From positions 1 through 64,000 of the forward strand of contig NZ_JANKBZ010000048.1 of NCBI RefSeq assembly GCF_024623785.1: DNA of 64,000 bases, in the 5' to 3' direction. Shown here in pieces: positions 1 to 64,000 of the stretch. The translations under genes were made by a program, and so were the position numbers. The stretch is from Archangium lipolyticum (GTDB lineage Bacteria; Myxococcota; Myxococcia; Myxococcales; Myxococcaceae). The notes beneath the pieces are model-generated. The model made no database searches. It saw only the letters and a program-made list of their open reading frames with translations, and was not told the DNA's origin. Every line of letters starts with the position of its first letter. The first letter of the stretch is position 1.

Positions 1-91
1 CGGCTCAATCACCATCGGCCGTGGTCTCAAAACCCTGGCCATCATCGCCGATGACCTCCAGCGTCTCCAGGAGCTGGGCCTGAAAATGTGA
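1..91 (+). CDS. C-terminal end of an unidentified protein (cut by window edge)
   Basis: The first bases continue an open frame entering from outside the window (frame starting at base 2) and stop at a TGA. The visible tail is about 29 residues and ends in LQELGLKM. It has the high third-position GC of its neighbours, so it is probably the true end of a gene. It converges on the oxygenase gene on the other strand. Too little is visible to name a family. Confidence 0.4.
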   Translation, partial: GSITIGRGLKTLAIIADDLQRLQELGLKM

Positions 92-134
92 CTAATGCTC
101 AGCTCCCAGAGGGAGAGGGAGCATGCGGAACCCA

Positions 135-1274
135 CTAGAGCTGCTGCTCCCGGCTTCGCACCTTCCACGTCTCCCGCAGCGTGTCGGGGATGCGGAACGG
201 CGGACGCTCTCCTCCTCGTCCCACCCAGACGATCCCCTCCAGCAGCTTGCGCCCGAACAGCTCGCTCAGCTTCTCCGCCACGATGTTCTGCTCGTCGCCC
301 TCGTCCATCACCCACCCCAGCAGCTTCAGCGGTTTCACCAGCGCCCGCGTCCAGTCCGACGGCGGCACGGCGATCAGCTCCGCCGTCTTGTCCCCCACCA
401 GGTAGCGGATGAGCGTGCTGCTCAACCCGTCGAAGAGGTTGCCCGGGATGATGTGCTCCAGCAGCTCGATGAGCGCCTTCGTCATCACCTGGCCCTCGGG
501 GCACGCGTGCAACACGCGCCCCAGGATGATGTCCGTAAGGCGCTCGCCGTCCTCGAACGACTCCGGCAGCAGGCGCTCGTCCACGCCCATGACGTAACCC
601 ACCACCCGCCACGCGTGGTAGTAGGCCTGCGCCTCGCGCGCGGAGAGCGTGTAGCCCAGCTTCACCAGCGCGCGGATCGTCACCACCGAGAACGTCACCA
701 GCGTGCCCGCCATGTCCTCCTGGTTGATGGGCTGGCCCCACTCGGCCTTCCACCGGCCACTCTGGAGGATGAGGTGGCGCACCGCCGCGTGCATCAGCCG
801 CACCTTCTGCGCGTCCCGGATGCCCCACCCGTCGTGCTCGAGCCCCCCAGGGCTCATCACGTCCACCACCATCTGCGCCGTCTCCACGATGCGCCGCTGG
901 GTGTCCGTCTGCAGGCGCGCCGTCATGTGCAGCACCTGTACGCCCTCGGCTCCCGCGTAGCAGGTGGGCAGGCTCGCGCACACCAGCGCCACCACCGACA
1001 ACGGGCCGCAGCGGCTGAACACCGCCTGCCCCTCGCGGATGAGATCCTTGTCCGCCCACGAGGGCAGCTTCGCGCTCTGCTCGAAGTAGCCGCGCAACGG
1101 CACCGGCAGCTGCTCCGCCGTCACCGTCTCCTGGGCCACCAGTTGCTTCATCAGCTCGTTGGCCGAGCCCACCATCCCCTGCGCGAAGAGGCTCCGCACC
1201 GCCTCGTCGGCTGGCGGGTCACACTGCTCGCGCATGGCATCCAGGAACTCGTTCGTCCAACGCTCATCCGTCAT
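135..1274 (-). CDS. MpaB/latex-clearing-like oxygenase (DUF2236 family)
   Basis: This 379-residue soluble protein resembles the DUF2236 family, which includes the fungal oxygenase MpaB and the haem-dependent rubber oxygenases (latex-clearing proteins). The helical stretch RLMHAAVRHLIL, near the middle, fits the conserved His-containing helix that in characterised members lies near the haem; the later part (GQPINQEDMAGTLVTFSVV) also has the family's look. No signal peptide is visible, so it probably acts in the cytoplasm. The ATG was chosen because GGGGGT lies a short distance upstream; a longer frame exists but has no better ribosome-binding site. The substrate is unknown. The family call is by motif memory; haem binding is inferred from the family. 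Confidence 0.75.
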   Translation of the reverse strand: MTDERWTNEFLDAMREQCDPPADEAVRSLFAQGMVGSANELMKQLVAQETVTAEQLPVPLRGYFEQSAKLPSWADKDLIREGQAVFSRCGPLSVVALVCASLPTCYAGAEGVQVLHMTARLQTDTQRRIVETAQMVVDVMSPGGLEHDGWGIRDAQKVRLMHAAVRHLILQSGRWKAEWGQPINQEDMAGTLVTFSVVTIRALVKLGYTLSAREAQAYYHAWRVVGYVMGVDERLLPESFEDGERLTDIILGRVLHACPEGQVMTKALIELLEHIIPGNLFDGLSSTLIRYLVGDKTAELIAVPPSDWTRALVKPLKLLGWVMDEGDEQNIVAEKLSELFGRKLLEGIVWVGRGGERPPFRIPDTLRETWKVRSREQQL

Positions 1275-1296
1275 GGAAAGTACCCCCGAAATGGCT

Positions 1297-1322
1297 CCGC
1301 CCTCCCTCTCCTCGGAGGGCGG
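1297..1322 (-). terminator. GC-rich hairpin downstream of the histidine kinase gene
   Basis: A perfect 9-bp inverted repeat, CCGCCCTCC - 8 nt - GGAGGGCGG, lies between the stop of the histidine kinase gene and the start of the oxygenase gene, both on the minus strand. It could end the RND-kinase transcript. No clear T-run follows it on the minus strand, so a regulatory hairpin ahead of the oxygenase gene is equally possible. Confidence 0.4.
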
Positions 1323-1379
1323 GGCGCCAGTGTGGCACACGCGCACGGAGTGTTCGATAGCGGATGCCTGCCCGCCCGC

Positions 1380-3104
1380 TCAGTGCACGGGAGGCTCGGG
1401 GGTCCGCTCCCGCTCGGCGGAGTGGGATGCCCGGGGCAACGTGAAGGAGAAGGTGCTCCCCTGCCCCTCCTCGCTCTCCACCCCCACCGAGCCGCCATGG
1501 GCCTGGACGAGGCCCCGCGTGATGAAGAGACCGAGCCCCGTGCCCTTCTTCCCCGTCCCCTCCGCCTGCCAGAAAGGCTGGAAGAGGTGGGGCAGGGCCT
1601 CGGCGGAGATGCCCGGGCCGGTGTCGCGTACGCAGAAGCGCACGAACTCCTCCCCGCACTCCACCTCCACCGTCACCCGCCCGCCCTCAGGAGTGAACTT
1701 GAGGGCATTGCCCACCAGGTTGGACAGCACCTGGAAGAGGCGGTCCCGATCGCAGCTCACCCGGCAACGCTCCCGGGGCAGCCACGTCCGCAATTCGATC
1801 CGCTTCTGGATGGCCAGCGGCTCGAGCAGCACCAGGCCTTCGCGCACCAGGTCGTCCACCGCGTACTGCCCGAGGTCCAGCTTCAGCCGGCCCGCCTCGA
1901 GGCTGGCCATGTCCAGCAGGTCCCGGATGAGCCGGTCCATCCGCTGCACCGAGCGCTCGATGGTCCCCGTGTGGTTGCGCATCCGCTCACCCACCTCGCC
2001 CTCGGGGATGAGCCGGCGCAGGAGCTGGACCGTCAGGGAGATGCTGCCCAGGGGGTTCTTCAGGTCATGGCTCACCACGGCCAGCACCTCCTCGCGGGTG
2101 CGGACCGCGTTGCGCGCTTCCCGCTCGGCGGCCTCGGCCCGGGCACGCTCACGCTGCTGGGCCTCGGCCTCGGCACGCGCGGCCTGCTCCCGTTCCACGA
2201 GGCGGATCCGCTCCTCCTCGGTACGCAGGCGCCGGGCCTCCTCCCGGTCCAGCGAGAACGCGGCCCCCCATACCAGCCCGGCGAAGGTGAGGACGTTCAC
2301 CGTGGCGATGAGCGCCACGGCGAAAGGCAGTGAGTAGGCGTCCTCCCGGTAGCCCGCGAGCACCAGCCCGGCCAGGAGGATGGGGAGGATGAACGCGGGC
2401 GGCAGCAACCAGCGTGACAGCACCCCGCCCAGGCCCGAGTGGGTGACGACCTTCATGAAGCCGCGGTCCGGACGGGCGAAGAAGACCCCCATGGACAGCA
2501 GCAGGAAACACACCGTGGTGTGCACCGCCATCTGCGCGTAGCGGCTGATGCCGGTGAACTCCCGCAGCCCGTAGACATAGCCCACGAAGCACACCAGCGA
2601 GATGACGCCCGCGAGCGCGGCGAGGTACTGCGAGGGCCAGCCGACCACCCGCGTCTTCAGCTCGATGCTGAGGAGCGAAATGCCGATGAGGAAGAAGCAG
2701 ACGGCGGTATTGGGAGCCATGCGCCCCGGATGGCCGAGCTCCACGCCGAGGATGGGGTCGCTCACGAGAAGCTGGTCGATGCCAAGGTCCACCTCGAAGA
2801 CGTACTGGGCGAACGTCGCCCCCGAGATGAGGATGACGAGCCCCGCGCCGACCCGCACCGCCCACCGCTTGAAGGCGCTGGAGCGGGAGAAGCCCACCAG
2901 CACCAGCGCGCTCCCGGAGAACATGAAGCACAGGGCCGTGTTGACCTTCATCGTCGGCAGGCCCGGCCGCAGCCCCTTGAGCGAGGGGATGTCCAGCAAC
3001 CACGCGACGAGCACCACCAGCCCCACCAGCAGGACGATGCCGCCCTGAAGCCGTGCGGTCCTTCGCAGGTTCCGGCACAGACGTTCGTGGGCAGTCACCT
3101 CCAT
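1380..3104 (-). CDS. Membrane sensor histidine kinase at the end of the RND pump operon
   Basis: This 574-residue kinase probably autophosphorylates on His346 in an H-box reading VVSHDLKNPLG. Residues 20-285 are strongly hydrophobic, with about eight membrane helices and little periplasmic loop. Residues 287-337 form a charged, probably coiled-coil linker. The C-terminal ATPase shows the N-box (QVLSNLVGNALKF), DTGPGIS and GTGLGLFI. Within the membrane part a motif like M-x-x-N/H-T-x-x-C-F recurs three times at about 70-residue spacing, suggesting an internally triplicated sensor. The ATG at this end has GGGAGGGAAGG just upstream, so an earlier in-frame start is unlikely. It follows the RND pump gene by 31 bp, implying co-transcription, but no response regulator gene accompanies it. 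The signal sensed is unknown. Confidence 0.88.
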   Translation of the reverse strand: MEVTAHERLCRNLRRTARLQGGIVLLVGLVVLVAWLLDIPSLKGLRPGLPTMKVNTALCFMFSGSALVLVGFSRSSAFKRWAVRVGAGLVILISGATFAQYVFEVDLGIDQLLVSDPILGVELGHPGRMAPNTAVCFFLIGISLLSIELKTRVVGWPSQYLAALAGVISLVCFVGYVYGLREFTGISRYAQMAVHTTVCFLLLSMGVFFARPDRGFMKVVTHSGLGGVLSRWLLPPAFILPILLAGLVLAGYREDAYSLPFAVALIATVNVLTFAGLVWGAAFSLDREEARRLRTEEERIRLVEREQAARAEAEAQQRERARAEAAEREARNAVRTREEVLAVVSHDLKNPLGSISLTVQLLRRLIPEGEVGERMRNHTGTIERSVQRMDRLIRDLLDMASLEAGRLKLDLGQYAVDDLVREGLVLLEPLAIQKRIELRTWLPRERCRVSCDRDRLFQVLSNLVGNALKFTPEGGRVTVEVECGEEFVRFCVRDTGPGISAEALPHLFQPFWQAEGTGKKGTGLGLFITRGLVQAHGGSVGVESEEGQGSTFSFTLPRASHSAERERTPEPPVH

Positions 3105-3135
3105 TGCTCGCCTTCCCTCCCAGCTCGTTCCCCCC

Positions 3136-6300
<3,165 letters not shown>

Positions 6301-6335
6301 GAAGGCTCTCCCTCTAATGAGAGTGGGCGCGAGGC

Positions 6336-7556
6336 TCAGCGCGGCGGGGACACGGACTCGGCCGGGGGAGGCCCACCACCGCCCACGCCCTGCTCGGGCT
6401 CCCGGGGCTGCTCCCTGGGCAGCCGCACCTGCACGGGCGTGCCCTCGGCCAGCTCCCGCGCCGAGCCACGCAGCACCACGTCACCGGACTCCACGCCGGA
6501 GCGCAGCTCCACCAGCCGCGCCATCTGGTCCGTCATGCCCAGCGTCACCGGCACGCGCGCCACCCGGCCCTCCTTCACGAGCAGCACCGTGGGCGGCTCG
6601 GCGCGAGTGTCCACCACGGAGACGGGCACGGCGGGCGCCTCGCGTTGGAGCGACGCCACCCGCCCCTCGGCGAAGAGCCCGGTGAGCAGCGCCTGCTCCG
6701 TGTTGGGCAGGGTGACGTAGAGGCGCACCTGGCCGGTGGCTGGATCCACCGCCGGGTTGATGCGCTCGATGCGGCCCGCGAAGGTGCGGTCGCCATAGCC
6801 GCCGACGGTGAAATCCACCCGCGTGCCGGGCTTCAACGTGTTCAGCTGGGCGGCCGGCACCGAGGCCTCCAGCCGCATGCTGGTGGGGTCGATGACGGTG
6901 TAGAGCGGCGTGCCCGGCTGGACGACGTCTCCCGCGCTGGCGTGACGCTCGCTCACGATTCCATTGAAGGGGGCGAGGATGCGGGTGCGGCCCACCTGCT
7001 GACGCGCGAGCGCCAGCCGGGCATTCGCCTCGGCGAGCTGCGACTCGGCCTGCACGCGCGCCAGCTCCGCCCGCTCGAAGTCGCGCCGGGTGATGACGCC
7101 CGCCTCGGCCAGCTTGCGGTTGCGCGCCTCCTCGGCCCGGGCCACCCGCAGGGCGTCACGCCCCACCCGCACCGCCGTGGTCGCCGCGAGGAGCTGGTCC
7201 TGCTGCGAGAGGTCCTGGATGCGCGCGAGGAGCTGGCCCTTCTTCACCTCCTGGCCCTGCTCGACGGCCATCTCCAGCACGGCGCCCTGCGCCTCGGAGC
7301 GCATGGTGGCGGCGCGCCGGGCCTGGAGCGTGCCGGAGAGGACGGGCCCCTCCTGCAGCTCGCGGGGCTCCACCCGCACCACGTCCTCCGGCCCGAGCGT
7401 CACCGGGGCCTGCTCCTGCGGTTGGGCCGCCTCCGGCGCTCCCGGCTTGCAGCCCGAGAGCACCCCCAGGCTCCCCACCAGGCTCGATATAATGATGAAA
7501 CCGCGGGCCCCCTGTACCCACCGTCCCAGTCCCCGGCGTCTCGTGCTCGCACTCAC
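6336..7556 (-). CDS. RND efflux periplasmic adaptor lipoprotein (membrane fusion protein)
   Basis: This 406-residue protein bridges the inner-membrane pump encoded just downstream to an outer-membrane channel. A hydrophobic signal ends in LGVLSGC, a lipobox. The order after that is the lipoyl-like half (VEQGQEVKKGQLLARI), a helical hairpin of about 80 residues rich in A/R/E/Q, the second lipoyl half (RILAPFNGIVSERHAS..DVVQPGTPL) and beta-barrel segments (VDFTVGGYGDRTFAGRI). The tail is proline- and glycine-rich. A GTG start is chosen because AGGAGG sits 9 nt upstream; an ATG 39 bp further out has no good ribosome-binding site. It is the first gene of the adaptor-pump-kinase operon and is divergent from the OmpR-type regulator. 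Confidence 0.92.
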   Translation of the reverse strand: MSASTRRRGLGRWVQGARGFIIISSLVGSLGVLSGCKPGAPEAAQPQEQAPVTLGPEDVVRVEPRELQEGPVLSGTLQARRAATMRSEAQGAVLEMAVEQGQEVKKGQLLARIQDLSQQDQLLAATTAVRVGRDALRVARAEEARNRKLAEAGVITRRDFERAELARVQAESQLAEANARLALARQQVGRTRILAPFNGIVSERHASAGDVVQPGTPLYTVIDPTSMRLEASVPAAQLNTLKPGTRVDFTVGGYGDRTFAGRIERINPAVDPATGQVRLYVTLPNTEQALLTGLFAEGRVASLQREAPAVPVSVVDTRAEPPTVLLVKEGRVARVPVTLGMTDQMARLVELRSGVESGDVVLRGSARELAEGTPVQVRLPREQPREPEQGVGGGGPPPAESVSPPR

Positions 7557-7804
7557 GCCAAACCACCTCCTGACACACCGCGTGGTGATGTGCATGGTTG
7601 AGTGCCGACGCACCCGGAGTGACACCTTGGAGCCGCTCCCGATGGTTGCCTGCTCGCCCGGAAACCTCTCGTGGAGGAGGGGTTGCGCCTCGGAGAGGGG
7701 GCGGGGAGCCGAGCGCATGCGCTCTCGCGCTCCGTGTGTGGGGCCACGTCTTCAGAATTTCTTACGACAGTTCCTGTAGGACGCGGATGAGGGAGGACAG
7801 CCCC
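7557..7804. promoter_or_regulatory. Divergent control region between the efflux operon and the two-component genes
   Basis: These 248 bp separate the start of the efflux adaptor gene (minus strand) from the start of the response regulator gene (plus strand) and must hold both promoters. The only relatively AT-rich patch is around 7750-7780 (CTTCAGAATTTCTTACG), just upstream of the regulator's GGAGG ribosome-binding site. No convincing -35/-10 pair or clear direct repeats for an OmpR-type protein could be assigned by eye. The layout suggests that the regulator controls the pump. Confidence 0.5.
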
Positions 7805-8476
7805 ATGGGTGAGCGCATCCTGCTCATCGAGGACGACCATCAGCTCGGAGCACAAATCACGGACTTCCTGGGACGGGCGGGCTTCGAGGCCACGTGGTGG
7901 TCCGAGGGACGTCCCCTGCAACCCGGCGAGGCGGCGGCCTACCGGCTCGTCATCCTGGACCTGATGCTGCCCGGCACCTACGGCATGGACATCCTCCGGC
8001 AGCTCCGCGAGGGCTCGGACGTGCCGGTGCTCATCCTCAGCGCGCGCAATGACACCGCGGACAAGGTGCGGGCGCTCAAGCTGGGGGCCGACGACTACAT
8101 GACCAAGCCCTTCTGGCCCGAGGAGCTGGTGGAGCGCGTCCGCGCGCGCCTGCGCCGGCCCGTGATGCAGCGGCAGAACGCCGTGGAGCTCGGTGGGTTG
8201 TCCGTGGACCTCGAGAGCCACGAGGTGCGCGTCCAAGGCAAGCCGGTGGAGCTCACGCGCGTGGAGTTCGAGCTGCTGGCCGCGCTCGCCCGCCGGCCGG
8301 GAGCCGCGGTGACGCGCCAGTGGCTGGTGGAGAACGTGTTGGACCCCGAGCGCGAGGGCACCGAGCGGACGCTGGACGTGCACGTGTCGCGGCTGCGCCG
8401 CAAGCTCGGCCCCGGCAAGCACATCGAGACGGTGTGGGGCATCGGCTACCGGCTCGGGGACGGAGAGGGCTCATGA
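7805..8476 (+). CDS. OmpR/PhoB-type response regulator
   Basis: This 223-residue DNA-binding regulator has a receiver domain (residues 3-118) with the acidic pocket ED/D at 9-11, phosphoacceptor Asp52 (VILDLMLP) and Lys101 (DYMTKPFW). A winged-helix output domain follows (about 125-220, ending RTLDVHVSRLRRKLGP..ETVWGIGYRL). The ATG has GGAGG 8 nt upstream, preferred over a much longer frame. Its last codons overlap the start of the histidine kinase gene by 4 bp (ATGA), so the two are translationally coupled and should form a cognate pair. It is divergent from the RND efflux operon, which is its likely target. Confidence 0.95.
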   Translation: MGERILLIEDDHQLGAQITDFLGRAGFEATWWSEGRPLQPGEAAAYRLVILDLMLPGTYGMDILRQLREGSDVPVLILSARNDTADKVRALKLGADDYMTKPFWPEELVERVRARLRRPVMQRQNAVELGGLSVDLESHEVRVQGKPVELTRVEFELLAALARRPGAAVTRQWLVENVLDPEREGTERTLDVHVSRLRRKLGPGKHIETVWGIGYRLGDGEGS

Positions 8477-9990
8477 AGCTGCGCATGCGGCTGGCGCTCA
8501 CGACCGCGGCGGTGGCGCTCGCCATCGCGCTGGGGCTGGCGTGGCTCCATTGGACCTTCGAGACGAGCGAGCGCGAGTCGATACTCGCCGAGTACGCTCT
8601 CACGCAGATGCTCCAGGGCGGGCGTGAGCGCTGCGAGGCTTCTCCCAGTACCTGGAGCCATGAGCAGTCCTTTGGACCTCGCGGTCCCCCACCGGGTGGG
8701 CCCAATGGCCCTCCGCCACCGCCACCCTCTCGGAACTGGTTTGGAAGGAAGGAGCCGGGCGGCCCTCCTCCACCCCCCGGAGGAACGGTGCTGTTCGCCT
8801 ACGACACGGAGCTCGTGGCCCGAAACCCCGCCGCGCCCCCGTTGCACCAGAAGCTCGCGACGGCCATGCGCAAGGGACGGGAGACGGCCGGCCGGTCCCC
8901 CGGGCTCGACGACCGGGGCATGAGGGAGCTGGTGGTGCGGATGCCCTGGGCCTCCGGCCCGTGCGCCTTCGTGCTCGCCCGGCAATGGGGACCGGGCCCG
9001 CGAGGACGGCGGTCTCCGACTCCCCCTCCCGACATGCTGGTGTTCCCCTCGTTGATCGCCCTGGCGGGCGTGCTGCTCACGGTGGGGCCCGTGGTGCGCC
9101 GCCTGCGCCAGCTCACCCGCGAGGTGCGCACCTCCGTGAGCAGCGCATACCAGGGGCACATCACCCTCCAGGGGAACGATGAAGTCACCGAGCTGGCGCG
9201 TGCCTTCGACGAGGCCGGGCGCGAGGTGCGCGCACAGATGGATCTCAAGGAGCAGCGGGAGCAGACGCTGCGCTCGTTCCTGGAGAACACCACGCACGAC
9301 GTGATGATCCCCCTGACGGTGCTCCAGGGACACCTGGCCGAGCTGCAACAACGCGCGGCCCGGGGCGAGCCAGTGGAGGCGTCGGTCGTCGCGGCGGCCA
9401 GCCAGGAGGCGCATTACATGGCGGCGCTCATCCACAACCTGGGCGCCGCGGCCCGGCTGGAGGCGGGCGAGCCGGCCGTGCAGCGCGCTCCGGTGGACCT
9501 CAACGCCCTGGTGGAGCGGTGCATGAGCCGCCACCGCCCCATCGCGCGCCAGCAGGACGTGGCGCTCGAATACGCCGTGCCGGAGGAGCCGGTGAGGGTG
9601 CTCGGGGACGACATCCTCATCGAGCAGGCGGTGAGCAACGTCATCTACAACGCCGTGCGCTACAACGCGCGCGGAGGGCATGTGGCCGTCGTGCTCGAGC
9701 GCCAGCCGGGGAGCACGTTCCGCCTGCGAGTGCTCGACGACGGGCCCGGCATTCCCGAGAACGAGCTGTCGCGCATCGTCGAGCGGCGCGTCCGGGGCAA
9801 CGCCGCGCGCACGCGAGGGCCGGGAGGCAACGGCCTCGGGCTCAACATCGCCTGGAAGGTGACGGTGCTGCACGGGTGGCGCCTGGAGCTGGGGCGCTCG
9901 GAGTATGGAGGGCTCCAGGTGGACTTCCTCGGTGAGCTGCTCTCCGAGGCCGAGCCGGGTGGAACGCGCCGGACGCCGGGCATCGGGTAG
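8473..9990 (+). CDS. Sensor histidine kinase with a proline-rich periplasmic region
   Basis: This 505-residue kinase has a first membrane helix at about residues 7-27, a periplasmic sensor to about 185, a second helix (187-208), a HAMP-like linker and a transmitter. The H-box is NTTHDVMIPLTVL with His275, a departure from the usual HELRTPL. The ATPase shows the N-box EQAVSNVIYNAVRYN, DDGPGIPE and GGNGLGLNIA. Residues 68-104 of the sensor are nearly all Pro, Gly, Arg and Asn (for example RGPPPGGPNGPPPPPP), which is odd for a ligand pocket and may be a spacer or a stretch prone to metal or polyanion contact. It is coupled to the preceding regulator by an ATGA overlap, and the PHP gene follows after 12 bp. 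Confidence 0.92.
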   Translation: MKLRMRLALTTAAVALAIALGLAWLHWTFETSERESILAEYALTQMLQGGRERCEASPSTWSHEQSFGPRGPPPGGPNGPPPPPPSRNWFGRKEPGGPPPPPGGTVLFAYDTELVARNPAAPPLHQKLATAMRKGRETAGRSPGLDDRGMRELVVRMPWASGPCAFVLARQWGPGPRGRRSPTPPPDMLVFPSLIALAGVLLTVGPVVRRLRQLTREVRTSVSSAYQGHITLQGNDEVTELARAFDEAGREVRAQMDLKEQREQTLRSFLENTTHDVMIPLTVLQGHLAELQQRAARGEPVEASVVAAASQEAHYMAALIHNLGAAARLEAGEPAVQRAPVDLNALVERCMSRHRPIARQQDVALEYAVPEEPVRVLGDDILIEQAVSNVIYNAVRYNARGGHVAVVLERQPGSTFRLRVLDDGPGIPENELSRIVERRVRGNAARTRGPGGNGLGLNIAWKVTVLHGWRLELGRSEYGGLQVDFLGELLSEAEPGGTRRTPGIG

Positions 9991-10002
9991 GCTCCGGGGC
10001 CC

Positions 10003-11601
10003 GTGCGTTCCCCCTTCGTCTTCTGCCCGTTCCTGCTCTGTCTCCTCGTCTGTACTTCCGCCGCCGCCGCCGGACCGCTGGTGTTGGAGGGGGAAGTGCC
10101 CACCGAGGGCAGCTTCTTCGACGTCCCCTTCGAGGTCCCTCCCGGCACGGTGGAGCTGGAGGTCCGCCATGACGACCTCGCCAGCGAGAACATCCTCGAC
10201 TGGGGACTGGAGGACCCGAACGGCTTCCGAGGCTACGGCGGTGGCAACGAGGAGCCCGCCATCGTGGGCGAGCGGGCGGCTTCGCGCTCCTACCTCGCTG
10301 GCCCCCTGCCCGCGGGCACCTGGAAGGTGACGGTGGGCAAGGCGAAGATTCGCAAGACGCCCGCGCGCTACCGCATCGAGGTGATTCTGCGCACGCAGGC
10401 CACGCTCGCGCCCCAGCCCGAGCGCCAGCCCTACCACCCCGCCGACGCGCTCTCCTCGCAGGCCCGTTGGTACGCGGGCGACTTCCACGTCCACTCGCGC
10501 GAGAGCGGTGATGCCCGGCCCGCGCTGGAGGAGATCGCCCGCTACGCGCGTGGACAGGGGCTCGACTTCGTCGTGCTCACCGAGCACAACACCACGTCCA
10601 CGCTCGACTTCCTCGGAGATGCCCAGTCGCGCTTCCCCGACCTGCTGCTGGTGCCGGGCATCGAGTACACCACCTATGCGGGCCATGCGAACGCCATCGG
10701 CGCCACCCGCTACGTGCCTCCGCGCGTGGGCGAGGGGGTCTCCTTGAAGGAGGCCGTGGATGAGTTCCACCGCCAGGGCGCCCTCTTCTCCATCAACCAC
10801 CCCACCTACGACGTGGGCGACATGTGCATCGGCTGCGCGTGGCAGCACACCGTGCCCCCGGGCGGCGTGGACGGTGTCGAGGTGGCCAATGGCGGCTGGG
10901 AGAAGCTGGGGCGCTTCTTCTCCGAGGGCGCGCTCGGTTATTGGGATTGGCTGTGCACACAGGGGCAACACGCCGCGGCGCTCGGAGGCAGCGATGACCA
11001 CCGCGCCGGCGTGGACCTGGACTTCACCCAGAGCGCCATCGGCAATCCCACCACCCTCGTGTATGCGCGCGAGTTGAGCGTGCGGGCGCTGCTGGACGGC
11101 ATCCGTGATGGTCGCACGGTGGTGAAGCTCCAGGGACCGGAGGACCCCATGGTGGAGCTGACGAGCAGCGTGGCGCCCACTGGGGACACCGTGCTCGCGG
11201 AGGGAACCCGGCTGAGTGCCCGTGTTACGGGTGCGAAGGGGCAACAGGTGCGCTTCGTCCACAACGGCGTGCGATTGCCGCTCGTGGCGGTGACGTCGGA
11301 TGACTTCGTGGTGGAGCAGGACGTCACCGCGCCCGAGCACGGTGAGGATCGCTTCCGCGTGGAGGTCTGGGTGAATGACAGACCTCGCACCGTCACCAGT
11401 CACCTCTGGGTGGCGCGATCCTCGGAGATGCGCGGCATCCCTGGCCCCGTGCCCCAGCTCGGTGAACCCGGCCGTTGTGGCTGTGGCTCGGCTCCGGACT
11501 GGAGCTTGGGAGTGCTCACGCTGGTCGCGTTGGCACTGAGGAGCGGGCGGCGATCTCCGAGTTCGAGGCGCTGCAACCGCCCAAGCCGTAGGGGGGAATG
11601 A
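10003..11601 (+). CDS. Exported PHP-domain metallohydrolase (CehA/McbA-like) with MYXO-CTERM-like tail
   Basis: This 532-residue protein starts at GTG with a signal peptide (residues 1-23, SAAAAG). A beta-rich domain of about 120 residues follows, then a PHP metal-dependent hydrolase core with GDFHVHS, LTEHNTTS, GIEYTT, FSINHP and GGSDDHR, the expected histidines and acids for a multi-metal site. Related proteins hydrolyse phosphate or carbamate esters; the substrate here is unknown. After a C-terminal beta-sandwich the end reads CGCGSAPDW, a hydrophobic stretch and then arginines, matching the MYXO-CTERM sorting signal that the myxosortase system is thought to process for surface display. 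The tail after the arginines is unusually long (about 15 residues). It lies 12 bp behind the histidine kinase gene and may be in that operon. Confidence 0.85.
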   Translation: MRSPFVFCPFLLCLLVCTSAAAAGPLVLEGEVPTEGSFFDVPFEVPPGTVELEVRHDDLASENILDWGLEDPNGFRGYGGGNEEPAIVGERAASRSYLAGPLPAGTWKVTVGKAKIRKTPARYRIEVILRTQATLAPQPERQPYHPADALSSQARWYAGDFHVHSRESGDARPALEEIARYARGQGLDFVVLTEHNTTSTLDFLGDAQSRFPDLLLVPGIEYTTYAGHANAIGATRYVPPRVGEGVSLKEAVDEFHRQGALFSINHPTYDVGDMCIGCAWQHTVPPGGVDGVEVANGGWEKLGRFFSEGALGYWDWLCTQGQHAAALGGSDDHRAGVDLDFTQSAIGNPTTLVYARELSVRALLDGIRDGRTVVKLQGPEDPMVELTSSVAPTGDTVLAEGTRLSARVTGAKGQQVRFVHNGVRLPLVAVTSDDFVVEQDVTAPEHGEDRFRVEVWVNDRPRTVTSHLWVARSSEMRGIPGPVPQLGEPGRCGCGSAPDWSLGVLTLVALALRSGRRSPSSRRCNRPSRRGE

Positions 11602-11687
11602 CAGACCCGGCGTGTATACCCCCCCTCTACATGGGGTCGGCCGTGCGGTAGACAGTCGGCGGGCTCTCCATGCCCTCGAGGGGGAAC

Positions 11688-14600
11688 ATGAATCGACTTG
11701 CATCGAAGTGGAGGAACAACGCGCTCGCGTTGCTCCTCGTGGTCTGTGCTGGATGCGGCACGCTGGAAGAGCCACGGACGGAGAGCGACGGGGAGCCAGG
11801 CCAACAAGAAGCGCGCCTGAGCGTCTACACCGGCTCCATGTCGACGTCCCGTGACGACTTCACCGCCACCGTGCTCACCAACGGCAAGGTGCTCGTGGTG
11901 GGTGGGCAGGGAGGAGGGGCGAGCGCCGAGCTCTACGACCCGGCCACGGGTTCCTTCTCGCCCACCGGGAGCATGCCCACCTACCGCCGGAACCATAAAG
12001 CCGTGCGACTCAATGACGGCCGGGTGCTGGTGATGGGGGGCATCGAATCAATCGGCACCCAGTCCCAGTATCTGAATCAGGCCGTGCGCTATGATCCGGC
12101 CACCGGAACCTGGAGCCCCGCTGGCAACCTGCTCAAGGCGCGCGCCAGTCATACCGCCACGCTGCTGCAGGATGGACGCGTCCTCGTCACCGGAGGAACT
12201 GCCTCCAACTACGCCTTTCTGGAGAGCTGTGAGTTGTTCGATCCCGCCACGGGAGTCTGGACGAGCGCGGCGCCCATGAGCGTCACACGCACGGGGCACT
12301 CGGCCACGCGGCTGCAGAACGGCAAGGTGCTCGTGGTGGGCGGTAGCGTTCCCGCGAGCGCCGAGCTCTACGACCCGGCCACCAACACCTGGAGCCCCGC
12401 CAGCAGCCCGGCCGCCACGCGCCGGCACCACGAGGCCTTCCTCTTCGCGGACGGACGGGTGTTCGTGGCGGGGGGAGCGAATGCCGCGCCGGTGAGCCCG
12501 CTGTACTTCACGAGCGCCGAGCTCTACGACCCGGCCACCAACACCTGGACCACCACCGGCTCGATGAACATGGCGCGCCAGCAGCAGGCGGGCATGCTCC
12601 TGTCCTCGGGCATGGTGCTGATCTCGGGCGGTTACGGCAGCAACTACACCTCGAGCGTCGAGCGGTACAACCCCGCCACGGGAACCTGGACCACGATCAG
12701 CCCACTGCGCGTGGCCCGGGGCAGCCACGGGGTGGCGCTGCTGAGCGGTGATCGCATGTTGGTGATGGGCGGACTGGGCGGAGGTGGCTCATCGGCGGAG
12801 CTCTACACGGACGACCCCATCTGCACGCCCACCACGTGCGCGGCGCAGGGGAAGAACTGCGGCACCCTCTCCGATGGCTGTGGGGGGACGCTCAACTGCG
12901 GCACCTGTTCGAGCGGTCAGGCCTGCTCGCCGCTCAATGTGTGCGTCTCGACCGGCGGCGTGCTCTACGACGCCCTGCGCAAGGCCCCTCGCTGCACCGT
13001 GAGCGGGCCCATCTGCGATTCCCAGGGCCTGCTGATGGGCCGTGGTCCCCTGGGCCCCGAGCCCAATGCTCCCAATACCCTGGCGGGCAGTCCCAGCGTG
13101 GACGGTTCCACGGGCACCTTCCATTTCGACGAGTCGCTGGATGGATTGAAGGTGTCCTCGCTGGACGGCACTCCGCTGACCGCGGGCAAGCAGGCGCGCA
13201 TCGAGGCCACGACGTGGACCTACTCGACCGTGGACAAGCTGGAGCTCTACGTCACGGGCACCGCCGACTCCCCATCGTGGACCTATCTCACCACGCTCTA
13301 CCCGACTTCCAGCAACAGGAGCCTGGTGCTCTCCACGACGTTCACCCTGCCCACCCTGGGAACGGAGCTGTACGCCATTCGCGGAGTCTTCTGCCGGAAT
13401 GGCACGACGAACCGCTGCGATATCGGTGCCTACAGCGACTATGACGATCTGGCGTTCCCGGTGAGCGGAGCGATTGCACCGAACCCGCCCCCCACCGTGC
13501 AGATCTCCGAGCCGATCGCCGACGCCCAGCTCCAGGGCACGGTGCTCATCAAGGCGGACGCCACGGACGACCAGGGCGTCGCGAAGGTGGAGTTTTTCGT
13601 GGACCAGACGCCGCTCGGCACGGACACGAGCGCCCCCTTCGAGTACGCGTGGGGCACGCTCAGCGCCTACAACGGAGTCCACGAGCTCCAGGCCAAGGCC
13701 TACGACACCACGGGCCAGGTGACGGCCTCCTCGAAGGTGCAGGTCCGGGTCTTCAACGACATCGCGGTGCCCACCGCCTCCATCCTGACGCCCACCGCGG
13801 ACCAGACGTGGGGGAGCCTGGGCTCCATCCAGGCCCGGGGCTCCGACGACACCGGGGTCACCCTGCTGGAGGTCTACGTGGATGGAACCCTCGTCCATTC
13901 CACCACGTCCAACTTCGCCAACTTCTTCTGGAGCACCAGTGGCGTTTCCGAGGGAACGCATACGCTGTTCGCGCGCGCGTACGACGTGGTGGGCAAGATG
14001 GGTGAATCCGCGCCGGTGCAGGTCTTCGTGGACAAGACGCCGCCCGCGGTCACCATCACCTCGCCGCAGGCGAACGCGACGGTCGGCGGAGTGGTGACGG
14101 TGACGGTGGATGCGACGGACGCGCGGGGCATGGGGCCCGTGGAACTGCTCTTGAACAGCAACACGGTCTACGTCCCCTCGAACAACACCCATCCCTACAC
14201 CTTCATCTGGGACACCCGGACCTACGCCGCGGGCACGTACAGGCTTCAGGCCCGGGCCCGAGACGTGGCGGGCAACCAGGCGCTGAGCACGCCGCTGGAG
14301 GTCACCCTCCTTCCGGACACCACGCCTCCCACGGTCTCCATCACCTCGCCGGCGGGAGGTACGACGGTGTCGGGGATGCGCTCGGTGACCGTGGATGCCC
14401 GGGATGACCGGCTCGTCCGGACCGTGGAGCTGCTCGTGGATGGCTCCGTCATCTCGTCCCCGACCGCCTCGGGCGAGCCCATCCCCTGGAACACCGGGAT
14501 GTACACCTATGGACTCCACACGCTGGTGGCCCGGGCGCGTGACTACGCGGGCAACGTGACGGACTCGGCGCCGGTGCAGGTCACCGTCGACAACCACGCG

Positions 14601-15140
14601 CCGCCCCCTCCCCCGCCACCGCCCTCCGCCACCGCCGTCTACGACGCCGCGCGGCTGGCGCCGGGCTGCATGCCGGCGGGCTCGGCCTCGTGTGACTCGG
14701 CGAGCCTCCTGGTGGGCCGCGCCACGCTGGGACCCGAATCCCATGCCCCCAACACGCTCTACTCCTCGTGCCAGGACGGTACGGGTGGCTCCTTCCATGC
14801 GGATGAGTCGTTGGACCGGTTGAAGGTGTCCACGGTGGACGGCACGGCGTTGGCCGCGGGCAAGACGGTGCGCATCGAGGCCACGGTGTGGGCCTGGGGC
14901 TCCGGCAGCTCGGACGCGCTGGACCTCTACTACACCGCGGACGCCAGCAATCCCTCGTGGACGTACCTGAGCACGCTCATTCCCTCCGCCGGTGGGCAGC
15001 AAGTGCTCTCCACGACCTACACCCTGCCGGTCGGCGCGGTGCAGGCCGTGCGTGGCGTGTTCCGCTACGGCGGCTCACCGGGCTCCTGCGTGGCGGGCAG
15101 CTATAACGACCAGGACGACCTGTTCTTCGCGGTGAAGTAG
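11688..15140 (+). CDS. Large Kelch-repeat and Ig-like surface lipoprotein
   Basis: This 1150-residue protein has a signal ending in VVCAGC, a lipobox, so it is probably anchored to a membrane and exposed. Residues about 45-370 hold seven Kelch-type blades with the recurring pattern NGKVLVVGG ... AELYDPATGTW, expected to form a beta-propeller. A short cysteine-rich segment (about 375-415, CGTLSDGCGGTLNCGTC) follows. A module beginning VLYDALRKAPRC comes next, then four Ig-like domains (each opening like PTVSITSPAGGTTVSG), a proline-rich linker and a second copy of the first module beginning AVYDAARLAPGC. The inner ATG is preferred because GAGGGGG lies 3 nt upstream. No enzyme motif is seen; adhesion or surface binding is an inference. 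Confidence 0.85.
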   Translation: MNRLASKWRNNALALLLVVCAGCGTLEEPRTESDGEPGQQEARLSVYTGSMSTSRDDFTATVLTNGKVLVVGGQGGGASAELYDPATGSFSPTGSMPTYRRNHKAVRLNDGRVLVMGGIESIGTQSQYLNQAVRYDPATGTWSPAGNLLKARASHTATLLQDGRVLVTGGTASNYAFLESCELFDPATGVWTSAAPMSVTRTGHSATRLQNGKVLVVGGSVPASAELYDPATNTWSPASSPAATRRHHEAFLFADGRVFVAGGANAAPVSPLYFTSAELYDPATNTWTTTGSMNMARQQQAGMLLSSGMVLISGGYGSNYTSSVERYNPATGTWTTISPLRVARGSHGVALLSGDRMLVMGGLGGGGSSAELYTDDPICTPTTCAAQGKNCGTLSDGCGGTLNCGTCSSGQACSPLNVCVSTGGVLYDALRKAPRCTVSGPICDSQGLLMGRGPLGPEPNAPNTLAGSPSVDGSTGTFHFDESLDGLKVSSLDGTPLTAGKQARIEATTWTYSTVDKLELYVTGTADSPSWTYLTTLYPTSSNRSLVLSTTFTLPTLGTELYAIRGVFCRNGTTNRCDIGAYSDYDDLAFPVSGAIAPNPPPTVQISEPIADAQLQGTVLIKADATDDQGVAKVEFFVDQTPLGTDTSAPFEYAWGTLSAYNGVHELQAKAYDTTGQVTASSKVQVRVFNDIAVPTASILTPTADQTWGSLGSIQARGSDDTGVTLLEVYVDGTLVHSTTSNFANFFWSTSGVSEGTHTLFARAYDVVGKMGESAPVQVFVDKTPPAVTITSPQANATVGGVVTVTVDATDARGMGPVELLLNSNTVYVPSNNTHPYTFIWDTRTYAAGTYRLQARARDVAGNQALSTPLEVTLLPDTTPPTVSITSPAGGTTVSGMRSVTVDARDDRLVRTVELLVDGSVISSPTASGEPIPWNTGMYTYGLHTLVARARDYAGNVTDSAPVQVTVDNHAPPPPPPPPSATAVYDAARLAPGCMPAGSASCDSASLLVGRATLGPESHAPNTLYSSCQDGTGGSFHADESLDRLKVSTVDGTALAAGKTVRIEATVWAWGSGSSDALDLYYTADASNPSWTYLSTLIPSAGGQQVLSTTYTLPVGAVQAVRGVFRYGGSPGSCVAGSYNDQDDLFFAVK

Positions 15141-15155
15141 ACGCTAGTCACCTAC

Positions 15156-16418
15156 TCAGGGAGCCTTCTTCGGAGCCTCGGGTGGAGCCTTCGCACCACG
15201 ACGCAGCCCGGCCACGCCCTTCTGCACCTCCCGCTGCGCCTGCTCCAACGCAGCCTTGGGCGTGGAGAGCCGGTGCAGGGTCGCGTTCATCGCCGAGGTC
15301 GCCGGAGACCAGACCATGGTCATCTCCGCCAGGTTCGGCATGGGCAGGGACACCTCGCCCTGCTTGCGGATCGCCGACAGCACCGCGTCCGAGGCCACCG
15401 CCGGCTCCTCGTACACCTGGGCGAACGCCGGGTTCTGCCGCCCCTGCAACGCCATGACGCGCGCCCCCTCCGGGCCCGTGAGGTAGCGCACGAAGTCATA
15501 GGCCACCTCCTTGAGCTTCGAGCGCGAGGAGATGGCCACCCCCTCCACCGTCATCCACGGCTTCAGGGGCTTGCCGCCCGCCTCGTCCACCGTGGGCAGC
15601 AGCGCCAGGCCGTAGTCGATGCCCGGGGCGATCTCCCCGATGAACCAGGGACCGGAGAAGACCATCGCCGCCTTGCCCTCGTTGAACAGTGACGTGACGA
15701 GCGCCGTGGACGGCTCGGCGGGCAGCACACCCTCCTGTTTCGCCCAGCTCATCAACAGCTCCAGGGATTTGACGTTCTCCGGCGCGTCCAGGCGCACCTT
15801 GGGGCCCGGGTCGAACACTCGCCCCCCAAAGGCGTGCATCAGCGCCGCGTGGTAGTAGAAGTCCGCGTAGGGATAGGCGAGGCACACCCGCTCCTTGTCC
15901 GCCGAGCCCGCCCTCAATGCCTTGCACGTGGCCAGCATCTCCCCCGTGGTCTGGGGCGGCTTCGCCACCAGCTTCTTGTTGTAGATGAGCGTGATGACCT
16001 TGAAGTTCAACGGCAGCGCGTACACCGAGCCCCGGTAGGTCATCGCCTCCAGCGTCCCCTTCACGTAGCGCTCACGCACGGACGGCTCCAGGAAGAAGTC
16101 GAGCGGCTCGAGCAGCCCGCCCCCTTCCACCCAGCCCCCGAGCCGGTCCTGCGGGAAGACGAAGACGTCCGGCCCCAATCCCCGTGGAAGCGTCGCGGAG
16201 ATCTTGTCCGTGAACGCATCCGAGGGAATGGCCAACAGCTTCACCTGCACACCGGAGCTGGCCTGAGACGCGTTGTAAGCGGCCACCACCTTCTCCAGCG
16301 CGGCGCGCTCGGAAGCGCGGTAGCCGTGCCACACCACCACCTCGGCGGCACGAGACACTCCGGCCCAGGACACCAGGGCCAGCAGCAACAGGAGCGAGAA
16401 CGTGGGGCGATTCTTCAT
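15156..16418 (-). CDS. Orphan extracellular sugar-type solute-binding protein (MalE-like)
   Basis: This 420-residue protein has a signal peptide of about 24 residues (ending SRAAEV). Its mature part looks like a family 1 ABC solute-binding protein of the maltose type: VVVWHGYRASERAAL, the conserved PDVFVFPQDRLGGW stretch, VYALPLNFKVITLIYNK and NEGKAAMVFSGPWFIGEI. In the family such proteins capture oligosaccharides for a membrane transporter, but no permease or ATPase genes flank it. It may serve a transporter encoded elsewhere or act as a sensor. The C-terminal 20 residues are rich in Lys, Pro and Ala. It converges on the Kelch lipoprotein gene with a 15-bp gap. Confidence 0.88.
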   Translation of the reverse strand: MKNRPTFSLLLLLALVSWAGVSRAAEVVVWHGYRASERAALEKVVAAYNASQASSGVQVKLLAIPSDAFTDKISATLPRGLGPDVFVFPQDRLGGWVEGGGLLEPLDFFLEPSVRERYVKGTLEAMTYRGSVYALPLNFKVITLIYNKKLVAKPPQTTGEMLATCKALRAGSADKERVCLAYPYADFYYHAALMHAFGGRVFDPGPKVRLDAPENVKSLELLMSWAKQEGVLPAEPSTALVTSLFNEGKAAMVFSGPWFIGEIAPGIDYGLALLPTVDEAGGKPLKPWMTVEGVAISSRSKLKEVAYDFVRYLTGPEGARVMALQGRQNPAFAQVYEEPAVASDAVLSAIRKQGEVSLPMPNLAEMTMVWSPATSAMNATLHRLSTPKAALEQAQREVQKGVAGLRRGAKAPPEAPKKAP

Positions 16419-16479
16419 GAGCGCGAGAATCGCACGTCTTGCCCGGCTGTCCGAGCCTCGTATGCAACCGGGACAGGGC

Positions 16480-16614
16480 TCACAGTGCGCAGCGCTCGGC
16501 GTCCTTCCAGTGCGGACACTCCTCGTGGATGGGCACCAGGTCCGTCACCATCAGCACACTCTCTCCGGGGCTCCACTCGCGAAGGTGCTTTTCATTGTTA
16601 CCGTCCAGGCTCAC
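16480..16614 (-). CDS. Possible small protein (44 residues), unknown
   Basis: A GTG-started frame of 44 codons lies between the divergent solute-binding and DUF4336 genes. It reads like a real protein: a charged start, then GESVLMVTDLVPIHEECPH and a C-terminal WKDAERC, with two cysteines ten residues apart. Roughly four in five third positions are G or C, like true genes here, although the stretch lies in a presumed promoter region. The start is 4 bp from the divergent ATG on the other strand, so the two would share a start region. The ribosome-binding site is weak (GGACATGGA). No family is recognised, and chance coding in GC-rich DNA cannot be excluded. Confidence 0.35.
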   Translation of the reverse strand: MSLDGNNEKHLREWSPGESVLMVTDLVPIHEECPHWKDAERCAL

Positions 16615-16617
16615 TCC

Positions 16618-17430
16618 ATGTCCGCGCCCAATGACAGCACCAGTCCCAACCCGGGCCTCTCCGAGGAGGAGTGGGAAGGTCCCATCCGCCAGTACACGCC
16701 ACTCGACGTTCCCAAGCCCCTGGCCGAGAACATATGGCTCGTCGACGGTCCGGTGATCCGGATGGCATTCCTTGGCACGCAGCTCCCCTTCCCCACGCGC
16801 ATGACGATCATCCGGCTGGCGAACGGCGACCTGTGGTTGCACTCGCCCACCGCCCCCTCCGAGGCACTCCGGCGGCACGTGGAGGCCCTGGGCCGGGTCG
16901 CCCATCTCGTCTCGCCGAACAAGATTCACTACGCCCACATCGCCGCGTGGAAGGCGGCGTACCCGGAGGCACGGGCCTGGGCCTCGCCGGGCGTGCGCGA
17001 GCGCGCCGCGAGCCAGGGCATCGCCGTGAGCTTCGACGCCGAGCTCGGCGACGTGCCCCCGCCAGAGTGGGGGGCGGAGCTCGAGCAACTCGTCTTCCGC
17101 GGCAGCCGCTTCATGGATGAAGTGGTGTTCCTGCACCGGGCCAGCCGCACCCTCGTGCTCGCCGACCTCATCGAGAACTTCGAGGCGGACCACCTCCGCC
17201 CCGGGCTGCGCTGGCTGACGCGGCTCGCCGGCAATCTGCACCCGGATGGGAAGGCGCCCGTGGACATGCGGCTCACGTTCCTGGGCCGCAAGGACGAGGC
17301 ACGCGCCTGCCTGCTGCGAATGCTGGCGTGGCAACCCGAGCGCATCGTCCTCGCCCACGGGCGCTGCTACCTGGAGCGGGGCACGACGGAGCTGCGGCGG
17401 GCCTTCCGGTGGCTCGGTGTCCGGGGCTGA
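16618..17430 (+). CDS. DUF4336 family protein (metallo-hydrolase-like fold suspected)
   Basis: This 270-residue protein opens with a polar tail, then YTPLDVPKPLAENIWLVDGP and LPFPTRMTIIRLANGDLWLHS. The layout is typical of DUF4336 proteins, which look like metallo-beta-lactamase relatives with incomplete metal sites. Other blocks are HLVSPNKIHYAHIAAWKAAYPEAR and, near the end, ERIVLAHG. No signal peptide or membrane helix is visible. The ATG is the first after an unrelated frame, and its ribosome-binding site is weak. The function of the family is unknown to me. It is divergent from the solute-binding gene and converges on the reductase gene. Confidence 0.72.
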   Translation: MSAPNDSTSPNPGLSEEEWEGPIRQYTPLDVPKPLAENIWLVDGPVIRMAFLGTQLPFPTRMTIIRLANGDLWLHSPTAPSEALRRHVEALGRVAHLVSPNKIHYAHIAAWKAAYPEARAWASPGVRERAASQGIAVSFDAELGDVPPPEWGAELEQLVFRGSRFMDEVVFLHRASRTLVLADLIENFEADHLRPGLRWLTRLAGNLHPDGKAPVDMRLTFLGRKDEARACLLRMLAWQPERIVLAHGRCYLERGTTELRRAFRWLGVRG

Positions 17431-17516
17431 GAACAGGGAACTCCCCGCGAGCCCGCCCCACAATCCGGCTTGAAGCCATTGCGGCATCATTCGGTCCTTC
17501 CCGCCTCGGCATACGC

Positions 17517-18503
17517 TCAGGACAGCGCCGGGTAGCACCCCGCCTGCCGTGCGCGCTCGCGCACCAGCGCCAGCACCAGCTCGCACGTGGGCATCGGCTT
17601 GCCCACGAGCTGGCCCAGCTCGACCACCGCGCCCAGCAGCGCGTCGATCTCCATCGGCCGGCCTCGCTCCAGGTCCTGCAGCATGGAGGTCTTGTGAGCG
17701 CCGACCTCCGCCGCCCCCTGGATGCGCTTGTCGATGTCCACCGGGAAGCGCACGCCCAGGGTCTCGGCGACGGCCTGCGCCTCCACCATCATCGCGCGCG
17801 CCACCGCCTGGAGGTCCGCCTGTGTCGCGAGCCGCTCCAACGTCGCCCCCGTGAGCGCCGAGAGCGGATTGAAGGCGAGGTTGCCCCAGAGCTTCACCCA
17901 GATTTCATCGCGCAGGCGCGGCCGGATGGGCGCCTTCAGGCCCGCTTTGATCAGCTGCTTCGCCAGGGCCTCGATACGCGGGCTCTTGCTCCCATCGGGC
18001 TCGCCCAGCGAGATGCGGTCTCCATAGGTGTGCTCGATGACCCCGGGCTCGACCACCTCGGCCGCCGGGTAGACCACCGCGCCGATGGCTCGCGATGGAT
18101 GCAACGTCTTCCAGAGCCTTCCGCCAGGGTCCACGCTCTCCACCGGCCGGTCGCGGTAGGGACCGTCGAGTCCGTAGAAGTACCAGTAGGGCACGCCGTT
18201 GATGCCGGTGACGAGTGCCGTTTCGGGACCCAAGAGCGGGACGATTTGCGCCGCCGCCGCTGGCAGCGAGTGCGCCTTCAACGTGACGAAGACGTAGTCC
18301 TGTGGCCCCGCCTCGGCCGGGTTGTCCGTGCACGGCGGGTGGACGGTGACGCTCTGGCCCTCACTCCGCAGGGTGACGCCCTTCTCGCGCATCGCGGCGA
18401 GGTGCGCCCCACGAGCGATGAAGGTGACCTCGGCCCCCGCCTGCACCAGCCGGACGCCGAGGAACCCGCCAATCGCTCCCGCTCCGAAGATGGTGATCCT
18501 CAT
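17517..18503 (-). CDS. 2-dehydropantoate 2-reductase family oxidoreductase (PanE-like)
   Basis: This 328-residue NAD(P)H-dependent oxidoreductase starts with the Rossmann motif FGAGAIGGFLG (residues 5-15), followed by GAEVTFIARGAHL. The second half carries the family's helical domain, including EIWVKLWGNLAFNPLSALTG with the Lys and Asn of the active site. Authentic PanE reduces ketopantoate in pantothenate and CoA synthesis, but many paralogues act on other 2-oxo acids. Its start overlaps the stop of the acyl-CoA ligase gene by 4 bp, so the two are translationally coupled. That pairing suggests a catabolic or specialised role rather than the main CoA pathway, which is an inference. Confidence 0.85.
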   Translation of the reverse strand: MRITIFGAGAIGGFLGVRLVQAGAEVTFIARGAHLAAMREKGVTLRSEGQSVTVHPPCTDNPAEAGPQDYVFVTLKAHSLPAAAAQIVPLLGPETALVTGINGVPYWYFYGLDGPYRDRPVESVDPGGRLWKTLHPSRAIGAVVYPAAEVVEPGVIEHTYGDRISLGEPDGSKSPRIEALAKQLIKAGLKAPIRPRLRDEIWVKLWGNLAFNPLSALTGATLERLATQADLQAVARAMMVEAQAVAETLGVRFPVDIDKRIQGAAEVGAHKTSMLQDLERGRPMEIDALLGAVVELGQLVGKPMPTCELVLALVRERARQAGCYPALS

Positions 18504-20029
18504 GCAGTGAGCCCCAGGCGCTCCGCGAGCCCGATGCGCTGAAGCTTGCCCGTCGCCCCCTTGGGAATCTCCGTGAGGAAGACGATCTTCCTCGGCACCT
18601 TGAAGTCCGCCAGGCGCGTGGCCGCGAAGTCCCGCAGCTCCCGCTCGGTGGCGCTCGCCCCCTCGCGCAGCACCACGGCGGCGGCCACCTCCTCGCCCAG
18701 CTTCGGGTGTGGCATCGCGAAGGTGACAACCTGCTGCACCGCCGGGTGGTCCATCAACACCGTGTCCACCTCCAGCGGGCTGAGCTTCTCTCCCCCTCGA
18801 TTGATGATCTCCTTGAGCCGGCCCGTGATGCGCAGGTAGCCGGCCTCGTCGAGCGTCCCCTGGTCCCCCGTGCGGAACCAGCCGTGGGTGAAGGCCTTGG
18901 CGTTGGCCTCGGGGTTGTTCTCGTAGCCCGCCGTGACATTGCGGCCCCGGATGACGATCTCCCCGAGCGAGCCCGCGGGCAGCAGGTTGCCCGCCTCGTC
19001 CATGATGCCAACCTCCGGCCCCGCCGCGAGCCCCACGCAGCCCGTGTAGCGCGGCCTCGGCGGCAGCGGGTTCGAAGCCATCTGGTGCGCCGCCTCGGTC
19101 ATGCCGTAGCTCTCGATGACCGGCACCTGGAACACCCGCTCGAGCTCCTCCATCACCTGCGGCGGCAGCGACGCGGAGGACGAGCGGATGAGGCGCAGCC
19201 GCCCGGACTGGATGATGCCGCTGTTGCGCTCGGCGCGGCCGAGGATGGCCTGGTGCATGGTGGGCACCGCCGTGTACCAGCTCGGCCGGACCTCCTCGAA
19301 CCAGGAGAAGAACTTGAGCGCGTTGAAGCCCGGCGTGCACACCACGGCACCTCCCGCCGCGAGGCTCGACAGCACCGCCGCGATGAGCCCGTGAATGTGG
19401 AAGAGCGGCATGATGTTGAGGCAGACATCCTCACGCCCGAGCTCCAGCGTGCGGCCGATGTGATAGGCGGACGCCGTGACGTTGACGTGGCGCAGGGGCA
19501 CGATTTTCGGCCGCGAGGTCGTCCCGGAGGTGTGGAGCACGAGCGCCACGTCCTCGGCCCCGGCGAAGCCCGCCCGTGCCGGTGTCCCCGAGAGTGGCCG
19601 TTCCGGCTTCAACGTGAAGACACCGGCCGGGCCGCTCGCATCGGGCACCAGCTCGATGATGGGAATGCCTCGCGCGGCGGCGACGGCGCGGGCCGGGCTC
19701 TCCATGCCCTGCTGGATGACGAGCGCCCGGGCGTTCAGGTCCGAGAGGTAGAACTCGAACTCCTCCGCACGGTAGGCCGGGTTGAGCGGCGCGGTGGTGG
19801 CGCCACAGGCGATGGTGACGAAGGCCGTCGCCATCTCCGGACCGTTGGGCAGCACCAGGGCCACCCGGTCCCCCCGCCCGATGCCCAGGGCATTCAGCGC
19901 CGCGACGGTCCGCCGGGCAAGCTCCCGCAGGCCGCCATGGGTGAGACCGGGCCTCCCCGGCGCTCCGACGGCGAGCGCTCCCTCGTGACCGTGCTCGATG
20001 AGGTTCACGACCGTGTCCGCGCGATACAT
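18500..20029 (-). CDS. Acyl-CoA synthetase / AMP-dependent ligase
   Basis: This 509-residue member of the ANL adenylating family activates a carboxylic acid with ATP and transfers it to CoA. Motifs in order are the phosphate loop LHTSGTTSRPKIV, IMPLFHIHG, SYGMTEAAHQM (A5), GWFRTGDQG (A7), the hinge GRLKEIINRGGEKLSP (A8) and a C-terminal catalytic Lys in PKGATGKLQR. The sequence is closest in style to oxalate/acyl-CoA ligases of the PCS60 type, so a small or dicarboxylic substrate is possible but unproved. The ATG (start MYRADTVV) is favoured by GGAGGAGGG just upstream. It is the first gene of a two-gene operon with the PanE-like reductase. Confidence 0.9.
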   Translation of the reverse strand: MYRADTVVNLIEHGHEGALAVGAPGRPGLTHGGLRELARRTVAALNALGIGRGDRVALVLPNGPEMATAFVTIACGATTAPLNPAYRAEEFEFYLSDLNARALVIQQGMESPARAVAAARGIPIIELVPDASGPAGVFTLKPERPLSGTPARAGFAGAEDVALVLHTSGTTSRPKIVPLRHVNVTASAYHIGRTLELGREDVCLNIMPLFHIHGLIAAVLSSLAAGGAVVCTPGFNALKFFSWFEEVRPSWYTAVPTMHQAILGRAERNSGIIQSGRLRLIRSSSASLPPQVMEELERVFQVPVIESYGMTEAAHQMASNPLPPRPRYTGCVGLAAGPEVGIMDEAGNLLPAGSLGEIVIRGRNVTAGYENNPEANAKAFTHGWFRTGDQGTLDEAGYLRITGRLKEIINRGGEKLSPLEVDTVLMDHPAVQQVVTFAMPHPKLGEEVAAAVVLREGASATERELRDFAATRLADFKVPRKIVFLTEIPKGATGKLQRIGLAERLGLTA

Positions 20030-20137
20030 CCCGACCCTCCTCCGCTCAGGCTGGAGGAGTTCCGATACGTCCTCCCGTGCTCTCGCGCAACGGGCGGATT
20101 GCCCGCTCCGTCGGCGAGCCATCTCCCGGCCGCATGC

Positions 20138-21184
20138 TCAGTACCAGTTCCACAGATTGAACACGCGGTACCACTCCGCTCCCGGGCTCGTGCCGGCTTG
20201 ATGGACCTCGAATCCGAGGGTCGGTCCGTCAGCGCCCACGAACTGCTCGGAGCCGTAGTTCGGCGTGGGGAAGCACGCGAGGGACGGCGAATAGCCGTTG
20301 TCGTATTTGACAATGGTTTCCCAGCCGATCGATGACCAGTAGACGTTTCCCATGTGGGACCAGAGCCCTCCGTTGCCGTCCTCGTGCGCCTCGACGATCG
20401 CGGTGTACGGACAGAGCGTCACGGCAGGCTTGTAGCCGTTGTCGTACCACTGAGCGGGGCTCCAGCTCACCGTCCCGTCGCTGTTGAAGCTCCCGCGCTT
20501 GAGCCAGAGCCCTCCGTTGCCGTCCTCGTGCACTTCGACGATCGTGTAGTCGCGCACCGCCACCGAGGGCCGGAAGCCGTTGTCGTACTTCTGAGCGGGG
20601 CTCCAGGTCACCGTCCCGTCGCTGTTGAAGGTCCCCCGCTTGAACCAGAGCCCTCCGTTGCCGTCCTCGTGCACCTCGATGAGGTTGGTGCCGTACACCG
20701 CGACGGAAGGCTTGTAGCCGTGGTCGTAGTAGTTCCAGGTGAGCGGATTCCCACTCGGCGCGAAGGTCGCCGAGGCGCCTACGCCGCTGATGAAGGTGAA
20801 GGTCCCCGTGTGAAACCAGAGCCCTCCGTAGCCGTCCTCGTGCACCTCGATGAGCTTGTCGCCGTACGCCGCGACCGACGGCTTATAGCCGTTATCGTAT
20901 TGATAACTCCAGTAGCGCCAGTTGAGAAAGCTCGTCCAATCTCCGGGGGAAGGCTCGAGGTATCCCTGTGGCGTGGCGACGCGGTACCAGAGACTCCCGT
21001 TGTTGCCTTCGTGCACCTCGATGCCGACGTCTATGCCGCCGACGCGACCGGCCGCCGTCGCGGGGTTGGCGCCGCTGTCGTATGGGTGCGCTGCCGACCA
21101 GGTAATGCGCACGTCTCTTGCGCTTGCAGCGAGTGGGCTCGCGCTGACGAGAAGAATTGCGGCGACTCCAATGGCGCTCTTCAT
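20138..21184 (-). CDS. Secreted tandem-repeat protein of unknown function
   Basis: This 348-residue exported protein has a signal peptide (residues 1-22, LLVSASPLAASA). The rest is six or so imperfect repeats of 40-50 residues, each with YDNGYKPSVAVYG, then IEVHEDGNGGLWF. The last repeat is shorter and ends in AEWYRVFNLWNWY. The repeats are rich in Trp, Tyr, Gly, Asp and Asn and look like beta-propeller or lectin-like blades of the kind seen in fucose-type lectins, but no family is certain. The ATG with GAGAGGA upstream is chosen. A second, near-identical start lies 69 bp further out inside a tandem duplication, giving a longer frame with a scrambled extra leader. It stands alone between the ligase gene and the sigma-factor locus. 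Confidence 0.75.
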   Translation of the reverse strand: MKSAIGVAAILLVSASPLAASARDVRITWSAAHPYDSGANPATAAGRVGGIDVGIEVHEGNNGSLWYRVATPQGYLEPSPGDWTSFLNWRYWSYQYDNGYKPSVAAYGDKLIEVHEDGYGGLWFHTGTFTFISGVGASATFAPSGNPLTWNYYDHGYKPSVAVYGTNLIEVHEDGNGGLWFKRGTFNSDGTVTWSPAQKYDNGFRPSVAVRDYTIVEVHEDGNGGLWLKRGSFNSDGTVSWSPAQWYDNGYKPAVTLCPYTAIVEAHEDGNGGLWSHMGNVYWSSIGWETIVKYDNGYSPSLACFPTPNYGSEQFVGADGPTLGFEVHQAGTSPGAEWYRVFNLWNWY

Positions 21185-21269
21185 TGCGATGATCCTCTCA
21201 GTGAGTGAGTTCGCGCTGACGACAAAATGCGTGACTCCAATGACGCTCTTCATTGCGATGATTCTTTGC
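21131..21269 (-). repeat. Tandem duplication of the start region of the secreted repeat protein
   Basis: Two direct copies of about 67-69 bp lie head to tail (21131-21199 and 21203-21269). They share blocks such as CGCGCTGACGA, GACTCCAATG and CGCTCTTCATTGCGATGAT. Each carries the start codon and first signal-peptide codons of the repeat protein, so two starts exist in one frame. The inner copy retains a better Shine-Dalgarno (GAGAGGA). The copies differ at roughly ten positions and by a small gap, so the duplication is not very recent. Confidence 0.8.
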
Positions 21270-21612
21270 CTCTTCGCGCGGACAGCACTTCAGCGGTTCC
21301 AGGCCAGGCCCCGATGGCCTGCGGTCCGGTGGCTGTCCACCGGCTGTCAGGAAGACGCCGGACGCCGGGATTCTTTTTTGTCCTCTTTTTTTCTTCGCCG
21401 CGGAGGTGGCGCGAAAAAGCAGGGAGGAATTCCCATAAAAGAATTTCGGGCTGCCCCGTCTTTCGGGCAGCCGGGGATGAACACTCCGGTCGCTGGACCT
21501 CCCCAAAGCTTGAGTCGGTAGACCCCAGGTCCGTCGAAGCCCTGAGGGGAACGGCCGACTCATGCCCAGGTCGGGGCTCGGCTTCCCACCACCCGCATCC
21601 ATCGAGGCAGAC
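21270..21612. promoter_or_regulatory. Non-coding leader region upstream of the sigma-factor locus, with hairpins and T-tracts
   Basis: This stretch has no convincing gene. It holds a hairpin CCGGTGG-4 nt-CCACCGG (21326-21343), two T-tracts unusual for this genome (21374-21379 and 21385-21392), an AT-rich patch (AATTCCCATAAAAGAATTTC, 21429-21448) and a second hairpin GGCTGCCC-8 nt-GGGCAGCC (21449-21472). It lies between divergent genes, so promoters for the secreted repeat protein and for the sigma-factor operon are expected. The second hairpin directly after the AT-rich patch could be a terminator-like or leader structure. No promoter of known class could be assigned. Confidence 0.45.
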
Positions 21613-21795
21613 ATGAAGCTCCAGCCCGAGCCCGATTCCCTTCCGCCGGATCCGAAGCAGCGGGAGCAGCAGGTCCACGCGGCCTTCGAGCAGCAGGTGG
21701 ATGTCGCCATGCGCGACTCCGTCGACTCCGCGTGGTCTCGTCGCTCGAAGATGCGCCTGCTCTTCGATTGCGATCGCTCCCCCGAGGCCCGCTGA
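21613..21795 (+). CDS. Possible small polar protein upstream of the sigma factor
   Basis: This frame would give 60 residues, rich in Gln, Glu, Arg and Asp: MKLQPEPDSLPPDPKQRE, then VHAAFEQQVDVAMRDSVDSA and WSRRSKMRLL. Third positions are mostly G or C, and it lies 63 bp upstream of the sigma-factor frame on the same strand. The ribosome-binding site is weak (GAGGCAGAC). No family is recognised and no signal peptide or membrane helix is visible. It may be a small regulator belonging to the sigma/CHAT operon, or a chance frame. Confidence 0.35.
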   Translation: MKLQPEPDSLPPDPKQREQQVHAAFEQQVDVAMRDSVDSAWSRRSKMRLLFDCDRSPEAR

Positions 21796-21858
21796 GACCC
21801 GGTGTCTCTGGACAACTCCACCCAACCCGCCTTCTCATGAAGAGAGTCGTGGTTCGCC

Positions 21859-22476
21859 ATGTCTTCTTGGATGATGCACGCCAGGGCAGAAGAGGCGTCT
21901 CCGATTCGTATGAGCCATCCCCCGAACGCCAAGCAGCGCCGAGCAGAAGCGCTGGTGCGCGAGCACCGGGCCCGTCTGCTGCGCATCGCCCGCAGGCTGT
22001 GTGGCACGAGCAGCGTGGATCCGGAGGATCTCGTGCAGGAGACGCTGGTGCGCGCCCTCCAGAACCTGGAGCAGCTGGAGGCTCGCGGAGTGGAATCACT
22101 CGAGGCCTGGCTGGGCAGCACGCTCACCCATCGCTTCCTCGACCATTGCCGGCGGCGGCGCACCGAGGTGAGGGCGTTGCCCGCGCTGAAGGTGGTGCAG
22201 GAGCAGGAGGTATCACTCGCGGGGACGCCGCGTGAGTCGTGGGAGCAGGTGCCCGATGAGGACTTCCACCACGCCATCGACCAGCTCGAGGCGCGGCACC
22301 GGGAGGCCTATGTCCTCCATGCCCGGGGCTACAAGTACCAGGCCATCGCGCGGCAGCTGAACATTCCCATGGGCACGGTGGCCACCTGGCTGTACCAGGC
22401 GCGCCAGAAGCTCCGGCGGCTCCTCTCTCCGGGAATGGAGCCGGAGGACGCGGTCCAGGAGGCGGATCCTTCATGA
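21859..22476 (+). CDS. ECF-type RNA polymerase sigma factor
   Basis: This protein is up to 205 residues long and directs RNA polymerase to a dedicated promoter set. Region 2 is visible as VREHRARLLRIARRLCG followed by DPEDLVQETLVRALQNL. Region 4 is a helix-turn-helix, REAYVLHARGYKYQAIARQL then PMGTVATWLYQARQKLRRLL. The start is uncertain: an internal ATG 51 bp on (MSHPPNAKQ) is also possible and neither has a strong ribosome-binding site. The stop overlaps the start of the zinc-finger/CHAT gene by 4 bp, the usual sigma/anti-sigma arrangement. By analogy it should be held inactive by that membrane protein and autoregulate its operon. Confidence 0.9.
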   Translation: MSSWMMHARAEEASPIRMSHPPNAKQRRAEALVREHRARLLRIARRLCGTSSVDPEDLVQETLVRALQNLEQLEARGVESLEAWLGSTLTHRFLDHCRRRRTEVRALPALKVVQEQEVSLAGTPRESWEQVPDEDFHHAIDQLEARHREAYVLHARGYKYQAIARQLNIPMGTVATWLYQARQKLRRLLSPGMEPEDAVQEADPS

Positions 22477-25430
22477 GCAACGCCTGTGAGCGTCTCGAGC
22501 GCTTCGTGGATGGTGAGTTGGAGCCCGCGGAGGCGGATGCATTCCGCGAGCACCTGCTCTCCTGCGAGCCCTGCCAGGCCGCGCTGAGCGAAGCGGTGCA
22601 GCTCGAGCTGCGGGCCGAGAGGCTCCTGGCGGACGAGGAGCCACGGACCCAGGTGCTGCGCCTGTCGCAGGCGCTCCCCGCACGGCGATGGGGGCGCGCG
22701 CGTCTCGTGGCGATGGGGACGGGGCTGGCGGCGCTCGCGGCCTGCGTGCTGGCCCTGGTGTACACGAGCATCGCGCCGCCTCGCGTCCCCGCGGAGGTCT
22801 GGCTCGCCGAGGCGCCCACGCGTTCCATCGAGGCCCGGGTGAGCGACGGGCGGGCGGATGGGCACAGGACCTACGACGTGCCGCGCTCTGGCCCCGGAGG
22901 CGCGGCGGAGAATGGGTCTCCCTCCCTGGAGGCACTCGCGACGCTGGAGCGCCAGCGGGACTTCCGTGGCATCGCCGCGGCGTGGCTGGTGCGCGGCGAG
23001 TGGAAGCAGGCGGCGGAGTACCTCGCGCGGGCCCCCGCGGGGCCGGAGGTGGACAACGACCTGGCCGTCATCGCACTCGGCCAGGACCGGCCGGACGAGG
23101 CGCTCGCGTTGTTGGAGCGCTCACTGCGGGCAAGGCCCCGGCACGCGCAGGCGCTGTGGAACCAGGCGCTCGCCTACCGACAGCTCGGCCTGCTCTTGAA
23201 AGCCGCGGGGTCCTTCGAGCAGGTGGTGGCGCTCGGCGAGCCGGGCTGGTCCGGCGAGGCGTCACGCGCCGCGGCCGCGTTGCGCGAGGAGGTACGGCGC
23301 CGCAAGGCCTCGTGGGAGGCGCTCATCCAGGCCGGGCGAGCCATGGTGGAGCACGGCACGCCCCTGTCCCCCGCGCAGGTGTCCGAGCTCCCCGGCCTGG
23401 CTCGCCTCTACCTCTACGATGCCGTCCGTGCCTCGCCCTCGCGGGAGCGGGTGTTGGGCCTGCTCCCGGTGGCGCGGCAGCTCGATGACATCGACTCCGG
23501 GACGCACCTCCAGGCCTACGTGCAGCGGACCGCGGGCCGGGACTTCACTGTGCGCCGGCCCCTCGCGGAGACCTATGCGTCACTGGCGCTGGGCACCCTG
23601 CCGCCAGCGGAGCTCCCCGGCTTCCTGGAGCGGTTGCGCCGCTCTCCGGAGCAGGACCTCCTGCTGGGCGCGCTGCTCTTCAGTCCGGCGCCGGGCACCT
23701 CCCTGGACGAGTACCGCCGGCTGGCCCTGGCGACGGAGGACCCCTGGTTCGCACTGCTCGCGGACGACAAGCAGGCGGAGGCGGAGCTGTCCCGGGGCGA
23801 GGCGCTCGCGGCGGAAGCGCGGCTGCTGGGAGCGCTGCGCCGCTGCGGCGACACGGCACGGCTCGACTACCGCTGTGGGCGGGTGCAGCGCCTGCTCTCC
23901 ACTGTCTATGACACCCTCCACCGGCCGCAGGAGGCACACCAGCACGCGCTGGGGGCACTGCGACGCGGCCTGCGCAGCCATGATTGGCCGCTGGAGCTGC
24001 TGCTGTTCGAGGACCTGGGGCAGCTCTCGGCCCACACGGACAAGCTGTTGCTGACGCACGCCTACCTGGAGGAGTTCCTCGCCCGCATGGAGCCGGCGGC
24101 CTGCGACTACCAGGACTTCGTCCACACCCTCCTGGCCGCGACCCACCAGTCGGCCCTGGACTTCGATGGCGCCCGGAACGAGGTCGACATCGCGGCCCGC
24201 TGCGGACGGACGCCCACGTTGGCCCGGGCGGCCGTCGTGGCGGACCTGGCACGCCAGCGCCCCCGTCCAGAGGATGAAGACACGCTGCGCAAGGCGCTGG
24301 AAGCAGTTCGCACCGCCTCCCCCTCCAACCCCGGAGAGAGCGCACTCGCCACCAGTGTCGAGGGACGGTTCGAGCTCGAGCGCAACCGCCCGCTCGGTCA
24401 ATCCCTGCTGCGGCGCGCGATCGCCGAGACGGAGCGGCTACCCGCAACCGATGTGAACGGGCGCAAGGCCCGGGCCTACAGCTACACCTCGCTCCTCTTC
24501 GACGCGGGCCGGCACGGTGAATACGACCAGGCCCTGGTGCTGTTCAGCGCCGAGCTGGAAATGACCCCGCCCGGCCGGTGCGTGCTGGGCGTCACGGTGG
24601 AGGACGAGCGCACGCTGGTCGTCATCCGCGACACCGCGGGGAAGACACACGGCGCCTACGATGCGAGCCGCAAGCAGCCGTTCGCCGGGGCCGGTGGGCT
24701 CGTGCCCGACGGGATGGTGGAGGCCCTGCGTGCCTGCGAGAGCGTGGACGTCCTGGCGCGTCCTCCCGTGCAGGGACGCTCCGGCCTGCTGCCATCGGAT
24801 GTGGCCTGGGCCTACCGGGTGGGTCCAACCACGACCCGTCCCTCGGCCCTGCCCACGCGGCGACTGGTCGTCACGGACATCGAGTTGCCCGAGGAGCTCC
24901 GGCAGGTCCTACCGCGCATCGAGGCCCCGTTCGAGCCGGAGTCCCCGGGCGACACGACGGTCCTCCGCGGCTACGCCGCGACGCCCTCCCGGGTTCTCGA
25001 GGCCATGGCGAACGCCACGGAGATCGCCATCCACGCACATGGGATGATCGACCTCGGGGTTTCCGACGCCTCGTTCCTCGTCCTGTCGAAGGAGGATGGG
25101 GGGCGCTTCACGCTGACGGCCCGTGACCTTCAGGAGACACACCTGGAGGGCCGTCCCCTCGTGCTGCTGGCCGCATGCTATTCCGGGCGGACGACGCCCT
25201 CCCTGCACGAGTCTTTCGGGCTGCCCATCGCCTTCATCCACGCGGGGGCGCGGTGGGTGCTGGCCACCACGGAGAAGATTCCCAACAGCGAGGCGGCCCG
25301 CTTCTTCGAGCCGGTGCTTGCCCGCATCCGGGCGGGAGAACCACCGGCCAGGGTGCTGCGTGACGAGCGGCTGGCCTGGCGCAAGCGCCAGGGGAATCCC
25401 TGGGTGGAGCAGGTCCTGCTGTTCCAGTGA
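22473..25430 (+). CDS. Membrane anti-sigma zinc finger fused to TPR-like repeats and a CHAT caspase-like protease
   Basis: This 985-residue fusion has three parts. (1) An N-terminal ZAS (zf-HC2) anti-sigma domain, CERLERFVDGEL to HLLSCEPC, with Cys5, His27, Cys31 and Cys34 in the H-x3-C-x2-C zinc pattern. (2) One membrane helix at about 78-99, then a long helical region with TPR-like units (for example DEALALLERSLRARPRHAQALWNQALAYRQLG) from about 140 to 700. (3) A C-terminal CHAT domain with catalytic-type His856 (IHAHG) and Cys902 (LLAACYSG), ending WVEQVLLFQ as CHAT proteins often do. It overlaps the sigma gene by 4 bp. The topology implies a cytoplasmic zinc finger and an extracytoplasmic TPR-CHAT part. 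Whether the protease cuts itself, the sigma inhibitor or another protein is unknown. A GTGA overlap and a strong ribosome-binding site lead into the next gene. Confidence 0.9.
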   Translation: MSNACERLERFVDGELEPAEADAFREHLLSCEPCQAALSEAVQLELRAERLLADEEPRTQVLRLSQALPARRWGRARLVAMGTGLAALAACVLALVYTSIAPPRVPAEVWLAEAPTRSIEARVSDGRADGHRTYDVPRSGPGGAAENGSPSLEALATLERQRDFRGIAAAWLVRGEWKQAAEYLARAPAGPEVDNDLAVIALGQDRPDEALALLERSLRARPRHAQALWNQALAYRQLGLLLKAAGSFEQVVALGEPGWSGEASRAAAALREEVRRRKASWEALIQAGRAMVEHGTPLSPAQVSELPGLARLYLYDAVRASPSRERVLGLLPVARQLDDIDSGTHLQAYVQRTAGRDFTVRRPLAETYASLALGTLPPAELPGFLERLRRSPEQDLLLGALLFSPAPGTSLDEYRRLALATEDPWFALLADDKQAEAELSRGEALAAEARLLGALRRCGDTARLDYRCGRVQRLLSTVYDTLHRPQEAHQHALGALRRGLRSHDWPLELLLFEDLGQLSAHTDKLLLTHAYLEEFLARMEPAACDYQDFVHTLLAATHQSALDFDGARNEVDIAARCGRTPTLARAAVVADLARQRPRPEDEDTLRKALEAVRTASPSNPGESALATSVEGRFELERNRPLGQSLLRRAIAETERLPATDVNGRKARAYSYTSLLFDAGRHGEYDQALVLFSAELEMTPPGRCVLGVTVEDERTLVVIRDTAGKTHGAYDASRKQPFAGAGGLVPDGMVEALRACESVDVLARPPVQGRSGLLPSDVAWAYRVGPTTTRPSALPTRRLVVTDIELPEELRQVLPRIEAPFEPESPGDTTVLRGYAATPSRVLEAMANATEIAIHAHGMIDLGVSDASFLVLSKEDGGRFTLTARDLQETHLEGRPLVLLAACYSGRTTPSLHESFGLPIAFIHAGARWVLATTEKIPNSEAARFFEPVLARIRAGEPPARVLRDERLAWRKRQGNPWVEQVLLFQ

Positions 25431-25459
25431 GCCGTCCGAACATCGAAAGGAGAGCACCC

Positions 25460-25960
25460 ATGAGGAAGATGATGTGGACGATGGTGGCGGCAGCCCCGCT
25501 CCTGATGGCCACTGAATGCCAGCTGGGCCCGCCCCCCGCAGACGAGCCCCAGTCCCAATGCGAGCCGCAGCCGACTCCACCGCAGCCACTGGTGGACCAT
25601 GTGGAGCTCATCTGGCGTGAGCCTGATTCCGGGGTCTTCGTGGCCTATCTGGTGGACGTGCGTAAGAGAGAGATCGTGCTCGCCGTCGAGGGAAAGGGCA
25701 CACAGTTCCAGCAGTTCCAGCAGCAGGTCGGCAGCATCGCCGCCAAGGATCGGTTGCTCTCGTTCTACATGCCGCTCGGCAATACGGGCTCCGGAGCCTT
25801 CCCCATCAAGCCGCCCCAACCGCCCACTCCTCCGGGCCATGAGGACCGCTGGAGGACGAATCTCGTCTCTTTCGGCCTCGATGTGGCCAGACAGCATGCA
25901 AACTTCATGACCCAACCCAATCTGTCCACGCAGTCACCCACGAATAACTCTCCTCCCTAG
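25460..25960 (+). CDS. Small exported protein downstream of the CHAT gene
   Basis: This 166-residue protein has a hydrophobic N-terminus (MRKMMWTMVAAAPLLMATEC) that looks like a signal. A cysteine follows, but the residue before it is Glu, so the lipobox is atypical. The mature part starts with a Pro/Gln-rich linker (PPPADEPQSQCEPQPTPPQP) and then a compact region (VELIWREPDSGVFVAYLVDV, RKREIVLAVEGKGTQF). The tail is again Pro-, Asn- and Ser-rich. The ATG is set by AAAGGAGAG upstream. It lies 29 bp behind the CHAT gene and is probably in its operon, so it is a candidate partner, ligand or substrate of that protein. No family is recognised. Confidence 0.78.
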   Translation: MRKMMWTMVAAAPLLMATECQLGPPPADEPQSQCEPQPTPPQPLVDHVELIWREPDSGVFVAYLVDVRKREIVLAVEGKGTQFQQFQQQVGSIAAKDRLLSFYMPLGNTGSGAFPIKPPQPPTPPGHEDRWRTNLVSFGLDVARQHANFMTQPNLSTQSPTNNSPP

Positions 25961-25989
25961 TCGCCATGGGCCGGGCTTCCGAGGCGCCG

Positions 25990-28020
25990 TCAATAGCGCG
26001 CCCGGAATCCCAACGACGGCAACGTCACGGGCGGCAGACCGAAGGGCTTGCGCACCAGCCCGCCCTTCTCGCGCCCGTAGGTGTAGCGGAAGGCCTCCTT
26101 CGTCAATGAGACGTTGAAGACGTCCAGCCACGCTTCCATCGCCAGCGGCCCCAGCGTGCCCGTCTTGGATACCCGGCCGTCCACCCGGAAGTAGCCCGGC
26201 AGGCGTGTCACCCGGTCGCGGTCCGCCGGAATCCAGCGGGACGTGCCCTTCTCCGGCTCCACGCCCTCGCGCTGCGTATACGAGAAGAGGAGGTTCCCCG
26301 CCTCGGGCATCCCCGTGTTGTAGTGCAGCGTGGTCCCCACGGTGAGGCCCCAGGGCAGCTTCACCGTGACGGCTGTGTTGAAGACGTGCGCCTGTTCGAG
26401 CGACGAGGCGAGCGACACCTGCTCCGTGCCCACCACCTGCCCCGCGTCGTTCCGGCGCTCCACGGTCGTGCGCAGCGTGCGCCGCTGGAAGGTATAGGAC
26501 GCGAGGAGCGACCAGCGGTCCGAGAGCGCGCGCCGGGCCAGGAGCTCCACGCCATAGCCATGCCCCTCCGCCGTGCGCTTCCGCCCTCGCGCCACCGGGT
26601 CGTCCGCGAGCATGTCGAAGGACAGCACGTCCAGTTCCACCGTGCGCAGCATCGGGTGGGCGAACACGTCCGCGCCGAAGGTGAAGCCCGCGGGGCCTCG
26701 CACGTCCGCGCCCACCTCCACCTGGAGGGCCCGCTGCATGCCGAGGCGCAACGCCGCCGCTTCCACCCCCGGCGCGTCGATGAGGTGGGCCGGTGGCTGG
26801 TGCATGAATCCCGCCCCCAGGCGCAGCGCCACCGTCTCCGAGAGCATCGCCCTCGCGTGCAACCGGGGCTCGACGGCCACCTGGTTCAGCGCGGGTGCCA
26901 GCAGGTAGCCATCCACGCGCACGCCCGGGGTGAGCCGCCACCTGTCCCGTGTCCACGTGGCCTGCGCGTACGCGCCCGCGAACGTGGCCCGGGCGAGCGA
27001 CTGAAGGACGCCCGTGGTGACGGTGGGGCGGGAAGGGTCCCCGGCCTCGCCAGGGCGGAAGGTGGTGGACTGGTCGATGTCCGCGAGCCGGCGCTCCACG
27101 TCCGCGCCCGTCTCCACCGCGAGCTGTTCCGACAGCGAGGCGCGCCACGCCACCCTCGCCCCGAGCGTGCGCTCGGAGAGGCCCACGGTGACTCGCGAGG
27201 CCTCGCCTCCACCGTTGGCGCCCAGGGTGTCGTGGCCGTAGGTGACGGCGGCCTCGGCCTCGCCCGCGCCCAGGGGATGCGTGAGGCGGAGGTCCACGCG
27301 GTGGAAGGCGGTCCCCAGCCGGACGACCGTCCCCGTGCCGCGCAGGCCCGCGTCATCCGAGCTGCCCAGGGCGAACAGGCGCAGCGAGCCCCGGCCCACG
27401 GCCTGGGTGACGCGCGCCTGATAGTCGAAGAGGCCGAGCACCAGGTCCGGGCCCGGCGAGCTCCGCAGGCCATTGATGACCGACGCGGCGATCCACGGGG
27501 TATAGGCGAAACGGCCGGCGAGCGTGAGCTCCGTGCCCGTGGAGGCGATGGGCACCTGGGTGAGCACACCGACGTTGAACAGGTCGATCGAGCCGGCGGC
27601 GCGTACCGTGTCCGTGCTCGGCGCGACGAGCCGGGCTTCCACGGTGCCGCCCAGCTCCCGGCCGAAGCGCGCCGGAGGGGGACCCCGGTGGAAGTCGAAC
27701 CCGGAGACGAGCTCGGGGCTGATGGCCGAGGGGCCCACCCACACGTGATAGAGCTGGGGAACGCGCACGCCGTCCAGGTAGATGCCCGTGGACGACGGAG
27801 CCGACCCTCGCACCACGGGCAGGCTCGCGCCGGAGACGATGTGACTCACCCCGGGCAACACCATGAGGGAGCGGAACGGCTCGCCTCCCCAGGTGCCCGC
27901 CCAATCGTGCAGTTCGGAGGACTCGAAGGTGAGGGGGACACCGCTGCTCGTGGACATCTCCCCAGCCTGGGAGATGGAGCCCACGAGGAGCGTCAGCAGG
28001 ACACCTGGCGTCGTACGCAC
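25990..28020 (-). CDS. TonB-dependent outer-membrane receptor
   Basis: This 676-residue protein has a signal peptide at its GTG start (LLTLLVGSISQAGE). A plug domain follows (GGEPFRSLMVLPGVSHIVSG, then VVRGSAPSSTGIYLDGVRVP). A long run of amphipathic beta strands with aromatic girdles makes up a 22-strand-type barrel. The C-terminus ends SLGFRARY, with a terminal aromatic residue as needed for outer-membrane insertion. It lacks an obvious carboxypeptidase-like leader domain. Such receptors take up bound compounds with energy from TonB-ExbBD; the ligand here is unknown. An ADYC lipoprotein gene lies upstream on the same strand, separated by two palindromic repeats. Confidence 0.9.
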   Translation of the reverse strand: MRTTPGVLLTLLVGSISQAGEMSTSSGVPLTFESSELHDWAGTWGGEPFRSLMVLPGVSHIVSGASLPVVRGSAPSSTGIYLDGVRVPQLYHVWVGPSAISPELVSGFDFHRGPPPARFGRELGGTVEARLVAPSTDTVRAAGSIDLFNVGVLTQVPIASTGTELTLAGRFAYTPWIAASVINGLRSSPGPDLVLGLFDYQARVTQAVGRGSLRLFALGSSDDAGLRGTGTVVRLGTAFHRVDLRLTHPLGAGEAEAAVTYGHDTLGANGGGEASRVTVGLSERTLGARVAWRASLSEQLAVETGADVERRLADIDQSTTFRPGEAGDPSRPTVTTGVLQSLARATFAGAYAQATWTRDRWRLTPGVRVDGYLLAPALNQVAVEPRLHARAMLSETVALRLGAGFMHQPPAHLIDAPGVEAAALRLGMQRALQVEVGADVRGPAGFTFGADVFAHPMLRTVELDVLSFDMLADDPVARGRKRTAEGHGYGVELLARRALSDRWSLLASYTFQRRTLRTTVERRNDAGQVVGTEQVSLASSLEQAHVFNTAVTVKLPWGLTVGTTLHYNTGMPEAGNLLFSYTQREGVEPEKGTSRWIPADRDRVTRLPGYFRVDGRVSKTGTLGPLAMEAWLDVFNVSLTKEAFRYTYGREKGGLVRKPFGLPPVTLPSLGFRARY

Positions 28021-28042
28021 GGCTTCTCTTGGGTTCGACTCT

Positions 28043-28078
28043 CCCTCTCCCTTCGGGAGAGGGCGGGGGTGAGGGTAT
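28043..28078 (+). repeat. Intergenic palindromic repeat (CCCTCTCCC family), copy A
   Basis: The element is CCCTCTCCC-TTC-GGGAGAGGG followed by GCGGGGGTGAGGGTA. It matches copies at 57 kb and, in inverted form, the copy about 70 bp away. It lies between the ADYC gene and the TonB receptor gene, both on the minus strand. It can form a stable hairpin in either strand's RNA. Confidence 0.75.
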
Positions 28079-28135
28079 CGGAGGCCCCGAGGTTATACCT
28101 GGGAACCTCTCGGGTCTGGCTCCCAGGATCCGGGT

Positions 28136-28170
28136 ACCCTCACCCCGTCCCTCTCCCGGAGGGAGAGGGG
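28136..28170 (-). repeat. Intergenic palindromic repeat (CCCTCTCCC family), copy B, inverted
   Basis: The element reads TACCCTCACCCCGT then CCCTCTCCC-GGA-GGGAGAGGG, the reverse orientation of copy A. The two copies face each other with their GGTGAGGGTA tails inward, giving a larger inverted repeat around a spacer of roughly 55 bp. It lies 14 bp beyond the stop of the ADYC gene and may end that transcript. Confidence 0.75.
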
Positions 28171-28183
28171 TGTTGCGCGCGCG

Positions 28184-29215
28184 CTACGGCGTCTCGCTCT
28201 GAAGCAGCGTCCCCGTGCTGAAGGCGTCCGCCGTGCCGCACTGCGGCTTCACCGGAGCCCCAGGGCACGACACGGGCGCGTGCGCGCGGTTGTGGTCCGT
28301 GAAGCAGCGTGCCCCCTCGGTGTCCCACTCCGCTTCCAGCCCCCAGCCCTCGGTGTCCGACTGCACGTTCAGCGCGTCGTAGATGTTCACCCACTGCCCG
28401 TTCACCGTGTGCGAGGTGCCGTCGCCGCAGTAGTCCGCGCGGATGAGCCGCGTGCACGCCTGGTGGTGCGCCGCCAGGCTCACGCCCCCGACGCTCGCCC
28501 AGGGCTTGTAGCCCATGTGGATGCACTTCGCGATGGCCGCGCCCTCGCACGCGAAGGTGAAGGTGTTCGGGTCGTCGTACTTCGCGCCCCCCACGCCCGG
28601 CAGGTCCTGCCGGTAGTCCCAGCGCCCCGCCACGGCGATGGCGTCCGCCGGCTGCCCGCTCGCGTCACGGCAGATGGGATACCAACGGCCATCCGTCGGC
28701 TCGCGATAGGACACCCGGTACTTCCACACGTCCTGCTCCGCGCCCGTGCCCGGGGTGATGCCGTCCACGCGCAGCTCCACCTTGCCGCCGTTGCCCAGGT
28801 TGCCCGTGAACCACGCGTGCGCGAACTGCGTTCCGGACACGGACCGTCCCAGGTACCGGCCGTGCAGCACCGAGCCCTCCAGCCACACGGCGTCGAGCCG
28901 CCCTTCCTTCCAGCCATAGCCACGCCCTGGAGCCGGCTCGGTCCAACCCCCGAGCCACGCGCCCGCGTAGTTCACCGACACCAGCATCCGGGCGAGGCCA
29001 TTGAGCGCATCCCCGTTCAGGTCCGAGCCATTCAAGTCGGAGCCATTCAGGTCCGAGCCGTTCAGGTTGGACCCGTTCAGGTTCGAGCCATTGCTCACAC
29101 CCAACGCCGCGCCCGACTCACCGAAAGACGCGTCCGGAAGCACCGGCGCCTCGCCTCCACACGCCACCACTCCCACGGTCGCCACGACAACACGGCACCA
29201 CCCACTCGCTCGCAT
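28184..29215 (-). CDS. ADYC-domain lipoprotein with N-terminal NG-repeat
   Basis: This 343-residue protein begins with a signal ending VVACGG, a likely lipobox. A short repeat of five-residue units follows (NGSNLNGSDLNGSDLNG, residues about 42-72), then the body. The signature string LIRADYCGDGTSHTVNG identifies the ADYC domain, a family seen mainly in myxobacteria with unknown function. The body holds many paired cysteines (CRDASG, FACEGAAIAKCIHMG, CTRLIRADYC, CFTDHN), suggesting disulfides outside the cytoplasm. GGAGG a short distance before the ATG fixes the start. It lies upstream of the TonB receptor gene on the same strand. Confidence 0.82.
   Translation of the reverse strand: MRASGWCRVVVATVGVVACGGEAPVLPDASFGESGAALGVSNGSNLNGSNLNGSDLNGSDLNGSDLNGDALNGLARMLVSVNYAGAWLGGWTEPAPGRGYGWKEGRLDAVWLEGSVLHGRYLGRSVSGTQFAHAWFTGNLGNGGKVELRVDGITPGTGAEQDVWKYRVSYREPTDGRWYPICRDASGQPADAIAVAGRWDYRQDLPGVGGAKYDDPNTFTFACEGAAIAKCIHMGYKPWASVGGVSLAAHHQACTRLIRADYCGDGTSHTVNGQWVNIYDALNVQSDTEGWGLEAEWDTEGARCFTDHNRAHAPVSCPGAPVKPQCGTADAFSTGTLLQSETP
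29013..29087 (-). repeat. Five 15-bp tandem repeats inside the ADYC gene
   Basis: Five consecutive 15-bp units of the type CCRTTCARGTYSGAG encode the NGSDLNGSNL segment of the ADYC lipoprotein. Units differ at one to four positions. Such repeats can change copy number by slipped replication, altering the length of the linker without a frameshift. Confidence 0.85.
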
Positions 29216-29344
29216 GGCCCTACCTCCGTCCCCATCCCCACTTGCGAGCGACGGTGTGCAGCGGCCAATTTCCGGGCAAGCCACACATGTCGTACCCGGG
29301 CACTTGCACCGTTCACGGCTTCACCCCCGCGGGGGACCGTGGCG

Positions 29345-32300
29345 TCAGTCCGGCGAGTGCAACGTACGGGAGGGCAGGTCCGCGCACACGCGAATGCCCA
29401 CGGTGATGTCCCGCAGGGTACGTTCGGGCAGCTCCCGGTTGGCCAGACGTGCCGAGGCGGCGGCGAAGTAGTAGGCGCCTCCGCGGGCCACCACCTGGCC
29501 GGGCTCCACCGCCGAGTGCGTCCACTCCCAGGCATTGCCGGCCAGGTCGTCCACGCCGAAGGGGCTGCGCGAGGCGGGATGGGAGCCCACCTCGTCGGGG
29601 CCGAAGCCCCCCGGCTCCTTGCCGTAGGTGAGATCGAAGTTCGCGTCATCCGGAGCCAGTGAGTCTCCGTGGGGGAACTCGCGGCCGTCCTCGCCCCGAG
29701 CGGCGCGCTCCCACTCCAGCTCCGTGCACAGGCGTGCACCCGGCACCCGGCCCGTCCGGTCCAGCCACGCCGCGTAGGCCACCGCGTCCTCGAACGAGAT
29801 GCCGGTGACGGGGAAGTTCAGCCAGTCCTGCAGGGCACGCCGCTCCCGCTTCGCGTAGCGCAGCTTCTCGCCCGCCCGGACGGTGTAGGGCACGCCCCCC
29901 GGCTGGAAGCGGAGCGTCCACGTGCCCCCCACCCGCTCCAGCCGGAGCATGCCGTGGTAGGTGGTGCTCGTGCGCGGCATGCGCGGGGCCCGCTCCGCCG
30001 CGGGCAGCGACTCCAGGAAGGTCAGCCAGTCCGAGTACGTCGTCTCCCGGCGGGCGATGAGGAAGCCCGCCGTCTCCTTCGGGTGCAGCGGCACGGCGTT
30101 GAAGAACCCGCGCACGCTCGCATCCGCCGCGCTGCCGAAGAGCACGCGCCCGGGCGGGACGTAGACGAAGCCCGTGGGGAGCTCCCCCTCACGCAGCAGC
30201 GGCAGCCGCAGGTGTCTCCGCTCGCCGCGCATGAGGCGCAGCGGAACGAGCGCGGGCTCGTGGCCCGGGGCCCACACCCTCAGCCGCCAGTCTCCCGGTG
30301 GCACCGCCTTGTCCACCCAGGGCTCCGGCCCGAGTGACACCGGCTCTCCGAGGAGCTCGCGGCCCTCCACGTCCCGGGAGACGGGCCGCAGCTCCACCAT
30401 CGCCCCGGGAGCGGCGATGTCGAGCGTGACGAGCGTGGGGGCCGTCCAGCGCCGCCAGCGCTCCCCCGTCGTGTCGTACAGCCGCAACCGCTGCAACAGC
30501 GCCGGCAGCTCACTGGTCTTCAGCGACTGCTCGGCATGGAAGGCACGCTCGAGGAGGAAGTCGGCCAGGGCCTCGCGGACATCGTGGCGCATGGGGTCCA
30601 ACACCAGCGCGTGCTCCAGGTGGTCTCCCGCTTCGTCCAGGTGGCGGTGCAACACGGTCTCCGCCGTGACGGTGCGCGTCCAGGCCGCGTCGCCCTGCTC
30701 CTTGCGGCCCGCGTCGTAGTGGAGGAGGGCCTCCTCGCGCGCCGAGGTGAAGGCCGCGCGCTCCCGCTGTACCCGCTCCATCGCGGTGGCGGCCTCGGTG
30801 AGCCAGGCGCGCACCGCCGCGTCCCGCTTCGCCTCCTCGCGCAGCCGGAAGCCTCCGGAGACGAGCGCCAGCGAGAGGATGAAGCCCGCCATGAGGGCCC
30901 GCCGCATGCGGCGGCTGCGCACCACCGTGCGGCGCGAGGCCTCGAGGAAGGCCAGCTCGCGGCGGGTGAGCTCGGCGGGCTCCAACAGGGTGGCCTCGGC
31001 CAGTTGCCGCGTGCCCCAGAGGATGTCCCGCACATGGCCCAGGCGCTCCCAGTGCGCCGAGTCGGCCTCCAGCCGGGCCTGCACCTCGCGGCGCTCGGCG
31101 GCCTCGGCCAGCCAGCGCGCCAGCGTCCCCCAGCCGGACAGGAGCGCCTCGTGGGCCACCTCATAGGAGGTACCGCCCTCCCCTTCCCGGGCCACCAGCA
31201 GGCGCGCGCGCACCAGGGCCTCCAGCACCGTGCGGTGGCGCGGGTCGTCCCCCACCAGCTCCCGGTCCGTCTTGCGCGCCCGGGTGCCGTCCGCGGTGAT
31301 GAGGCGCAGCAGGACACCGCGCGCCACGGTGCGCTGATCCGGCAGCAGGCGCGCCACGGCCGCGTCCGCGTGCTTCGCCAGCGCGCCCCCCACTCCGCCC
31401 AGCCCATCCAGCGCCGTCTGGGGGATGAGGCCCGCGGCCACGTCCCGCGCCTCCCACAGCTCGGCGAGCGCGAACTGCAGCAGCGGCAGCCCGCTCTCGG
31501 TGGTGGAGGTGGAGGCCACCAGCGCATCCACCAGGGCCTCGGACTCGAAGCGCACGCCCGTGGCCCGTGCGGGACCCACCACGGCCTCGCGAATCTCCTC
31601 CGGGCCGAGCGCCCGCAGCAGGTAGAGCGCTCCGGACACCGCCGTGCCCAGCCCCGGCACCGCCGTCAGCCGGGTGAGGAAGTCGCTGCGGCACGTGGCC
31701 AGCAGGCGCACGCCGGACACACCGTCGGCGAGCCCTCCGAGCGCGAGGCCCGCCTGCGCGGCCTCCGCGTCGCCCGCCAGCGTCACCAGCTCCTCCATCT
31801 GGTCCACGTAGACGACGAGCCCCTCTTCCGCGCGGAGGTGGGCCCGCAGCCGGCGCGCGAGGCCCGTGGGATCCGAGCGCAAGGAGGCCACGAGCCCCTC
31901 CTCGTCCGCGCCCAGCACGGGGGCGAGCGCGGCGGCGAGCGCGGCGGCGGGGCGCCGGCCCGGGACCAGCCGCACCCCCCGCCAGCGCCGCCCGTCCTCC
32001 AGCGCGCCGTCGATGACACGGGGCAGCACTCCCGCGAGGCACAGCGAGGACTTGCCCACCCCGGAGTCACCGGCGATGAGCAGGAAGGACTCGGCCCGGA
32101 GCCGCTCCAGCACCTCGCGCTGCTCCCGCTTCCGGCCGAAGAAGAGGGCGCGGTGCTCGGCCTCGAAGGCCTGGAGGCCACGGTAGGGGTTGCCCTCGGG
32201 GACGGCGCCCGCGGCCTCGTCCCGGGAGAGTTGCTCCAGCGCGTCCAGCAGCAGCACGGCGGAGGCGTAGCGCTCCTCGGGCGCGCGGCGCAGGCAGCGG

Positions 32301-33163
32301 TCCACCACTGCGGCGAAGTCCGGGTCCACCCCCGGGGCGGCCTCGGCCAGGGGCCGCGCGTCCCGGTGGGCAATCACCACCGAGAGCTCCCTCAGGGGCA
32401 CGTTGCGGAAGGGCCCGCTGCCGGCGCACAGCTCATAGAGCACCAGGCCCAGCGAGTACACGTCGCTGCGGGCCGTGAGCTCCCCGCCCGCCCAGGCCTC
32501 CGGGGACATGAAATAGGGAGTGCCCACCAGCGTGCCATCCGGCAGCGACGGCAGGTCCACGCCATCGAGCGAGCCCGCCAGGGTCTCCGGGTCCAGGTCC
32601 GGCAGGAGGGGCAGGGCGGCTCCGGCCTCGGCGAGCGAGGAGTCCCCCGACACCGGCGCCTCCGGGTCCAGCAGCTTGGCCAGCCCGAAGTCCAGCAGCT
32701 TCACCTCGCCCGTCTCGGTGAGGATGGCGTTGCCCGGCTTGATGTCACGGTGCAGCACCCCGCGCCGGTGCGCCGCGCCGAGTCCCCGCGCCAGTTGCTT
32801 GCCGAGCTCCAGCACGCGCTCCCAGGGCAGGGGCCTGGGCAACCGGTCCAGGGTGGTGCCGCGGACGAACTCGGAGATGAGGTACGGGTGGTTCTCCAGC
32901 TGCCCCACCCGGTAGAGGGTGACGACATTGGGGTGCTGGACACGCGCCGCGGCCCGGGCCTCCACCAGGAAGCGGGTGAGCGCGCCAGCGTCCAGCGCCC
33001 GGACGAACTTCACCGCCACCGGCCGGTCGAGCAGCGTGTCCCGGGCCAGGAACACGCGTCCCGTGGCCCCATGGCCCAGCAGGCGCATCAGACGGTACTC
33101 GTCGAACGCCTCGGGTGGAGTCCACCCGTCGACATTGGACCTGGAAGCAGGCGAGGAGCCCAC
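29345..33163 (-). CDS. Ser/Thr protein kinase fused to a STAND-type NTPase and an FGE-like sensor domain
   Basis: This 1272-residue protein has four parts. A Hanks-type kinase (residues about 23-310) has the glycine loop LLGHGATGRVFLA, Lys52, HRDIKPGNAIL (Asp140) and DFG at 158-160. A STAND-like NTPase (about 325-720) begins NPYRGLQAFEAEHRALFFGR, with Walker A GDSGVGKSS near 365, LVVYVDQMEEL and a helical arm. A membrane helix (about 745-767) is followed by a TPR-like stretch and a PEGA-like beta segment. A C-terminal formylglycine-generating-enzyme-like domain (about 1010-1268) reads TGFVYVPPGRVLFGSA to LAGNAWEWTHS and RGGAYYFAAASARLANRE. The catalytic cysteine pair of true FGE is not visible there, so binding rather than catalysis is likely. 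The start is GTG with a weak ribosome-binding site. A response-regulator gene lies 45 bp upstream. Confidence 0.9.
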   Translation of the reverse strand: MGSSPASRSNVDGWTPPEAFDEYRLMRLLGHGATGRVFLARDTLLDRPVAVKFVRALDAGALTRFLVEARAAARVQHPNVVTLYRVGQLENHPYLISEFVRGTTLDRLPRPLPWERVLELGKQLARGLGAAHRRGVLHRDIKPGNAILTETGEVKLLDFGLAKLLDPEAPVSGDSSLAEAGAALPLLPDLDPETLAGSLDGVDLPSLPDGTLVGTPYFMSPEAWAGGELTARSDVYSLGLVLYELCAGSGPFRNVPLRELSVVIAHRDARPLAEAAPGVDPDFAAVVDRCLRRAPEERYASAVLLLDALEQLSRDEAAGAVPEGNPYRGLQAFEAEHRALFFGRKREQREVLERLRAESFLLIAGDSGVGKSSLCLAGVLPRVIDGALEDGRRWRGVRLVPGRRPAAALAAALAPVLGADEEGLVASLRSDPTGLARRLRAHLRAEEGLVVYVDQMEELVTLAGDAEAAQAGLALGGLADGVSGVRLLATCRSDFLTRLTAVPGLGTAVSGALYLLRALGPEEIREAVVGPARATGVRFESEALVDALVASTSTTESGLPLLQFALAELWEARDVAAGLIPQTALDGLGGVGGALAKHADAAVARLLPDQRTVARGVLLRLITADGTRARKTDRELVGDDPRHRTVLEALVRARLLVAREGEGGTSYEVAHEALLSGWGTLARWLAEAAERREVQARLEADSAHWERLGHVRDILWGTRQLAEATLLEPAELTRRELAFLEASRRTVVRSRRMRRALMAGFILSLALVSGGFRLREEAKRDAAVRAWLTEAATAMERVQRERAAFTSAREEALLHYDAGRKEQGDAAWTRTVTAETVLHRHLDEAGDHLEHALVLDPMRHDVREALADFLLERAFHAEQSLKTSELPALLQRLRLYDTTGERWRRWTAPTLVTLDIAAPGAMVELRPVSRDVEGRELLGEPVSLGPEPWVDKAVPPGDWRLRVWAPGHEPALVPLRLMRGERRHLRLPLLREGELPTGFVYVPPGRVLFGSAADASVRGFFNAVPLHPKETAGFLIARRETTYSDWLTFLESLPAAERAPRMPRTSTTYHGMLRLERVGGTWTLRFQPGGVPYTVRAGEKLRYAKRERRALQDWLNFPVTGISFEDAVAYAAWLDRTGRVPGARLCTELEWERAARGEDGREFPHGDSLAPDDANFDLTYGKEPGGFGPDEVGSHPASRSPFGVDDLAGNAWEWTHSAVEPGQVVARGGAYYFAAASARLANRELPERTLRDITVGIRVCADLPSRTLHSPD

Positions 33164-33208
33164 GGGGAGTACCTGACGTGCGGGGACGCGAGGGAACCAG
33201 GCGACGGG

Positions 33209-33667
33209 CTAGGAGCTGCTCTTCGGTTTGCTGGGTTTGAGCATCCGGCGGATGCGGTCCTCGAGGTCCTGCGGCAGGCACGGCTTGGCGACGAACTCGT
33301 CCGCGCCGGCCTGCCGCGCCTGCTCGGCATTGCCCGCGAGCACGTGGCCGCTGAGCGCCATCACTGGAATGTTCCGGGTACGCAGATCCTGCTTGAGCCG
33401 CCGCGTGGCCTCCCAGCCGTCCATCACCGGCAGGGACAGGTCCATCAGGATGATGTCCGGGGGTGCGCCCTGGGCCTTCTCCACGGCCTCCACGCCGTTG
33501 CGGGCCACATCTACCTGAAACCCGACATATGCGAGGTACTCCGCATACATCTCGCGGGCATCATCGAAGTCGTCGACGACGAGCACACGCGTGGGCTCGG
33601 CCGAATTGGCCGGCCTGGCGCTGTCATCCGTCGCGATTTCGAGGGTTTGCGTGGGCGGTACGGTCAT
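33209..33667 (-). CDS. Single-domain response regulator (receiver only)
   Basis: This 152-residue protein has a polar leader of about 26 residues and one receiver domain. It has VLVVDDFDDAREMY, phosphoacceptor Asp76 in ILMDLSLPVMDG, and FVAKPCLPQDL with the conserved Lys. There is no DNA-binding output; the tail is a short basic helix (LKPSKPKSSS). It precedes the kinase-STAND-FGE gene on the same strand by 45 bp, so the two may be co-transcribed, linking a two-component relay with Ser/Thr kinase signalling. No histidine kinase gene is adjacent, so its phosphodonor is unknown. Confidence 0.9.
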   Translation of the reverse strand: MTVPPTQTLEIATDDSARPANSAEPTRVLVVDDFDDAREMYAEYLAYVGFQVDVARNGVEAVEKAQGAPPDIILMDLSLPVMDGWEATRRLKQDLRTRNIPVMALSGHVLAGNAEQARQAGADEFVAKPCLPQDLEDRIRRMLKPSKPKSSS

Positions 33668-33819
33668 GGCGAGGGGCCCTCGTCCAGTGTGGGAACGCCG
33701 CCCCATGCTATGCACGGCCCCGTGGATGTGCTCGTCCCCGCCAGGATCCCAGGGGTGCCAGGCCCACAAAACCTGTCGGACCGCGGACACTTCACTCACA
33801 GCGTTGATGACTTGGGAAA

Positions 33820-33844
33820 CCCGGGCGGCGCACTCCCGCCCGGG
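33820..33844 (-). terminator. Strong GC hairpin after the carboxypeptidase-regulatory-like lipoprotein gene
   Basis: A 9-bp perfect inverted repeat CCCGGGCGG-7 nt-CCGCCCGGG lies 14 bp past the stop of the lipoprotein gene on the minus strand and upstream of the response-regulator gene. The position suits a transcription terminator. No T-run is evident, as is common in this GC range. Confidence 0.6.
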
Positions 33845-33858
33845 CCTGGACCGCGGGA

Positions 33859-35535
33859 CTACGGCGCCTTGGTGAGGGCGGCTTCCACGACCGTGGTCGA
33901 GGGGATGGGCGCGCCCCAGGAGGTCTCGACGTAGTTCGCCGGCTCCGCCAACTGGAAATTCGTGAAGTCCACCTTCACCCGGGCACTGGTGGTGCTGGGA
34001 TTGATCGGCGGCAACGTCGGAGTCGTGGAGACGGGCCCGTAGCCGATGGTGAACCGGCTGGTGGCATCATTGAAGCTGACGGTGTCGATGGGATACTTCG
34101 CGGGCTGATCCCCTACGCAGCTCGTCGTGGGGGCAGGAGCCGGCGTGGTCTTGTAAGACGCCGAGCTCGTCGTGGCCGTGGTGATGACGGCCTCCATCAG
34201 CACGGAGTTCTGGATCATGAGCTGATTGAAGGTGAGGATGACGCACTCACCCTGGTCCAGCACACCCGGGGTGCCAGTCGTGGCCGAGTCCTTGAACGCC
34301 GCGCTCACCAGCTGGGCCGGCCTGGGAGTCTTCGGGTCGCCGCTGACGAAGAAGCCCTTCCAGGTCTTGACGGAACCGTCATACGCCGAGGTGGCGCGCA
34401 GGATGAGGTTGTACTCCTGCCCCTCCCGGATGGCGGAAGCCGCGGGCGTGAGCGAGTAGGAATCACCCGTGGCGCTCGCTGCCACGGTGAGATCCAACTT
34501 CTCCCGGCCGAACTCGTCCGTGAGGATGGCCAGCAGCGAGTCCTTCGCCACGGGCTGGGTGAAGCTGATGAAGATGGACTCACCGGGGCGCAGGAGGTTG
34601 CGGATCGGCCGCTTCGCCTCGACCTTCTTCGCGGCATCGGTGATCGTGGCGAAGTTCAGGCTGGGGAGGTTGGTGGCCAGGATGCCGAAGCCGGCGGCCT
34701 GGTCGGGGTTGCTCGGGTCGACGGAGCCAGCGTCGGTACGAGGCGCGGGCAGCTGGATGAGCTGCGAGCCGCCGTACGTCATCAGGGCCGAGGCGTCGAT
34801 CTTCCGGGCATAGCCGCCCGCGTCGAAGATGCCATCGGTGTTCAGGTCGATGGGGTCCACCCAGAGGCGGTAGCCACCCGCCGCGGTCCCGGTGCCACCG
34901 ATGCGCGCCAGCTCCGCCGGCGCGGGGACGCGCTCGAAGGTGACGACACCCAGGGCATCCGCCTGGGCCATGACCACCACCGAGCTCACGGCCGTCGTCG
35001 AGGTGCCATCGATGGAGATCGTCCCGGCGGGAGTGGCCTCGAGGTACGCCTGGGCGCCCGCGGCGGGACGGCCCGAGGGCGTGACGAGCGTGAAGCGCAA
35101 GGTGCTGTTGGTCTCGGTGAGGGCGACGGCGCCGATGTTCGCGTTGCCGTTGTTGATGGGGATGTTGCCCGCGTTGGAGGGCACGAGGGCGCTGGTGCGC
35201 AGCGTGGCGTAGCCCTGCTTGCTGATCGTCAGCAGCACGTTGGAGCCGGCCGGCACGTTGGTGAACATGAAGTTGCCCGAGGCATCCGTCGTGGCGGTGA
35301 CGGGCTTGTCCGTCGTCGCGCTCCCGATGGTCATCCCCACCGAGACGCCCGAGAGCGGCTCCATGCGGGTGGTCAGCACCTGACCGGAGACGGTCCCCTT
35401 CGGGTTGGCCGGAGCCACCACCGAGACGGTATCCGGCTCGCGAACGCCATCGACGATGCCGTCCTGGTCCACGTCATCCGGACCCTTGCAGCCAATCACC
35501 AGCAGCGGCAGCACGACTGCCCAATGCTTCTTCAT
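33859..35535 (-). CDS. Lipoprotein with carboxypeptidase-regulatory-like domain
   Basis: This 558-residue protein has a signal ending VLPLLVIGC, a lipobox. A short Asp-rich stretch follows (DDVDQDGIVDGV) that resembles a calcium-binding repeat. A carboxypeptidase-regulatory-like beta-sandwich at about 45-125 shows KGTVSGQVLTTRMEPLSGVS and NFMFTNVPAGSNVLLTISKQGY. The remaining 400 residues are beta-rich with Ig-like segments (GESIFISFTQPVAKDSLLAI, ECVILTFNQLMIQNSVLMEA), probably Big_5-type domains. No catalytic motif is visible. Start: AGGTGGG upstream of the ATG. It is divergent from the HIT gene. A structural or surface role is an inference. Confidence 0.8.
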   Translation of the reverse strand: MKKHWAVVLPLLVIGCKGPDDVDQDGIVDGVREPDTVSVVAPANPKGTVSGQVLTTRMEPLSGVSVGMTIGSATTDKPVTATTDASGNFMFTNVPAGSNVLLTISKQGYATLRTSALVPSNAGNIPINNGNANIGAVALTETNSTLRFTLVTPSGRPAAGAQAYLEATPAGTISIDGTSTTAVSSVVVMAQADALGVVTFERVPAPAELARIGGTGTAAGGYRLWVDPIDLNTDGIFDAGGYARKIDASALMTYGGSQLIQLPAPRTDAGSVDPSNPDQAAGFGILATNLPSLNFATITDAAKKVEAKRPIRNLLRPGESIFISFTQPVAKDSLLAILTDEFGREKLDLTVAASATGDSYSLTPAASAIREGQEYNLILRATSAYDGSVKTWKGFFVSGDPKTPRPAQLVSAAFKDSATTGTPGVLDQGECVILTFNQLMIQNSVLMEAVITTATTSSASYKTTPAPAPTTSCVGDQPAKYPIDTVSFNDATSRFTIGYGPVSTTPTLPPINPSTTSARVKVDFTNFQLAEPANYVETSWGAPIPSTTVVEAALTKAP

Positions 35536-35697
35536 CTTCCCACCTTGGAATGCTTGGAGTGTCAGCCCACGCACAGCGGCGGGATGACACTCTCCGAGCC
35601 GGGCCTCCCACGTCAAGCTGGGGGACGGCGGGAGCCCCCCGGGTGGGCCTTTCCGGGAGGACCACGGGGCGCCGCGGACGCTGCTAGCGTGCGCGCC

Positions 35698-36147
35698 ATG
35701 AGCGACGTGGATGTGAACGACCCCTGTCTCGGCTGCGCCATCGTGAGGGGAGCCACCCGGCCCGTGGGGGGAGTGCTCGCCCGCTCGGCCGGACTGGTGC
35801 TCCATGGAGTGGCCTCGCCCAGCCCGCTGCCCGGCTGGGTCGTGCTCACCAGTATAGGGCACGCACGCGCCCTGTATGACCTGGACGACGAGGCGGCACG
35901 CGAGCTGGGCCCCTTCGCCGCGCGGGTGATGCGGGCCCAGCGCGAGGTGCTCGGCGCCGAGCACGCCTACGCCTTCGCCATCGGAGACGTGCTGCGTCAC
36001 TTCCACCTGCACCTGGTGCCACGCTACCGGGACACGCCCCAGCGCCTCTGGGGACGAGGAGCCTTCGACGCGGCCCCGGGGGACTGGCGCCCGGAGGCGG
36101 AGCTGGAGTCGGCGGCCCGGGCCCTGGCGGACGCGCTGGGCGGGTGA
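35698..36147 (+). CDS. HIT-family nucleotide hydrolase/transferase
   Basis: This 149-residue protein begins with a Cys-x2-Cys turn (DPCLGCAIV) as in many bacterial HIT proteins. The active-site triad reads HFHLHLVPRY, with the central histidine acting on the alpha-phosphate of a nucleotide. It contains GWVVLTSIGHARALYDLD earlier in the fold. HIT proteins of this size hydrolyse dinucleotide or nucleoside-phosphoramidate substrates; the exact one cannot be told. The ATG has a weak ribosome-binding site. It stands alone between the divergent lipoprotein gene and the TonB receptor gene. Confidence 0.88.
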   Translation: MSDVDVNDPCLGCAIVRGATRPVGGVLARSAGLVLHGVASPSPLPGWVVLTSIGHARALYDLDDEAARELGPFAARVMRAQREVLGAEHAYAFAIGDVLRHFHLHLVPRYRDTPQRLWGRGAFDAAPGDWRPEAELESAARALADALGG

Positions 36148-36240
36148 GCGGCCGGGCCCTCCTTTCGCCCGGCGCCTGCCCACTCGCTCCGTGCAACCCC
36201 CACTGCCCGCCCGTGGACTCGCCACACCTCGCGGTGAAGA

Positions 36241-39117
36241 ATGGCGGCGCCCATGCGCGCCCTCTGTCTCGGGACCCTCGTCCTCACACTCCTGCTCACG
36301 CCCGCCACCGTCCTGGCCAACAACACCGCGGACGAGGCGGACGTGACGTTCGAGCTCGGTAACGAGGCCTACGCCCGCAGGCAGTACGTCGAGGCCCTGC
36401 GCGCCTACTTCACCAGCTACCGCCTCGTCCCCAACCGCAACGTCCTCTTCAACATCGCCCGCTGCTACGAGGCGCTCGCCCGCTACAACGAGGCCTACCG
36501 CTACTACAACGACCTGGCCCAGGAGCACCTCCCCAACGCCGACGAGACCGAGGTGCAGCGGGCCCTGGAGCGGCTGCGTCCCAAGGTGGCCCTGGTGCGC
36601 GTCACCACCGAGCCCCCGGGCGCCGAGGTATTCGTGGACCGCGAGGACCTCGGCATCCGCGGCCTCTCGCCCCAGACGCTCGCGCTGACGCCCGGCACCC
36701 ACAAGGTGATGGTGCGCAAGCAGGGGTACCGCCCCACGGAGCAGTCCATCTCCCTGGTGCGGGGCGAGGCCACGTCGCAGCCCTTCGAGCTGGAGCTCAT
36801 CACCGGCCAGGTGGAGCTCACCGGCACGCCCGAGGGCGCGGAGGTGCGTGAGACCCCGGATGGCCCCGTGGTGGGACGGGTGCCCGGGACGCTGAGCTTC
36901 ACCCCCGGCCAGCACGTGCTGCACGTGCGCGCGCCCGGCCACACCCCGGTCCAGCTGCTGGTGGACGTGCCCGCCGACGGCACCGTCTCCCACCCGGTGG
37001 CCCTGCGCCCGCAGGAGAAACCCACCGGGCGCCTCATCATCACCGCCAACCGCGACAACGCCACCGTTCACGTGGACGGCCACCCCGCCGGCTTCACCCC
37101 CACCGTCGTCACCCTCACCGAGGGCGAGCACACCCTGGTGGTGGAGAGCCGGGACGCGCGTCCCATGAGCCAGCAGGTGACGGTGGTGGCCAACCAGGAG
37201 AAGCGCATCCACGCCGACCTGCGCTATGAGCCTCCGCCGGTACGCGCCGCGTCCAAGAACCTGCTCTCCGTGGACGAGGCCCCCGCCTCCATCACCGTCA
37301 TCTCCCGGGAGGAGCTACGCACCTTCGGTTACACCACGCTCGCCGAGGCCCTGGCCGCCGTGCGCGGCTTCTTCATCTCCGACGACCGCTCCTACACGTA
37401 CCTGGGCGTGCGCGGCTTCGCGCCTCCGGGAGACCTCAACACCCGCGTCCTCATCCTCTGGGACGGCCACTCCGTCAACGACGTGTGGGCCGGCCAGGGT
37501 TACTCGGCGCGCGATCTGGCGGTGGACCTGGAGGAGGTGGACCGTATCGAGGTGGTGCGCGGCCCGGGCAGCGCCCTCTACGGCACGGGCGCCTTCTTCG
37601 CCGTCATCAACGTGGTGCCGCGCGAATCGCTGGGCACGGAGCGGAGGGTGGAGGCGACGGCCGCGGTGGGGGCGCTGGGCACCACGCGGCTGCACGGCAC
37701 CGCGGCGTGGGACGACGGGCACAGGTCGGTGCTGTTCTCCGTGGCGGGGCTGAACATGAAGGGCGCGGAGACGACCCGGATGGGCGAGGGCTTCCCGGTG
37801 GTGGAGGGATTGGACGGGGAGCGCGTCCTCACGGCCTCGCTGCGGGCCCGCCTCGAGGGCCTCTCCCTCCAGGCTCACTACCACGTACGGACGAAGCAGG
37901 TCCCCACGGGCTCATTTGGCACGGCGTTGGGCGTCGACGGCACCCGCGTGGAGGACCTCCGCGCCTTCGTCGAGGCGCGCTACGAGAAGACGCTGAGCGA
38001 GAGCATGAGCCTGTTCGTGCGCGGCTCCTACGACGCCAGCCGCTACCGTGGATACTGGATGTACTCGGAGCCGGAAGGCGGCATGCGGCGCGACACCGAC
38101 GCGGGAGCCGCGGATTGGATCTCCACCGAGGCCCGCCTCCTCGCCCGACTCTTCGAGGGCAACCGCCTCACCGTGGGACTGGAGGGCCAGGCCCAGCTGC
38201 GCGTGGAACAGGAGAGCTTCGGTCCCGTGGGCGAGGCCCCCATGCCCGGCCGGCGCCGCATGCTGCTGTCCGCCTACCTGTTGGACGAGTGGCGCCCGCA
38301 CCCGAGGCTGAGCGTCTCGGCGGGCCTGCGCCTGGACAAGTACCTCGACCTGGACACCACCCCGCTCACCCCGCGCCTGGCCCTCATCGGCCGCCCCTAT
38401 GACAAGGGCCTCACCAAGCTGGTGATCGGCCGCGCCTTCCGCGCGCCCAACGTCTACGAGCTCGACTACCAGGACTATGGCTTCACCCAGCGCGCCGCCG
38501 GCTCGCTGGAGCCGGAGACCATCACCACCAATGAGCTCGAGCACTCGCACGACCTGACGAACGAGCTGCGCCTCACCGTGGCCGGCTACCACAACCGCAT
38601 CACCAACCTGGTGGTGCTGGAGACGGAGGACGGACCGGCACGGTGCGGCAACCCGCTCGGCACCGTGGAGTGCATCCTCTTCCAGAACCGTCCCGGAGTG
38701 ATGCTCGCCTGGGGGGCCGAAGCCGGCCTGCGCTGGCAACCCGGGCGCTACCTGATGGTGGACATGAACTACTCCTTCGTCTCCCTGCGCAAGGCCTCGG
38801 AAGAGGTGGCCGCCGCCGTGCCCGCGCATCTGGCTTCCGGACGGCTGTTGCTCCCCCTGGGCAGCAATGGTGACGTGCGCCTGTCCACCCAGGCCACCTA
38901 CCAGAGCGCCCGGGGCACGAAGGAGGGCGCCGACCGTGGCGAGGCCCTGATCCTCAACGTGGGCGTCTCCGGCGAGCTGCCGCACCTGCGCTACTTCGCC
39001 GGCGTGCAGAACCTCCTCGACGCCCGCTACGCCCTGCCGCTCGGGATCGAGCGCGCCGCCGCGCCCGTGCCCCAGTACGGGCGCACCTTCACGCTGCAGC
39101 TCACCGGCGACTTCTGA
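36241..39117 (+). CDS. TonB-dependent receptor with N-terminal TPR-like and PEGA repeats
   Basis: This 958-residue protein is an unusual fusion. After a signal peptide (ending TVLANN) comes a TPR-like unit (residues about 30-110, AYARRQYVEALRAYFTSY then NIARCYEALARYNEAYRYY). Three PEGA-type beta repeats follow (each with a PGAEVFVDREDLG- or NATVHVDGHPAG-like core, about 115-330). Next is a TonB plug (about 345-460, SVDEAPASITVISREELR, RVLILWDGHSVND, RIEVVRGPGSALYGTGAFFA) and a beta-barrel ending in Phe. The TPR and PEGA part would sit in the periplasm and could contact TonB or peptidoglycan. The ligand is unknown. It ends 3 bp from the stop of the convergent Ser/Thr kinase gene. Confidence 0.9.
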   Translation: MAAPMRALCLGTLVLTLLLTPATVLANNTADEADVTFELGNEAYARRQYVEALRAYFTSYRLVPNRNVLFNIARCYEALARYNEAYRYYNDLAQEHLPNADETEVQRALERLRPKVALVRVTTEPPGAEVFVDREDLGIRGLSPQTLALTPGTHKVMVRKQGYRPTEQSISLVRGEATSQPFELELITGQVELTGTPEGAEVRETPDGPVVGRVPGTLSFTPGQHVLHVRAPGHTPVQLLVDVPADGTVSHPVALRPQEKPTGRLIITANRDNATVHVDGHPAGFTPTVVTLTEGEHTLVVESRDARPMSQQVTVVANQEKRIHADLRYEPPPVRAASKNLLSVDEAPASITVISREELRTFGYTTLAEALAAVRGFFISDDRSYTYLGVRGFAPPGDLNTRVLILWDGHSVNDVWAGQGYSARDLAVDLEEVDRIEVVRGPGSALYGTGAFFAVINVVPRESLGTERRVEATAAVGALGTTRLHGTAAWDDGHRSVLFSVAGLNMKGAETTRMGEGFPVVEGLDGERVLTASLRARLEGLSLQAHYHVRTKQVPTGSFGTALGVDGTRVEDLRAFVEARYEKTLSESMSLFVRGSYDASRYRGYWMYSEPEGGMRRDTDAGAADWISTEARLLARLFEGNRLTVGLEGQAQLRVEQESFGPVGEAPMPGRRRMLLSAYLLDEWRPHPRLSVSAGLRLDKYLDLDTTPLTPRLALIGRPYDKGLTKLVIGRAFRAPNVYELDYQDYGFTQRAAGSLEPETITTNELEHSHDLTNELRLTVAGYHNRITNLVVLETEDGPARCGNPLGTVECILFQNRPGVMLAWGAEAGLRWQPGRYLMVDMNYSFVSLRKASEEVAAAVPAHLASGRLLLPLGSNGDVRLSTQATYQSARGTKEGADRGEALILNVGVSGELPHLRYFAGVQNLLDARYALPLGIERAAAPVPQYGRTFTLQLTGDF

Positions 39118-39120
39118 GGC

Positions 39121-41361
39121 TCACAGCTTCGCGGAGAACTCCTTCCGGCCCTCGGCGCAGAAGAGGCCCACCCGATTGCTTTCGACATAGGGCACGTCAT
39201 GGCCGCCCTTCTCGAAGTCGCGCAGCGGAATCTCCCGCTCGCCCTCGGGGGCCATGCCTCCCAGCTTGTACACGTCCCGTCCCCGGATGACGACGATGCA
39301 GTCGCTCCAGATGAGCGTGTCCGTGTTGGTGAGGATGATCTTCAGGACGAGGGGACCGATGCGCCTCGTCGTGATGCGCCCGCTCAACTCCCGTGGCTCC
39401 GCGGGCTTCCCGGCGGCGGGAGGCGACTCGGCGGACGGCGGCGTGACGGTCACCTCGCGAAGCGGCACGAGGGGCTCCGCCGCCTCGAGCCCGGCCTTCG
39501 CGGGTCTGGATTTCTCCGCTCTGGCCTTCGCGGTGGGGGACTCGGGAAGCACCAGGAAACGGTCGACATCCCCGGCGTTACGCACGCGCTCGTCGGGGTC
39601 CACCATCGCCTGCTTCGGAAACACCCGCACCACCGTTGCCTCGCCCAGGAGCCTCGCCTTCCCGTCCTTCACCGGCGCCACCACCACCGGAAGGACCATC
39701 CCTTCCGAGAGACCCGACTTCTTCCCACCGAGGACGCGGTAGAGCCTGCCTCGCCCCTCCTCCATCGACACCACGTGCTCCGCGGGGACGAGCTCCGGCG
39801 GAGCCGACGGAGCGCCCCCCTTCTCGGGAGCATGGGGCACCTCGGCCATGGCTTCCGGCGGACCACCAGGGCCACCCGGAGGCATTCCCCCCGGAGGTGG
39901 CGGCCTGTGCGCAGGAGGAGGCCCCTCCCCTGGCCGCCACCCATGAGGAGGCCCCTCCCCTGGCCGCCCATGAGGAGGCCCCTCTCCTGGCCGTCCATGA
40001 GGAGGCCCACGCCTGTCCGGGCCACGCTCCTCCCGCTGCTGAGTGCTGCGGAGCATGAAACCCGTGGTCACGGCCGCCGTGATGCCAATCAGTCCGAGCG
40101 CTCCGAGGGAGAGCGCCAACACCCAGCCCTTGCGGCTCACGCCCAGGAGTCCGGAGACGGGCGCCGCGAGCTGCGCGGTGGCCACCGGCGCGAGCCCGAG
40201 TCCGGGGACGACCACGGGCATGGCGGGGCTGGTGGGTGAGCGCACCAGGGTGGGCTCGAAACCCGTACCCGTCTCCGCACTGGGGGAGCCCAGAGGCAGC
40301 GGGGAATGGCGCGCGGTGTTCAGGGGCGCCAGGTTGCCGCCGGGCAGGGGCGTTCGGCGCAGGGCCGAGCTGGAGGAGAGGCTCGTGAGGAGCTTGCGCT
40401 GCGTGGCGAAGGCCTCCGGGCAGCGCTCGCGCACGAAGTTGCCCACCTCCTCGGCGCCGAGCGGGGAACCGGTGCGCAGCAGCTGCTCGTTGAGGGCGCG
40501 GGCGAAGTCATCGGCGCGCGCGTAGCGGTCCGCCGGGGAGGGGGCCAGGGCGCGGCGCACCACCGCATCGAGAGCCGGGTCCACATCCGGGCGCACCTCG
40601 TGCAGCGAGGGCACCGAGGGGTTGGCCATGGCGGCCATCATCTCGCCCACCGTGCCGTGGGCGATGAGGGGCCGGCCCGCGAGCAGCTCCCACACCACCA
40701 CGCCACAGGAGTAGATGTCACTGCGGTGGTCGACGGGCTCGGCGCGCACCTGCTCCGGGGACATGTAGCCCAGCTTCCCCATCACCGTGGACGGCAGGGT
40801 GTACTTGCTGCGCGCCGCGGACTTGGCGAGGCCGAAGTCGATGACCTTCACCTCGCCCTCGTAGGAGAGCATCACGTTGTGGGGCGAGACGTCGCGGTGG
40901 ACGATGCCCAGCGGCTGGCCGTCCGGACCCGTCTTGCGGTGGGCGTAGCCGAGCCCCTCGGCGATGCGCTGGCCGAGGAAGAGCGCCACCGGCACGGGGA
41001 TCTGCTGGCCCTGGGTGCGCATCTGGTCCTGCAGGTAGGCCAGGTCCACGCCGGCCACGTACTCGAGGGCCATGTAGTAGGTGCCCTCGGCCTCGCCCAT
41101 GTCGTACACCTGCGCGATGGACGAGTGGACGAGGTGCACCAGCACCTTGGCCTCGTGGTGGAACCGGTCGAGGAACTGCTGGTCCTTGAGGAGCGCGGGG
41201 AGGATCGTCTTGACGATGCAGGGCTTCTCGAAGCCCGCCGCGCCGGAGATCTTGGCGAGGTAGACCTCGCCCATGCCGCCGTGGCCGAGCAGTTGGACGA
41301 GCTCGTAGCGCCCGAGGGGGCGGAGAAACTGGGGAGATTCGTTCATCGACGGAGAGACCAT
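39121..41361 (-). CDS. Membrane Ser/Thr protein kinase (PknB type)
   Basis: This 746-residue protein has an N-terminal Hanks-type kinase (residues 19-290): glycine loop LLGHGGMGEVYLAK, Lys51, HRDVSPHNVML (Asp157), DFG at 175 and MSPEQ. A Ser/Pro/Thr-rich linker follows. A membrane helix (GWVLALSLGALGLIGITAAV) lies near 445-470. A Gly/Pro/His/Arg-rich spacer with three nearly identical units (GPPHGRPGE) leads to an extracytoplasmic domain (about 580-746) with VEVDP-style beta strands, ending in a Lys/Leu-rich tail. An upstream ATG (MVSPSM) is preferred, with AGGGCCGG before it. The nearby TonB receptor gene converges from the other strand, so no operon link is implied. The extracellular ligand is unknown. 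Confidence 0.92.
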   Translation of the reverse strand: MVSPSMNESPQFLRPLGRYELVQLLGHGGMGEVYLAKISGAAGFEKPCIVKTILPALLKDQQFLDRFHHEAKVLVHLVHSSIAQVYDMGEAEGTYYMALEYVAGVDLAYLQDQMRTQGQQIPVPVALFLGQRIAEGLGYAHRKTGPDGQPLGIVHRDVSPHNVMLSYEGEVKVIDFGLAKSAARSKYTLPSTVMGKLGYMSPEQVRAEPVDHRSDIYSCGVVVWELLAGRPLIAHGTVGEMMAAMANPSVPSLHEVRPDVDPALDAVVRRALAPSPADRYARADDFARALNEQLLRTGSPLGAEEVGNFVRERCPEAFATQRKLLTSLSSSSALRRTPLPGGNLAPLNTARHSPLPLGSPSAETGTGFEPTLVRSPTSPAMPVVVPGLGLAPVATAQLAAPVSGLLGVSRKGWVLALSLGALGLIGITAAVTTGFMLRSTQQREERGPDRRGPPHGRPGEGPPHGRPGEGPPHGWRPGEGPPPAHRPPPPGGMPPGGPGGPPEAMAEVPHAPEKGGAPSAPPELVPAEHVVSMEEGRGRLYRVLGGKKSGLSEGMVLPVVVAPVKDGKARLLGEATVVRVFPKQAMVDPDERVRNAGDVDRFLVLPESPTAKARAEKSRPAKAGLEAAEPLVPLREVTVTPPSAESPPAAGKPAEPRELSGRITTRRIGPLVLKIILTNTDTLIWSDCIVVIRGRDVYKLGGMAPEGEREIPLRDFEKGGHDVPYVESNRVGLFCAEGRKEFSAKL
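39917..40000 (-). repeat. Three near-identical 27-30-bp repeats in the kinase linker
   Basis: Units beginning GGAGGCCCCTCCCCTGGCCG occur three times in a row (30, 27 and 27 bp), encoding the repeated GPPHGRPGE spacer of the Ser/Thr kinase. The first unit carries one extra codon. Length change by slippage would stretch or shorten the extracytoplasmic linker in frame. Confidence 0.8.
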
Positions 41362-41568
41362 GACCGGCCCTGGGGACTCCCATCCTAACCCGGGATGAGC
41401 CCCGGGTTGCGGCCACACTCCAGGTCTTAAAAATTGGAAATAACCGCCCCGTAGGTTGACATCCAGCCGCTCCCGCCTGGACAGAAGTGAGCGGAATCCA
41501 ACGCCGGGTTTCCCATCACGCGAAGTGAACTCCGCCGCGAGTGCATGCTCGAGGCGGAGGAAGAAGAC
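41362..41568. promoter_or_regulatory. Divergent promoter region with an inverted repeat
   Basis: The 207 bp between the kinase gene (minus strand) and the small lipoprotein gene (plus strand) contain an 8-bp inverted repeat AACCCGGG-6 nt-CCCGGGTT (41387-41408), next to the kinase start. An AT-rich patch (TCTTAAAAATTGGAAATAACC, around 41425-41445) and a perfect TTGACA hexamer (41456-41461) follow. No good -10 partner at 16-18 bp is visible. The inverted repeat may be an operator or part of the kinase mRNA leader. Confidence 0.4.
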
Positions 41569-41757
41569 ATGCGGTTGGTGGCGTTGCTGAGTGCCGCGTT
41601 GGTGGCCTGGGCCGGTTGCAGCCACGTGAGACCAGCGCAGGCCAAGGAGCAGTTCTACGTCATCGACGAGGATTCAAGTGGAGTAGGCAGCGCTCTCGGA
41701 ACTGGGGGCGCCACGGGAGGAGCCGGTGCTCTGATCCTCGCTCCTCTCGCCCTCTAG
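41569..41757 (+). CDS. Small lipoprotein (62 residues)
   Basis: The signal peptide MRLVALLSAALVAWAGC ends in a good lipobox (AWAGC). The mature part is about 46 residues: SHVRPAQAKEQFYVIDEDS then a Gly/Ala-rich tail (GVGSALGTGGATGGAGALI). The ATG has GGAGG 8 nt upstream. Small Gly-rich lipoproteins of this kind are common in myxobacteria; no role is known. The next gene, 46 bp downstream on the same strand, may be co-transcribed. Confidence 0.75.
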   Translation: MRLVALLSAALVAWAGCSHVRPAQAKEQFYVIDEDSSGVGSALGTGGATGGAGALILAPLAL

Positions 41758-41803
41758 ATGCCAGTCGTTCACGGCACCACTCAGTTGGTCCTCCGGCCCA
41801 CCG

Positions 41804-42196
41804 ATGAAATACAACAAGAACTTCGATGCCGATTCCGTCCTCCGGACCGTAGAAGCCATGAACAAGCATCACCCCGAGGGGACGCCAGAAGACGAGGCGC
41901 TTCGGGTCTGTGCCGCTGCGTTACTCTTCGTCCGCGACGACATCCAGAAGCTCGAACAGTTCCGCGAGTTCTTCCGAAAGATCACCACCCCAGCCATCGA
42001 GGGAATCAAGGTCGCCCACACGTTCGCATCGCGAGACGAGGCGGACGCATGGCTCGCGAGCGGGGCGGCCCGTGATGGTCAGCTCGTCAGAATCGCCGGC
42101 CAGGGCTTTACGGTGATCGACCTCGGGCCCAAGGGGCTGAAACTGGTCCGGATCCCCCTACCGGAAGAGCTGCCCCCTCACGGACCGAAGAAGTAG
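41804..42196 (+). CDS. Hypothetical soluble protein (130 residues)
   Basis: This mostly helical, charged protein has no signal peptide. Features are MKYNKNFDADSVLRTVEAMN, TPEDEALRVCAAALLFVRDD and a C-terminal SRDEADAWLASGAARDGQLV followed by VIDLGPKGLKLVRIPLPEEL. The middle has a run of Glu/Phe/Arg (KLEQFREFFRKI). No known domain is recognised. It follows the small lipoprotein gene by 46 bp and converges on the ABC exporter genes. GC3 is lower than the neighbours at its start, but the later part is typical. Confidence 0.65.
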   Translation: MKYNKNFDADSVLRTVEAMNKHHPEGTPEDEALRVCAAALLFVRDDIQKLEQFREFFRKITTPAIEGIKVAHTFASRDEADAWLASGAARDGQLVRIAGQGFTVIDLGPKGLKLVRIPLPEELPPHGPKK

Positions 42197-42227
42197 GCGG
42201 GGCGCCGGCGGCGGGCAGCCGCCTGTC

Positions 42228-44045
42228 TCAACCCACCCGCTCCACCCGTGCGGGGCCCCGCGGCTCGCGGAACTGCCGGTGGTACAGCTCCGCGTACAGC
42301 CCGCCCCGGGCGAGCAGTTCCTCGTGGGTGCCCCGCTCGACGACCCGCCCGGCATCGACGACGAGGATGAGTGCCGCGTTGCGGATGGTGCTCAGCCGGT
42401 GGGCGATCACCACGCTCGTACGGCCCGCGAGCAGCGTGGACAGCGCTCGCTGGATGAGCGCCTCCGTCCGCGTGTCGATGTTCGCCGTGGCCTCGTCGAG
42501 GATGAGCACGCGCGGATCCGCGATGACCGCCCGCGCGAAGGCGAGCAGCTGCCGCTGCCCCTGGCTCAAGGTGGAGCCCCCCTCGCCGATGACGGAGTCG
42601 TAGCCCTTCGGCAGCGCGGCGATGAAGTCGTGGGCGTGGACCGCGCGCGCGGCGGCCTCTATCTCCTCGCGGCTGGCGCCCGGCTGTCCGTAGCCGATGT
42701 TCTCGGCGATGGTGCCGGAGAACAGGAACGGCTCCTGGAGGACCATCGCCATCTGCCGCCGCAGGCTCGCCCGCGTCACGCGCCGCACGTCGTGCCCGTC
42801 CAGCCGCACCGTCCCCGAGCTCGCGTCGTAGAAGCGCGGAATCAGGCTCGCCACGGTCGTCTTCCCCGCCCCCGTGCGGCCCACCAGCGCCACCGTCTGA
42901 CCGGGCTCGGCCTCGAAGCTCACGTCGTGGAGCACCGGGTGCGCCGCGTCGTAGGCGAACGACACCCGCTCGAAGACGATGCGGCCCTCGGCCCGTCCCA
43001 GCTCCAGCGCGTCCGGTGCATCCACGGGCTCACGCGGCTCGTCGAGGATGGAGTAGACGCGCTCGGCGCCGGCGAGCGCCGACTGCATCTGCGTGTAGAC
43101 CGAGGCCGCGAGCTGCACCGGCCGGAAGAACTGCTGCACGTAGATGAGGAACGCGGCCAGCAGGCCGACGCTCAGGTCCTCCTGGAGCACCAGGTGGCCG
43201 CCGTAGCCGATGACGAGCGCGGTGGAGAGCGTGGAGAGGACGTCGATCACCGGAGTGAACGCCGAGGTGACTCCGACGGCGGCCACGTTCGCGTCGCGGT
43301 TGGCGGCGTTGCGGTCACGGAAGCGCCGGATGTTCTCGTCGGTGCGATTGAACGCCTGCGCCTGCCGCACGCCGACGATCTCCTCCTGGAGCTCGGCCGT
43401 CACATTGCCCACCGTCTGGCGCGTCTTGCGGTAGGCGCGCCGGGCGCGGGCGGCGAAGAACCAGATGGTGGCCAGCATCACCGGAAGGAGGGTGAAGCAC
43501 GCCAGCGCCAGCCGGACATTGAGCACCAGCATCATCCCCAGCACGCCCACCAACGCGAGCACCGGGCCCAGAAGCTGGGTCAATCCCTGCGAGAAGAACT
43601 GGCTGATGGTGTCGACGTCGCTGAGCAGCCGGCTCATCAGGTCGCCAATGGGACGCTTGTCGAAGTACGTGAGCGGCAGCGCCTGGAGCTGATCGAAGAG
43701 CCGGGTGCGCAAGGTGGCGAGCACCCGCTGGGCCGTCGCGCCCACGCGCCGCGTCTGCGCGCGCTGAGTCAGGGCGCCCACGGCGTAGACGCCCAGCAAC
43801 AGCACCATGGTGCGCAGCAGGCCGAGCCGGTCTCCGCTCCCGATGTCGCGATCGATGGCCAGGCTCACCAGGTACGGCCCGGCCATCTGCGCCAGCGCGC
43901 TCACTCCGATGAATGCCAGCGCGACGAACAACGTGCCCCGGTGGGGCCGCAGCTCGCCCAGGAGCCGCCGCGCCACCGCCCCGCGATTGCTGGCGCGCTG
44001 GTCCTCCACCTCCGCCATCGCCTCGAGACTCCCGGGCCTCCTCAT
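42228..44045 (-). CDS. ABC exporter half-transporter, partner with intact ATP site
   Basis: This 605-residue protein fuses a six-helix membrane domain (about 25-330) to an ATPase. The ATPase shows Walker A LVGRTGAGKTT, the signature STLSQGQRQLL, Walker B VLILDEATANID with the catalytic Glu, and the H-loop VIAHRLST. Its ATG overlaps the stop of the upstream partner gene by 4 bp. The two proteins should form a heterodimer: this subunit supplies a complete Walker B/His pair, the other a degraded one, as in the TM287/288 and BmrCD-type exporters. Lipid, drug or peptide substrates are all possible. It is the second gene of the operon. Confidence 0.93.
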   Translation of the reverse strand: MRRPGSLEAMAEVEDQRASNRGAVARRLLGELRPHRGTLFVALAFIGVSALAQMAGPYLVSLAIDRDIGSGDRLGLLRTMVLLLGVYAVGALTQRAQTRRVGATAQRVLATLRTRLFDQLQALPLTYFDKRPIGDLMSRLLSDVDTISQFFSQGLTQLLGPVLALVGVLGMMLVLNVRLALACFTLLPVMLATIWFFAARARRAYRKTRQTVGNVTAELQEEIVGVRQAQAFNRTDENIRRFRDRNAANRDANVAAVGVTSAFTPVIDVLSTLSTALVIGYGGHLVLQEDLSVGLLAAFLIYVQQFFRPVQLAASVYTQMQSALAGAERVYSILDEPREPVDAPDALELGRAEGRIVFERVSFAYDAAHPVLHDVSFEAEPGQTVALVGRTGAGKTTVASLIPRFYDASSGTVRLDGHDVRRVTRASLRRQMAMVLQEPFLFSGTIAENIGYGQPGASREEIEAAARAVHAHDFIAALPKGYDSVIGEGGSTLSQGQRQLLAFARAVIADPRVLILDEATANIDTRTEALIQRALSTLLAGRTSVVIAHRLSTIRNAALILVVDAGRVVERGTHEELLARGGLYAELYHRQFREPRGPARVERVG

Positions 44046-45829
44046 GCGACCTCCGCGGGTGCCGGCTGGAGCTGCGAGCCGAGGATTTCATTGTAGAGGG
44101 GGCTCGAGGCGACCAGCTCCTCGTGGCGTCCCCGCGCGACCACCTGTCCCTCGTCGAGCACGAGGATGAGGTCGGCATCGCGCACCGTGCTGACCCGCTG
44201 GGCGATGACGATGGCGGTGCGGTGGGCCCCGCGCATGAGCCGGTCGAGCGCCTCCTGGATGGCGCCCTCGGTCTCCGCGTCGACCGCCGAGGTGCTGTCG
44301 TCGAGGATGAGCAGGCGCGGATCCGTCAGCAGCGCCCGGGCGATCGCCAGCCGCTGGCGCTGCCCGCCCGAGAGCCCCACGCCGCGCTCGCCGACCTTCG
44401 TGTCATAGCCCTCTGGCAGCTCCGCGATGAAGCCCGCCGCCTGTGCCGCCTCGGCGACCGCCTTGACCTCGTCCAGGGTCGCCTCGGGGCGGCCATAGGC
44501 GATGTTCTCGCGGATGGTCCCCGAGAAGAGCAGCGCCTCCTGCAACACGATGCCGATCTGCGAGCGCAGGCTGGAGAGCGTCACCTCGCGCACGTCGTGT
44601 CCGTCCACGAGCACCGTGCCCCCCGTCACGTCGTAGAAGCGGGGGAGCAGGTTGATGATGGTGCTCTTGCCGGAGCCGGTGGTGCCGAGAATGGCCACGA
44701 TCTGCCCCGGCTCGGCCACGAAGCTCACCCCGCGAAGCACCTCCCGCTCACTGCCCGCGTAGCGGAAGCGCACCTCGCGGAACTCGACCCGCCCCTGGAT
44801 GGGAGGCAGGACCCTGGCCCCGGGCTTGTCGACCACCTCGACCTCGGTGTCGAGCAGCTCGAACACACGCAGCGCGGAGGCCCCGGCACGCGAGAACTGA
44901 ACCGAGAGGAACCCCACGGACATCAGCGGCATGAGCAGGAAGCCCAGATAGCTGTTGAACGCGAGGAGCTCTCCGAGCGTCAGCCGCTGGCCGAAGATGA
45001 GCATTCCACCGACGCCCACCACCACGAGCGTGCCGAGGTTGGCGAAGAAGCCCACGAACGGGAAGTTGCTGGAGAGCGCGTCGACGACCTGGAGGTTCTG
45101 ATCCAGCAGCTCGTCGTTGATGCGCTGGTAGCGGGCCGCCTCGCGCGCCTCGCCGGAGAAGGCCCGCACCACGCGGATGCCGCGCAGATCCTCCTGGAGG
45201 ACCGTGTTGAGCCGGCCGAGCGAGCCCTGCAACCTGCCGAACAGGGGACCCATCCGGCCCATGAACCGCCTGAGCAGCCAGAGGATGGGCGCGACGGCCG
45301 CGAGCGCCGAGACACCGAGCAGCGGGTCGATGCCGAGCAGCAGCGCCGCGCAGCCCACGAGCATGACCACCGAGGCGACGAACTGGACCACGCCGCTGCC
45401 GACGAAGGTGCGTACCTGCTCGACGTCGTTGGTGAGCCGGGTGAGCAGCTGCCCGGTCTGCGCCTGGTCGTAGTAGCTGAAGCTCAGCCGTTGAATCCGC
45501 GCGAAGAGCCCGTCACGCAGATCGAAGGCGACGCCCTGCGAGGCGCGCTCGGCGAGGTAGCCCTCGAGGAAGTTGAAGAGCCCGCGTCCCAGGGCAATGG
45601 CCACCAGGCCGCCCACGGCCGCGAGCATCGTCGAGCGATCGCCCCGGGCGATGCCACCGTCGATCGCCAGGCGCACCATCTGTGGCGCGGCGAGGTTGGC
45701 GGCCGAGAGCAGCAGGAGCGACACCAGCGCTCCCGCCGTCTCCAGCTTGTATCGCCGCAGATACCCGAGGGCCCGCCAGACCGCCTTGCCTCCGCCCGGT
45801 GCCAGCGTTGGCCTTCGTCCTTGATCCAT
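44042..45829 (-). CDS. ABC exporter half-transporter, partner with degenerate ATP site
   Basis: This 595-residue protein has a membrane domain with six helices (about 30-325) and an ATPase. It has Walker A ILGTTGSGKST, the intact signature VGLSGGQRQRLA, but Walker B LLILDDSTSAVD, where Asp replaces the catalytic Glu, and an H-loop reading VIAQRVST with Gln instead of His. These changes mark the non-catalytic site of a heterodimeric exporter. The second gene overlaps it by 4 bp. The chosen ATG (MDQGRRPT) has a poorly placed AGGA; a longer frame exists. An imperfect long inverted repeat lies 11 bp ahead of the start and may regulate the pair. Confidence 0.93.
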   Translation of the reverse strand: MDQGRRPTLAPGGGKAVWRALGYLRRYKLETAGALVSLLLLSAANLAAPQMVRLAIDGGIARGDRSTMLAAVGGLVAIALGRGLFNFLEGYLAERASQGVAFDLRDGLFARIQRLSFSYYDQAQTGQLLTRLTNDVEQVRTFVGSGVVQFVASVVMLVGCAALLLGIDPLLGVSALAAVAPILWLLRRFMGRMGPLFGRLQGSLGRLNTVLQEDLRGIRVVRAFSGEAREAARYQRINDELLDQNLQVVDALSSNFPFVGFFANLGTLVVVGVGGMLIFGQRLTLGELLAFNSYLGFLLMPLMSVGFLSVQFSRAGASALRVFELLDTEVEVVDKPGARVLPPIQGRVEFREVRFRYAGSEREVLRGVSFVAEPGQIVAILGTTGSGKSTIINLLPRFYDVTGGTVLVDGHDVREVTLSSLRSQIGIVLQEALLFSGTIRENIAYGRPEATLDEVKAVAEAAQAAGFIAELPEGYDTKVGERGVGLSGGQRQRLAIARALLTDPRLLILDDSTSAVDAETEGAIQEALDRLMRGAHRTAIVIAQRVSTVRDADLILVLDEGQVVARGRHEELVASSPLYNEILGSQLQPAPAEVA

Positions 45830-45840
45830 GTCCTCGCAGG

Positions 45841-45895
45841 CGTACCGGAGAGCGCCAGCATCGGCAATGCCGTCCGGAGGCACTCTCCCGGTACG
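45841..45895. promoter_or_regulatory. Spaced inverted repeat upstream of the ABC exporter genes
   Basis: Arms CGTACCGGAGAG (45841-45852) and CTCTCCCGGTACG (45883-45895) are inverted copies with a single extra base in the right arm, separated by 30 bp. They sit just upstream of the exporter start in the 254-bp divergent region shared with the Ig-like lipoprotein gene. The spacing suits a looping operator or a leader RNA stem. The rest of that region shows an AT-rich stretch (CAATCAAGAATATGCGGTTA, about 45976-45995) but no assignable promoter. Confidence 0.45.
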
Positions 45896-46083
45896 AGAAA
45901 AGAAGACGGGAGCGTGCCATCGCACCAGGACGCCATGGGTAGGAGTCTCTCCTCCTCGGCGATGGCCACTTCTCCAATCAAGAATATGCGGTTATTCCCC
46001 CAGAGCCTGTTTCCAGCGAGGGTCCGTTCATGGCCGGAGCTGGTCAGCAGCACCATCAACCGCGTTGGACAGCGAGAGAGCGC

Positions 46084-47397
46084 ATGCACTTGTTTCAATC
46101 GACCCATCGGTCCCCGAGGACATCACTTCGCGCGGTCCTGCTCCTGAGCCTGGGATGGATGGGTTGTGGAGACGGCAAGGACAGCACGGCACCGGCGAAC
46201 GTGCGGATCACCGGTGGCGTGATGGCGGAGGAGACCGTGACGGGCTGGAGGACGCTGCAGGCCTCCGCCGAGGACGACTCCGGAAAGGTCGCCAAGGTGG
46301 AGTTCTACGTCTCCGACACGCTCGCCTGCGTGGACGGAGTGGCCAAGAGCTCCGGCGAGACCTTCTCGTGCGCCTGGGACTCCTCCACCGTCTCCCAGGG
46401 GAGCCATCAGCTCTCCGCCAGGGCCTACGATGCCGCAGGAAACGTCACCCGCTCCCAGCCCCTCTCCTTCACCGTCCCCGCGCCCAACGGCGCCCCCACC
46501 ATCAGCCGGGTGACCGTCGCGGACCCCTCGCTCGAAGAGGGCTCGAGCACCACCCTCACGGTGACCGCCAGCGACCCGGATGGAGAGCCGCTCACCTACT
46601 CCTGGACGCAGACTCCGTTCGCCCCGGCGGGTACGTTTGGTGACGAGACCGGGGCGACCCGCACGTGGACGGCGCCCCTCGTCTCCGCCACCACGACCTT
46701 CACCTTGAAGGTCACGGTCTCGGATGGAAAGGGAGGCACGGCCCAGTCCTCCCTGGAGGTGATGGTGGCGAACATCCCCTCCCGCAACCGCGCGCCCACC
46801 GTGGACGAGACCATCACCGTCCCCACCGCGCGGGTGGTCGCGGGAGACACCGTCGTCCTCTCCATCGGCGCCAACGACCAGGATGGCGATCCGCTCACCT
46901 ACACCTGGACGACGACGAACGCGGCGGGCGAGGGGACCTTCACGAACCGGAATGCTCCCGTCGCGGAGTGGCGCTCTCCGGACCTCCGCACGGCCACGAC
47001 CTACTCCTTCCAGGTCACCGTGTCCGATGGTGCCGATTCCGTGACGCGCTCGGGTGAGGTGCAGCTCCAGATCCCGTCCTACTCCCAGGACATCCAGCCC
47101 CTCTGGAGCCCGACCTGCACGGACTGCCACAACGCGAACAGCGCGGTGCCCCAGGGCTTGAACCTGGAGGCGGGCAGCTCCTACGCGTCCCTCGTCAACG
47201 TGGGGGGCACCGAGGCCTGCAGCGCCCTCAATCGTGTGCAGCCGGGCCTGCCCGACGAGTCCCTGCTGGTGCAGCGGCTCAGCAGCGATAGCTGCGGCCG
47301 CAGGATGCCGCCGCTCGACCCGGACTACTACGACAGGAACGCCGGTGAGCTCACGCGCATCCGCTCCTGGATCCTCGCCGGCGCGAACAACGACTGA
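46084..47397 (+). CDS. Ig-like lipoprotein with a C-terminal CxxCH motif
   Basis: This 437-residue protein has a signal ending LGWMGC (lipobox). An Ig-like domain (about 33-120, WDSSTVSQGSHQLSARAYDA) and two cadherin/PKD-like domains follow (TASDPDGEPLTYSWTQTP and GANDQDGDPLTYTWTTTN). The C-terminal 100 residues contain SPTCTDCHNANSA, a CxxCH haem-binding signature, then LPDESLLVQRLSS and CGRRMPPLDP. This resembles the cytochrome-type domain of planctomycete PSCyt1 proteins, so haem attachment is possible. The ATG has GAGAGAG upstream. It is divergent from the exporter genes. Function unknown; surface electron transfer is speculative. Confidence 0.82.
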   Translation: MHLFQSTHRSPRTSLRAVLLLSLGWMGCGDGKDSTAPANVRITGGVMAEETVTGWRTLQASAEDDSGKVAKVEFYVSDTLACVDGVAKSSGETFSCAWDSSTVSQGSHQLSARAYDAAGNVTRSQPLSFTVPAPNGAPTISRVTVADPSLEEGSSTTLTVTASDPDGEPLTYSWTQTPFAPAGTFGDETGATRTWTAPLVSATTTFTLKVTVSDGKGGTAQSSLEVMVANIPSRNRAPTVDETITVPTARVVAGDTVVLSIGANDQDGDPLTYTWTTTNAAGEGTFTNRNAPVAEWRSPDLRTATTYSFQVTVSDGADSVTRSGEVQLQIPSYSQDIQPLWSPTCTDCHNANSAVPQGLNLEAGSSYASLVNVGGTEACSALNRVQPGLPDESLLVQRLSSDSCGRRMPPLDPDYYDRNAGELTRIRSWILAGANND

Positions 47398-47432
47398 CCC
47401 CTCGCGTCACCGGCGCGCGGAAGCCGCCCGCC

Positions 47433-47897
47433 TCAAGGAGTGGAGGCGGGCGGCTGCACCGGCTCACCCTGACGGAAGCGCTGCTCGGGGCCGGGGCCCA
47501 CGTACACCTGCACGGCGCGGAAGCGCGCGGTGCCCTCGGGGATGCGGGCCGCGTGGCGGAGACCCGCCGGGATGTAGACGGCATCTCCCGGGCGCACGGG
47601 CATCGTCCGCCCCTCCACGCTCATCTCCGCCTCGCCCTCCTCCACGTAGAGCATCTCCACGCTGTCCTCATGGATGTGCTCGGGTACGCCCGAGCCGCCC
47701 TGGAGCTCCAGCACGCCCATCGAGGCCGCGCGGGCCCCCGTCTCCTCGTTGACCAGCAGGATGGCCGTGCCCTTTCCCTGGGCGATGCGGAAGGTGTCGG
47801 CGTCCGCGGTGCTCACCACGTAACGGACGGGAACGGTGGGAGCCCGGGCACAGCCAGCGGAGACACAGAGCAGGGCCATCAGGAGCGAGGTGCGCAT
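47433..47897 (-). CDS. Cupin-domain lipoprotein
   Basis: This 154-residue protein starts with a signal ending LCVSAGC, a lipobox. The rest is a single cupin beta-barrel with the first motif GGSGVPEHIHEDSVEMLYV and second motif VRPGDAVYIPAGLRHAARI. The metal-ligand pattern H-x-H, E and H is present (HIHEDSVEMLYVEEGE, GLRHA), so a metal-bound cupin facing the periplasm or outside is likely. The substrate is unknown. It is divergent from nudC with only 46 bp between starts. Confidence 0.88.
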   Translation of the reverse strand: MRTSLLMALLCVSAGCARAPTVPVRYVVSTADADTFRIAQGKGTAILLVNEETGARAASMGVLELQGGSGVPEHIHEDSVEMLYVEEGEAEMSVEGRTMPVRPGDAVYIPAGLRHAARIPEGTARFRAVQVYVGPGPEQRFRQGEPVQPPASTP

Positions 47898-47943
47898 GCC
47901 CCGTTCCTATCCCAAAGGATCCGGTCCCGCTAAGGTACCGCGC

Positions 47944-48777
47944 GTGAGCCAGCCCCGATTCATTCCCGCCTATGACGCCCCCGAGCGCCCGCGCGACCCC
48001 GCCCTGCTCTTCGTGGTGCGCGGCCTCGACGTGCTCGTCGCCGAGCAGGGGGAGACCGTCCGCATCCCCACTGGCGCGGAGCTGCCCGCGCTCGCCGCGG
48101 AGGCGCACTTCCTGGGCCTGCTCGATGACGTGGACTGCTACGCCGTCGCCCTCCCCAAGGACACCGAGCCCCCCGCGGGCCTGAAGCTCGTCCCCGCCCG
48201 GAGCCTCTACAACCGCGTGGACGAGGCCCTCTTCGGCGTCGCCGGCCGCGCGCTCGCCATCGCCGAGTGGGACAGCACCCACCGCTTCTGCGGGCGTTGT
48301 GGCCAGCCCACCGTGCTCGTCCCCGGCGAGCGCGCGCGCCGCTGCTCCGCCTGCCGCACGCCCTTCTACCCGCGCATCTCCCCCGCGGTCATCGTGCTCA
48401 TCACCCGCGGCGACTCCATGTTGCTCGCGCGCAACGCCAACTTCCCCGAGCCCTTCTTCAGCACCCTGGCCGGCTTCGTCGACCCCGGTGAGTCGCTCGA
48501 GGAGACCGTGGCGCGCGAGGTGAAGGAGGAGGTGGGCGTGGAGCTGAAGAACCTCCGCTACTTCGGCAGCCAGCCCTGGCCCTTCGGCCGCTCGCTCATG
48601 GTGGGCTTCACCGCCGAGTACGCCGGAGGCGACATCCGCGTGGATGGGCAGGAGATCGCCGAGGCGAAGTGGTTCACCATCGATGACCTCCCGCGTATCC
48701 CTCCGCGCCTGAGCATCGCCCGCAAGCTCATCGACTCCTTCATCGCCCAGGTGAAGGCGCGGAACACCCCGGGCTGA
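47944..48777 (+). CDS. nudC: NAD(H) pyrophosphatase / RNA deNADding enzyme NudC
   Basis: This 277-residue enzyme cleaves NADH to NMNH and AMP, and in E. coli it removes NAD caps from RNA. It has the four-cysteine zinc ribbon CGRCG and CSACR (about residues 117-142). The Nudix box GFVDPGESLEETVAREVKEE is complete, with the REVKEEVG metal-binding part. The NudC-specific SQPWPFGRSLM motif follows it. The GTG start has AAGGTACC upstream; the frame upstream of it is not gene-like. It is a soluble, probably constitutive housekeeping gene, divergent from the cupin lipoprotein gene. Confidence 0.94.
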   Translation: MSQPRFIPAYDAPERPRDPALLFVVRGLDVLVAEQGETVRIPTGAELPALAAEAHFLGLLDDVDCYAVALPKDTEPPAGLKLVPARSLYNRVDEALFGVAGRALAIAEWDSTHRFCGRCGQPTVLVPGERARRCSACRTPFYPRISPAVIVLITRGDSMLLARNANFPEPFFSTLAGFVDPGESLEETVAREVKEEVGVELKNLRYFGSQPWPFGRSLMVGFTAEYAGGDIRVDGQEIAEAKWFTIDDLPRIPPRLSIARKLIDSFIAQVKARNTPG

Positions 48778-48929
48778 GGTCCGCGCACCGGCGACCGGGG
48801 GCTCGCTCTTCCCCGAGGTGGACAGGCGTCCGGAAATCCCCGGAGCCGCCGGGCGGTTCGAGGGCCAGGGGGCGACTCCGCTTGCATCCACCGCCCGGGT
48901 GGGGTTGAAGCGGGCCCCTCGGATCCCCC

Positions 48930-49622
48930 ATGCCCGCCGCGCGTCCCCAGATCGAGCCCCGTCGTGTTCCCACCGCCGACTCCGTGGTGGTGAAGGAGAT
49001 CTACCTCTCGGTGCAGGGCGAGTCCTCGCACGCGGGGCTCCTGTGCTCCTTCGTGCGGCTCACCGGCTGCCACCTGCGCTGCACCTACTGCGACAGCGAG
49101 TTCGCCTTTCACGGCGGCGCGCGCATGAAGATTCCGGAGGTGGTGGCCCAGGTGAAGGCGCTCGGCGCGCCCCGGGTGGAGGTGACGGGCGGCGAGCCCC
49201 TGCTGCAGCCCGGCGTGTACCCGCTGATGGAGGAGTTGCTCTCCGCGGGCCTCATCGTGCTGCTGGAGACGAGCGGCGCCATCGACGTGCGGCTGGTGCC
49301 TCCGGCCGTCCACAAGATCGTGGACATGAAGACGCCGTCCTCGGGCGAGAGCGACCGGAACGACTACCGGAACCTCACCTCGATGAACGCCAACGACGAG
49401 CTCAAGTTCGTCATCGGCAGCCGCGAGGACTACGAGTGGTCCAAGCGCCTCATCACCGAGCACCGGCTGCTGGAGAAGCCCTACGAGCTGCTCTTCTCCA
49501 CCGTCTTCGGCAAGCTCACGACGAAGGCGCTGGCCGAGTGGATCATCGAGGACCGGCTCCCGGTGCGCTTCCAGCTCCAGATGCACAAGTACACCTGGGA
49601 CCCGAACGAGCGCGGGGTGTGA
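48930..49622 (+). CDS. queE: 7-carboxy-7-deazaguanine synthase (radical SAM)
   Basis: This 230-residue radical-SAM enzyme of queuosine biosynthesis converts carboxy-tetrahydropterin to 7-carboxy-7-deazaguanine. The cluster motif here is C-x3-C-x2-C (Cys47, Cys51, Cys54 in GCHLRCTYCDSEFAF). It also has QGESSHAGLLCSFVRLTGC, VTGGEPLLQPG (the GGEP motif) and LETSGAIDV. No other queuosine genes are in the window. The ATG has only a weak ribosome-binding site, and an earlier start in the upstream 150-bp gap is not supported. The 27-bp gap after it leads to a convergent membrane protein gene. Confidence 0.92.
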   Translation: MPAARPQIEPRRVPTADSVVVKEIYLSVQGESSHAGLLCSFVRLTGCHLRCTYCDSEFAFHGGARMKIPEVVAQVKALGAPRVEVTGGEPLLQPGVYPLMEELLSAGLIVLLETSGAIDVRLVPPAVHKIVDMKTPSSGESDRNDYRNLTSMNANDELKFVIGSREDYEWSKRLITEHRLLEKPYELLFSTVFGKLTTKALAEWIIEDRLPVRFQLQMHKYTWDPNERGV

Positions 49623-49648
49623 GGGCGGGTCCCTGACGCTCAGCCCGG

Positions 49649-50122
49649 CTACATGGCGCGGATGAGCCACGCGCCCCAGGCGAGCGAGAGCAGGAAGAAG
49701 AACAGGTTCACGGCGGCGAGCCAGCGCGTGCACCGGGCGATGGGCCTCGCCCGTCGAGGACCCTGTCCCCTGTCGATGCGGCGCAGCTCCTGGGTGGGCA
49801 CCCAGAGGCCCAACGCACCCGATACCCCGAGCAGGACCCAGCGGGGGATGGCGAAGCTGGCTGGAAGGAACGGGAAGAAGGCCGCCAGGGTGGAGAGCAT
49901 CCCGAGCAGCACCAGGCCCGACACCCCCAGCAGCCGCAACGGAATGGGGCCGTGCTGGGGTCCGAGGAGGGCCGCGCAGGAGGCGCAGTACGCCACCTCA
50001 CCGAGCAGCTCGGTGCACTCGCCACAGAGGAAGGTGCCGCAGCGGGTGCAGGTGGCCACCGCCACACGCTGATGGGTGGGGCAGCGGGGGCTCGTGGAGG
50101 CGGGCGGTTCGTGCGCGGTCAC
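49649..50122 (-). CDS. B-box-like zinc-finger membrane protein
   Basis: This 157-residue protein starts with a zinc-binding-like domain (residues about 13-50): CPTHQRVAVATCTRCGTFLC then CTELLGEVAYCASC. The spacing suits a B-box-type finger found in bacterial membrane proteins. It is followed by membrane helices at about 60-90, 92-108 and 130-155. The GTG start has no clear ribosome-binding site. It may be a sensor or protein-interaction membrane protein; no function is known. It is 20 bp from the next, similarly oriented membrane-protein gene. Confidence 0.75.
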   Translation of the reverse strand: MTAHEPPASTSPRCPTHQRVAVATCTRCGTFLCGECTELLGEVAYCASCAALLGPQHGPIPLRLLGVSGLVLLGMLSTLAAFFPFLPASFAIPRWVLLGVSGALGLWVPTQELRRIDRGQGPRRARPIARCTRWLAAVNLFFFLLSLAWGAWLIRAM

Positions 50123-50142
50123 CCCGGGCTCGCGTCAGGACG

Positions 50143-50427
50143 TCAGAAGCCAGGCGGCGGAGGCGGCCGCAGCAGCACCTGCTCCACGGCGTGGGCGCCC
50201 AGGCCGAGGAACACGGCGGCCAGCACCGTGCTGCCGAAGAAGCCCGCGAGGATGAGGTTCTTGCGCGGGTGCTCGAACTGGCTGAACGCGTAGACCAGCA
50301 TGTAGAAGGGCACCAGCAGCACCATCATCCCGGTCCCCAGACTGCGACGGAACGCATGGATCAGCAGGAAGGCGGCGCAGACGACCGTGATGACCCCGAA
50401 CAGGGCGGCGAGAGGAAGGAGCGGCAC
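50143..50427 (-). CDS. Small membrane protein (94 residues)
   Basis: A GTG start with GAAGG upstream gives a 94-residue protein with three membrane helices (about 2-22, 28-48, 60-80) and a Pro-rich tail (RPPPPPGF). A longer frame through an upstream ATG overlaps the divergent gene and has no better ribosome-binding site. No family is recognised. It lies between the B-box-like gene and a divergent membrane-protein gene. Confidence 0.65.
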   Translation of the reverse strand: MPLLPLAALFGVITVVCAAFLLIHAFRRSLGTGMMVLLVPFYMLVYAFSQFEHPRKNLILAGFFGSTVLAAVFLGLGAHAVEQVLLRPPPPPGF

Positions 50428-50525
50428 GACCTTCAGATAGCACGGCTCTCGCCATGTCGCGGTTCCCGTGAGCAGATTGCGTGCTAAAGGACGCTCCCAC
50501 GTCTCCTCACCGAGGTGCTCGGACG

Positions 50526-50843
50526 ATGGCCACACTGAAGACGCTGCTCACCTTCATCCTCGCGGGGGCCTTCCTGGGGCTGGCCTCGGCCTCGTGGTTG
50601 GGTCCCCAGTTCCTCACCTGGTACAACACGGCGCCGCTCGGTGCGCAGACCGTGTGCGATCTGCCCAAGGTCATCCAGGGCGTCACCGCGGACCTGTTGC
50701 GCTACCAGCTCTACGGCACCCTCACGGGCGCGGGCGTCTTCCTCATCCTGGGCATCCTCTTCGTGGTGGCGCGCTCCAAGAAGCAGAAGCAGGCCCAGCA
50801 GCAGCCCCCCGCCAGCCCGCCCCAGCCCCGTCCGACCGCCTGA
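50526..50843 (+). CDS. Small membrane protein (105 residues)
   Basis: This has two hydrophobic segments: a signal-like N-terminal helix (MATLKTLLTFILAGAFLGLA) and a second at about 66-86 (GTLTGAGVFLILGILFVVAR). A charged Lys/Gln-rich and Pro-rich tail follows (KKQKQAQQQPP). GAGGTG lies upstream of the ATG. No family is recognised. It ends 13 bp before a palindromic repeat that probably terminates it and the convergent kinase gene. Confidence 0.7.
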   Translation: MATLKTLLTFILAGAFLGLASASWLGPQFLTWYNTAPLGAQTVCDLPKVIQGVTADLLRYQLYGTLTGAGVFLILGILFVVARSKKQKQAQQQPPASPPQPRPTA

Positions 50844-50855
50844 GCCCCGGCCATC

Positions 50856-50876
50856 CCCTCTCCCAGGGGGAGAGGG
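50856..50876. terminator. Palindromic repeat between convergent genes (CCCTCTCCC family), likely bidirectional terminator
   Basis: CCCTCTCCC-AGG-GGGAGAGGG lies in the 41-bp gap between the stops of the membrane-protein gene (plus strand) and the histidine kinase gene (minus strand). Placement between convergent stops supports a shared terminator role. It is flanked by GGGGTGA, a shortened form of the tail seen in other copies. Confidence 0.7.
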
Positions 50877-50884
50877 GGGTGACG

Positions 50885-52210
50885 TCATGCCGGCGGCAGT
50901 TCCACGATGAAGCGCGCGCCGCCCTCGGGGCGGTTCTCCGCGCGCAGCTGGCCTCCGAAGGACTCCACGTACTGGCGCGACAACGTCAGCCCCAGCCCCG
51001 TACCCTTCCCCTGCGCCTTCGTCGTGAAGAAGGGTGTGAAGAGCTTCGACAAGTGCTCGGGCTTCATCCCCGGCCCGTTGTCCTCCACCACCAGCCGCAC
51101 CCGCTCGGCCGCCTTCTCCACGCGCACCGCCACCTGCCCATCCAGCACCTTCGCGTCCTCGATGGCGTCCGCCGCGTTCAACAGCAGGTTCAGCAGCACC
51201 TGCCCCAGCCGCCGCGGCTCGGCCCTCACCGCCAGCTCCGCCGGTGGCTCCTCCACCGCCAGCTTCACCAGCGACTTGAGCCGCACCGACGCCAGCCGCA
51301 CGCTCGCGTCGACGATCGGCGCCAGCTCGCACCGCCCCACCCCCACCACCTCCTCCGAGCGTGACATCGCCGTGAGGTCCTTCACGATTTGATGGATGCG
51401 CTCCACCCCCTGCATCGTCTCCTGCAGGGCCTCGGTGTACTCGGCCGTGCCCACTCCCGGCGCCGCCTGTTGCCACTCCTCCTGAAGGAAGCGCAGGTTG
51501 GCTTGGATGTAGGCCAGCGGGTTGCGCACCTCGTGCGCCACGCCCGCGGCCAGCCGCCCCACCTGCGCCAGCCGCTCGGCCTCCAGCGCGCGCGTCTGCG
51601 ACGCCACCAGCGCCTCCTTCGCCGCCAGCTGCTCCTCCTCCGCCCTCACCCGCGCGTTGCCCATCCGCCGGTAGAAGTCGCTCAGCATCATCCCCACCCC
51701 ACCTGCGCCCAGCAGCAGCAGCAGCCACGCCACCGTCCACTGCGGGCTCGTCCCGTCCTTCCACATCACCACACCCGCCGTCGTCATCGGAAAGAGCGTA
51801 CTGAGCACGCCATGCCTCAGGGCGCCCCGCGAGATGGAGAGCGACACCACCGGCAACACGCAGAACCAGCCGAAGAGCGGGCTGTGCATCCCTCCCACCC
51901 GGTACACCACCAGCCCGAAGAAGACGTTGGGCAACACCACCCCGGCCAGCGTCCGCACCACCCAGCGCCGCGACGGCGAGACCCGGCTGAGCGACCGCGC
52001 CAGCCCCCACGTCAGCCCCGCCCACACCAGCCGCAGCGCCAACGTGTCCCACGCCGGCCGCATCACCGTCAGCGAGTCCAGCACCCAGAACGGCAGGCAC
52101 GCGAAGGCCACCATGTAGAGAAGTTTCTGCTCGTCCTGGAGCAGTACGTCCTCGCTCCCTGGCGTGACCCCTGAGCCATCCAGAGGGGTTCTCCCATGCT
52201 GCTGCGTCAT
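50885..52210 (-). CDS. NtrB-type membrane sensor histidine kinase
   Basis: This 441-residue kinase has five or six membrane helices at residues about 30-175, a coiled-coil linker (about 180-215, AEEEQLAAKEALVASQ) and a transmitter. The H-box is GVAHEVRNPLAYIQANL with His226. The ATPase has VLLNLLLNAADAIE, EDNGPGMKPE, LFTPFFTTKAQGKGTGLGL. The ATG at this end (MTQQHGRT) has GGGGAG upstream; a TTG nine codons earlier is also in frame. No response-regulator gene is adjacent, so its partner lies elsewhere. The membrane sensor lacks a clear periplasmic ligand loop. Confidence 0.9.
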   Translation of the reverse strand: MTQQHGRTPLDGSGVTPGSEDVLLQDEQKLLYMVAFACLPFWVLDSLTVMRPAWDTLALRLVWAGLTWGLARSLSRVSPSRRWVVRTLAGVVLPNVFFGLVVYRVGGMHSPLFGWFCVLPVVSLSISRGALRHGVLSTLFPMTTAGVVMWKDGTSPQWTVAWLLLLLGAGGVGMMLSDFYRRMGNARVRAEEEQLAAKEALVASQTRALEAERLAQVGRLAAGVAHEVRNPLAYIQANLRFLQEEWQQAAPGVGTAEYTEALQETMQGVERIHQIVKDLTAMSRSEEVVGVGRCELAPIVDASVRLASVRLKSLVKLAVEEPPAELAVRAEPRRLGQVLLNLLLNAADAIEDAKVLDGQVAVRVEKAAERVRLVVEDNGPGMKPEHLSKLFTPFFTTKAQGKGTGLGLTLSRQYVESFGGQLRAENRPEGGARFIVELPPA

Positions 52211-52299
52211 GTCCGTCCGGTCTCCCCTGATTTCCAAGGGAATGGAGAGTTGCGCAGGAACACTGTCATAAAATGGGGTCAGAAGAAACCCAGCCTGGG

Positions 52300-52572
52300 T
52301 CAGCTACGCACCTGTTGAACAAGGCGGAGTTTCTCAGCCCGTGAGAGACGCTTGAGGGCGGCCTCGCGGCGGAGGGCGGCGCCGCGATCGGCCGCCGCCT
52401 CGCTCCACACCAGCGTCACCGGCAGGCGGGCACGCGTGTAGGCGGCGCCGCGGCCCCGGTTGTGGGTGGCCAGGCGGCGCTCGAGGTTGTTGGTGGCACC
52501 GGTGTAGAGCGACCCATCCCGGCAGCGCACCATGTAGACGGTCCAGGCGTCCGGCACGGCGGGCGGCAGCAT
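52300..52572 (-). CDS. GIY-YIG nuclease-like protein (UPF0213 type)
   Basis: This 90-residue single-domain protein has the GIY-YIG core: WTVYMVRCRDGSLYTGATNN, ERRLATHNRGRGAAYTRARL and a conserved Glu-containing EAALKRLSRAEKLRLV. Its size and sequence match the small YhbQ/UPF0213 subgroup, which has been linked to DNA or RNA processing but has no clear cellular role. The ATG start is supported by its fit to the family N-terminus. It lies 18 bp beyond the convergent-looking CBS gene on the same strand. Confidence 0.88.
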   Translation of the reverse strand: MLPPAVPDAWTVYMVRCRDGSLYTGATNNLERRLATHNRGRGAAYTRARLPVTLVWSEAAADRGAALRREAALKRLSRAEKLRLVQQVRS

Positions 52573-52590
52573 AGCGCGCCCGCGCCCTTC

Positions 52591-52863
52591 CTAATAAGGA
52601 GACGGGCCCTCCCATGGCCCCTCCCGGGGTTTCCCACACTCCGACATCACCAACCCCACCGGTAGCAGGGGGTCCACCCGCCAGGCCGACAGCACGTGCG
52701 CCCGGCTGATGAGCCCCACCAGTCCTCCCGCCTCCTCCACCACTGGAAGTAACGAGACACCGTGTCGCTCCATCACTCGCAGGGCACGAAGGAGAGTATC
52801 TGTGGGTAGAAGGGTGACCTCGGTCGAGGACATCCTTTCCGCAAGTGTCGGGTCTTGCCGCAT
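52591..52863 (-). CDS. Single CBS-domain protein
   Basis: This 90-residue protein holds one CBS motif (MSSTEVTLLPTDTLLRALRV, MERHGVSLLPVVEEAGGLVG, LISRAHVLSAWR). CBS domains bind adenosyl ligands; a lone copy would have to dimerise. The ATG (MRQDPTLAER) is chosen because GGGAGG lies 7 nt upstream; a longer version starting MSGRVVAK is possible but would run through an inverted repeat in the promoter region. The C-terminal Pro/Gly tail (PREGPWEGPSPY) is not part of the domain. It is divergent from the hydrolase gene. Function unknown. Confidence 0.75.
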   Translation of the reverse strand: MRQDPTLAERMSSTEVTLLPTDTLLRALRVMERHGVSLLPVVEEAGGLVGLISRAHVLSAWRVDPLLPVGLVMSECGKPREGPWEGPSPY

Positions 52864-52922
52864 CAACGAGCCTCCCGGCTTGAATACGGGGAGGAGCTTT
52901 GCAACCACCCTGCCGGACATGT

Positions 52923-52957
52923 GGGTGCATGGGATTTTGAACACATTTGTTGCACCC
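52923..52957. promoter_or_regulatory. Spaced inverted repeat between CBS and hydrolase genes
   Basis: Perfect 7-bp arms GGGTGCA and TGCACCC are separated by a 21-bp AT-rich spacer (TGGGATTTTGAACACATTTGT minus its ends). The element is in the 147-bp divergent region of the CBS and alpha/beta-hydrolase genes. Such a spaced palindrome suits an operator or a promoter element. No -10/-35 pair could be assigned with confidence. Confidence 0.4.
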
Positions 52958-53010
52958 GAGGGCATTACATTCCAGCCGTGACGAATCGAAACGGGCCCAG
53001 GTTGCTGAAG

Positions 53011-54027
53011 ATGGCGGACCTCTTCTCGCGGTCGGTCAACCACGAGGGAGAGGGGCTGCTCACCCTGCCCTTCAAGCCCGACGAGCTGTACCGGGTGCCC
53101 ACGGACGACGGGGCGGCCATCGCCCTGGGGCGCTACCACCCTCGGGGAGAGCGCCGCTACGCCGAGCCGGTCGTCCTGTGCCATGGGCTGGGAGCCAACC
53201 GCTTCCACATGGACTTCGACGAGCGCTACAGCCTGGCGCGCTACCTGGCCCGGGCGGGCTTCGAGACGTGGGTGATGGAGCTGCGGGGCCGGGGGCTGGC
53301 GGGCGCCTGTGGCGAGGCCTCCTTCGATGACCAGGCCGAGCACGACGTGCGCAGCGCCCTGCGAACGGTCCTCTCCACGGGGGCGAAGGAAGTGCTCTGG
53401 GTGGGCCATTCCAAGGGAGGGCTGACCCTCTACGGTCATCTGGCGCGAAACCCGCAAGCGCCCGTGCGGGCGGCCGTGGCCATGGGCAGCCCCTTCACCT
53501 TCGCGGTGCAGCCGGGCCTCAAGCGCTTCATCCAGCGGATAGAGCCGCTGCTGCGCCTGAAGATGATTCCCACCCGGAGGATTACGGGCATCGCCCTCTT
53601 CGGCGCGCCGCCGGGGCCGCTCAGCCGCTACATGATGCTGGCCTCCAACATGGAGCCGGACGTGGTGCGCAAGGCGCTGGCCAACGTGCCCGCGGACATC
53701 TACGGCGGGGTGGTGCGCCAGTTCGCCCACTGGATTGCCACCGACTCGTTCTGCATGTCGGACGGCACCTGCTACCGCAAGCCGCTGTCCGGGGTGCGCC
53801 TGCCGGTGATGCTGCTGGCGGGGAGCAAGGACCTGCTCGCTCCCCCGCTGGCCGTGGCGAGGGCCCAGGAGCACCTCGGCGGGCCGGTGAAGCTGGTAGT
53901 GGCCGGGCGGGGGCACGGCTTCGCCGAGGACTACGGCCATGCCGACCTGGTGCTCGGGCGTCGGGCACCGGACGAAATCTTCCCCCTGGTGGAGGCGTTC
54001 CTGTCCGCGCACGCGACCCGGCCGTGA
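53011..54027 (+). CDS. Alpha/beta hydrolase
   Basis: This 338-residue enzyme has the hydrolase fold: VVLCHGLGANRFHMDFDER (oxyanion region), nucleophile elbow WVGHSKGGL with the catalytic Ser, a later acid in AGSKDLLAPP and His in VVAGRGHGFAEDYG. Its size and the RSVNHEGEGLLTLPF start are like lipases or esterases of the serine-hydrolase group. No signal peptide is visible. The ATG is chosen over an upstream GTG because AGG lies at a suitable distance. It is divergent from the CBS gene and stands ahead of the peptidyl-prolyl isomerase cluster. Substrate unknown. Confidence 0.88.
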   Translation: MADLFSRSVNHEGEGLLTLPFKPDELYRVPTDDGAAIALGRYHPRGERRYAEPVVLCHGLGANRFHMDFDERYSLARYLARAGFETWVMELRGRGLAGACGEASFDDQAEHDVRSALRTVLSTGAKEVLWVGHSKGGLTLYGHLARNPQAPVRAAVAMGSPFTFAVQPGLKRFIQRIEPLLRLKMIPTRRITGIALFGAPPGPLSRYMMLASNMEPDVVRKALANVPADIYGGVVRQFAHWIATDSFCMSDGTCYRKPLSGVRLPVMLLAGSKDLLAPPLAVARAQEHLGGPVKLVVAGRGHGFAEDYGHADLVLGRRAPDEIFPLVEAFLSAHATRP

Positions 54028-54090
54028 GGCCGTGGGGGCAGTCCCGTTGTCCGCTCCTCCCTGGCGTGCTACCCCACGGGCCCGCACACC

Positions 54091-55122
54091 ATGTCCCCCA
54101 CCCTTCGTCCCCTTGCCCTCGCCCTGCTGGCCCTCGTGGGCTGCGAGCGCGGCCCCGCGCCGGGTCACGCCGAGGTGGATCTCCGCCACACGCGTGAAGC
54201 GGGCGGTACGCCAGTGGCCTCCTGGGAGGGAGACGGGGTGACGGCGCAGGAGCTGCACCGGCGCCTGGAGGAGATGAGCCCCGCGCTGCGCGAGCGCTAC
54301 CAGACGCTGGAGCAGAAGCGCGAGTACGTGGAGGGCCTGGCCCGCTTCGAGCTGCTGGTGCGCGAGGCCGTCGCGCGCGGGCTGCAGAACGACCCCGAGG
54401 TGGTGGCCAGCACCAAGCGCGCGCTGGTGTCGCGGCTGATGCGGCAGCAGCTCGACGAGGCCCAGCCTCCCGTCTCGGACGCCGAGGTGGCGGCGTACTA
54501 CGAGCAACAGAAGGAGGACTACGTGAGGCCGGAGCAGGTGCGGCTCTCGCACGTCTTCCTCGTGGCGCCCCGGGCGGACGCGGCGCGCGTGGCGGCGGCG
54601 CGCGCGAAGGCGGAGAAGCTGCTCGCCGAGGCGAAGGCCCTGCCACCCAAGGACTTCGCCGCCTTTGGCCGGCTGGCGCGGGCGCACAGCGAGGAGCCCC
54701 GCACGCAGCCGTTGGACGGAGACCTGCGCTTCCGCGCCCTGGACGTGCTGGCCCGGGACTTCGGCCCCGAGGTGGCCGAGGCCGCGCGCGCGCTCGCCGC
54801 CAGTGGCCCGGGCGCGCTCAGTGGCGTGGTGCAGACGGACGCGGGGCTGCACGTGCTGCGGCTCACCGGGTACCAGCCGGCGCTGGACCTGAAGCTCGAG
54901 GACGTGCGCCAGCAGATCTCCGGCCGCCTCTCGCAGGAGAAGCGCACCCGGGCGTGGGCGGAGCTGCTCACCCACCTGGAGCGCCGCTCCGGTTTCGCGC
55001 TGGACACCGCGGCGCTCTCGCGGGTGCACGTGGACGTGAGCACGCCCATGCTGCCCGCGAGCGGCCCGGCCCCTGGCACCATTCCTTCCCCCTTCCCCAC
55101 CGCTCCCGTGGAGCAACCGTGA
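54091..55122 (+). CDS. Parvulin-type peptidyl-prolyl isomerase, lipoprotein
   Basis: This 343-residue protein begins with a signal ending LALVGC (lipobox). An N-terminal helical part (about 30-140, SurA-like) is followed by a parvulin domain (about 150-285) with VRLSHVFLVAPRADAARVAA, then FAAFGRLARAHSEEPRTQPL and VVQTDAGLHVLRLTGY. The C-terminal tail is Pro-rich (PASGPAPGTIPSPFP). Such proteins help outer-membrane proteins fold in the periplasm. It is the first of three similar genes in a row; 20 bp separates it from the next. Confidence 0.9.
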   Translation: MSPTLRPLALALLALVGCERGPAPGHAEVDLRHTREAGGTPVASWEGDGVTAQELHRRLEEMSPALRERYQTLEQKREYVEGLARFELLVREAVARGLQNDPEVVASTKRALVSRLMRQQLDEAQPPVSDAEVAAYYEQQKEDYVRPEQVRLSHVFLVAPRADAARVAAARAKAEKLLAEAKALPPKDFAAFGRLARAHSEEPRTQPLDGDLRFRALDVLARDFGPEVAEAARALAASGPGALSGVVQTDAGLHVLRLTGYQPALDLKLEDVRQQISGRLSQEKRTRAWAELLTHLERRSGFALDTAALSRVHVDVSTPMLPASGPAPGTIPSPFPTAPVEQP

Positions 55123-55142
55123 CTGTCGAGAGGAGCCCTTCC

Positions 55143-56144
55143 ATGCGCCGAGCCTTCGTCCGCGCCACGCCGCTGCTCGCCACCCTGGCACTCGCCGTGG
55201 GGCTGGCCGGCTGCCCCAAGAAGGACAAGGAGGATCCGGACACCAACGTGGTGGCCACGGTGAATGGGGAGGTGCTCTCCCGCGCGGACTTCGAGCAGGA
55301 GCTCTGGCGGGAGCTCGCCTCCACGGGCACGGAGTCCTCCCAACAGCCCACGCCGGAAGAGGTGGAGCCCTACAAGCGGGCGCTGGTGGAGACGCTCATC
55401 TCGCGCATGTTGCTGCTGCAGGAGGCCCGGACGCACAACATCACCGTGACTCCCGAGGAGGTGGATCGCGGCGTGTTGCGGCTGTCGAGTGACTATCCGG
55501 CGGGCAACTTCAACGAGGTGTTGGCGCAGGGCCAGCTGTCCATGGCGGAGCTGAAGACGCGCGAGGCGACGCGGCTCACCATCGAGAAGCTCTTCGCCAA
55601 CCAGGTGTACACGCGCGTGGCGCTGACGGAGGAGGAGCTGCGCGCCCACTTCGCCGAGCACGAGGCGGAGTACGCCGAGCCCGAGCAGGTGCGCGCGGCG
55701 CAGATCGTGGTGAAGGGGATGGACGAGGCGAGGCGGGTGCAGGCGCAGCTCAAGGCGGGCAAGAAGTTCGCCGACCTGGCGCGCCGGTATTCGCTGAGCG
55801 CGGACGCCAAGGTGGGAGGGGACCTGGGCTTCTTCCCCCGCGGGCAGATGCCGCCGGCCTTCGACGAGGTGGTGTTCAAGCTCGGGGTGGGGCAGAGCTC
55901 GGACGTGGTGGAGACGGAGTACGGCTACCACCTGTTCCGGGTGCTGGAGAAGAAGCCGGGGCGCAAGCTGGAGTTCGCGGAGGTGCGCGACCAGGTGGAG
56001 ACGAAGCTGCTGGCGCAGCGGCGGGCGGAGGCGCAGACGAAGTACGAGCAGGAGCTCCGGGCGAAGGCGAAGGTGTGGGTGAACGAGGCCACACTGCAGG
56101 CCATCCGCGAGCGGCCGGCGACGCAAGCGGCCGCGAAGAAATGA
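55143..56144 (+). CDS. Parvulin-type peptidyl-prolyl isomerase, lipoprotein (second copy)
   Basis: This 333-residue protein has a signal ending LAVGLAGC (lipobox). An N-terminal helical chaperone part (about 30-170) is followed by one parvulin domain (about 175-270) with QVRAAQIVVKGMDEARRVQA, SLSADAKVGGDLGFFPRGQM and VVETEYGYHLFRVLE. GAGAGGAG lies upstream of the ATG. It is related in layout, not identity, to the genes on either side. The three-gene row with tight spacing suggests one operon of periplasmic folding helpers. Confidence 0.9.
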   Translation: MRRAFVRATPLLATLALAVGLAGCPKKDKEDPDTNVVATVNGEVLSRADFEQELWRELASTGTESSQQPTPEEVEPYKRALVETLISRMLLLQEARTHNITVTPEEVDRGVLRLSSDYPAGNFNEVLAQGQLSMAELKTREATRLTIEKLFANQVYTRVALTEEELRAHFAEHEAEYAEPEQVRAAQIVVKGMDEARRVQAQLKAGKKFADLARRYSLSADAKVGGDLGFFPRGQMPPAFDEVVFKLGVGQSSDVVETEYGYHLFRVLEKKPGRKLEFAEVRDQVETKLLAQRRAEAQTKYEQELRAKAKVWVNEATLQAIRERPATQAAAKK

Positions 56145-56173
56145 CGACACGTCGTCCCGACGAGGACACGAGG

Positions 56174-57157
56174 ATGAGGAGGCATATGAAGAAGCTGATG
56201 GGGACGATGGTGGCGGCGCTGCTGCTGAGCGGTGCGGTGGCGCGTGCGGAGCTGGTGGACCGGGTGGCGGCGGTGGTGAACAAGGACGTCATCGCGCTGT
56301 CCGAGGTGGAGAAGCGCGCGGCGCCGGAGCTGGCGCGGGTGAACAGCGCGGTGCGCGAGCCCCAGAAGCGCGCCGAGGAGCGCGCGCGGGTGCTGAAGAG
56401 CTCGCTGGACACGCTCATTGGCGAGAAGCTGATGGAGGCGCAGATCCAGGAGCTGGGGCTGGCGACGACGGATGCCGAGCTCGAGGCGGCGATGGCGGAC
56501 GTGAGGAAGCAGAACAACATCACGGACGACTCGCAGTTCGAGCGCCTGCTGTCGGGAGAGGGCTACACACTGGCGGCCTACAAGGACTTCCTGCGCAAGC
56601 AGATGTCGCGGATGAAGCTGGTGCAGATGAAGGTGAGCCCGAAGGTGAAGGTGTCGGAGGAGGACCTGAAGGCGGCCTACACGCAGTATTCGAAGATGGA
56701 GTCGGGAGACGCCGAGGTGCACGCGCGGCACATCCTGGTGCAGGTGGATCCGAAGGCGACGCCGGAGCAGGTGGAAGCGGCGCGCAAGAAGGCGCTGACG
56801 CTGGCGGAGGAGGCGCGCAAGCCAGGGGTGGACTTCGCGGAGCTGGCGAAGGCGAAGAGCGAGGGCCCGAGCGCGAAGGAAGGCGGGGACCTGGGCTTCT
56901 TCCGGCGAGGGGTGATGGTGCCGGCGTTCGAGAAGGTGGCGTTCGCGCTGAAGGAGGGCGAGGTGAGCGAGCCGGTGCGGACACAGTTCGGCTGGCACGT
57001 GTTGAAGGTGGAGGAGAGGCGAGCGGTGGACGTGCCCGCGTTCGAGACGGTGAAGGCGGAGCTGGAGGGGCGGCTGCGGCTGCAGAAGACGGAGAAGTAC
57101 GTCGAGCAATACGTGCAGGAGCTGAGGCAGCAGGCGTCGATCGACGTGAAGATCTGA
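56174..57157 (+). CDS. SurA-like periplasmic peptidyl-prolyl isomerase
   Basis: This 327-residue protein has a signal peptide (MKKLMGTMVAALLLSGAVA, cleavage near ARAEL) without a lipobox, so it should be soluble in the periplasm. The N-terminus matches the SurA chaperone domain (ELVDRVAAVVNKDVIALSEV). One parvulin domain follows (about 178-280: AEVHARHILVQVDPKATPEQ, GPSAKEGGDLGFFRRGVMVP, VRTQFGWHVLKVEE). The start given uses GAGG 8 nt upstream; an inner ATG 12 bp on is possible. SurA escorts outer-membrane proteins to the BAM complex. Unlike E. coli SurA it has only one isomerase domain. pdxA follows after a pair of palindromic repeats. Confidence 0.92.
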   Translation: MRRHMKKLMGTMVAALLLSGAVARAELVDRVAAVVNKDVIALSEVEKRAAPELARVNSAVREPQKRAEERARVLKSSLDTLIGEKLMEAQIQELGLATTDAELEAAMADVRKQNNITDDSQFERLLSGEGYTLAAYKDFLRKQMSRMKLVQMKVSPKVKVSEEDLKAAYTQYSKMESGDAEVHARHILVQVDPKATPEQVEAARKKALTLAEEARKPGVDFAELAKAKSEGPSAKEGGDLGFFRRGVMVPAFEKVAFALKEGEVSEPVRTQFGWHVLKVEERRAVDVPAFETVKAELEGRLRLQKTEKYVEQYVQELRQQASIDVKI

Positions 57158-57177
57158 GAGCGAGCCCCAACAAACAC

Positions 57178-57214
57178 CCCTCTCCCTCTGGGAGAGGGAC
57201 GGGGTGAGGGTATC
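57178..57214 (+). repeat. Palindromic repeat (CCCTCTCCC family), copy C
   Basis: CCCTCTCCC-TCT-GGGAGAGGG followed by ACGGGGTGAGGGTATC. It lies 20 bp past the stop of the SurA-like gene and may form a terminator-like hairpin or attenuate read-through into pdxA. It is in direct orientation with the next copy. Confidence 0.75.
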
Positions 57215-57244
57215 TCGAGCCCCGGGTTGGAATCCGCGTCAATC

Positions 57245-57278
57245 CCCTCTCCCTCTGGGAGAGGGTCAGGGTGAGGGA
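57245..57278 (+). repeat. Palindromic repeat (CCCTCTCCC family), copy D, overlapping the pdxA ribosome-binding site
   Basis: CCCTCTCCC-TCT-GGGAGAGGG followed by TCAGGGTGAGGGAAG. The AGGGA of its tail is 8-9 nt before the pdxA GTG and is the best Shine-Dalgarno there. The hairpin therefore stands immediately upstream of the initiation site, where it could also block or protect translation. Confidence 0.75.
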
Positions 57279-57284
57279 AGACGC

Positions 57285-58256
57285 GTGAGCGAGCGTCCGG
57301 TCGTAGGAATCTCGTTGGGAGACGTATCGGGGATCGGGCCCGAGATCACGGCGCAAGCGCTGGCGAGGCCACAGGTCCGCCGGGCGCTGCAACCCGTGAT
57401 CTTCGGAGACGGGCCGACACTGGCGCGCTTCGCGCAGTTCCAAAAATACGCGCGGGCCACACCCGAGACCCTGACCCGAGGCACACAGCCGACGGTGTGC
57501 GTCGTAACGGAGCTGGCGGAGAAGGACCGAGAGCCGGGCAAGCCGACGAGAGCGGGAGGCCGGGCGCAATACAGCTACATCCAGGCGGCGATCGAAGCGG
57601 CGCGAGCGGGGAAGGTGGACGCGCTGTGTACGGCGCCGGTGTCGAAGGAGCGGATCTCCCGAGCGGGGATCCCCTTCATGGGGCACACGGAGGTGCTGGC
57701 GGAGGCGTTCGGGCGCGAGGTGCTGATGCTGATGGACGGCCCCCGGGTGCGCGTGGCGTTGGCGACGAACCACGTGCCACTGGTGGAGGTCTCGAAGCTG
57801 CTGACGGTGGAGCGGCTGGTGGGGCAGCTCCAATTGCTGTCACGAAGCCTGAAACCCGTGGTGGGCCGGGCCCCTCGCATCGGGGTGCTGAGCTTCAACC
57901 CGCACGCGGGCGAGGGAGGGCTGCTGGGGCGCGAGGAGGTGGAGGTCCTGACACCGGCCATCAAGCGGGCGCGCAAGCTGCGGGTGGACGCACACGGGCC
58001 GTTGGCGGCGGACGGGCTCTTCGCGAAGGTGGAGGGCTTCCCGTACGACGTGGTGCTGGCGATGTACCACGATCAGGGGCTCATCCCGGCGAAGGCGCTG
58101 GACTTCGAGCGGACGGTGAACGTGACGCTCGGGCTGCCGGTGCCGAGGACCTCACCGGACCACGGCACGGCGTACGACATCGCGGGCAAGGGCAAGGCGA
58201 GCAGCGTTCCCATGGAGGAAGCGCTGCTCAAGGCGGCCCGGCTGGCGGCGCGCTGA
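57285..58256 (+). CDS. pdxA: 4-hydroxythreonine-4-phosphate dehydrogenase
   Basis: This 323-residue enzyme of pyridoxal-phosphate synthesis (DXP-dependent route) oxidises and decarboxylates 4-phosphohydroxythreonine. Motifs: VVGISLGDVSGIGPEITAQA at the start, PVSKERISRAG, FMGHTEVLAEAFG (metal-ligand His), NPHAGEGGLLGREE, MYHDQGLIPAK (His) and TSPDHGTAYDIAGKG (His). The start is GTG, with the AGGGA of an intergenic palindrome as ribosome-binding site. It follows the peptidyl-prolyl isomerase genes, an arrangement known from other bacteria, where surA and pdxA are also neighbours (for example surA-pdxA in E. coli). Confidence 0.95.
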   Translation: MSERPVVGISLGDVSGIGPEITAQALARPQVRRALQPVIFGDGPTLARFAQFQKYARATPETLTRGTQPTVCVVTELAEKDREPGKPTRAGGRAQYSYIQAAIEAARAGKVDALCTAPVSKERISRAGIPFMGHTEVLAEAFGREVLMLMDGPRVRVALATNHVPLVEVSKLLTVERLVGQLQLLSRSLKPVVGRAPRIGVLSFNPHAGEGGLLGREEVEVLTPAIKRARKLRVDAHGPLAADGLFAKVEGFPYDVVLAMYHDQGLIPAKALDFERTVNVTLGLPVPRTSPDHGTAYDIAGKGKASSVPMEEALLKAARLAAR

Positions 58257-58262
58257 GAGCGC

Positions 58263-60056
58263 TCAGTAGGTGAACGGGAAGCGGATGGGCTCGCTGCTCT
58301 GCACGCGGTGCTGCGGGAACTTCCAGGAGCGCACGGCGCCCTCCATGCAGCGGGCGAACGGAGTGCCCTTGAGGGAGTCGGTCTCCATCTGCACGTCGGA
58401 GGCGGAGCCGCTGGTCTGGACGCGCCAGCGCAGCACGAAGCGGTCCTTGCCCGAGTCGGAGGTGCGAGGAGGCTCGTGGGCCTCGATGCAGGAGAGGATG
58501 GAGTCCTTGTGGGCGCTCACCACCTGCACGATGTCCGAGGTGGACAGCGACTCTTGCAGGGCCGTGCCGGGCTCGGGCGGGAGATAGACGGTGCGCTTGG
58601 AGCGCGGGTCCTCCGGCTTGTTCTTCGGCGAGTCCTTCGCGAAGCCGAGCTCGCGCTCGAAGTCCTTGTCGATGGAGTCGTCGATGTTGGTCGGGTCATC
58701 GGCGCCCTTGTCCTCCTCCAGGGCCTCGTGGGCCGGAGACGCGACGGGAGCCACGGGCGCGGGCTGCGGCTGCGAGCGGAGCTGCGGAGCCGGAGCGGAC
58801 TCCTCCGGGCGGACCGCGGCCAGGCGCCGGCCGGGGAGCGCCTTCTCGGGCGCCACCGGAGCAACCTCGGCCACCTTCCGAGGCTGCTCGGGAGCCGCCA
58901 CGGGCGCGGACGGCGCCGGGGCGGTGATGACCTTCGCGGCCTGCGCCTCGGGTGCCGGCACGACGGCGGGCGGAGGCTGGGGCGCGGAAACCACGGGCTG
59001 AGCCACGGGCGCGGGCTGCTGCGCCACCGGAGCGGGCTGCTGCACCACCGGAGCCGCGGCGACCACGGGAGACGTGACGGCAGGCGGAGAGACCTCGCGC
59101 TGGGGCACTGGAGCACCCTGGAGCCGCGGCATGAGGAACAGCGCCCCCACGATGAGCCCCACGGCGGTGGAACCAGCCACCACGCCAGCCACACCCAGCA
59201 GTCCCCGCCGCGAGGGCGCGGGCGCCTCGACGGGAACGGGAGCGGCCATCATGGGAGGAGCGACGGGCGGAGCCAGGGGCACCCCGAGCCCCGGGTACGG
59301 GTAGGGGTACGGCGCGACGGGCCCACCCATCTGGGGAGGAACCGGCGCGAGGAGCCCCGCGGTCGCGACCGGAGCGGCCTGGGGCACGGGCGGCGCCAGG
59401 GGCACGAAGTGCGCGGGCACCACGGGCGAGGGGAGGGGCGCGCTCGGAGCGTCCAGCAAGGCGGAGCGCTCCTCCTCCTGGGCCTGCTCGCGGTCCTCCT
59501 TCATCTTGCGCAGCCACGCCTCCTCCTCCGCGACGAGCGAGGGCAGCGCGGAGACCACCTTCTTCGCCTCGGAGCCGGCCTTCTTCGAGGAAGCAGGAGT
59601 CGCGGTGACGCTCACCGTGGGCAGCCCCGCGATGGTCAACGCGGCCACGAGCTCGGGGGCATGGGACAGCGGCATCCAGTTGGGCCAGGCCTCGCACCAG
59701 AAGAGGGTGTCGGGGCCGAGCTCGCCCTGGTGCCACAGCTCGCGCAGACGCTCCAGACGGAACGGACCGACCGCTTGGGCGCCACGCTCCACGTACCACT
59801 CCACCGCGCCCACGGGCACGGGAGCGCGGCCCTCGGGCGCGCGAGCCACCTCATCGGAGGCGGCCTCCAGCTCCGGCGCGCCGAAGAGCGCGTCGTCGAA
59901 GATGGCGTCCAGGTCATCCGGCCGCACCTCGCGCAGGGCGGACTGGACGCTGACGGGAGACGTCTCGGACCGAGACGCGGAGAGGAGCGGGGGACGAGCC
60001 CCGCTCCCCGCACGAGAAATGGAATCGCCCTCGATGCCTGAATGGTTCGTGCCCAC
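58263..60056 (-). CDS. GYF-domain protein with AgmX/PglI-type C-terminal domain (GltJ-like)
   Basis: This 597-residue protein has a GYF_2-type domain (about 85-135: VEWYVERGAQAVGPFRLERL, GELGPDTLFWCEAWPNWMP). A charged linker and a Pro/Tyr-rich stretch (VAPYPYPYPGLG) follow. One membrane helix lies near 278-302 (GLLGVAGVVAGSTAVGLIVG), then a long Ala/Pro/Val-rich region. The C-terminal domain (about 505-597: ILSCIEAHEPP, GSASDVQMETDSLKGTPFA, MEGAVRSWKFP) is the AgmX/PglI type found in gliding-motility proteins, where such Pro-rich proteins span the periplasm. Unlike GltJ of Myxococcus, the N-terminal zinc ribbon is not evident. GTG start with AGGAGG upstream. It may be a GltJ paralogue rather than a motility gene. 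Confidence 0.82.
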   Translation of the reverse strand: MGTNHSGIEGDSISRAGSGARPPLLSASRSETSPVSVQSALREVRPDDLDAIFDDALFGAPELEAASDEVARAPEGRAPVPVGAVEWYVERGAQAVGPFRLERLRELWHQGELGPDTLFWCEAWPNWMPLSHAPELVAALTIAGLPTVSVTATPASSKKAGSEAKKVVSALPSLVAEEEAWLRKMKEDREQAQEEERSALLDAPSAPLPSPVVPAHFVPLAPPVPQAAPVATAGLLAPVPPQMGGPVAPYPYPYPGLGVPLAPPVAPPMMAAPVPVEAPAPSRRGLLGVAGVVAGSTAVGLIVGALFLMPRLQGAPVPQREVSPPAVTSPVVAAAPVVQQPAPVAQQPAPVAQPVVSAPQPPPAVVPAPEAQAAKVITAPAPSAPVAAPEQPRKVAEVAPVAPEKALPGRRLAAVRPEESAPAPQLRSQPQPAPVAPVASPAHEALEEDKGADDPTNIDDSIDKDFERELGFAKDSPKNKPEDPRSKRTVYLPPEPGTALQESLSTSDIVQVVSAHKDSILSCIEAHEPPRTSDSGKDRFVLRWRVQTSGSASDVQMETDSLKGTPFARCMEGAVRSWKFPQHRVQSSEPIRFPFTY

Positions 60057-60254
60057 ACGCCCTCCTACCGGCCCCTGCTGCCCCGCACGCCGGAACAGCT
60101 CGTGGGGCCGAAGCTAAGGACGTTCGAGGGGGTCGCCAGGATTCATGTCCCGCGCACGGGACGAAACATCCGCTTCCGAGCGCTTCCAGGAGAGGAAAGT
60201 TCTGCGCCGGACGAAGCCAATTCACCCAGGAGCGAAAACCCCTGGACACCCGGA
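60057..60254. other. Intergenic region with a short inverted repeat
   Basis: The 198 bp between the AgmX-like gene (minus strand) and the stop of the small cysteine-motif gene (minus strand) hold the inverted repeat GTCCCG-CGCA-CGGGAC (60147-60162) in the middle, and an imperfect stem CCAGG-10 nt-CCTGG near the stop of the upstream gene. The former could be an operator for the AgmX-like gene, the latter a weak terminator. No gene is supported here. Confidence 0.35.
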
Positions 60255-60557
60255 CTACGTCGCTTCCATGGATGGGCACGGAAGGTGAGAGAGCAGCTCC
60301 TCGCCATCCCTCGCGGGGTCGACCAACACCACATCCGACGCCTGCCCATCACGGAACAGCTGAACACTGACGCGTCCCACGGGGCACCACCCCAGACATC
60401 CGGTGAGGCTGACGCGCACGCGCTCGTCACACCCGTGCCTGGCGAGCGTGGCGCGGATGCGGCGCGGCAGGTCCACACCGCCCGCGCTCGTCTCGAGCCG
60501 CATCAGGCAGCGGTGGCACACCTGGGCCTGTATCTCCCGCGAATCCGAGTCACTCAT
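60255..60557 (-). CDS. Small cysteine-motif protein (DUF1636 / thioredoxin-like ferredoxin type)
   Basis: This 100-residue protein begins after a polar leader with QVCHRCLMRLETSAGG and has a second pair in SLTGCLGWCPVGRVSVQLF. The CxxC ... CxxxC layout in a small alpha/beta protein resembles DUF1636 and the thioredoxin-like 2Fe-2S ferredoxins (C-x12-C, then C-x3-C). Metal or cluster binding is therefore likely but unproved. The ATG has GGTGGGG upstream. It is divergent from the KaiC-like gene, with about 190 bp between starts, and converges with no partner; its role may be redox sensing near that locus. Confidence 0.68.
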   Translation of the reverse strand: MSDSDSREIQAQVCHRCLMRLETSAGGVDLPRRIRATLARHGCDERVRVSLTGCLGWCPVGRVSVQLFRDGQASDVVLVDPARDGEELLSHLPCPSMEAT

Positions 60558-60748
60558 GGCAGAAAGCCCCACCTCCCTCCCCTCTCCCATCCCGCGCCCG
60601 CCCACAAGGTATTGCGGCGGCTCGGGTGCCGGTAGCCGCTCCGCTGGCCGCCAGCGGGGCGAGCGGGAGAGCGACGGATGTGACGTCTCTCCCCTCCGGA
60701 TGCACAACCTAGGGGATAGCGCTGGCACCGACGAAGGGAGGCCCGGTC

Positions 60749-62296
60749 ATGGGAGGGAGCGAGGAGAAGCAGGAAGCGCCCCAGGACGAAATCCCGAGGA
60801 TCTCCAGCGGCACCTCCTACCTCGATCAGATCCTCGAGGGCGGCTGGCTGTGCGGCGGCATCTATATCGTCGCGGGCCCGCCCGGCACGGGGAAGACCAC
60901 GCTCGGCAACCAGTTCTGCTTCTCCGTGGCCAACCGGGGTGAAGCGGCCCTCTACGTCACCCTGCTCACCGAGACGCACTCGCGCATGATGCTGCACCTG
61001 CGCTCGTTGGCGTTCTTCCGGTCCGAGTACGTGGGCACGCGCATCTACTACCTCAGCGGCTCGGTGACGCTGAAGGACAGCGGCCTGTCGGGGCTGCTGG
61101 AGCTGCTCACGCGCACGGTGCGCGAGAGGCGCATCAAGGCCCTGGTGCTGGATGGCTTCACCCTGCTGCACTCGTACGCGAAATCCCCCATGGAGCTGCG
61201 CGAGTTCCTCCAGGGCCTGTCGGTGCTGTGCGAGCTGACCGGTTGCACCGCGCTCCTGCTGAGCACCGAGGTGAACAAGGCCGTGGACGTCGAGTACGCC
61301 ATGGTCGACGGCATCCTCGCGCTGAGCGCGGAGCTGCTCGGGCTCAAGGCCATCCGCGGCCTGGAGGTCATCAAGTTCCGGGGCAGCAACAACATCCCGG
61401 GCAAGCACACCTTCCTCATCGACGAGCGCGGCGTGAACGTCTACCCGCGCTGGGAGGCCGTGTTCCGCGCAACGCCCAGGGCCGTGCCCGACTCCAGCGT
61501 GCGTCTGCGCTTCGGCATTCCCAGCGTGGACGCCATGTGCCAGGGGGGCCTCATCGCGGGCTCCTCCACGCTGCTGCTCGGCAGTCCGGGGGGAGGCAAG
61601 ACGATCCTCGGGTTGAACTTCCTGGCCGAGGGCGTGGCCCGGGGCGAGCGCGGTCTGTACTTCGGCTTCGCGGAGAGCGCCGAGACCCTGATCCGCAAGA
61701 TGAAGAGCGTGGGGCTGGACCTCGCGCCTCACGTCGAACGCGGGCTGCTGCGCCTCGAGGTCCACGCCCCCGTGGAGACGCTCCCGGATGCCATGGTCCA
61801 GCAGTTGATGGACCATGTCTCCCAGCATGAGTACCAGCGCCTCTTCATCGACGGGCTGGAGCCCTTCTGCAAGGAGGCCATCGATCCCGAGCGCACGCCC
61901 CGCTTCATGTCCGCGCTCCTCAACGCGCTGCGTGACCACCACCTCACCACGCTGGCGACGGAGCAGACCCACACCCTCTTCGGACACGACCTCCGCTCCC
62001 CCGTCCAGGGCGCGGAGGCCATCTTCGACAACGTCATGCTCCTGCGCCTCGTGGAGCTCAACGGCCGGCTGCGCCGCCTGCTGTCCATCCTGAAGATGCG
62101 CGACAGCGACAACGACCCCTTCCTGCGCGAGCTCGTCATCTCCGGCCAGGGCTTGCAGGTGCAGGAGCCCTATGCCGAGCTCGAGGGGATGCTGACTGAC
62201 ATGCCGCACCACCGCCCCCCCTCCGCGCGGCCCAAGGCGCCCAGGCCCACCAAGAGCCCCAAACGCCGCCCGCGCAAACCCCGAGGGCGCGGATGA
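60749..62296 (+). CDS. KaiC-like double-domain ATPase
   Basis: This 515-residue protein has two RecA/KaiC-type domains. Domain 1: GTSYLDQILEGGW, Walker A GPPGTGKTT (43-51), LYVTLLTETHSRM, ALVLDGFTLLHS. Domain 2: GIPSVDAMCQGGL, Walker A GSPGGGKTI (about 278-286), LYFGFAESAETLI, RLFIDGLEPF. Both Walker A motifs are intact. This is the KaiC layout of two fused domains with a basic C-terminal tail (KSPKRRPRKPRGRG). No kaiA or kaiB gene is present, so a clock function is not implied; in bacteria without these, KaiC homologues often act in signalling or stress. GGGAGG lies upstream of the ATG. The next gene overlaps it by 4 bp. Confidence 0.9.
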   Translation: MGGSEEKQEAPQDEIPRISSGTSYLDQILEGGWLCGGIYIVAGPPGTGKTTLGNQFCFSVANRGEAALYVTLLTETHSRMMLHLRSLAFFRSEYVGTRIYYLSGSVTLKDSGLSGLLELLTRTVRERRIKALVLDGFTLLHSYAKSPMELREFLQGLSVLCELTGCTALLLSTEVNKAVDVEYAMVDGILALSAELLGLKAIRGLEVIKFRGSNNIPGKHTFLIDERGVNVYPRWEAVFRATPRAVPDSSVRLRFGIPSVDAMCQGGLIAGSSTLLLGSPGGGKTILGLNFLAEGVARGERGLYFGFAESAETLIRKMKSVGLDLAPHVERGLLRLEVHAPVETLPDAMVQQLMDHVSQHEYQRLFIDGLEPFCKEAIDPERTPRFMSALLNALRDHHLTTLATEQTHTLFGHDLRSPVQGAEAIFDNVMLLRLVELNGRLRRLLSILKMRDSDNDPFLRELVISGQGLQVQEPYAELEGMLTDMPHHRPPSARPKAPRPTKSPKRRPRKPRGRG

Positions 62297-62637
62297 GCCG
62301 CATCCTCATCGTCGAGGATGAGGAGATCCTCGCGGCCTCGCTCGAGGACATCCTTGAGGACGAGGGGCATCACGTGCGCATGGCTCGCAACGGCCTGGAG
62401 GCTCTCGAATTGCTCACGCGGGAGCGGCCGGACCTGGTGCTGCTCGACCTGATGCTGCCCCTGATGGACGGCCTCACGGTATTGAAGACCCTGCGGCGGG
62501 AGTCGCCCGCCCCGGCGGTGGTCGTCATGACCTCCTGCGAGCGTACGGTGTTGAGAGAAGTCCCCGTCCAGGGATTCCTCCGCAAGCCCTTCTCGCTCGA
62601 TGCACTGCTCGGCGCGGTGAAGGCAGCGCTGCCCTGA
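62293..62637 (+). CDS. Single-domain response regulator coupled to the KaiC-like ATPase
   Basis: This 114-residue protein is only a receiver domain: RILIVEDEEILAASLEDILE, phosphoacceptor Asp52 in LVLLDLMLPLMDG, VVVMTSCERT and GFLRKPFSLDAL with Lys98. It overlaps the KaiC-like gene by 4 bp (ATGA), so the two proteins are made together and probably interact. No histidine kinase gene is adjacent. A phosphorylation-dependent link between a KaiC-type ATPase and a two-component relay is the natural reading, but it is inference. Confidence 0.92.
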   Translation: MSRILIVEDEEILAASLEDILEDEGHHVRMARNGLEALELLTRERPDLVLLDLMLPLMDGLTVLKTLRRESPAPAVVVMTSCERTVLREVPVQGFLRKPFSLDALLGAVKAALP

Positions 62638-62679
62638 AACGCGAAAGGGGAAGGCCCGGATGAGCCTCCCCCTGACGAG

Positions 62680-62704
62680 GGCCCTCCCCAGCGGGGGGAG
62701 GGCC
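62680..62704. terminator. Strong hairpin between convergent genes (bidirectional terminator)
   Basis: A perfect 10-bp stem GGCCCTCCCC-5 nt-GGGGAGGGCC sits in the 79-bp gap between the stop of the response-regulator gene (plus strand) and that of the hibernation-factor gene (minus strand). The convergent setting and strength of the stem make a shared terminator likely. Confidence 0.72.
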
Positions 62705-62716
62705 GTCACGCGTGCT

Positions 62717-63049
62717 TCAACGGTGGGCGCGAAGCCCTTCGGCGTAGTGCTGCAACTGGCGCTTCGCGGCATCGAAGGCATCGTTCACGGCCTGGTACGG
62801 GTCCTCGTGTGCGGCGCGGTCACCATGCTCGCGGTCGACCACGATGTTCTTGCCGGGGACGTGCAGGTCCAGACGGACGTGGAAATGCTTGCCCTGCTGA
62901 TGATGCCGGTGCGGCTCTTCCACCACCACGTGGCAGCCGGTGATGCCGTCGAAGAACTGCTCGAGCTTGTCCGCACTGTCGCGGATGTGCTCCGAGAGGG
63001 CATCGCTGGGGTTCATTCCACGGAAGGTGATCTGCAGGTTTCGCTTCAT
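62717..63049 (-). CDS. Short ribosome hibernation/interface protein (HPF/RaiA family)
   Basis: This 110-residue protein binds between ribosomal subunits in slow growth or stress. It begins MKRNLQITFRGMNPSDALSE, followed by HIRDSADKLEQFFDGITGCHV and EEPHRHHQQGKHFHVRLDLH, then PGKNIVV and the conserved DPYQAVNDAFDAAKRQLQHY. It lacks the C-terminal dimerisation domain of long HPF, so it is the short type (HPF or RaiA/YfiA-like). AGAGG lies upstream of the ATG. It is upstream of no operon partner and faces the response-regulator gene across a terminator. Confidence 0.9.
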   Translation of the reverse strand: MKRNLQITFRGMNPSDALSEHIRDSADKLEQFFDGITGCHVVVEEPHRHHQQGKHFHVRLDLHVPGKNIVVDREHGDRAAHEDPYQAVNDAFDAAKRQLQHYAEGLRAHR

Positions 63050-63351
63050 CTTCGCGCCTCTTGAGTGGCTCGCCGTTGGAGCCGTCGTGACGACCACACT
63101 CCATTGCATACGGAGAGCCAACGCTCCTTCCCTCGGAGGGCCAGGGGTTGGGCCCCCTGGAGGACGCATCCTTTGCGGTGGCCCGAGGTGGGGGCGCAGC
63201 CTTTGCGGAAAGACGCGCCGGAGCCCATCGGACCTGCACCGGGAGTCAAAGACGCCACACGGGTGGGCTTTCCCAGGGGCGAGGCAGCCGGGCAGGCACA
63301 TGCTGCGGCGCGGCGGAGAGGTGCCCATCGTCACCTGTCGGAGGTGCGCGC
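63050..63351. promoter_or_regulatory. Divergent intergenic region between the hibernation factor and DUF72 genes
   Basis: These 302 bp separate two divergent genes and should carry both promoters. Near the middle the pattern GCATCCTTTGCGG and GCAGCCTTTGCGG recur about 30 bp apart as direct repeats (about 63167-63179 and 63197-63209). Nothing else stands out: no hairpin of note, no clear promoter consensus, and no reading frame that looks like a gene in either direction. Confidence 0.35.
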
Positions 63352-64000
63352 GTGATTCGCATCGGACCCGCGGGGTGGAGCTACGATGACTGGGCGGGGG
63401 TGGTGTACCCGAAGCCGAAGCCGAGGGGGTTCGACCCGTTGGCCTTCCTGGCGGGGTACTTCGACGCGCTGGAGCTGAACACCAGCTTCTACCGGCCCAT
63501 CAGCCGGCGCAACGCGGAGCTCTGGGTGGAGCGGACGGACTTCAACCCGGACTTCCGCTTCACGGCGAAGCTGTGGAGGCGCTTCACCCACGAGCGGGGC
63601 GAGGCGTGGACGGCCGACGAGGTGCACCAGACTCGCGAGGGGCTGGATGCCATCCACGAGGCGGGGAGACTGGGAGCGGTGCTGGTGCAGTTCCCCTGGT
63701 CGTTCCGCAACGACGAGGAGAACCGGGACTGGCTGGACGCGTTGGTGTCCGAGTTCTCGGACTGGCCATTGGCGTTGGAGGTGAGACACGAGTCCTGGAA
63801 CGAGCCGGACGTCTTCGCGGAGCTGGCCGAGCGGGGAGTGGGCTTCGTGAACATCGACCAACCGCTCTTCCAGAGCTCACTGGGGCCGAGCGCGCGGGTG
63901 ACGTCGTCGGTGGGCTACGTGCGGGTGCATGGGCGCAACTACCGCAACTGGTTCCGCAAGACGGCGAGCGCGATGGAGCGCTACGACTACCTGTACACGG
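63352..64000 (+). CDS. DUF72 family protein (truncated by the window edge)
   Basis: A GTG start with GGAGG 8 nt upstream opens a frame that runs to the end of the window (216 codons seen). The sequence is a DUF72 protein: IRIGPAGWSYDDWAGVVYPK at the start, YFDALELNTSFYRPISRRNA, FRFTAKLWRRFTHER, AVLVQFPWSFRNDEENRDWL, LALEVRHESW and GYVRVHGRNYRNWF. DUF72 proteins have a TIM-barrel-like fold and a suspected nucleic-acid or phosphate-linked function, but no established activity. It is divergent from the hibernation-factor gene. Confidence 0.9.
   Translation, partial: MIRIGPAGWSYDDWAGVVYPKPKPRGFDPLAFLAGYFDALELNTSFYRPISRRNAELWVERTDFNPDFRFTAKLWRRFTHERGEAWTADEVHQTREGLDAIHEAGRLGAVLVQFPWSFRNDEENRDWLDALVSEFSDWPLALEVRHESWNEPDVFAELAERGVGFVNIDQPLFQSSLGPSARVTSSVGYVRVHGRNYRNWFRKTASAMERYDYLYT

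Follow-up and report, generated by a model that had tools for sequence, protein, structure and literature searches.

How might a single membrane-anchored chain that carries both a sigma-binding zinc finger and a protease-like domain control the sigma factor encoded directly upstream of it? The question is raised by a three-gene locus in the window, by which we mean the whole 64,000-nucleotide stretch of Archangium lipolyticum DNA analysed here. An ECF sigma gene (21859..22476, forward strand; 205 codons from the first ATG, with a later ATG at 21910 also possible) overlaps, through the sequence ATGA, the gene encoding a 985-residue protein (22473..25430, forward), and a gene for a small exported-looking companion of 166 residues (25460..25960, forward) begins 29 bp downstream of the latter. 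This order, the overlap and the gap agree with the initial annotation. The product of the first gene matches Sigma70_r2 (5.4e-19) and Sigma70_r4_2 (9.2e-13) in Pfam, and TIGR02937 over its cut-off. The initial annotation had let the locus begin at 21613; its three genes stand, and that start belongs to a putative 60-codon ORF 5' of the sigma gene (21613..21795, forward) that has no Pfam match. A weak candidate ECF-type promoter (GGAAC ... GGTC; 21548..21572, forward) is the one match to a loose pattern, and it finds no support in L051, the nearest relative.

The window also contains a gene for a 1272-residue protein in which protein kinase, nSTAND1 NTPase and FGE-sulfatase domains are fused (29345-33163, reverse strand), one for a 1156-residue protein that combines Kelch repeats with bacterial Ig domains (11670-15140, forward), and a TonB-dependent receptor gene (25990-28020, reverse) adjoining a gene for an ADYC-domain protein with a pentapeptide-like stretch (28184-29284, reverse).

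The 985-residue protein has the domains first read from its sequence, with Pfam, hydropathy and alignments in agreement and with zf-HC2, TPR and CHAT all above their Pfam cut-offs. At the N-terminus is a ZAS (zf-HC2) zinc finger (residues 6-35, 22488..22577; E 5.1e-8, 33.3 bits against a cut-off of 22.2) with an H-x3-C-x2-C motif formed by His27, Cys31 and Cys34. It is followed by a single strong hydrophobic helix, predicted by hydropathy and charge bias to cross the membrane (residues ~78-96, 22704..22760). The best TPR stretch (TPR_16, residues 196-254, 23058..23234; 2e-8) lies within a longer repeat region that is mostly helical from about residue 152 to 694 in a low-confidence model. The CHAT match spans residues 821-973 (24933..25391; E 4.8e-19, 69.3 bits against a cut-off of 24) and includes His856 (25038-25040) and Cys902 (25176-25178); all of these features are on the forward strand. 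The three zinc-finger residues and the His-Cys pair are invariant in a nine-member alignment.

The architecture is one that has been solved. The single 985-residue sequence matches PDB chain 8rot_B over residues 2-985 (E 1e-143; 37.5% identity to the printed part of DdvA) and, through its zinc domain, 8rlz_A, 'Antisigma factor DdvA' (E 1e-7); a search of PDB chains with the nine-member profile returned 8rot_B over the whole length and 8rlz_A over the zinc domain. Entries 8rot and 8rw5 were released on 2024-11-06, and the PDB titles read 'Cryo-EM structure of the transmembrane anti-sigma factor DdvA' and 'Symmetry expansion of dimeric transmembrane anti-sigma factor DdvA'. Structure prediction, proposed with the initial annotation, gave a poor AF2 model (mean pLDDT 49.4), too poor to judge the CHAT site; a Foldseek search still ranked DdvA first. 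Because re-comparison of this model gave Z scores to DdvA (18.2 and 15.3, rmsd near 20) little above that of unrelated helical repeats (14.9), family membership rests on sequence. DdvA, from the Myxococcus xanthus DdvS-DdvA system (8rlz, 8rot, 8rw5), is likewise a membrane anti-sigma with the same domain order over its whole length, and its printed chain also has the His and Cys; it differs in sharing 37.5% identity with the window protein and in belonging to another clade. In the comparison with DdvA, 14 of the rows shown outscore the best row from the window's clade (L051, 442 bits). In one midpoint-rooted FastTree, the window protein and L051 are joined with support of 1.0, and then join Myxococcus-type orthologues, while DdvA sits in a separate well-supported clade, its exact place inside which is weak (0.319). 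These comparisons identify the 985-residue protein as a paralogue of DdvA and not its orthologue. The locus is a typical member of the family, whose prototype, DdvA, has already been solved.

Placement of the TPR-CHAT part outside the cytoplasm is supported by the charge pattern around the helix and by co-varying cysteine pairs. In an earlier, smaller ORF set, 78 of 79 ZAS-bearing proteins had a strong helix and 78 of 79 had more positive charge on its N-terminal side; among the ZAS-less ORFs of that set (n=28, two of them cut), 23 showed a clear helix and 17 a clear charge bias. Across 122 alignment rows, Cys458 and Cys468 occur together in 117 and are both absent from five, never singly; Cys544 and Cys577 are both present in 87, both absent from 23 and single in 12; Cys703 and Cys755 are present in all. 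Co-varying pairs beyond the helix fit disulphides, so a periplasmic TPR-CHAT region is predicted. Fisher values calculated for the family take no account of how its members are related. The initial reading, in which a membrane anti-sigma with a sigma of its own is joined to a TPR-CHAT region outside the cytoplasm, fits both kinds of evidence and is the architecture of DdvA. The 2024 DdvA paper reportedly describes a periplasmic TPR-CHAT region whose His-Cys site is incomplete and faces the dimer interface, and is said to raise autoproteolysis in trans.

The combination had initially been called uncommon, which does not hold. Matches at E<=1e-3, many of them partial, occur in 85 of 145 genomes class-wide, and matches at E<=1e-20 in 67 of 195 genomes of a phylum sample; 66 of the 67 belong to the window's family, and the remaining one to a different family within the same order. 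Counted at E<1e-40, there are two copies in this genome and ten in G062. When named genomes were scanned, one near relative came up, in a Myxococcus (L015). A plasmid origin was rejected, tblastn having given two CHAT-only matches with 15% coverage, and a PADLOC search for defence systems returned weak matches only.

The family was surveyed through 143 distinct ORFs, from hits picked for fetching and not a random sample, which comprise 86 ZAS-TPR-CHAT genes, 36 TPR-CHAT genes lacking the ZAS and 21 ZAS-TPR genes lacking the CHAT. Four TPR-CHAT ORFs whose start is cut off (L068, L115, L133 and L177) were left out of the 32 ZAS-less genes considered uncut, while L129, 7 bases from a contig end, was kept. 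Six of the ZAS-TPR genes (L055, L069, L074, L075, L113 and L126) reach the end of a stretch or contig, so that a CHAT domain may lie beyond; L145 and L157 contain two of these six genes again. The gene order proposed at the outset recurs in these chosen loci. A sigma gene lies directly upstream of all 86 fused genes (at -8 to +116 bp, with 52 at -4), and a companion was detected downstream of 56 of them. Sigma genes also directly precede 13 of 15 uncut ZAS-TPR genes (19 of 21 with the six possibly cut ones) and none of the 32 uncut ZAS-less TPR-CHAT genes.

Thirteen loci are split, with a ZAS-less TPR-CHAT gene near a sigma and ZAS-TPR pair, on separate chains. The genes are on the same strand in ten (L154, L156, L157, L159, L160, L163, L164, L165, L166 and L183) and on opposite strands in three (L053, L054 and L145). 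A gene on the opposite strand intervenes in the ten same-strand loci, which makes the parts neighbours and not one operon. Short ZAS-TPR genes lacking a CHAT follow a full sigma and ZAS-TPR-CHAT pair at L140:5856-6770 and L170:7940-9076, with no sigma of their own directly upstream.

The window's companion has a signal-peptide-like start with a lipobox that is not canonical, and matches nothing in Pfam or NCBIfam at E<=1. By BLAST it is similar to the L015 companion (27% over 95 residues, E 1.6e-7) and not to that of L051, the nearest relative (E 0.13); its structure model is poor (47.1), with a best structural match of Z 3.9. Across the family, small downstream proteins form five usable clusters, a further one, cluster 5, having been dropped as a shadow ORF opposite a Cupin_8 gene. 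Profile comparison links cluster 0 with 1 and 3, cluster 1 with 2 and 3, and cluster 2 with 3 (probability 80-97%); between clusters 0 and 2 there is no direct link (below 1%), and cluster 4 has just a weak one, to 3 (35-67%). Besides the fused genes noted above, 16 of the 32 ZAS-less genes have a detected companion, and because the profiles were built from the same downstream candidates, these counts characterise the set and cannot serve as an independent test. A crude signal measure, applied to ORF calls some of which may be false, found an exported-like neighbour next to 47 of the 86 fused genes, one with no signal next to 16, and none called for 23. Cluster 2, mostly in the clade that holds DdvA, has no signal-like start. 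Judged from these comparisons, the companion is a fast-evolving gene that in many clades keeps its position after the CHAT gene, and is neither universal nor always exported. The initial suggestion that the small exported protein is a signal, or a substrate, is plausible.

Cupin_8/JmjC-type genes, an assignment for which Pfam was run on one gene, occur in all 15 uncut ZAS-less TPR-CHAT loci with no detected companion, one to three or more in each (L154, L156-L160, L163-L168, L183, L145 and L155). These loci belong to a super-clade of the tree in which no companion was detected.

Upstream sequences connect some of these operons. The motif statements that follow are based on alignments of clades and on patterns that were chosen once these had been viewed. 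The pattern CGAAGRGA-N12-CGTT lies upstream of the sigma gene in all 27 testable Myxococcus-type orthologues and in no other of the 83 testable upstream regions, the window's included; six complete genomes have 14 sites, one of them at this operon in each genome, against two for the reversed control. The window contains six two-mismatch matches to this orthologue motif against 7.1 expected. A second pattern, GAAG-N15-CGTT, lies upstream of all 14 sigma-less TPR-CHAT operons with a cluster 1 companion, 13 of which have the longer form GGGAAGAT-N13-CGTT (at most one in 30 shuffles). Upstream regions of sigma genes have the shorter form in 37 of 98 cases (shuffles 0-2) and the longer in eight. 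A de novo dyad search of 48 thinned upstream regions gave nine loci, no better than the shuffle maxima of 8-12. We infer that one sigma may serve both sigma-linked and sigma-less operons. This genome has two GGGAAGAT-N13-CGTT sites and neither of these kinds of operon at E<1e-40, so another sigma may also read the motif.

The six genomes together hold 46 GGGAAGAT-N13-CGTT sites, against one for the reversed control. Thirty of the 46 were read (L198-L227), and by eye they precede four sigma genes, four TPR-CHAT genes and 16 genes for exported-looking proteins, the remainder comprising three before other genes and three with no called gene. The pattern may be the signature of a broader ECF regulon for secreted proteins.

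That more than half of the sites read precede genes for exported-looking proteins would suit a reading in which the companion is a mere output gene of the sigma regulon and makes no contact with the TPR-CHAT region, as would the large super-clade in which no companion was detected. Set against this, the companion follows 14 TPR-CHAT genes that have neither a ZAS nor a neighbouring sigma; it therefore seems to travel with the CHAT gene and not with the sigma. We regard a pure output role as a serious possibility, if a somewhat improbable one. Since these 14 genes still have the companion downstream, coupling to a sigma appears to be optional.

The account that we favour, and consider fairly probable, is that the locus is a DdvS-DdvA-type signalling cassette in which periplasmic sensing by the TPR-CHAT region leads to a CHAT cut, loss of the anti-sigma and release of the sigma. 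By analogy with DdvA and other ZAS anti-sigmas, the cytoplasmic ZAS of a resting cell would hold the ECF sigma at the inner membrane. An envelope signal would be sensed by the periplasmic TPR-CHAT region of a dimer, the His-Cys site of CHAT would cut, most likely the neighbouring chain in trans, and intramembrane proteolysis would complete the loss of the anti-sigma. The freed sigma would then transcribe its own operon together with the companion gene, a step supported by the conservation of a promoter-like motif in Myxococcus-type orthologues, which is absent from the window locus. The companion itself might be a fast-evolving ligand, inhibitor or substrate of the TPR-CHAT region.

RseA and RsiW depend on separate proteases and are not known to carry a CHAT domain, in which they differ from the window protein. 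They resemble it in having a cytoplasmic sigma-binding part and proteolytic release, as described in PMC10028731, and the nine-member profile matches RsiW over the ZAS part (E 0.00075). Such ordinary anti-sigmas, for example RseA with DegS (PMC10028731), lend weight to an alternative in which the TPR-CHAT region binds a ligand and an altered dimer lets housekeeping site-1 and site-2 proteases reach the stalk, with no cut by CHAT at all. The CHAT match is also partial (profile positions 122-270 of 289). Just past the helix, all three gene types share a conserved juxtamembrane motif, which so gives no specific evidence of a cleavage site. A receptor of this kind would not readily explain why all 118 CHAT genes with an intact start retain the catalytic His and Cys while other positions vary; His856 and Cys902 are invariant in all 122 alignment rows, whereas position 854 is His in 105. 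We consider a non-proteolytic receptor rather unlikely. For the proteolytic cassette there is also a precedent in the CASP system (Csx29, Csx30 and CASP-sigma), where a TPR-CHAT protease, Csx29, tied to an ECF-type sigma and its inhibitor, cuts that inhibitor, Csx30 (PMC10028731); cleavage of a sigma inhibitor by a TPR-CHAT protease therefore exists as chemistry. The CASP protease and inhibitor are separate proteins, the protease being switched by a CRISPR RNA complex, whereas the window encodes one membrane chain.

Another possibility, which we think unlikely, is that CHAT acts mainly on some other substrate, such as the companion or an invader protein, and that the anti-sigma part just tunes expression of the effector. 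The 14 TPR-CHAT genes that retain a companion in the absence of a ZAS or adjoining sigma are consistent with this, but the 15 uncut ZAS-less genes with no detected companion speak against it. The death-like response raised in the initial annotation, in which an activated CHAT kills the cell in the manner of a caspase, found no support and is very improbable: CHAT does belong with caspase-like peptidases (PMC10028731), but its extracytoplasmic placement and the tie to a sigma suit signalling.

Beyond the signalling cassette itself, we put forward tentatively, and with rather more doubt than conviction, a broader hypothesis. The TPR-CHAT region, together with a partner that differs by clade (either a Cupin_8 gene or a small protein that is exported in most cases), would form the core of a modular periplasmic protease-sensor, to which a sigma is optionally coupled through a fused or separate ZAS; CHAT would act on the ZAS chain in trans, and a single sigma could use a shared promoter to drive both the cassette it belongs to and sigma-less TPR-CHAT operons at a distance. 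In the texts consulted we found no account of the companion gene, sigma-less TPR-CHAT operons, split ZAS/CHAT loci or an ECF-like motif common to some sigma-less and sigma-linked operons, some of which the 2018 and 2024 DdvS-DdvA papers may cover.

The new value lies at the level of the family, in its companions, split loci and shared promoters. In Myxococcus xanthus, the sigma DdvS drives an antiphage island (PMC12288465), the promoter PddvS requires DdvS, inactivation of DdvA makes DdvS active, and as of 2015 the inactivating signal was described as unknown (PMC4374960). The family offers three handles on that signal: split loci, where the CHAT and sigma-binding chains can be mutated separately; the companion, as a candidate ligand or substrate; and the predicted promoters, as a read-out of sigma release. 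Relatives with split chains could show how such membrane-spanning switches are turned on.
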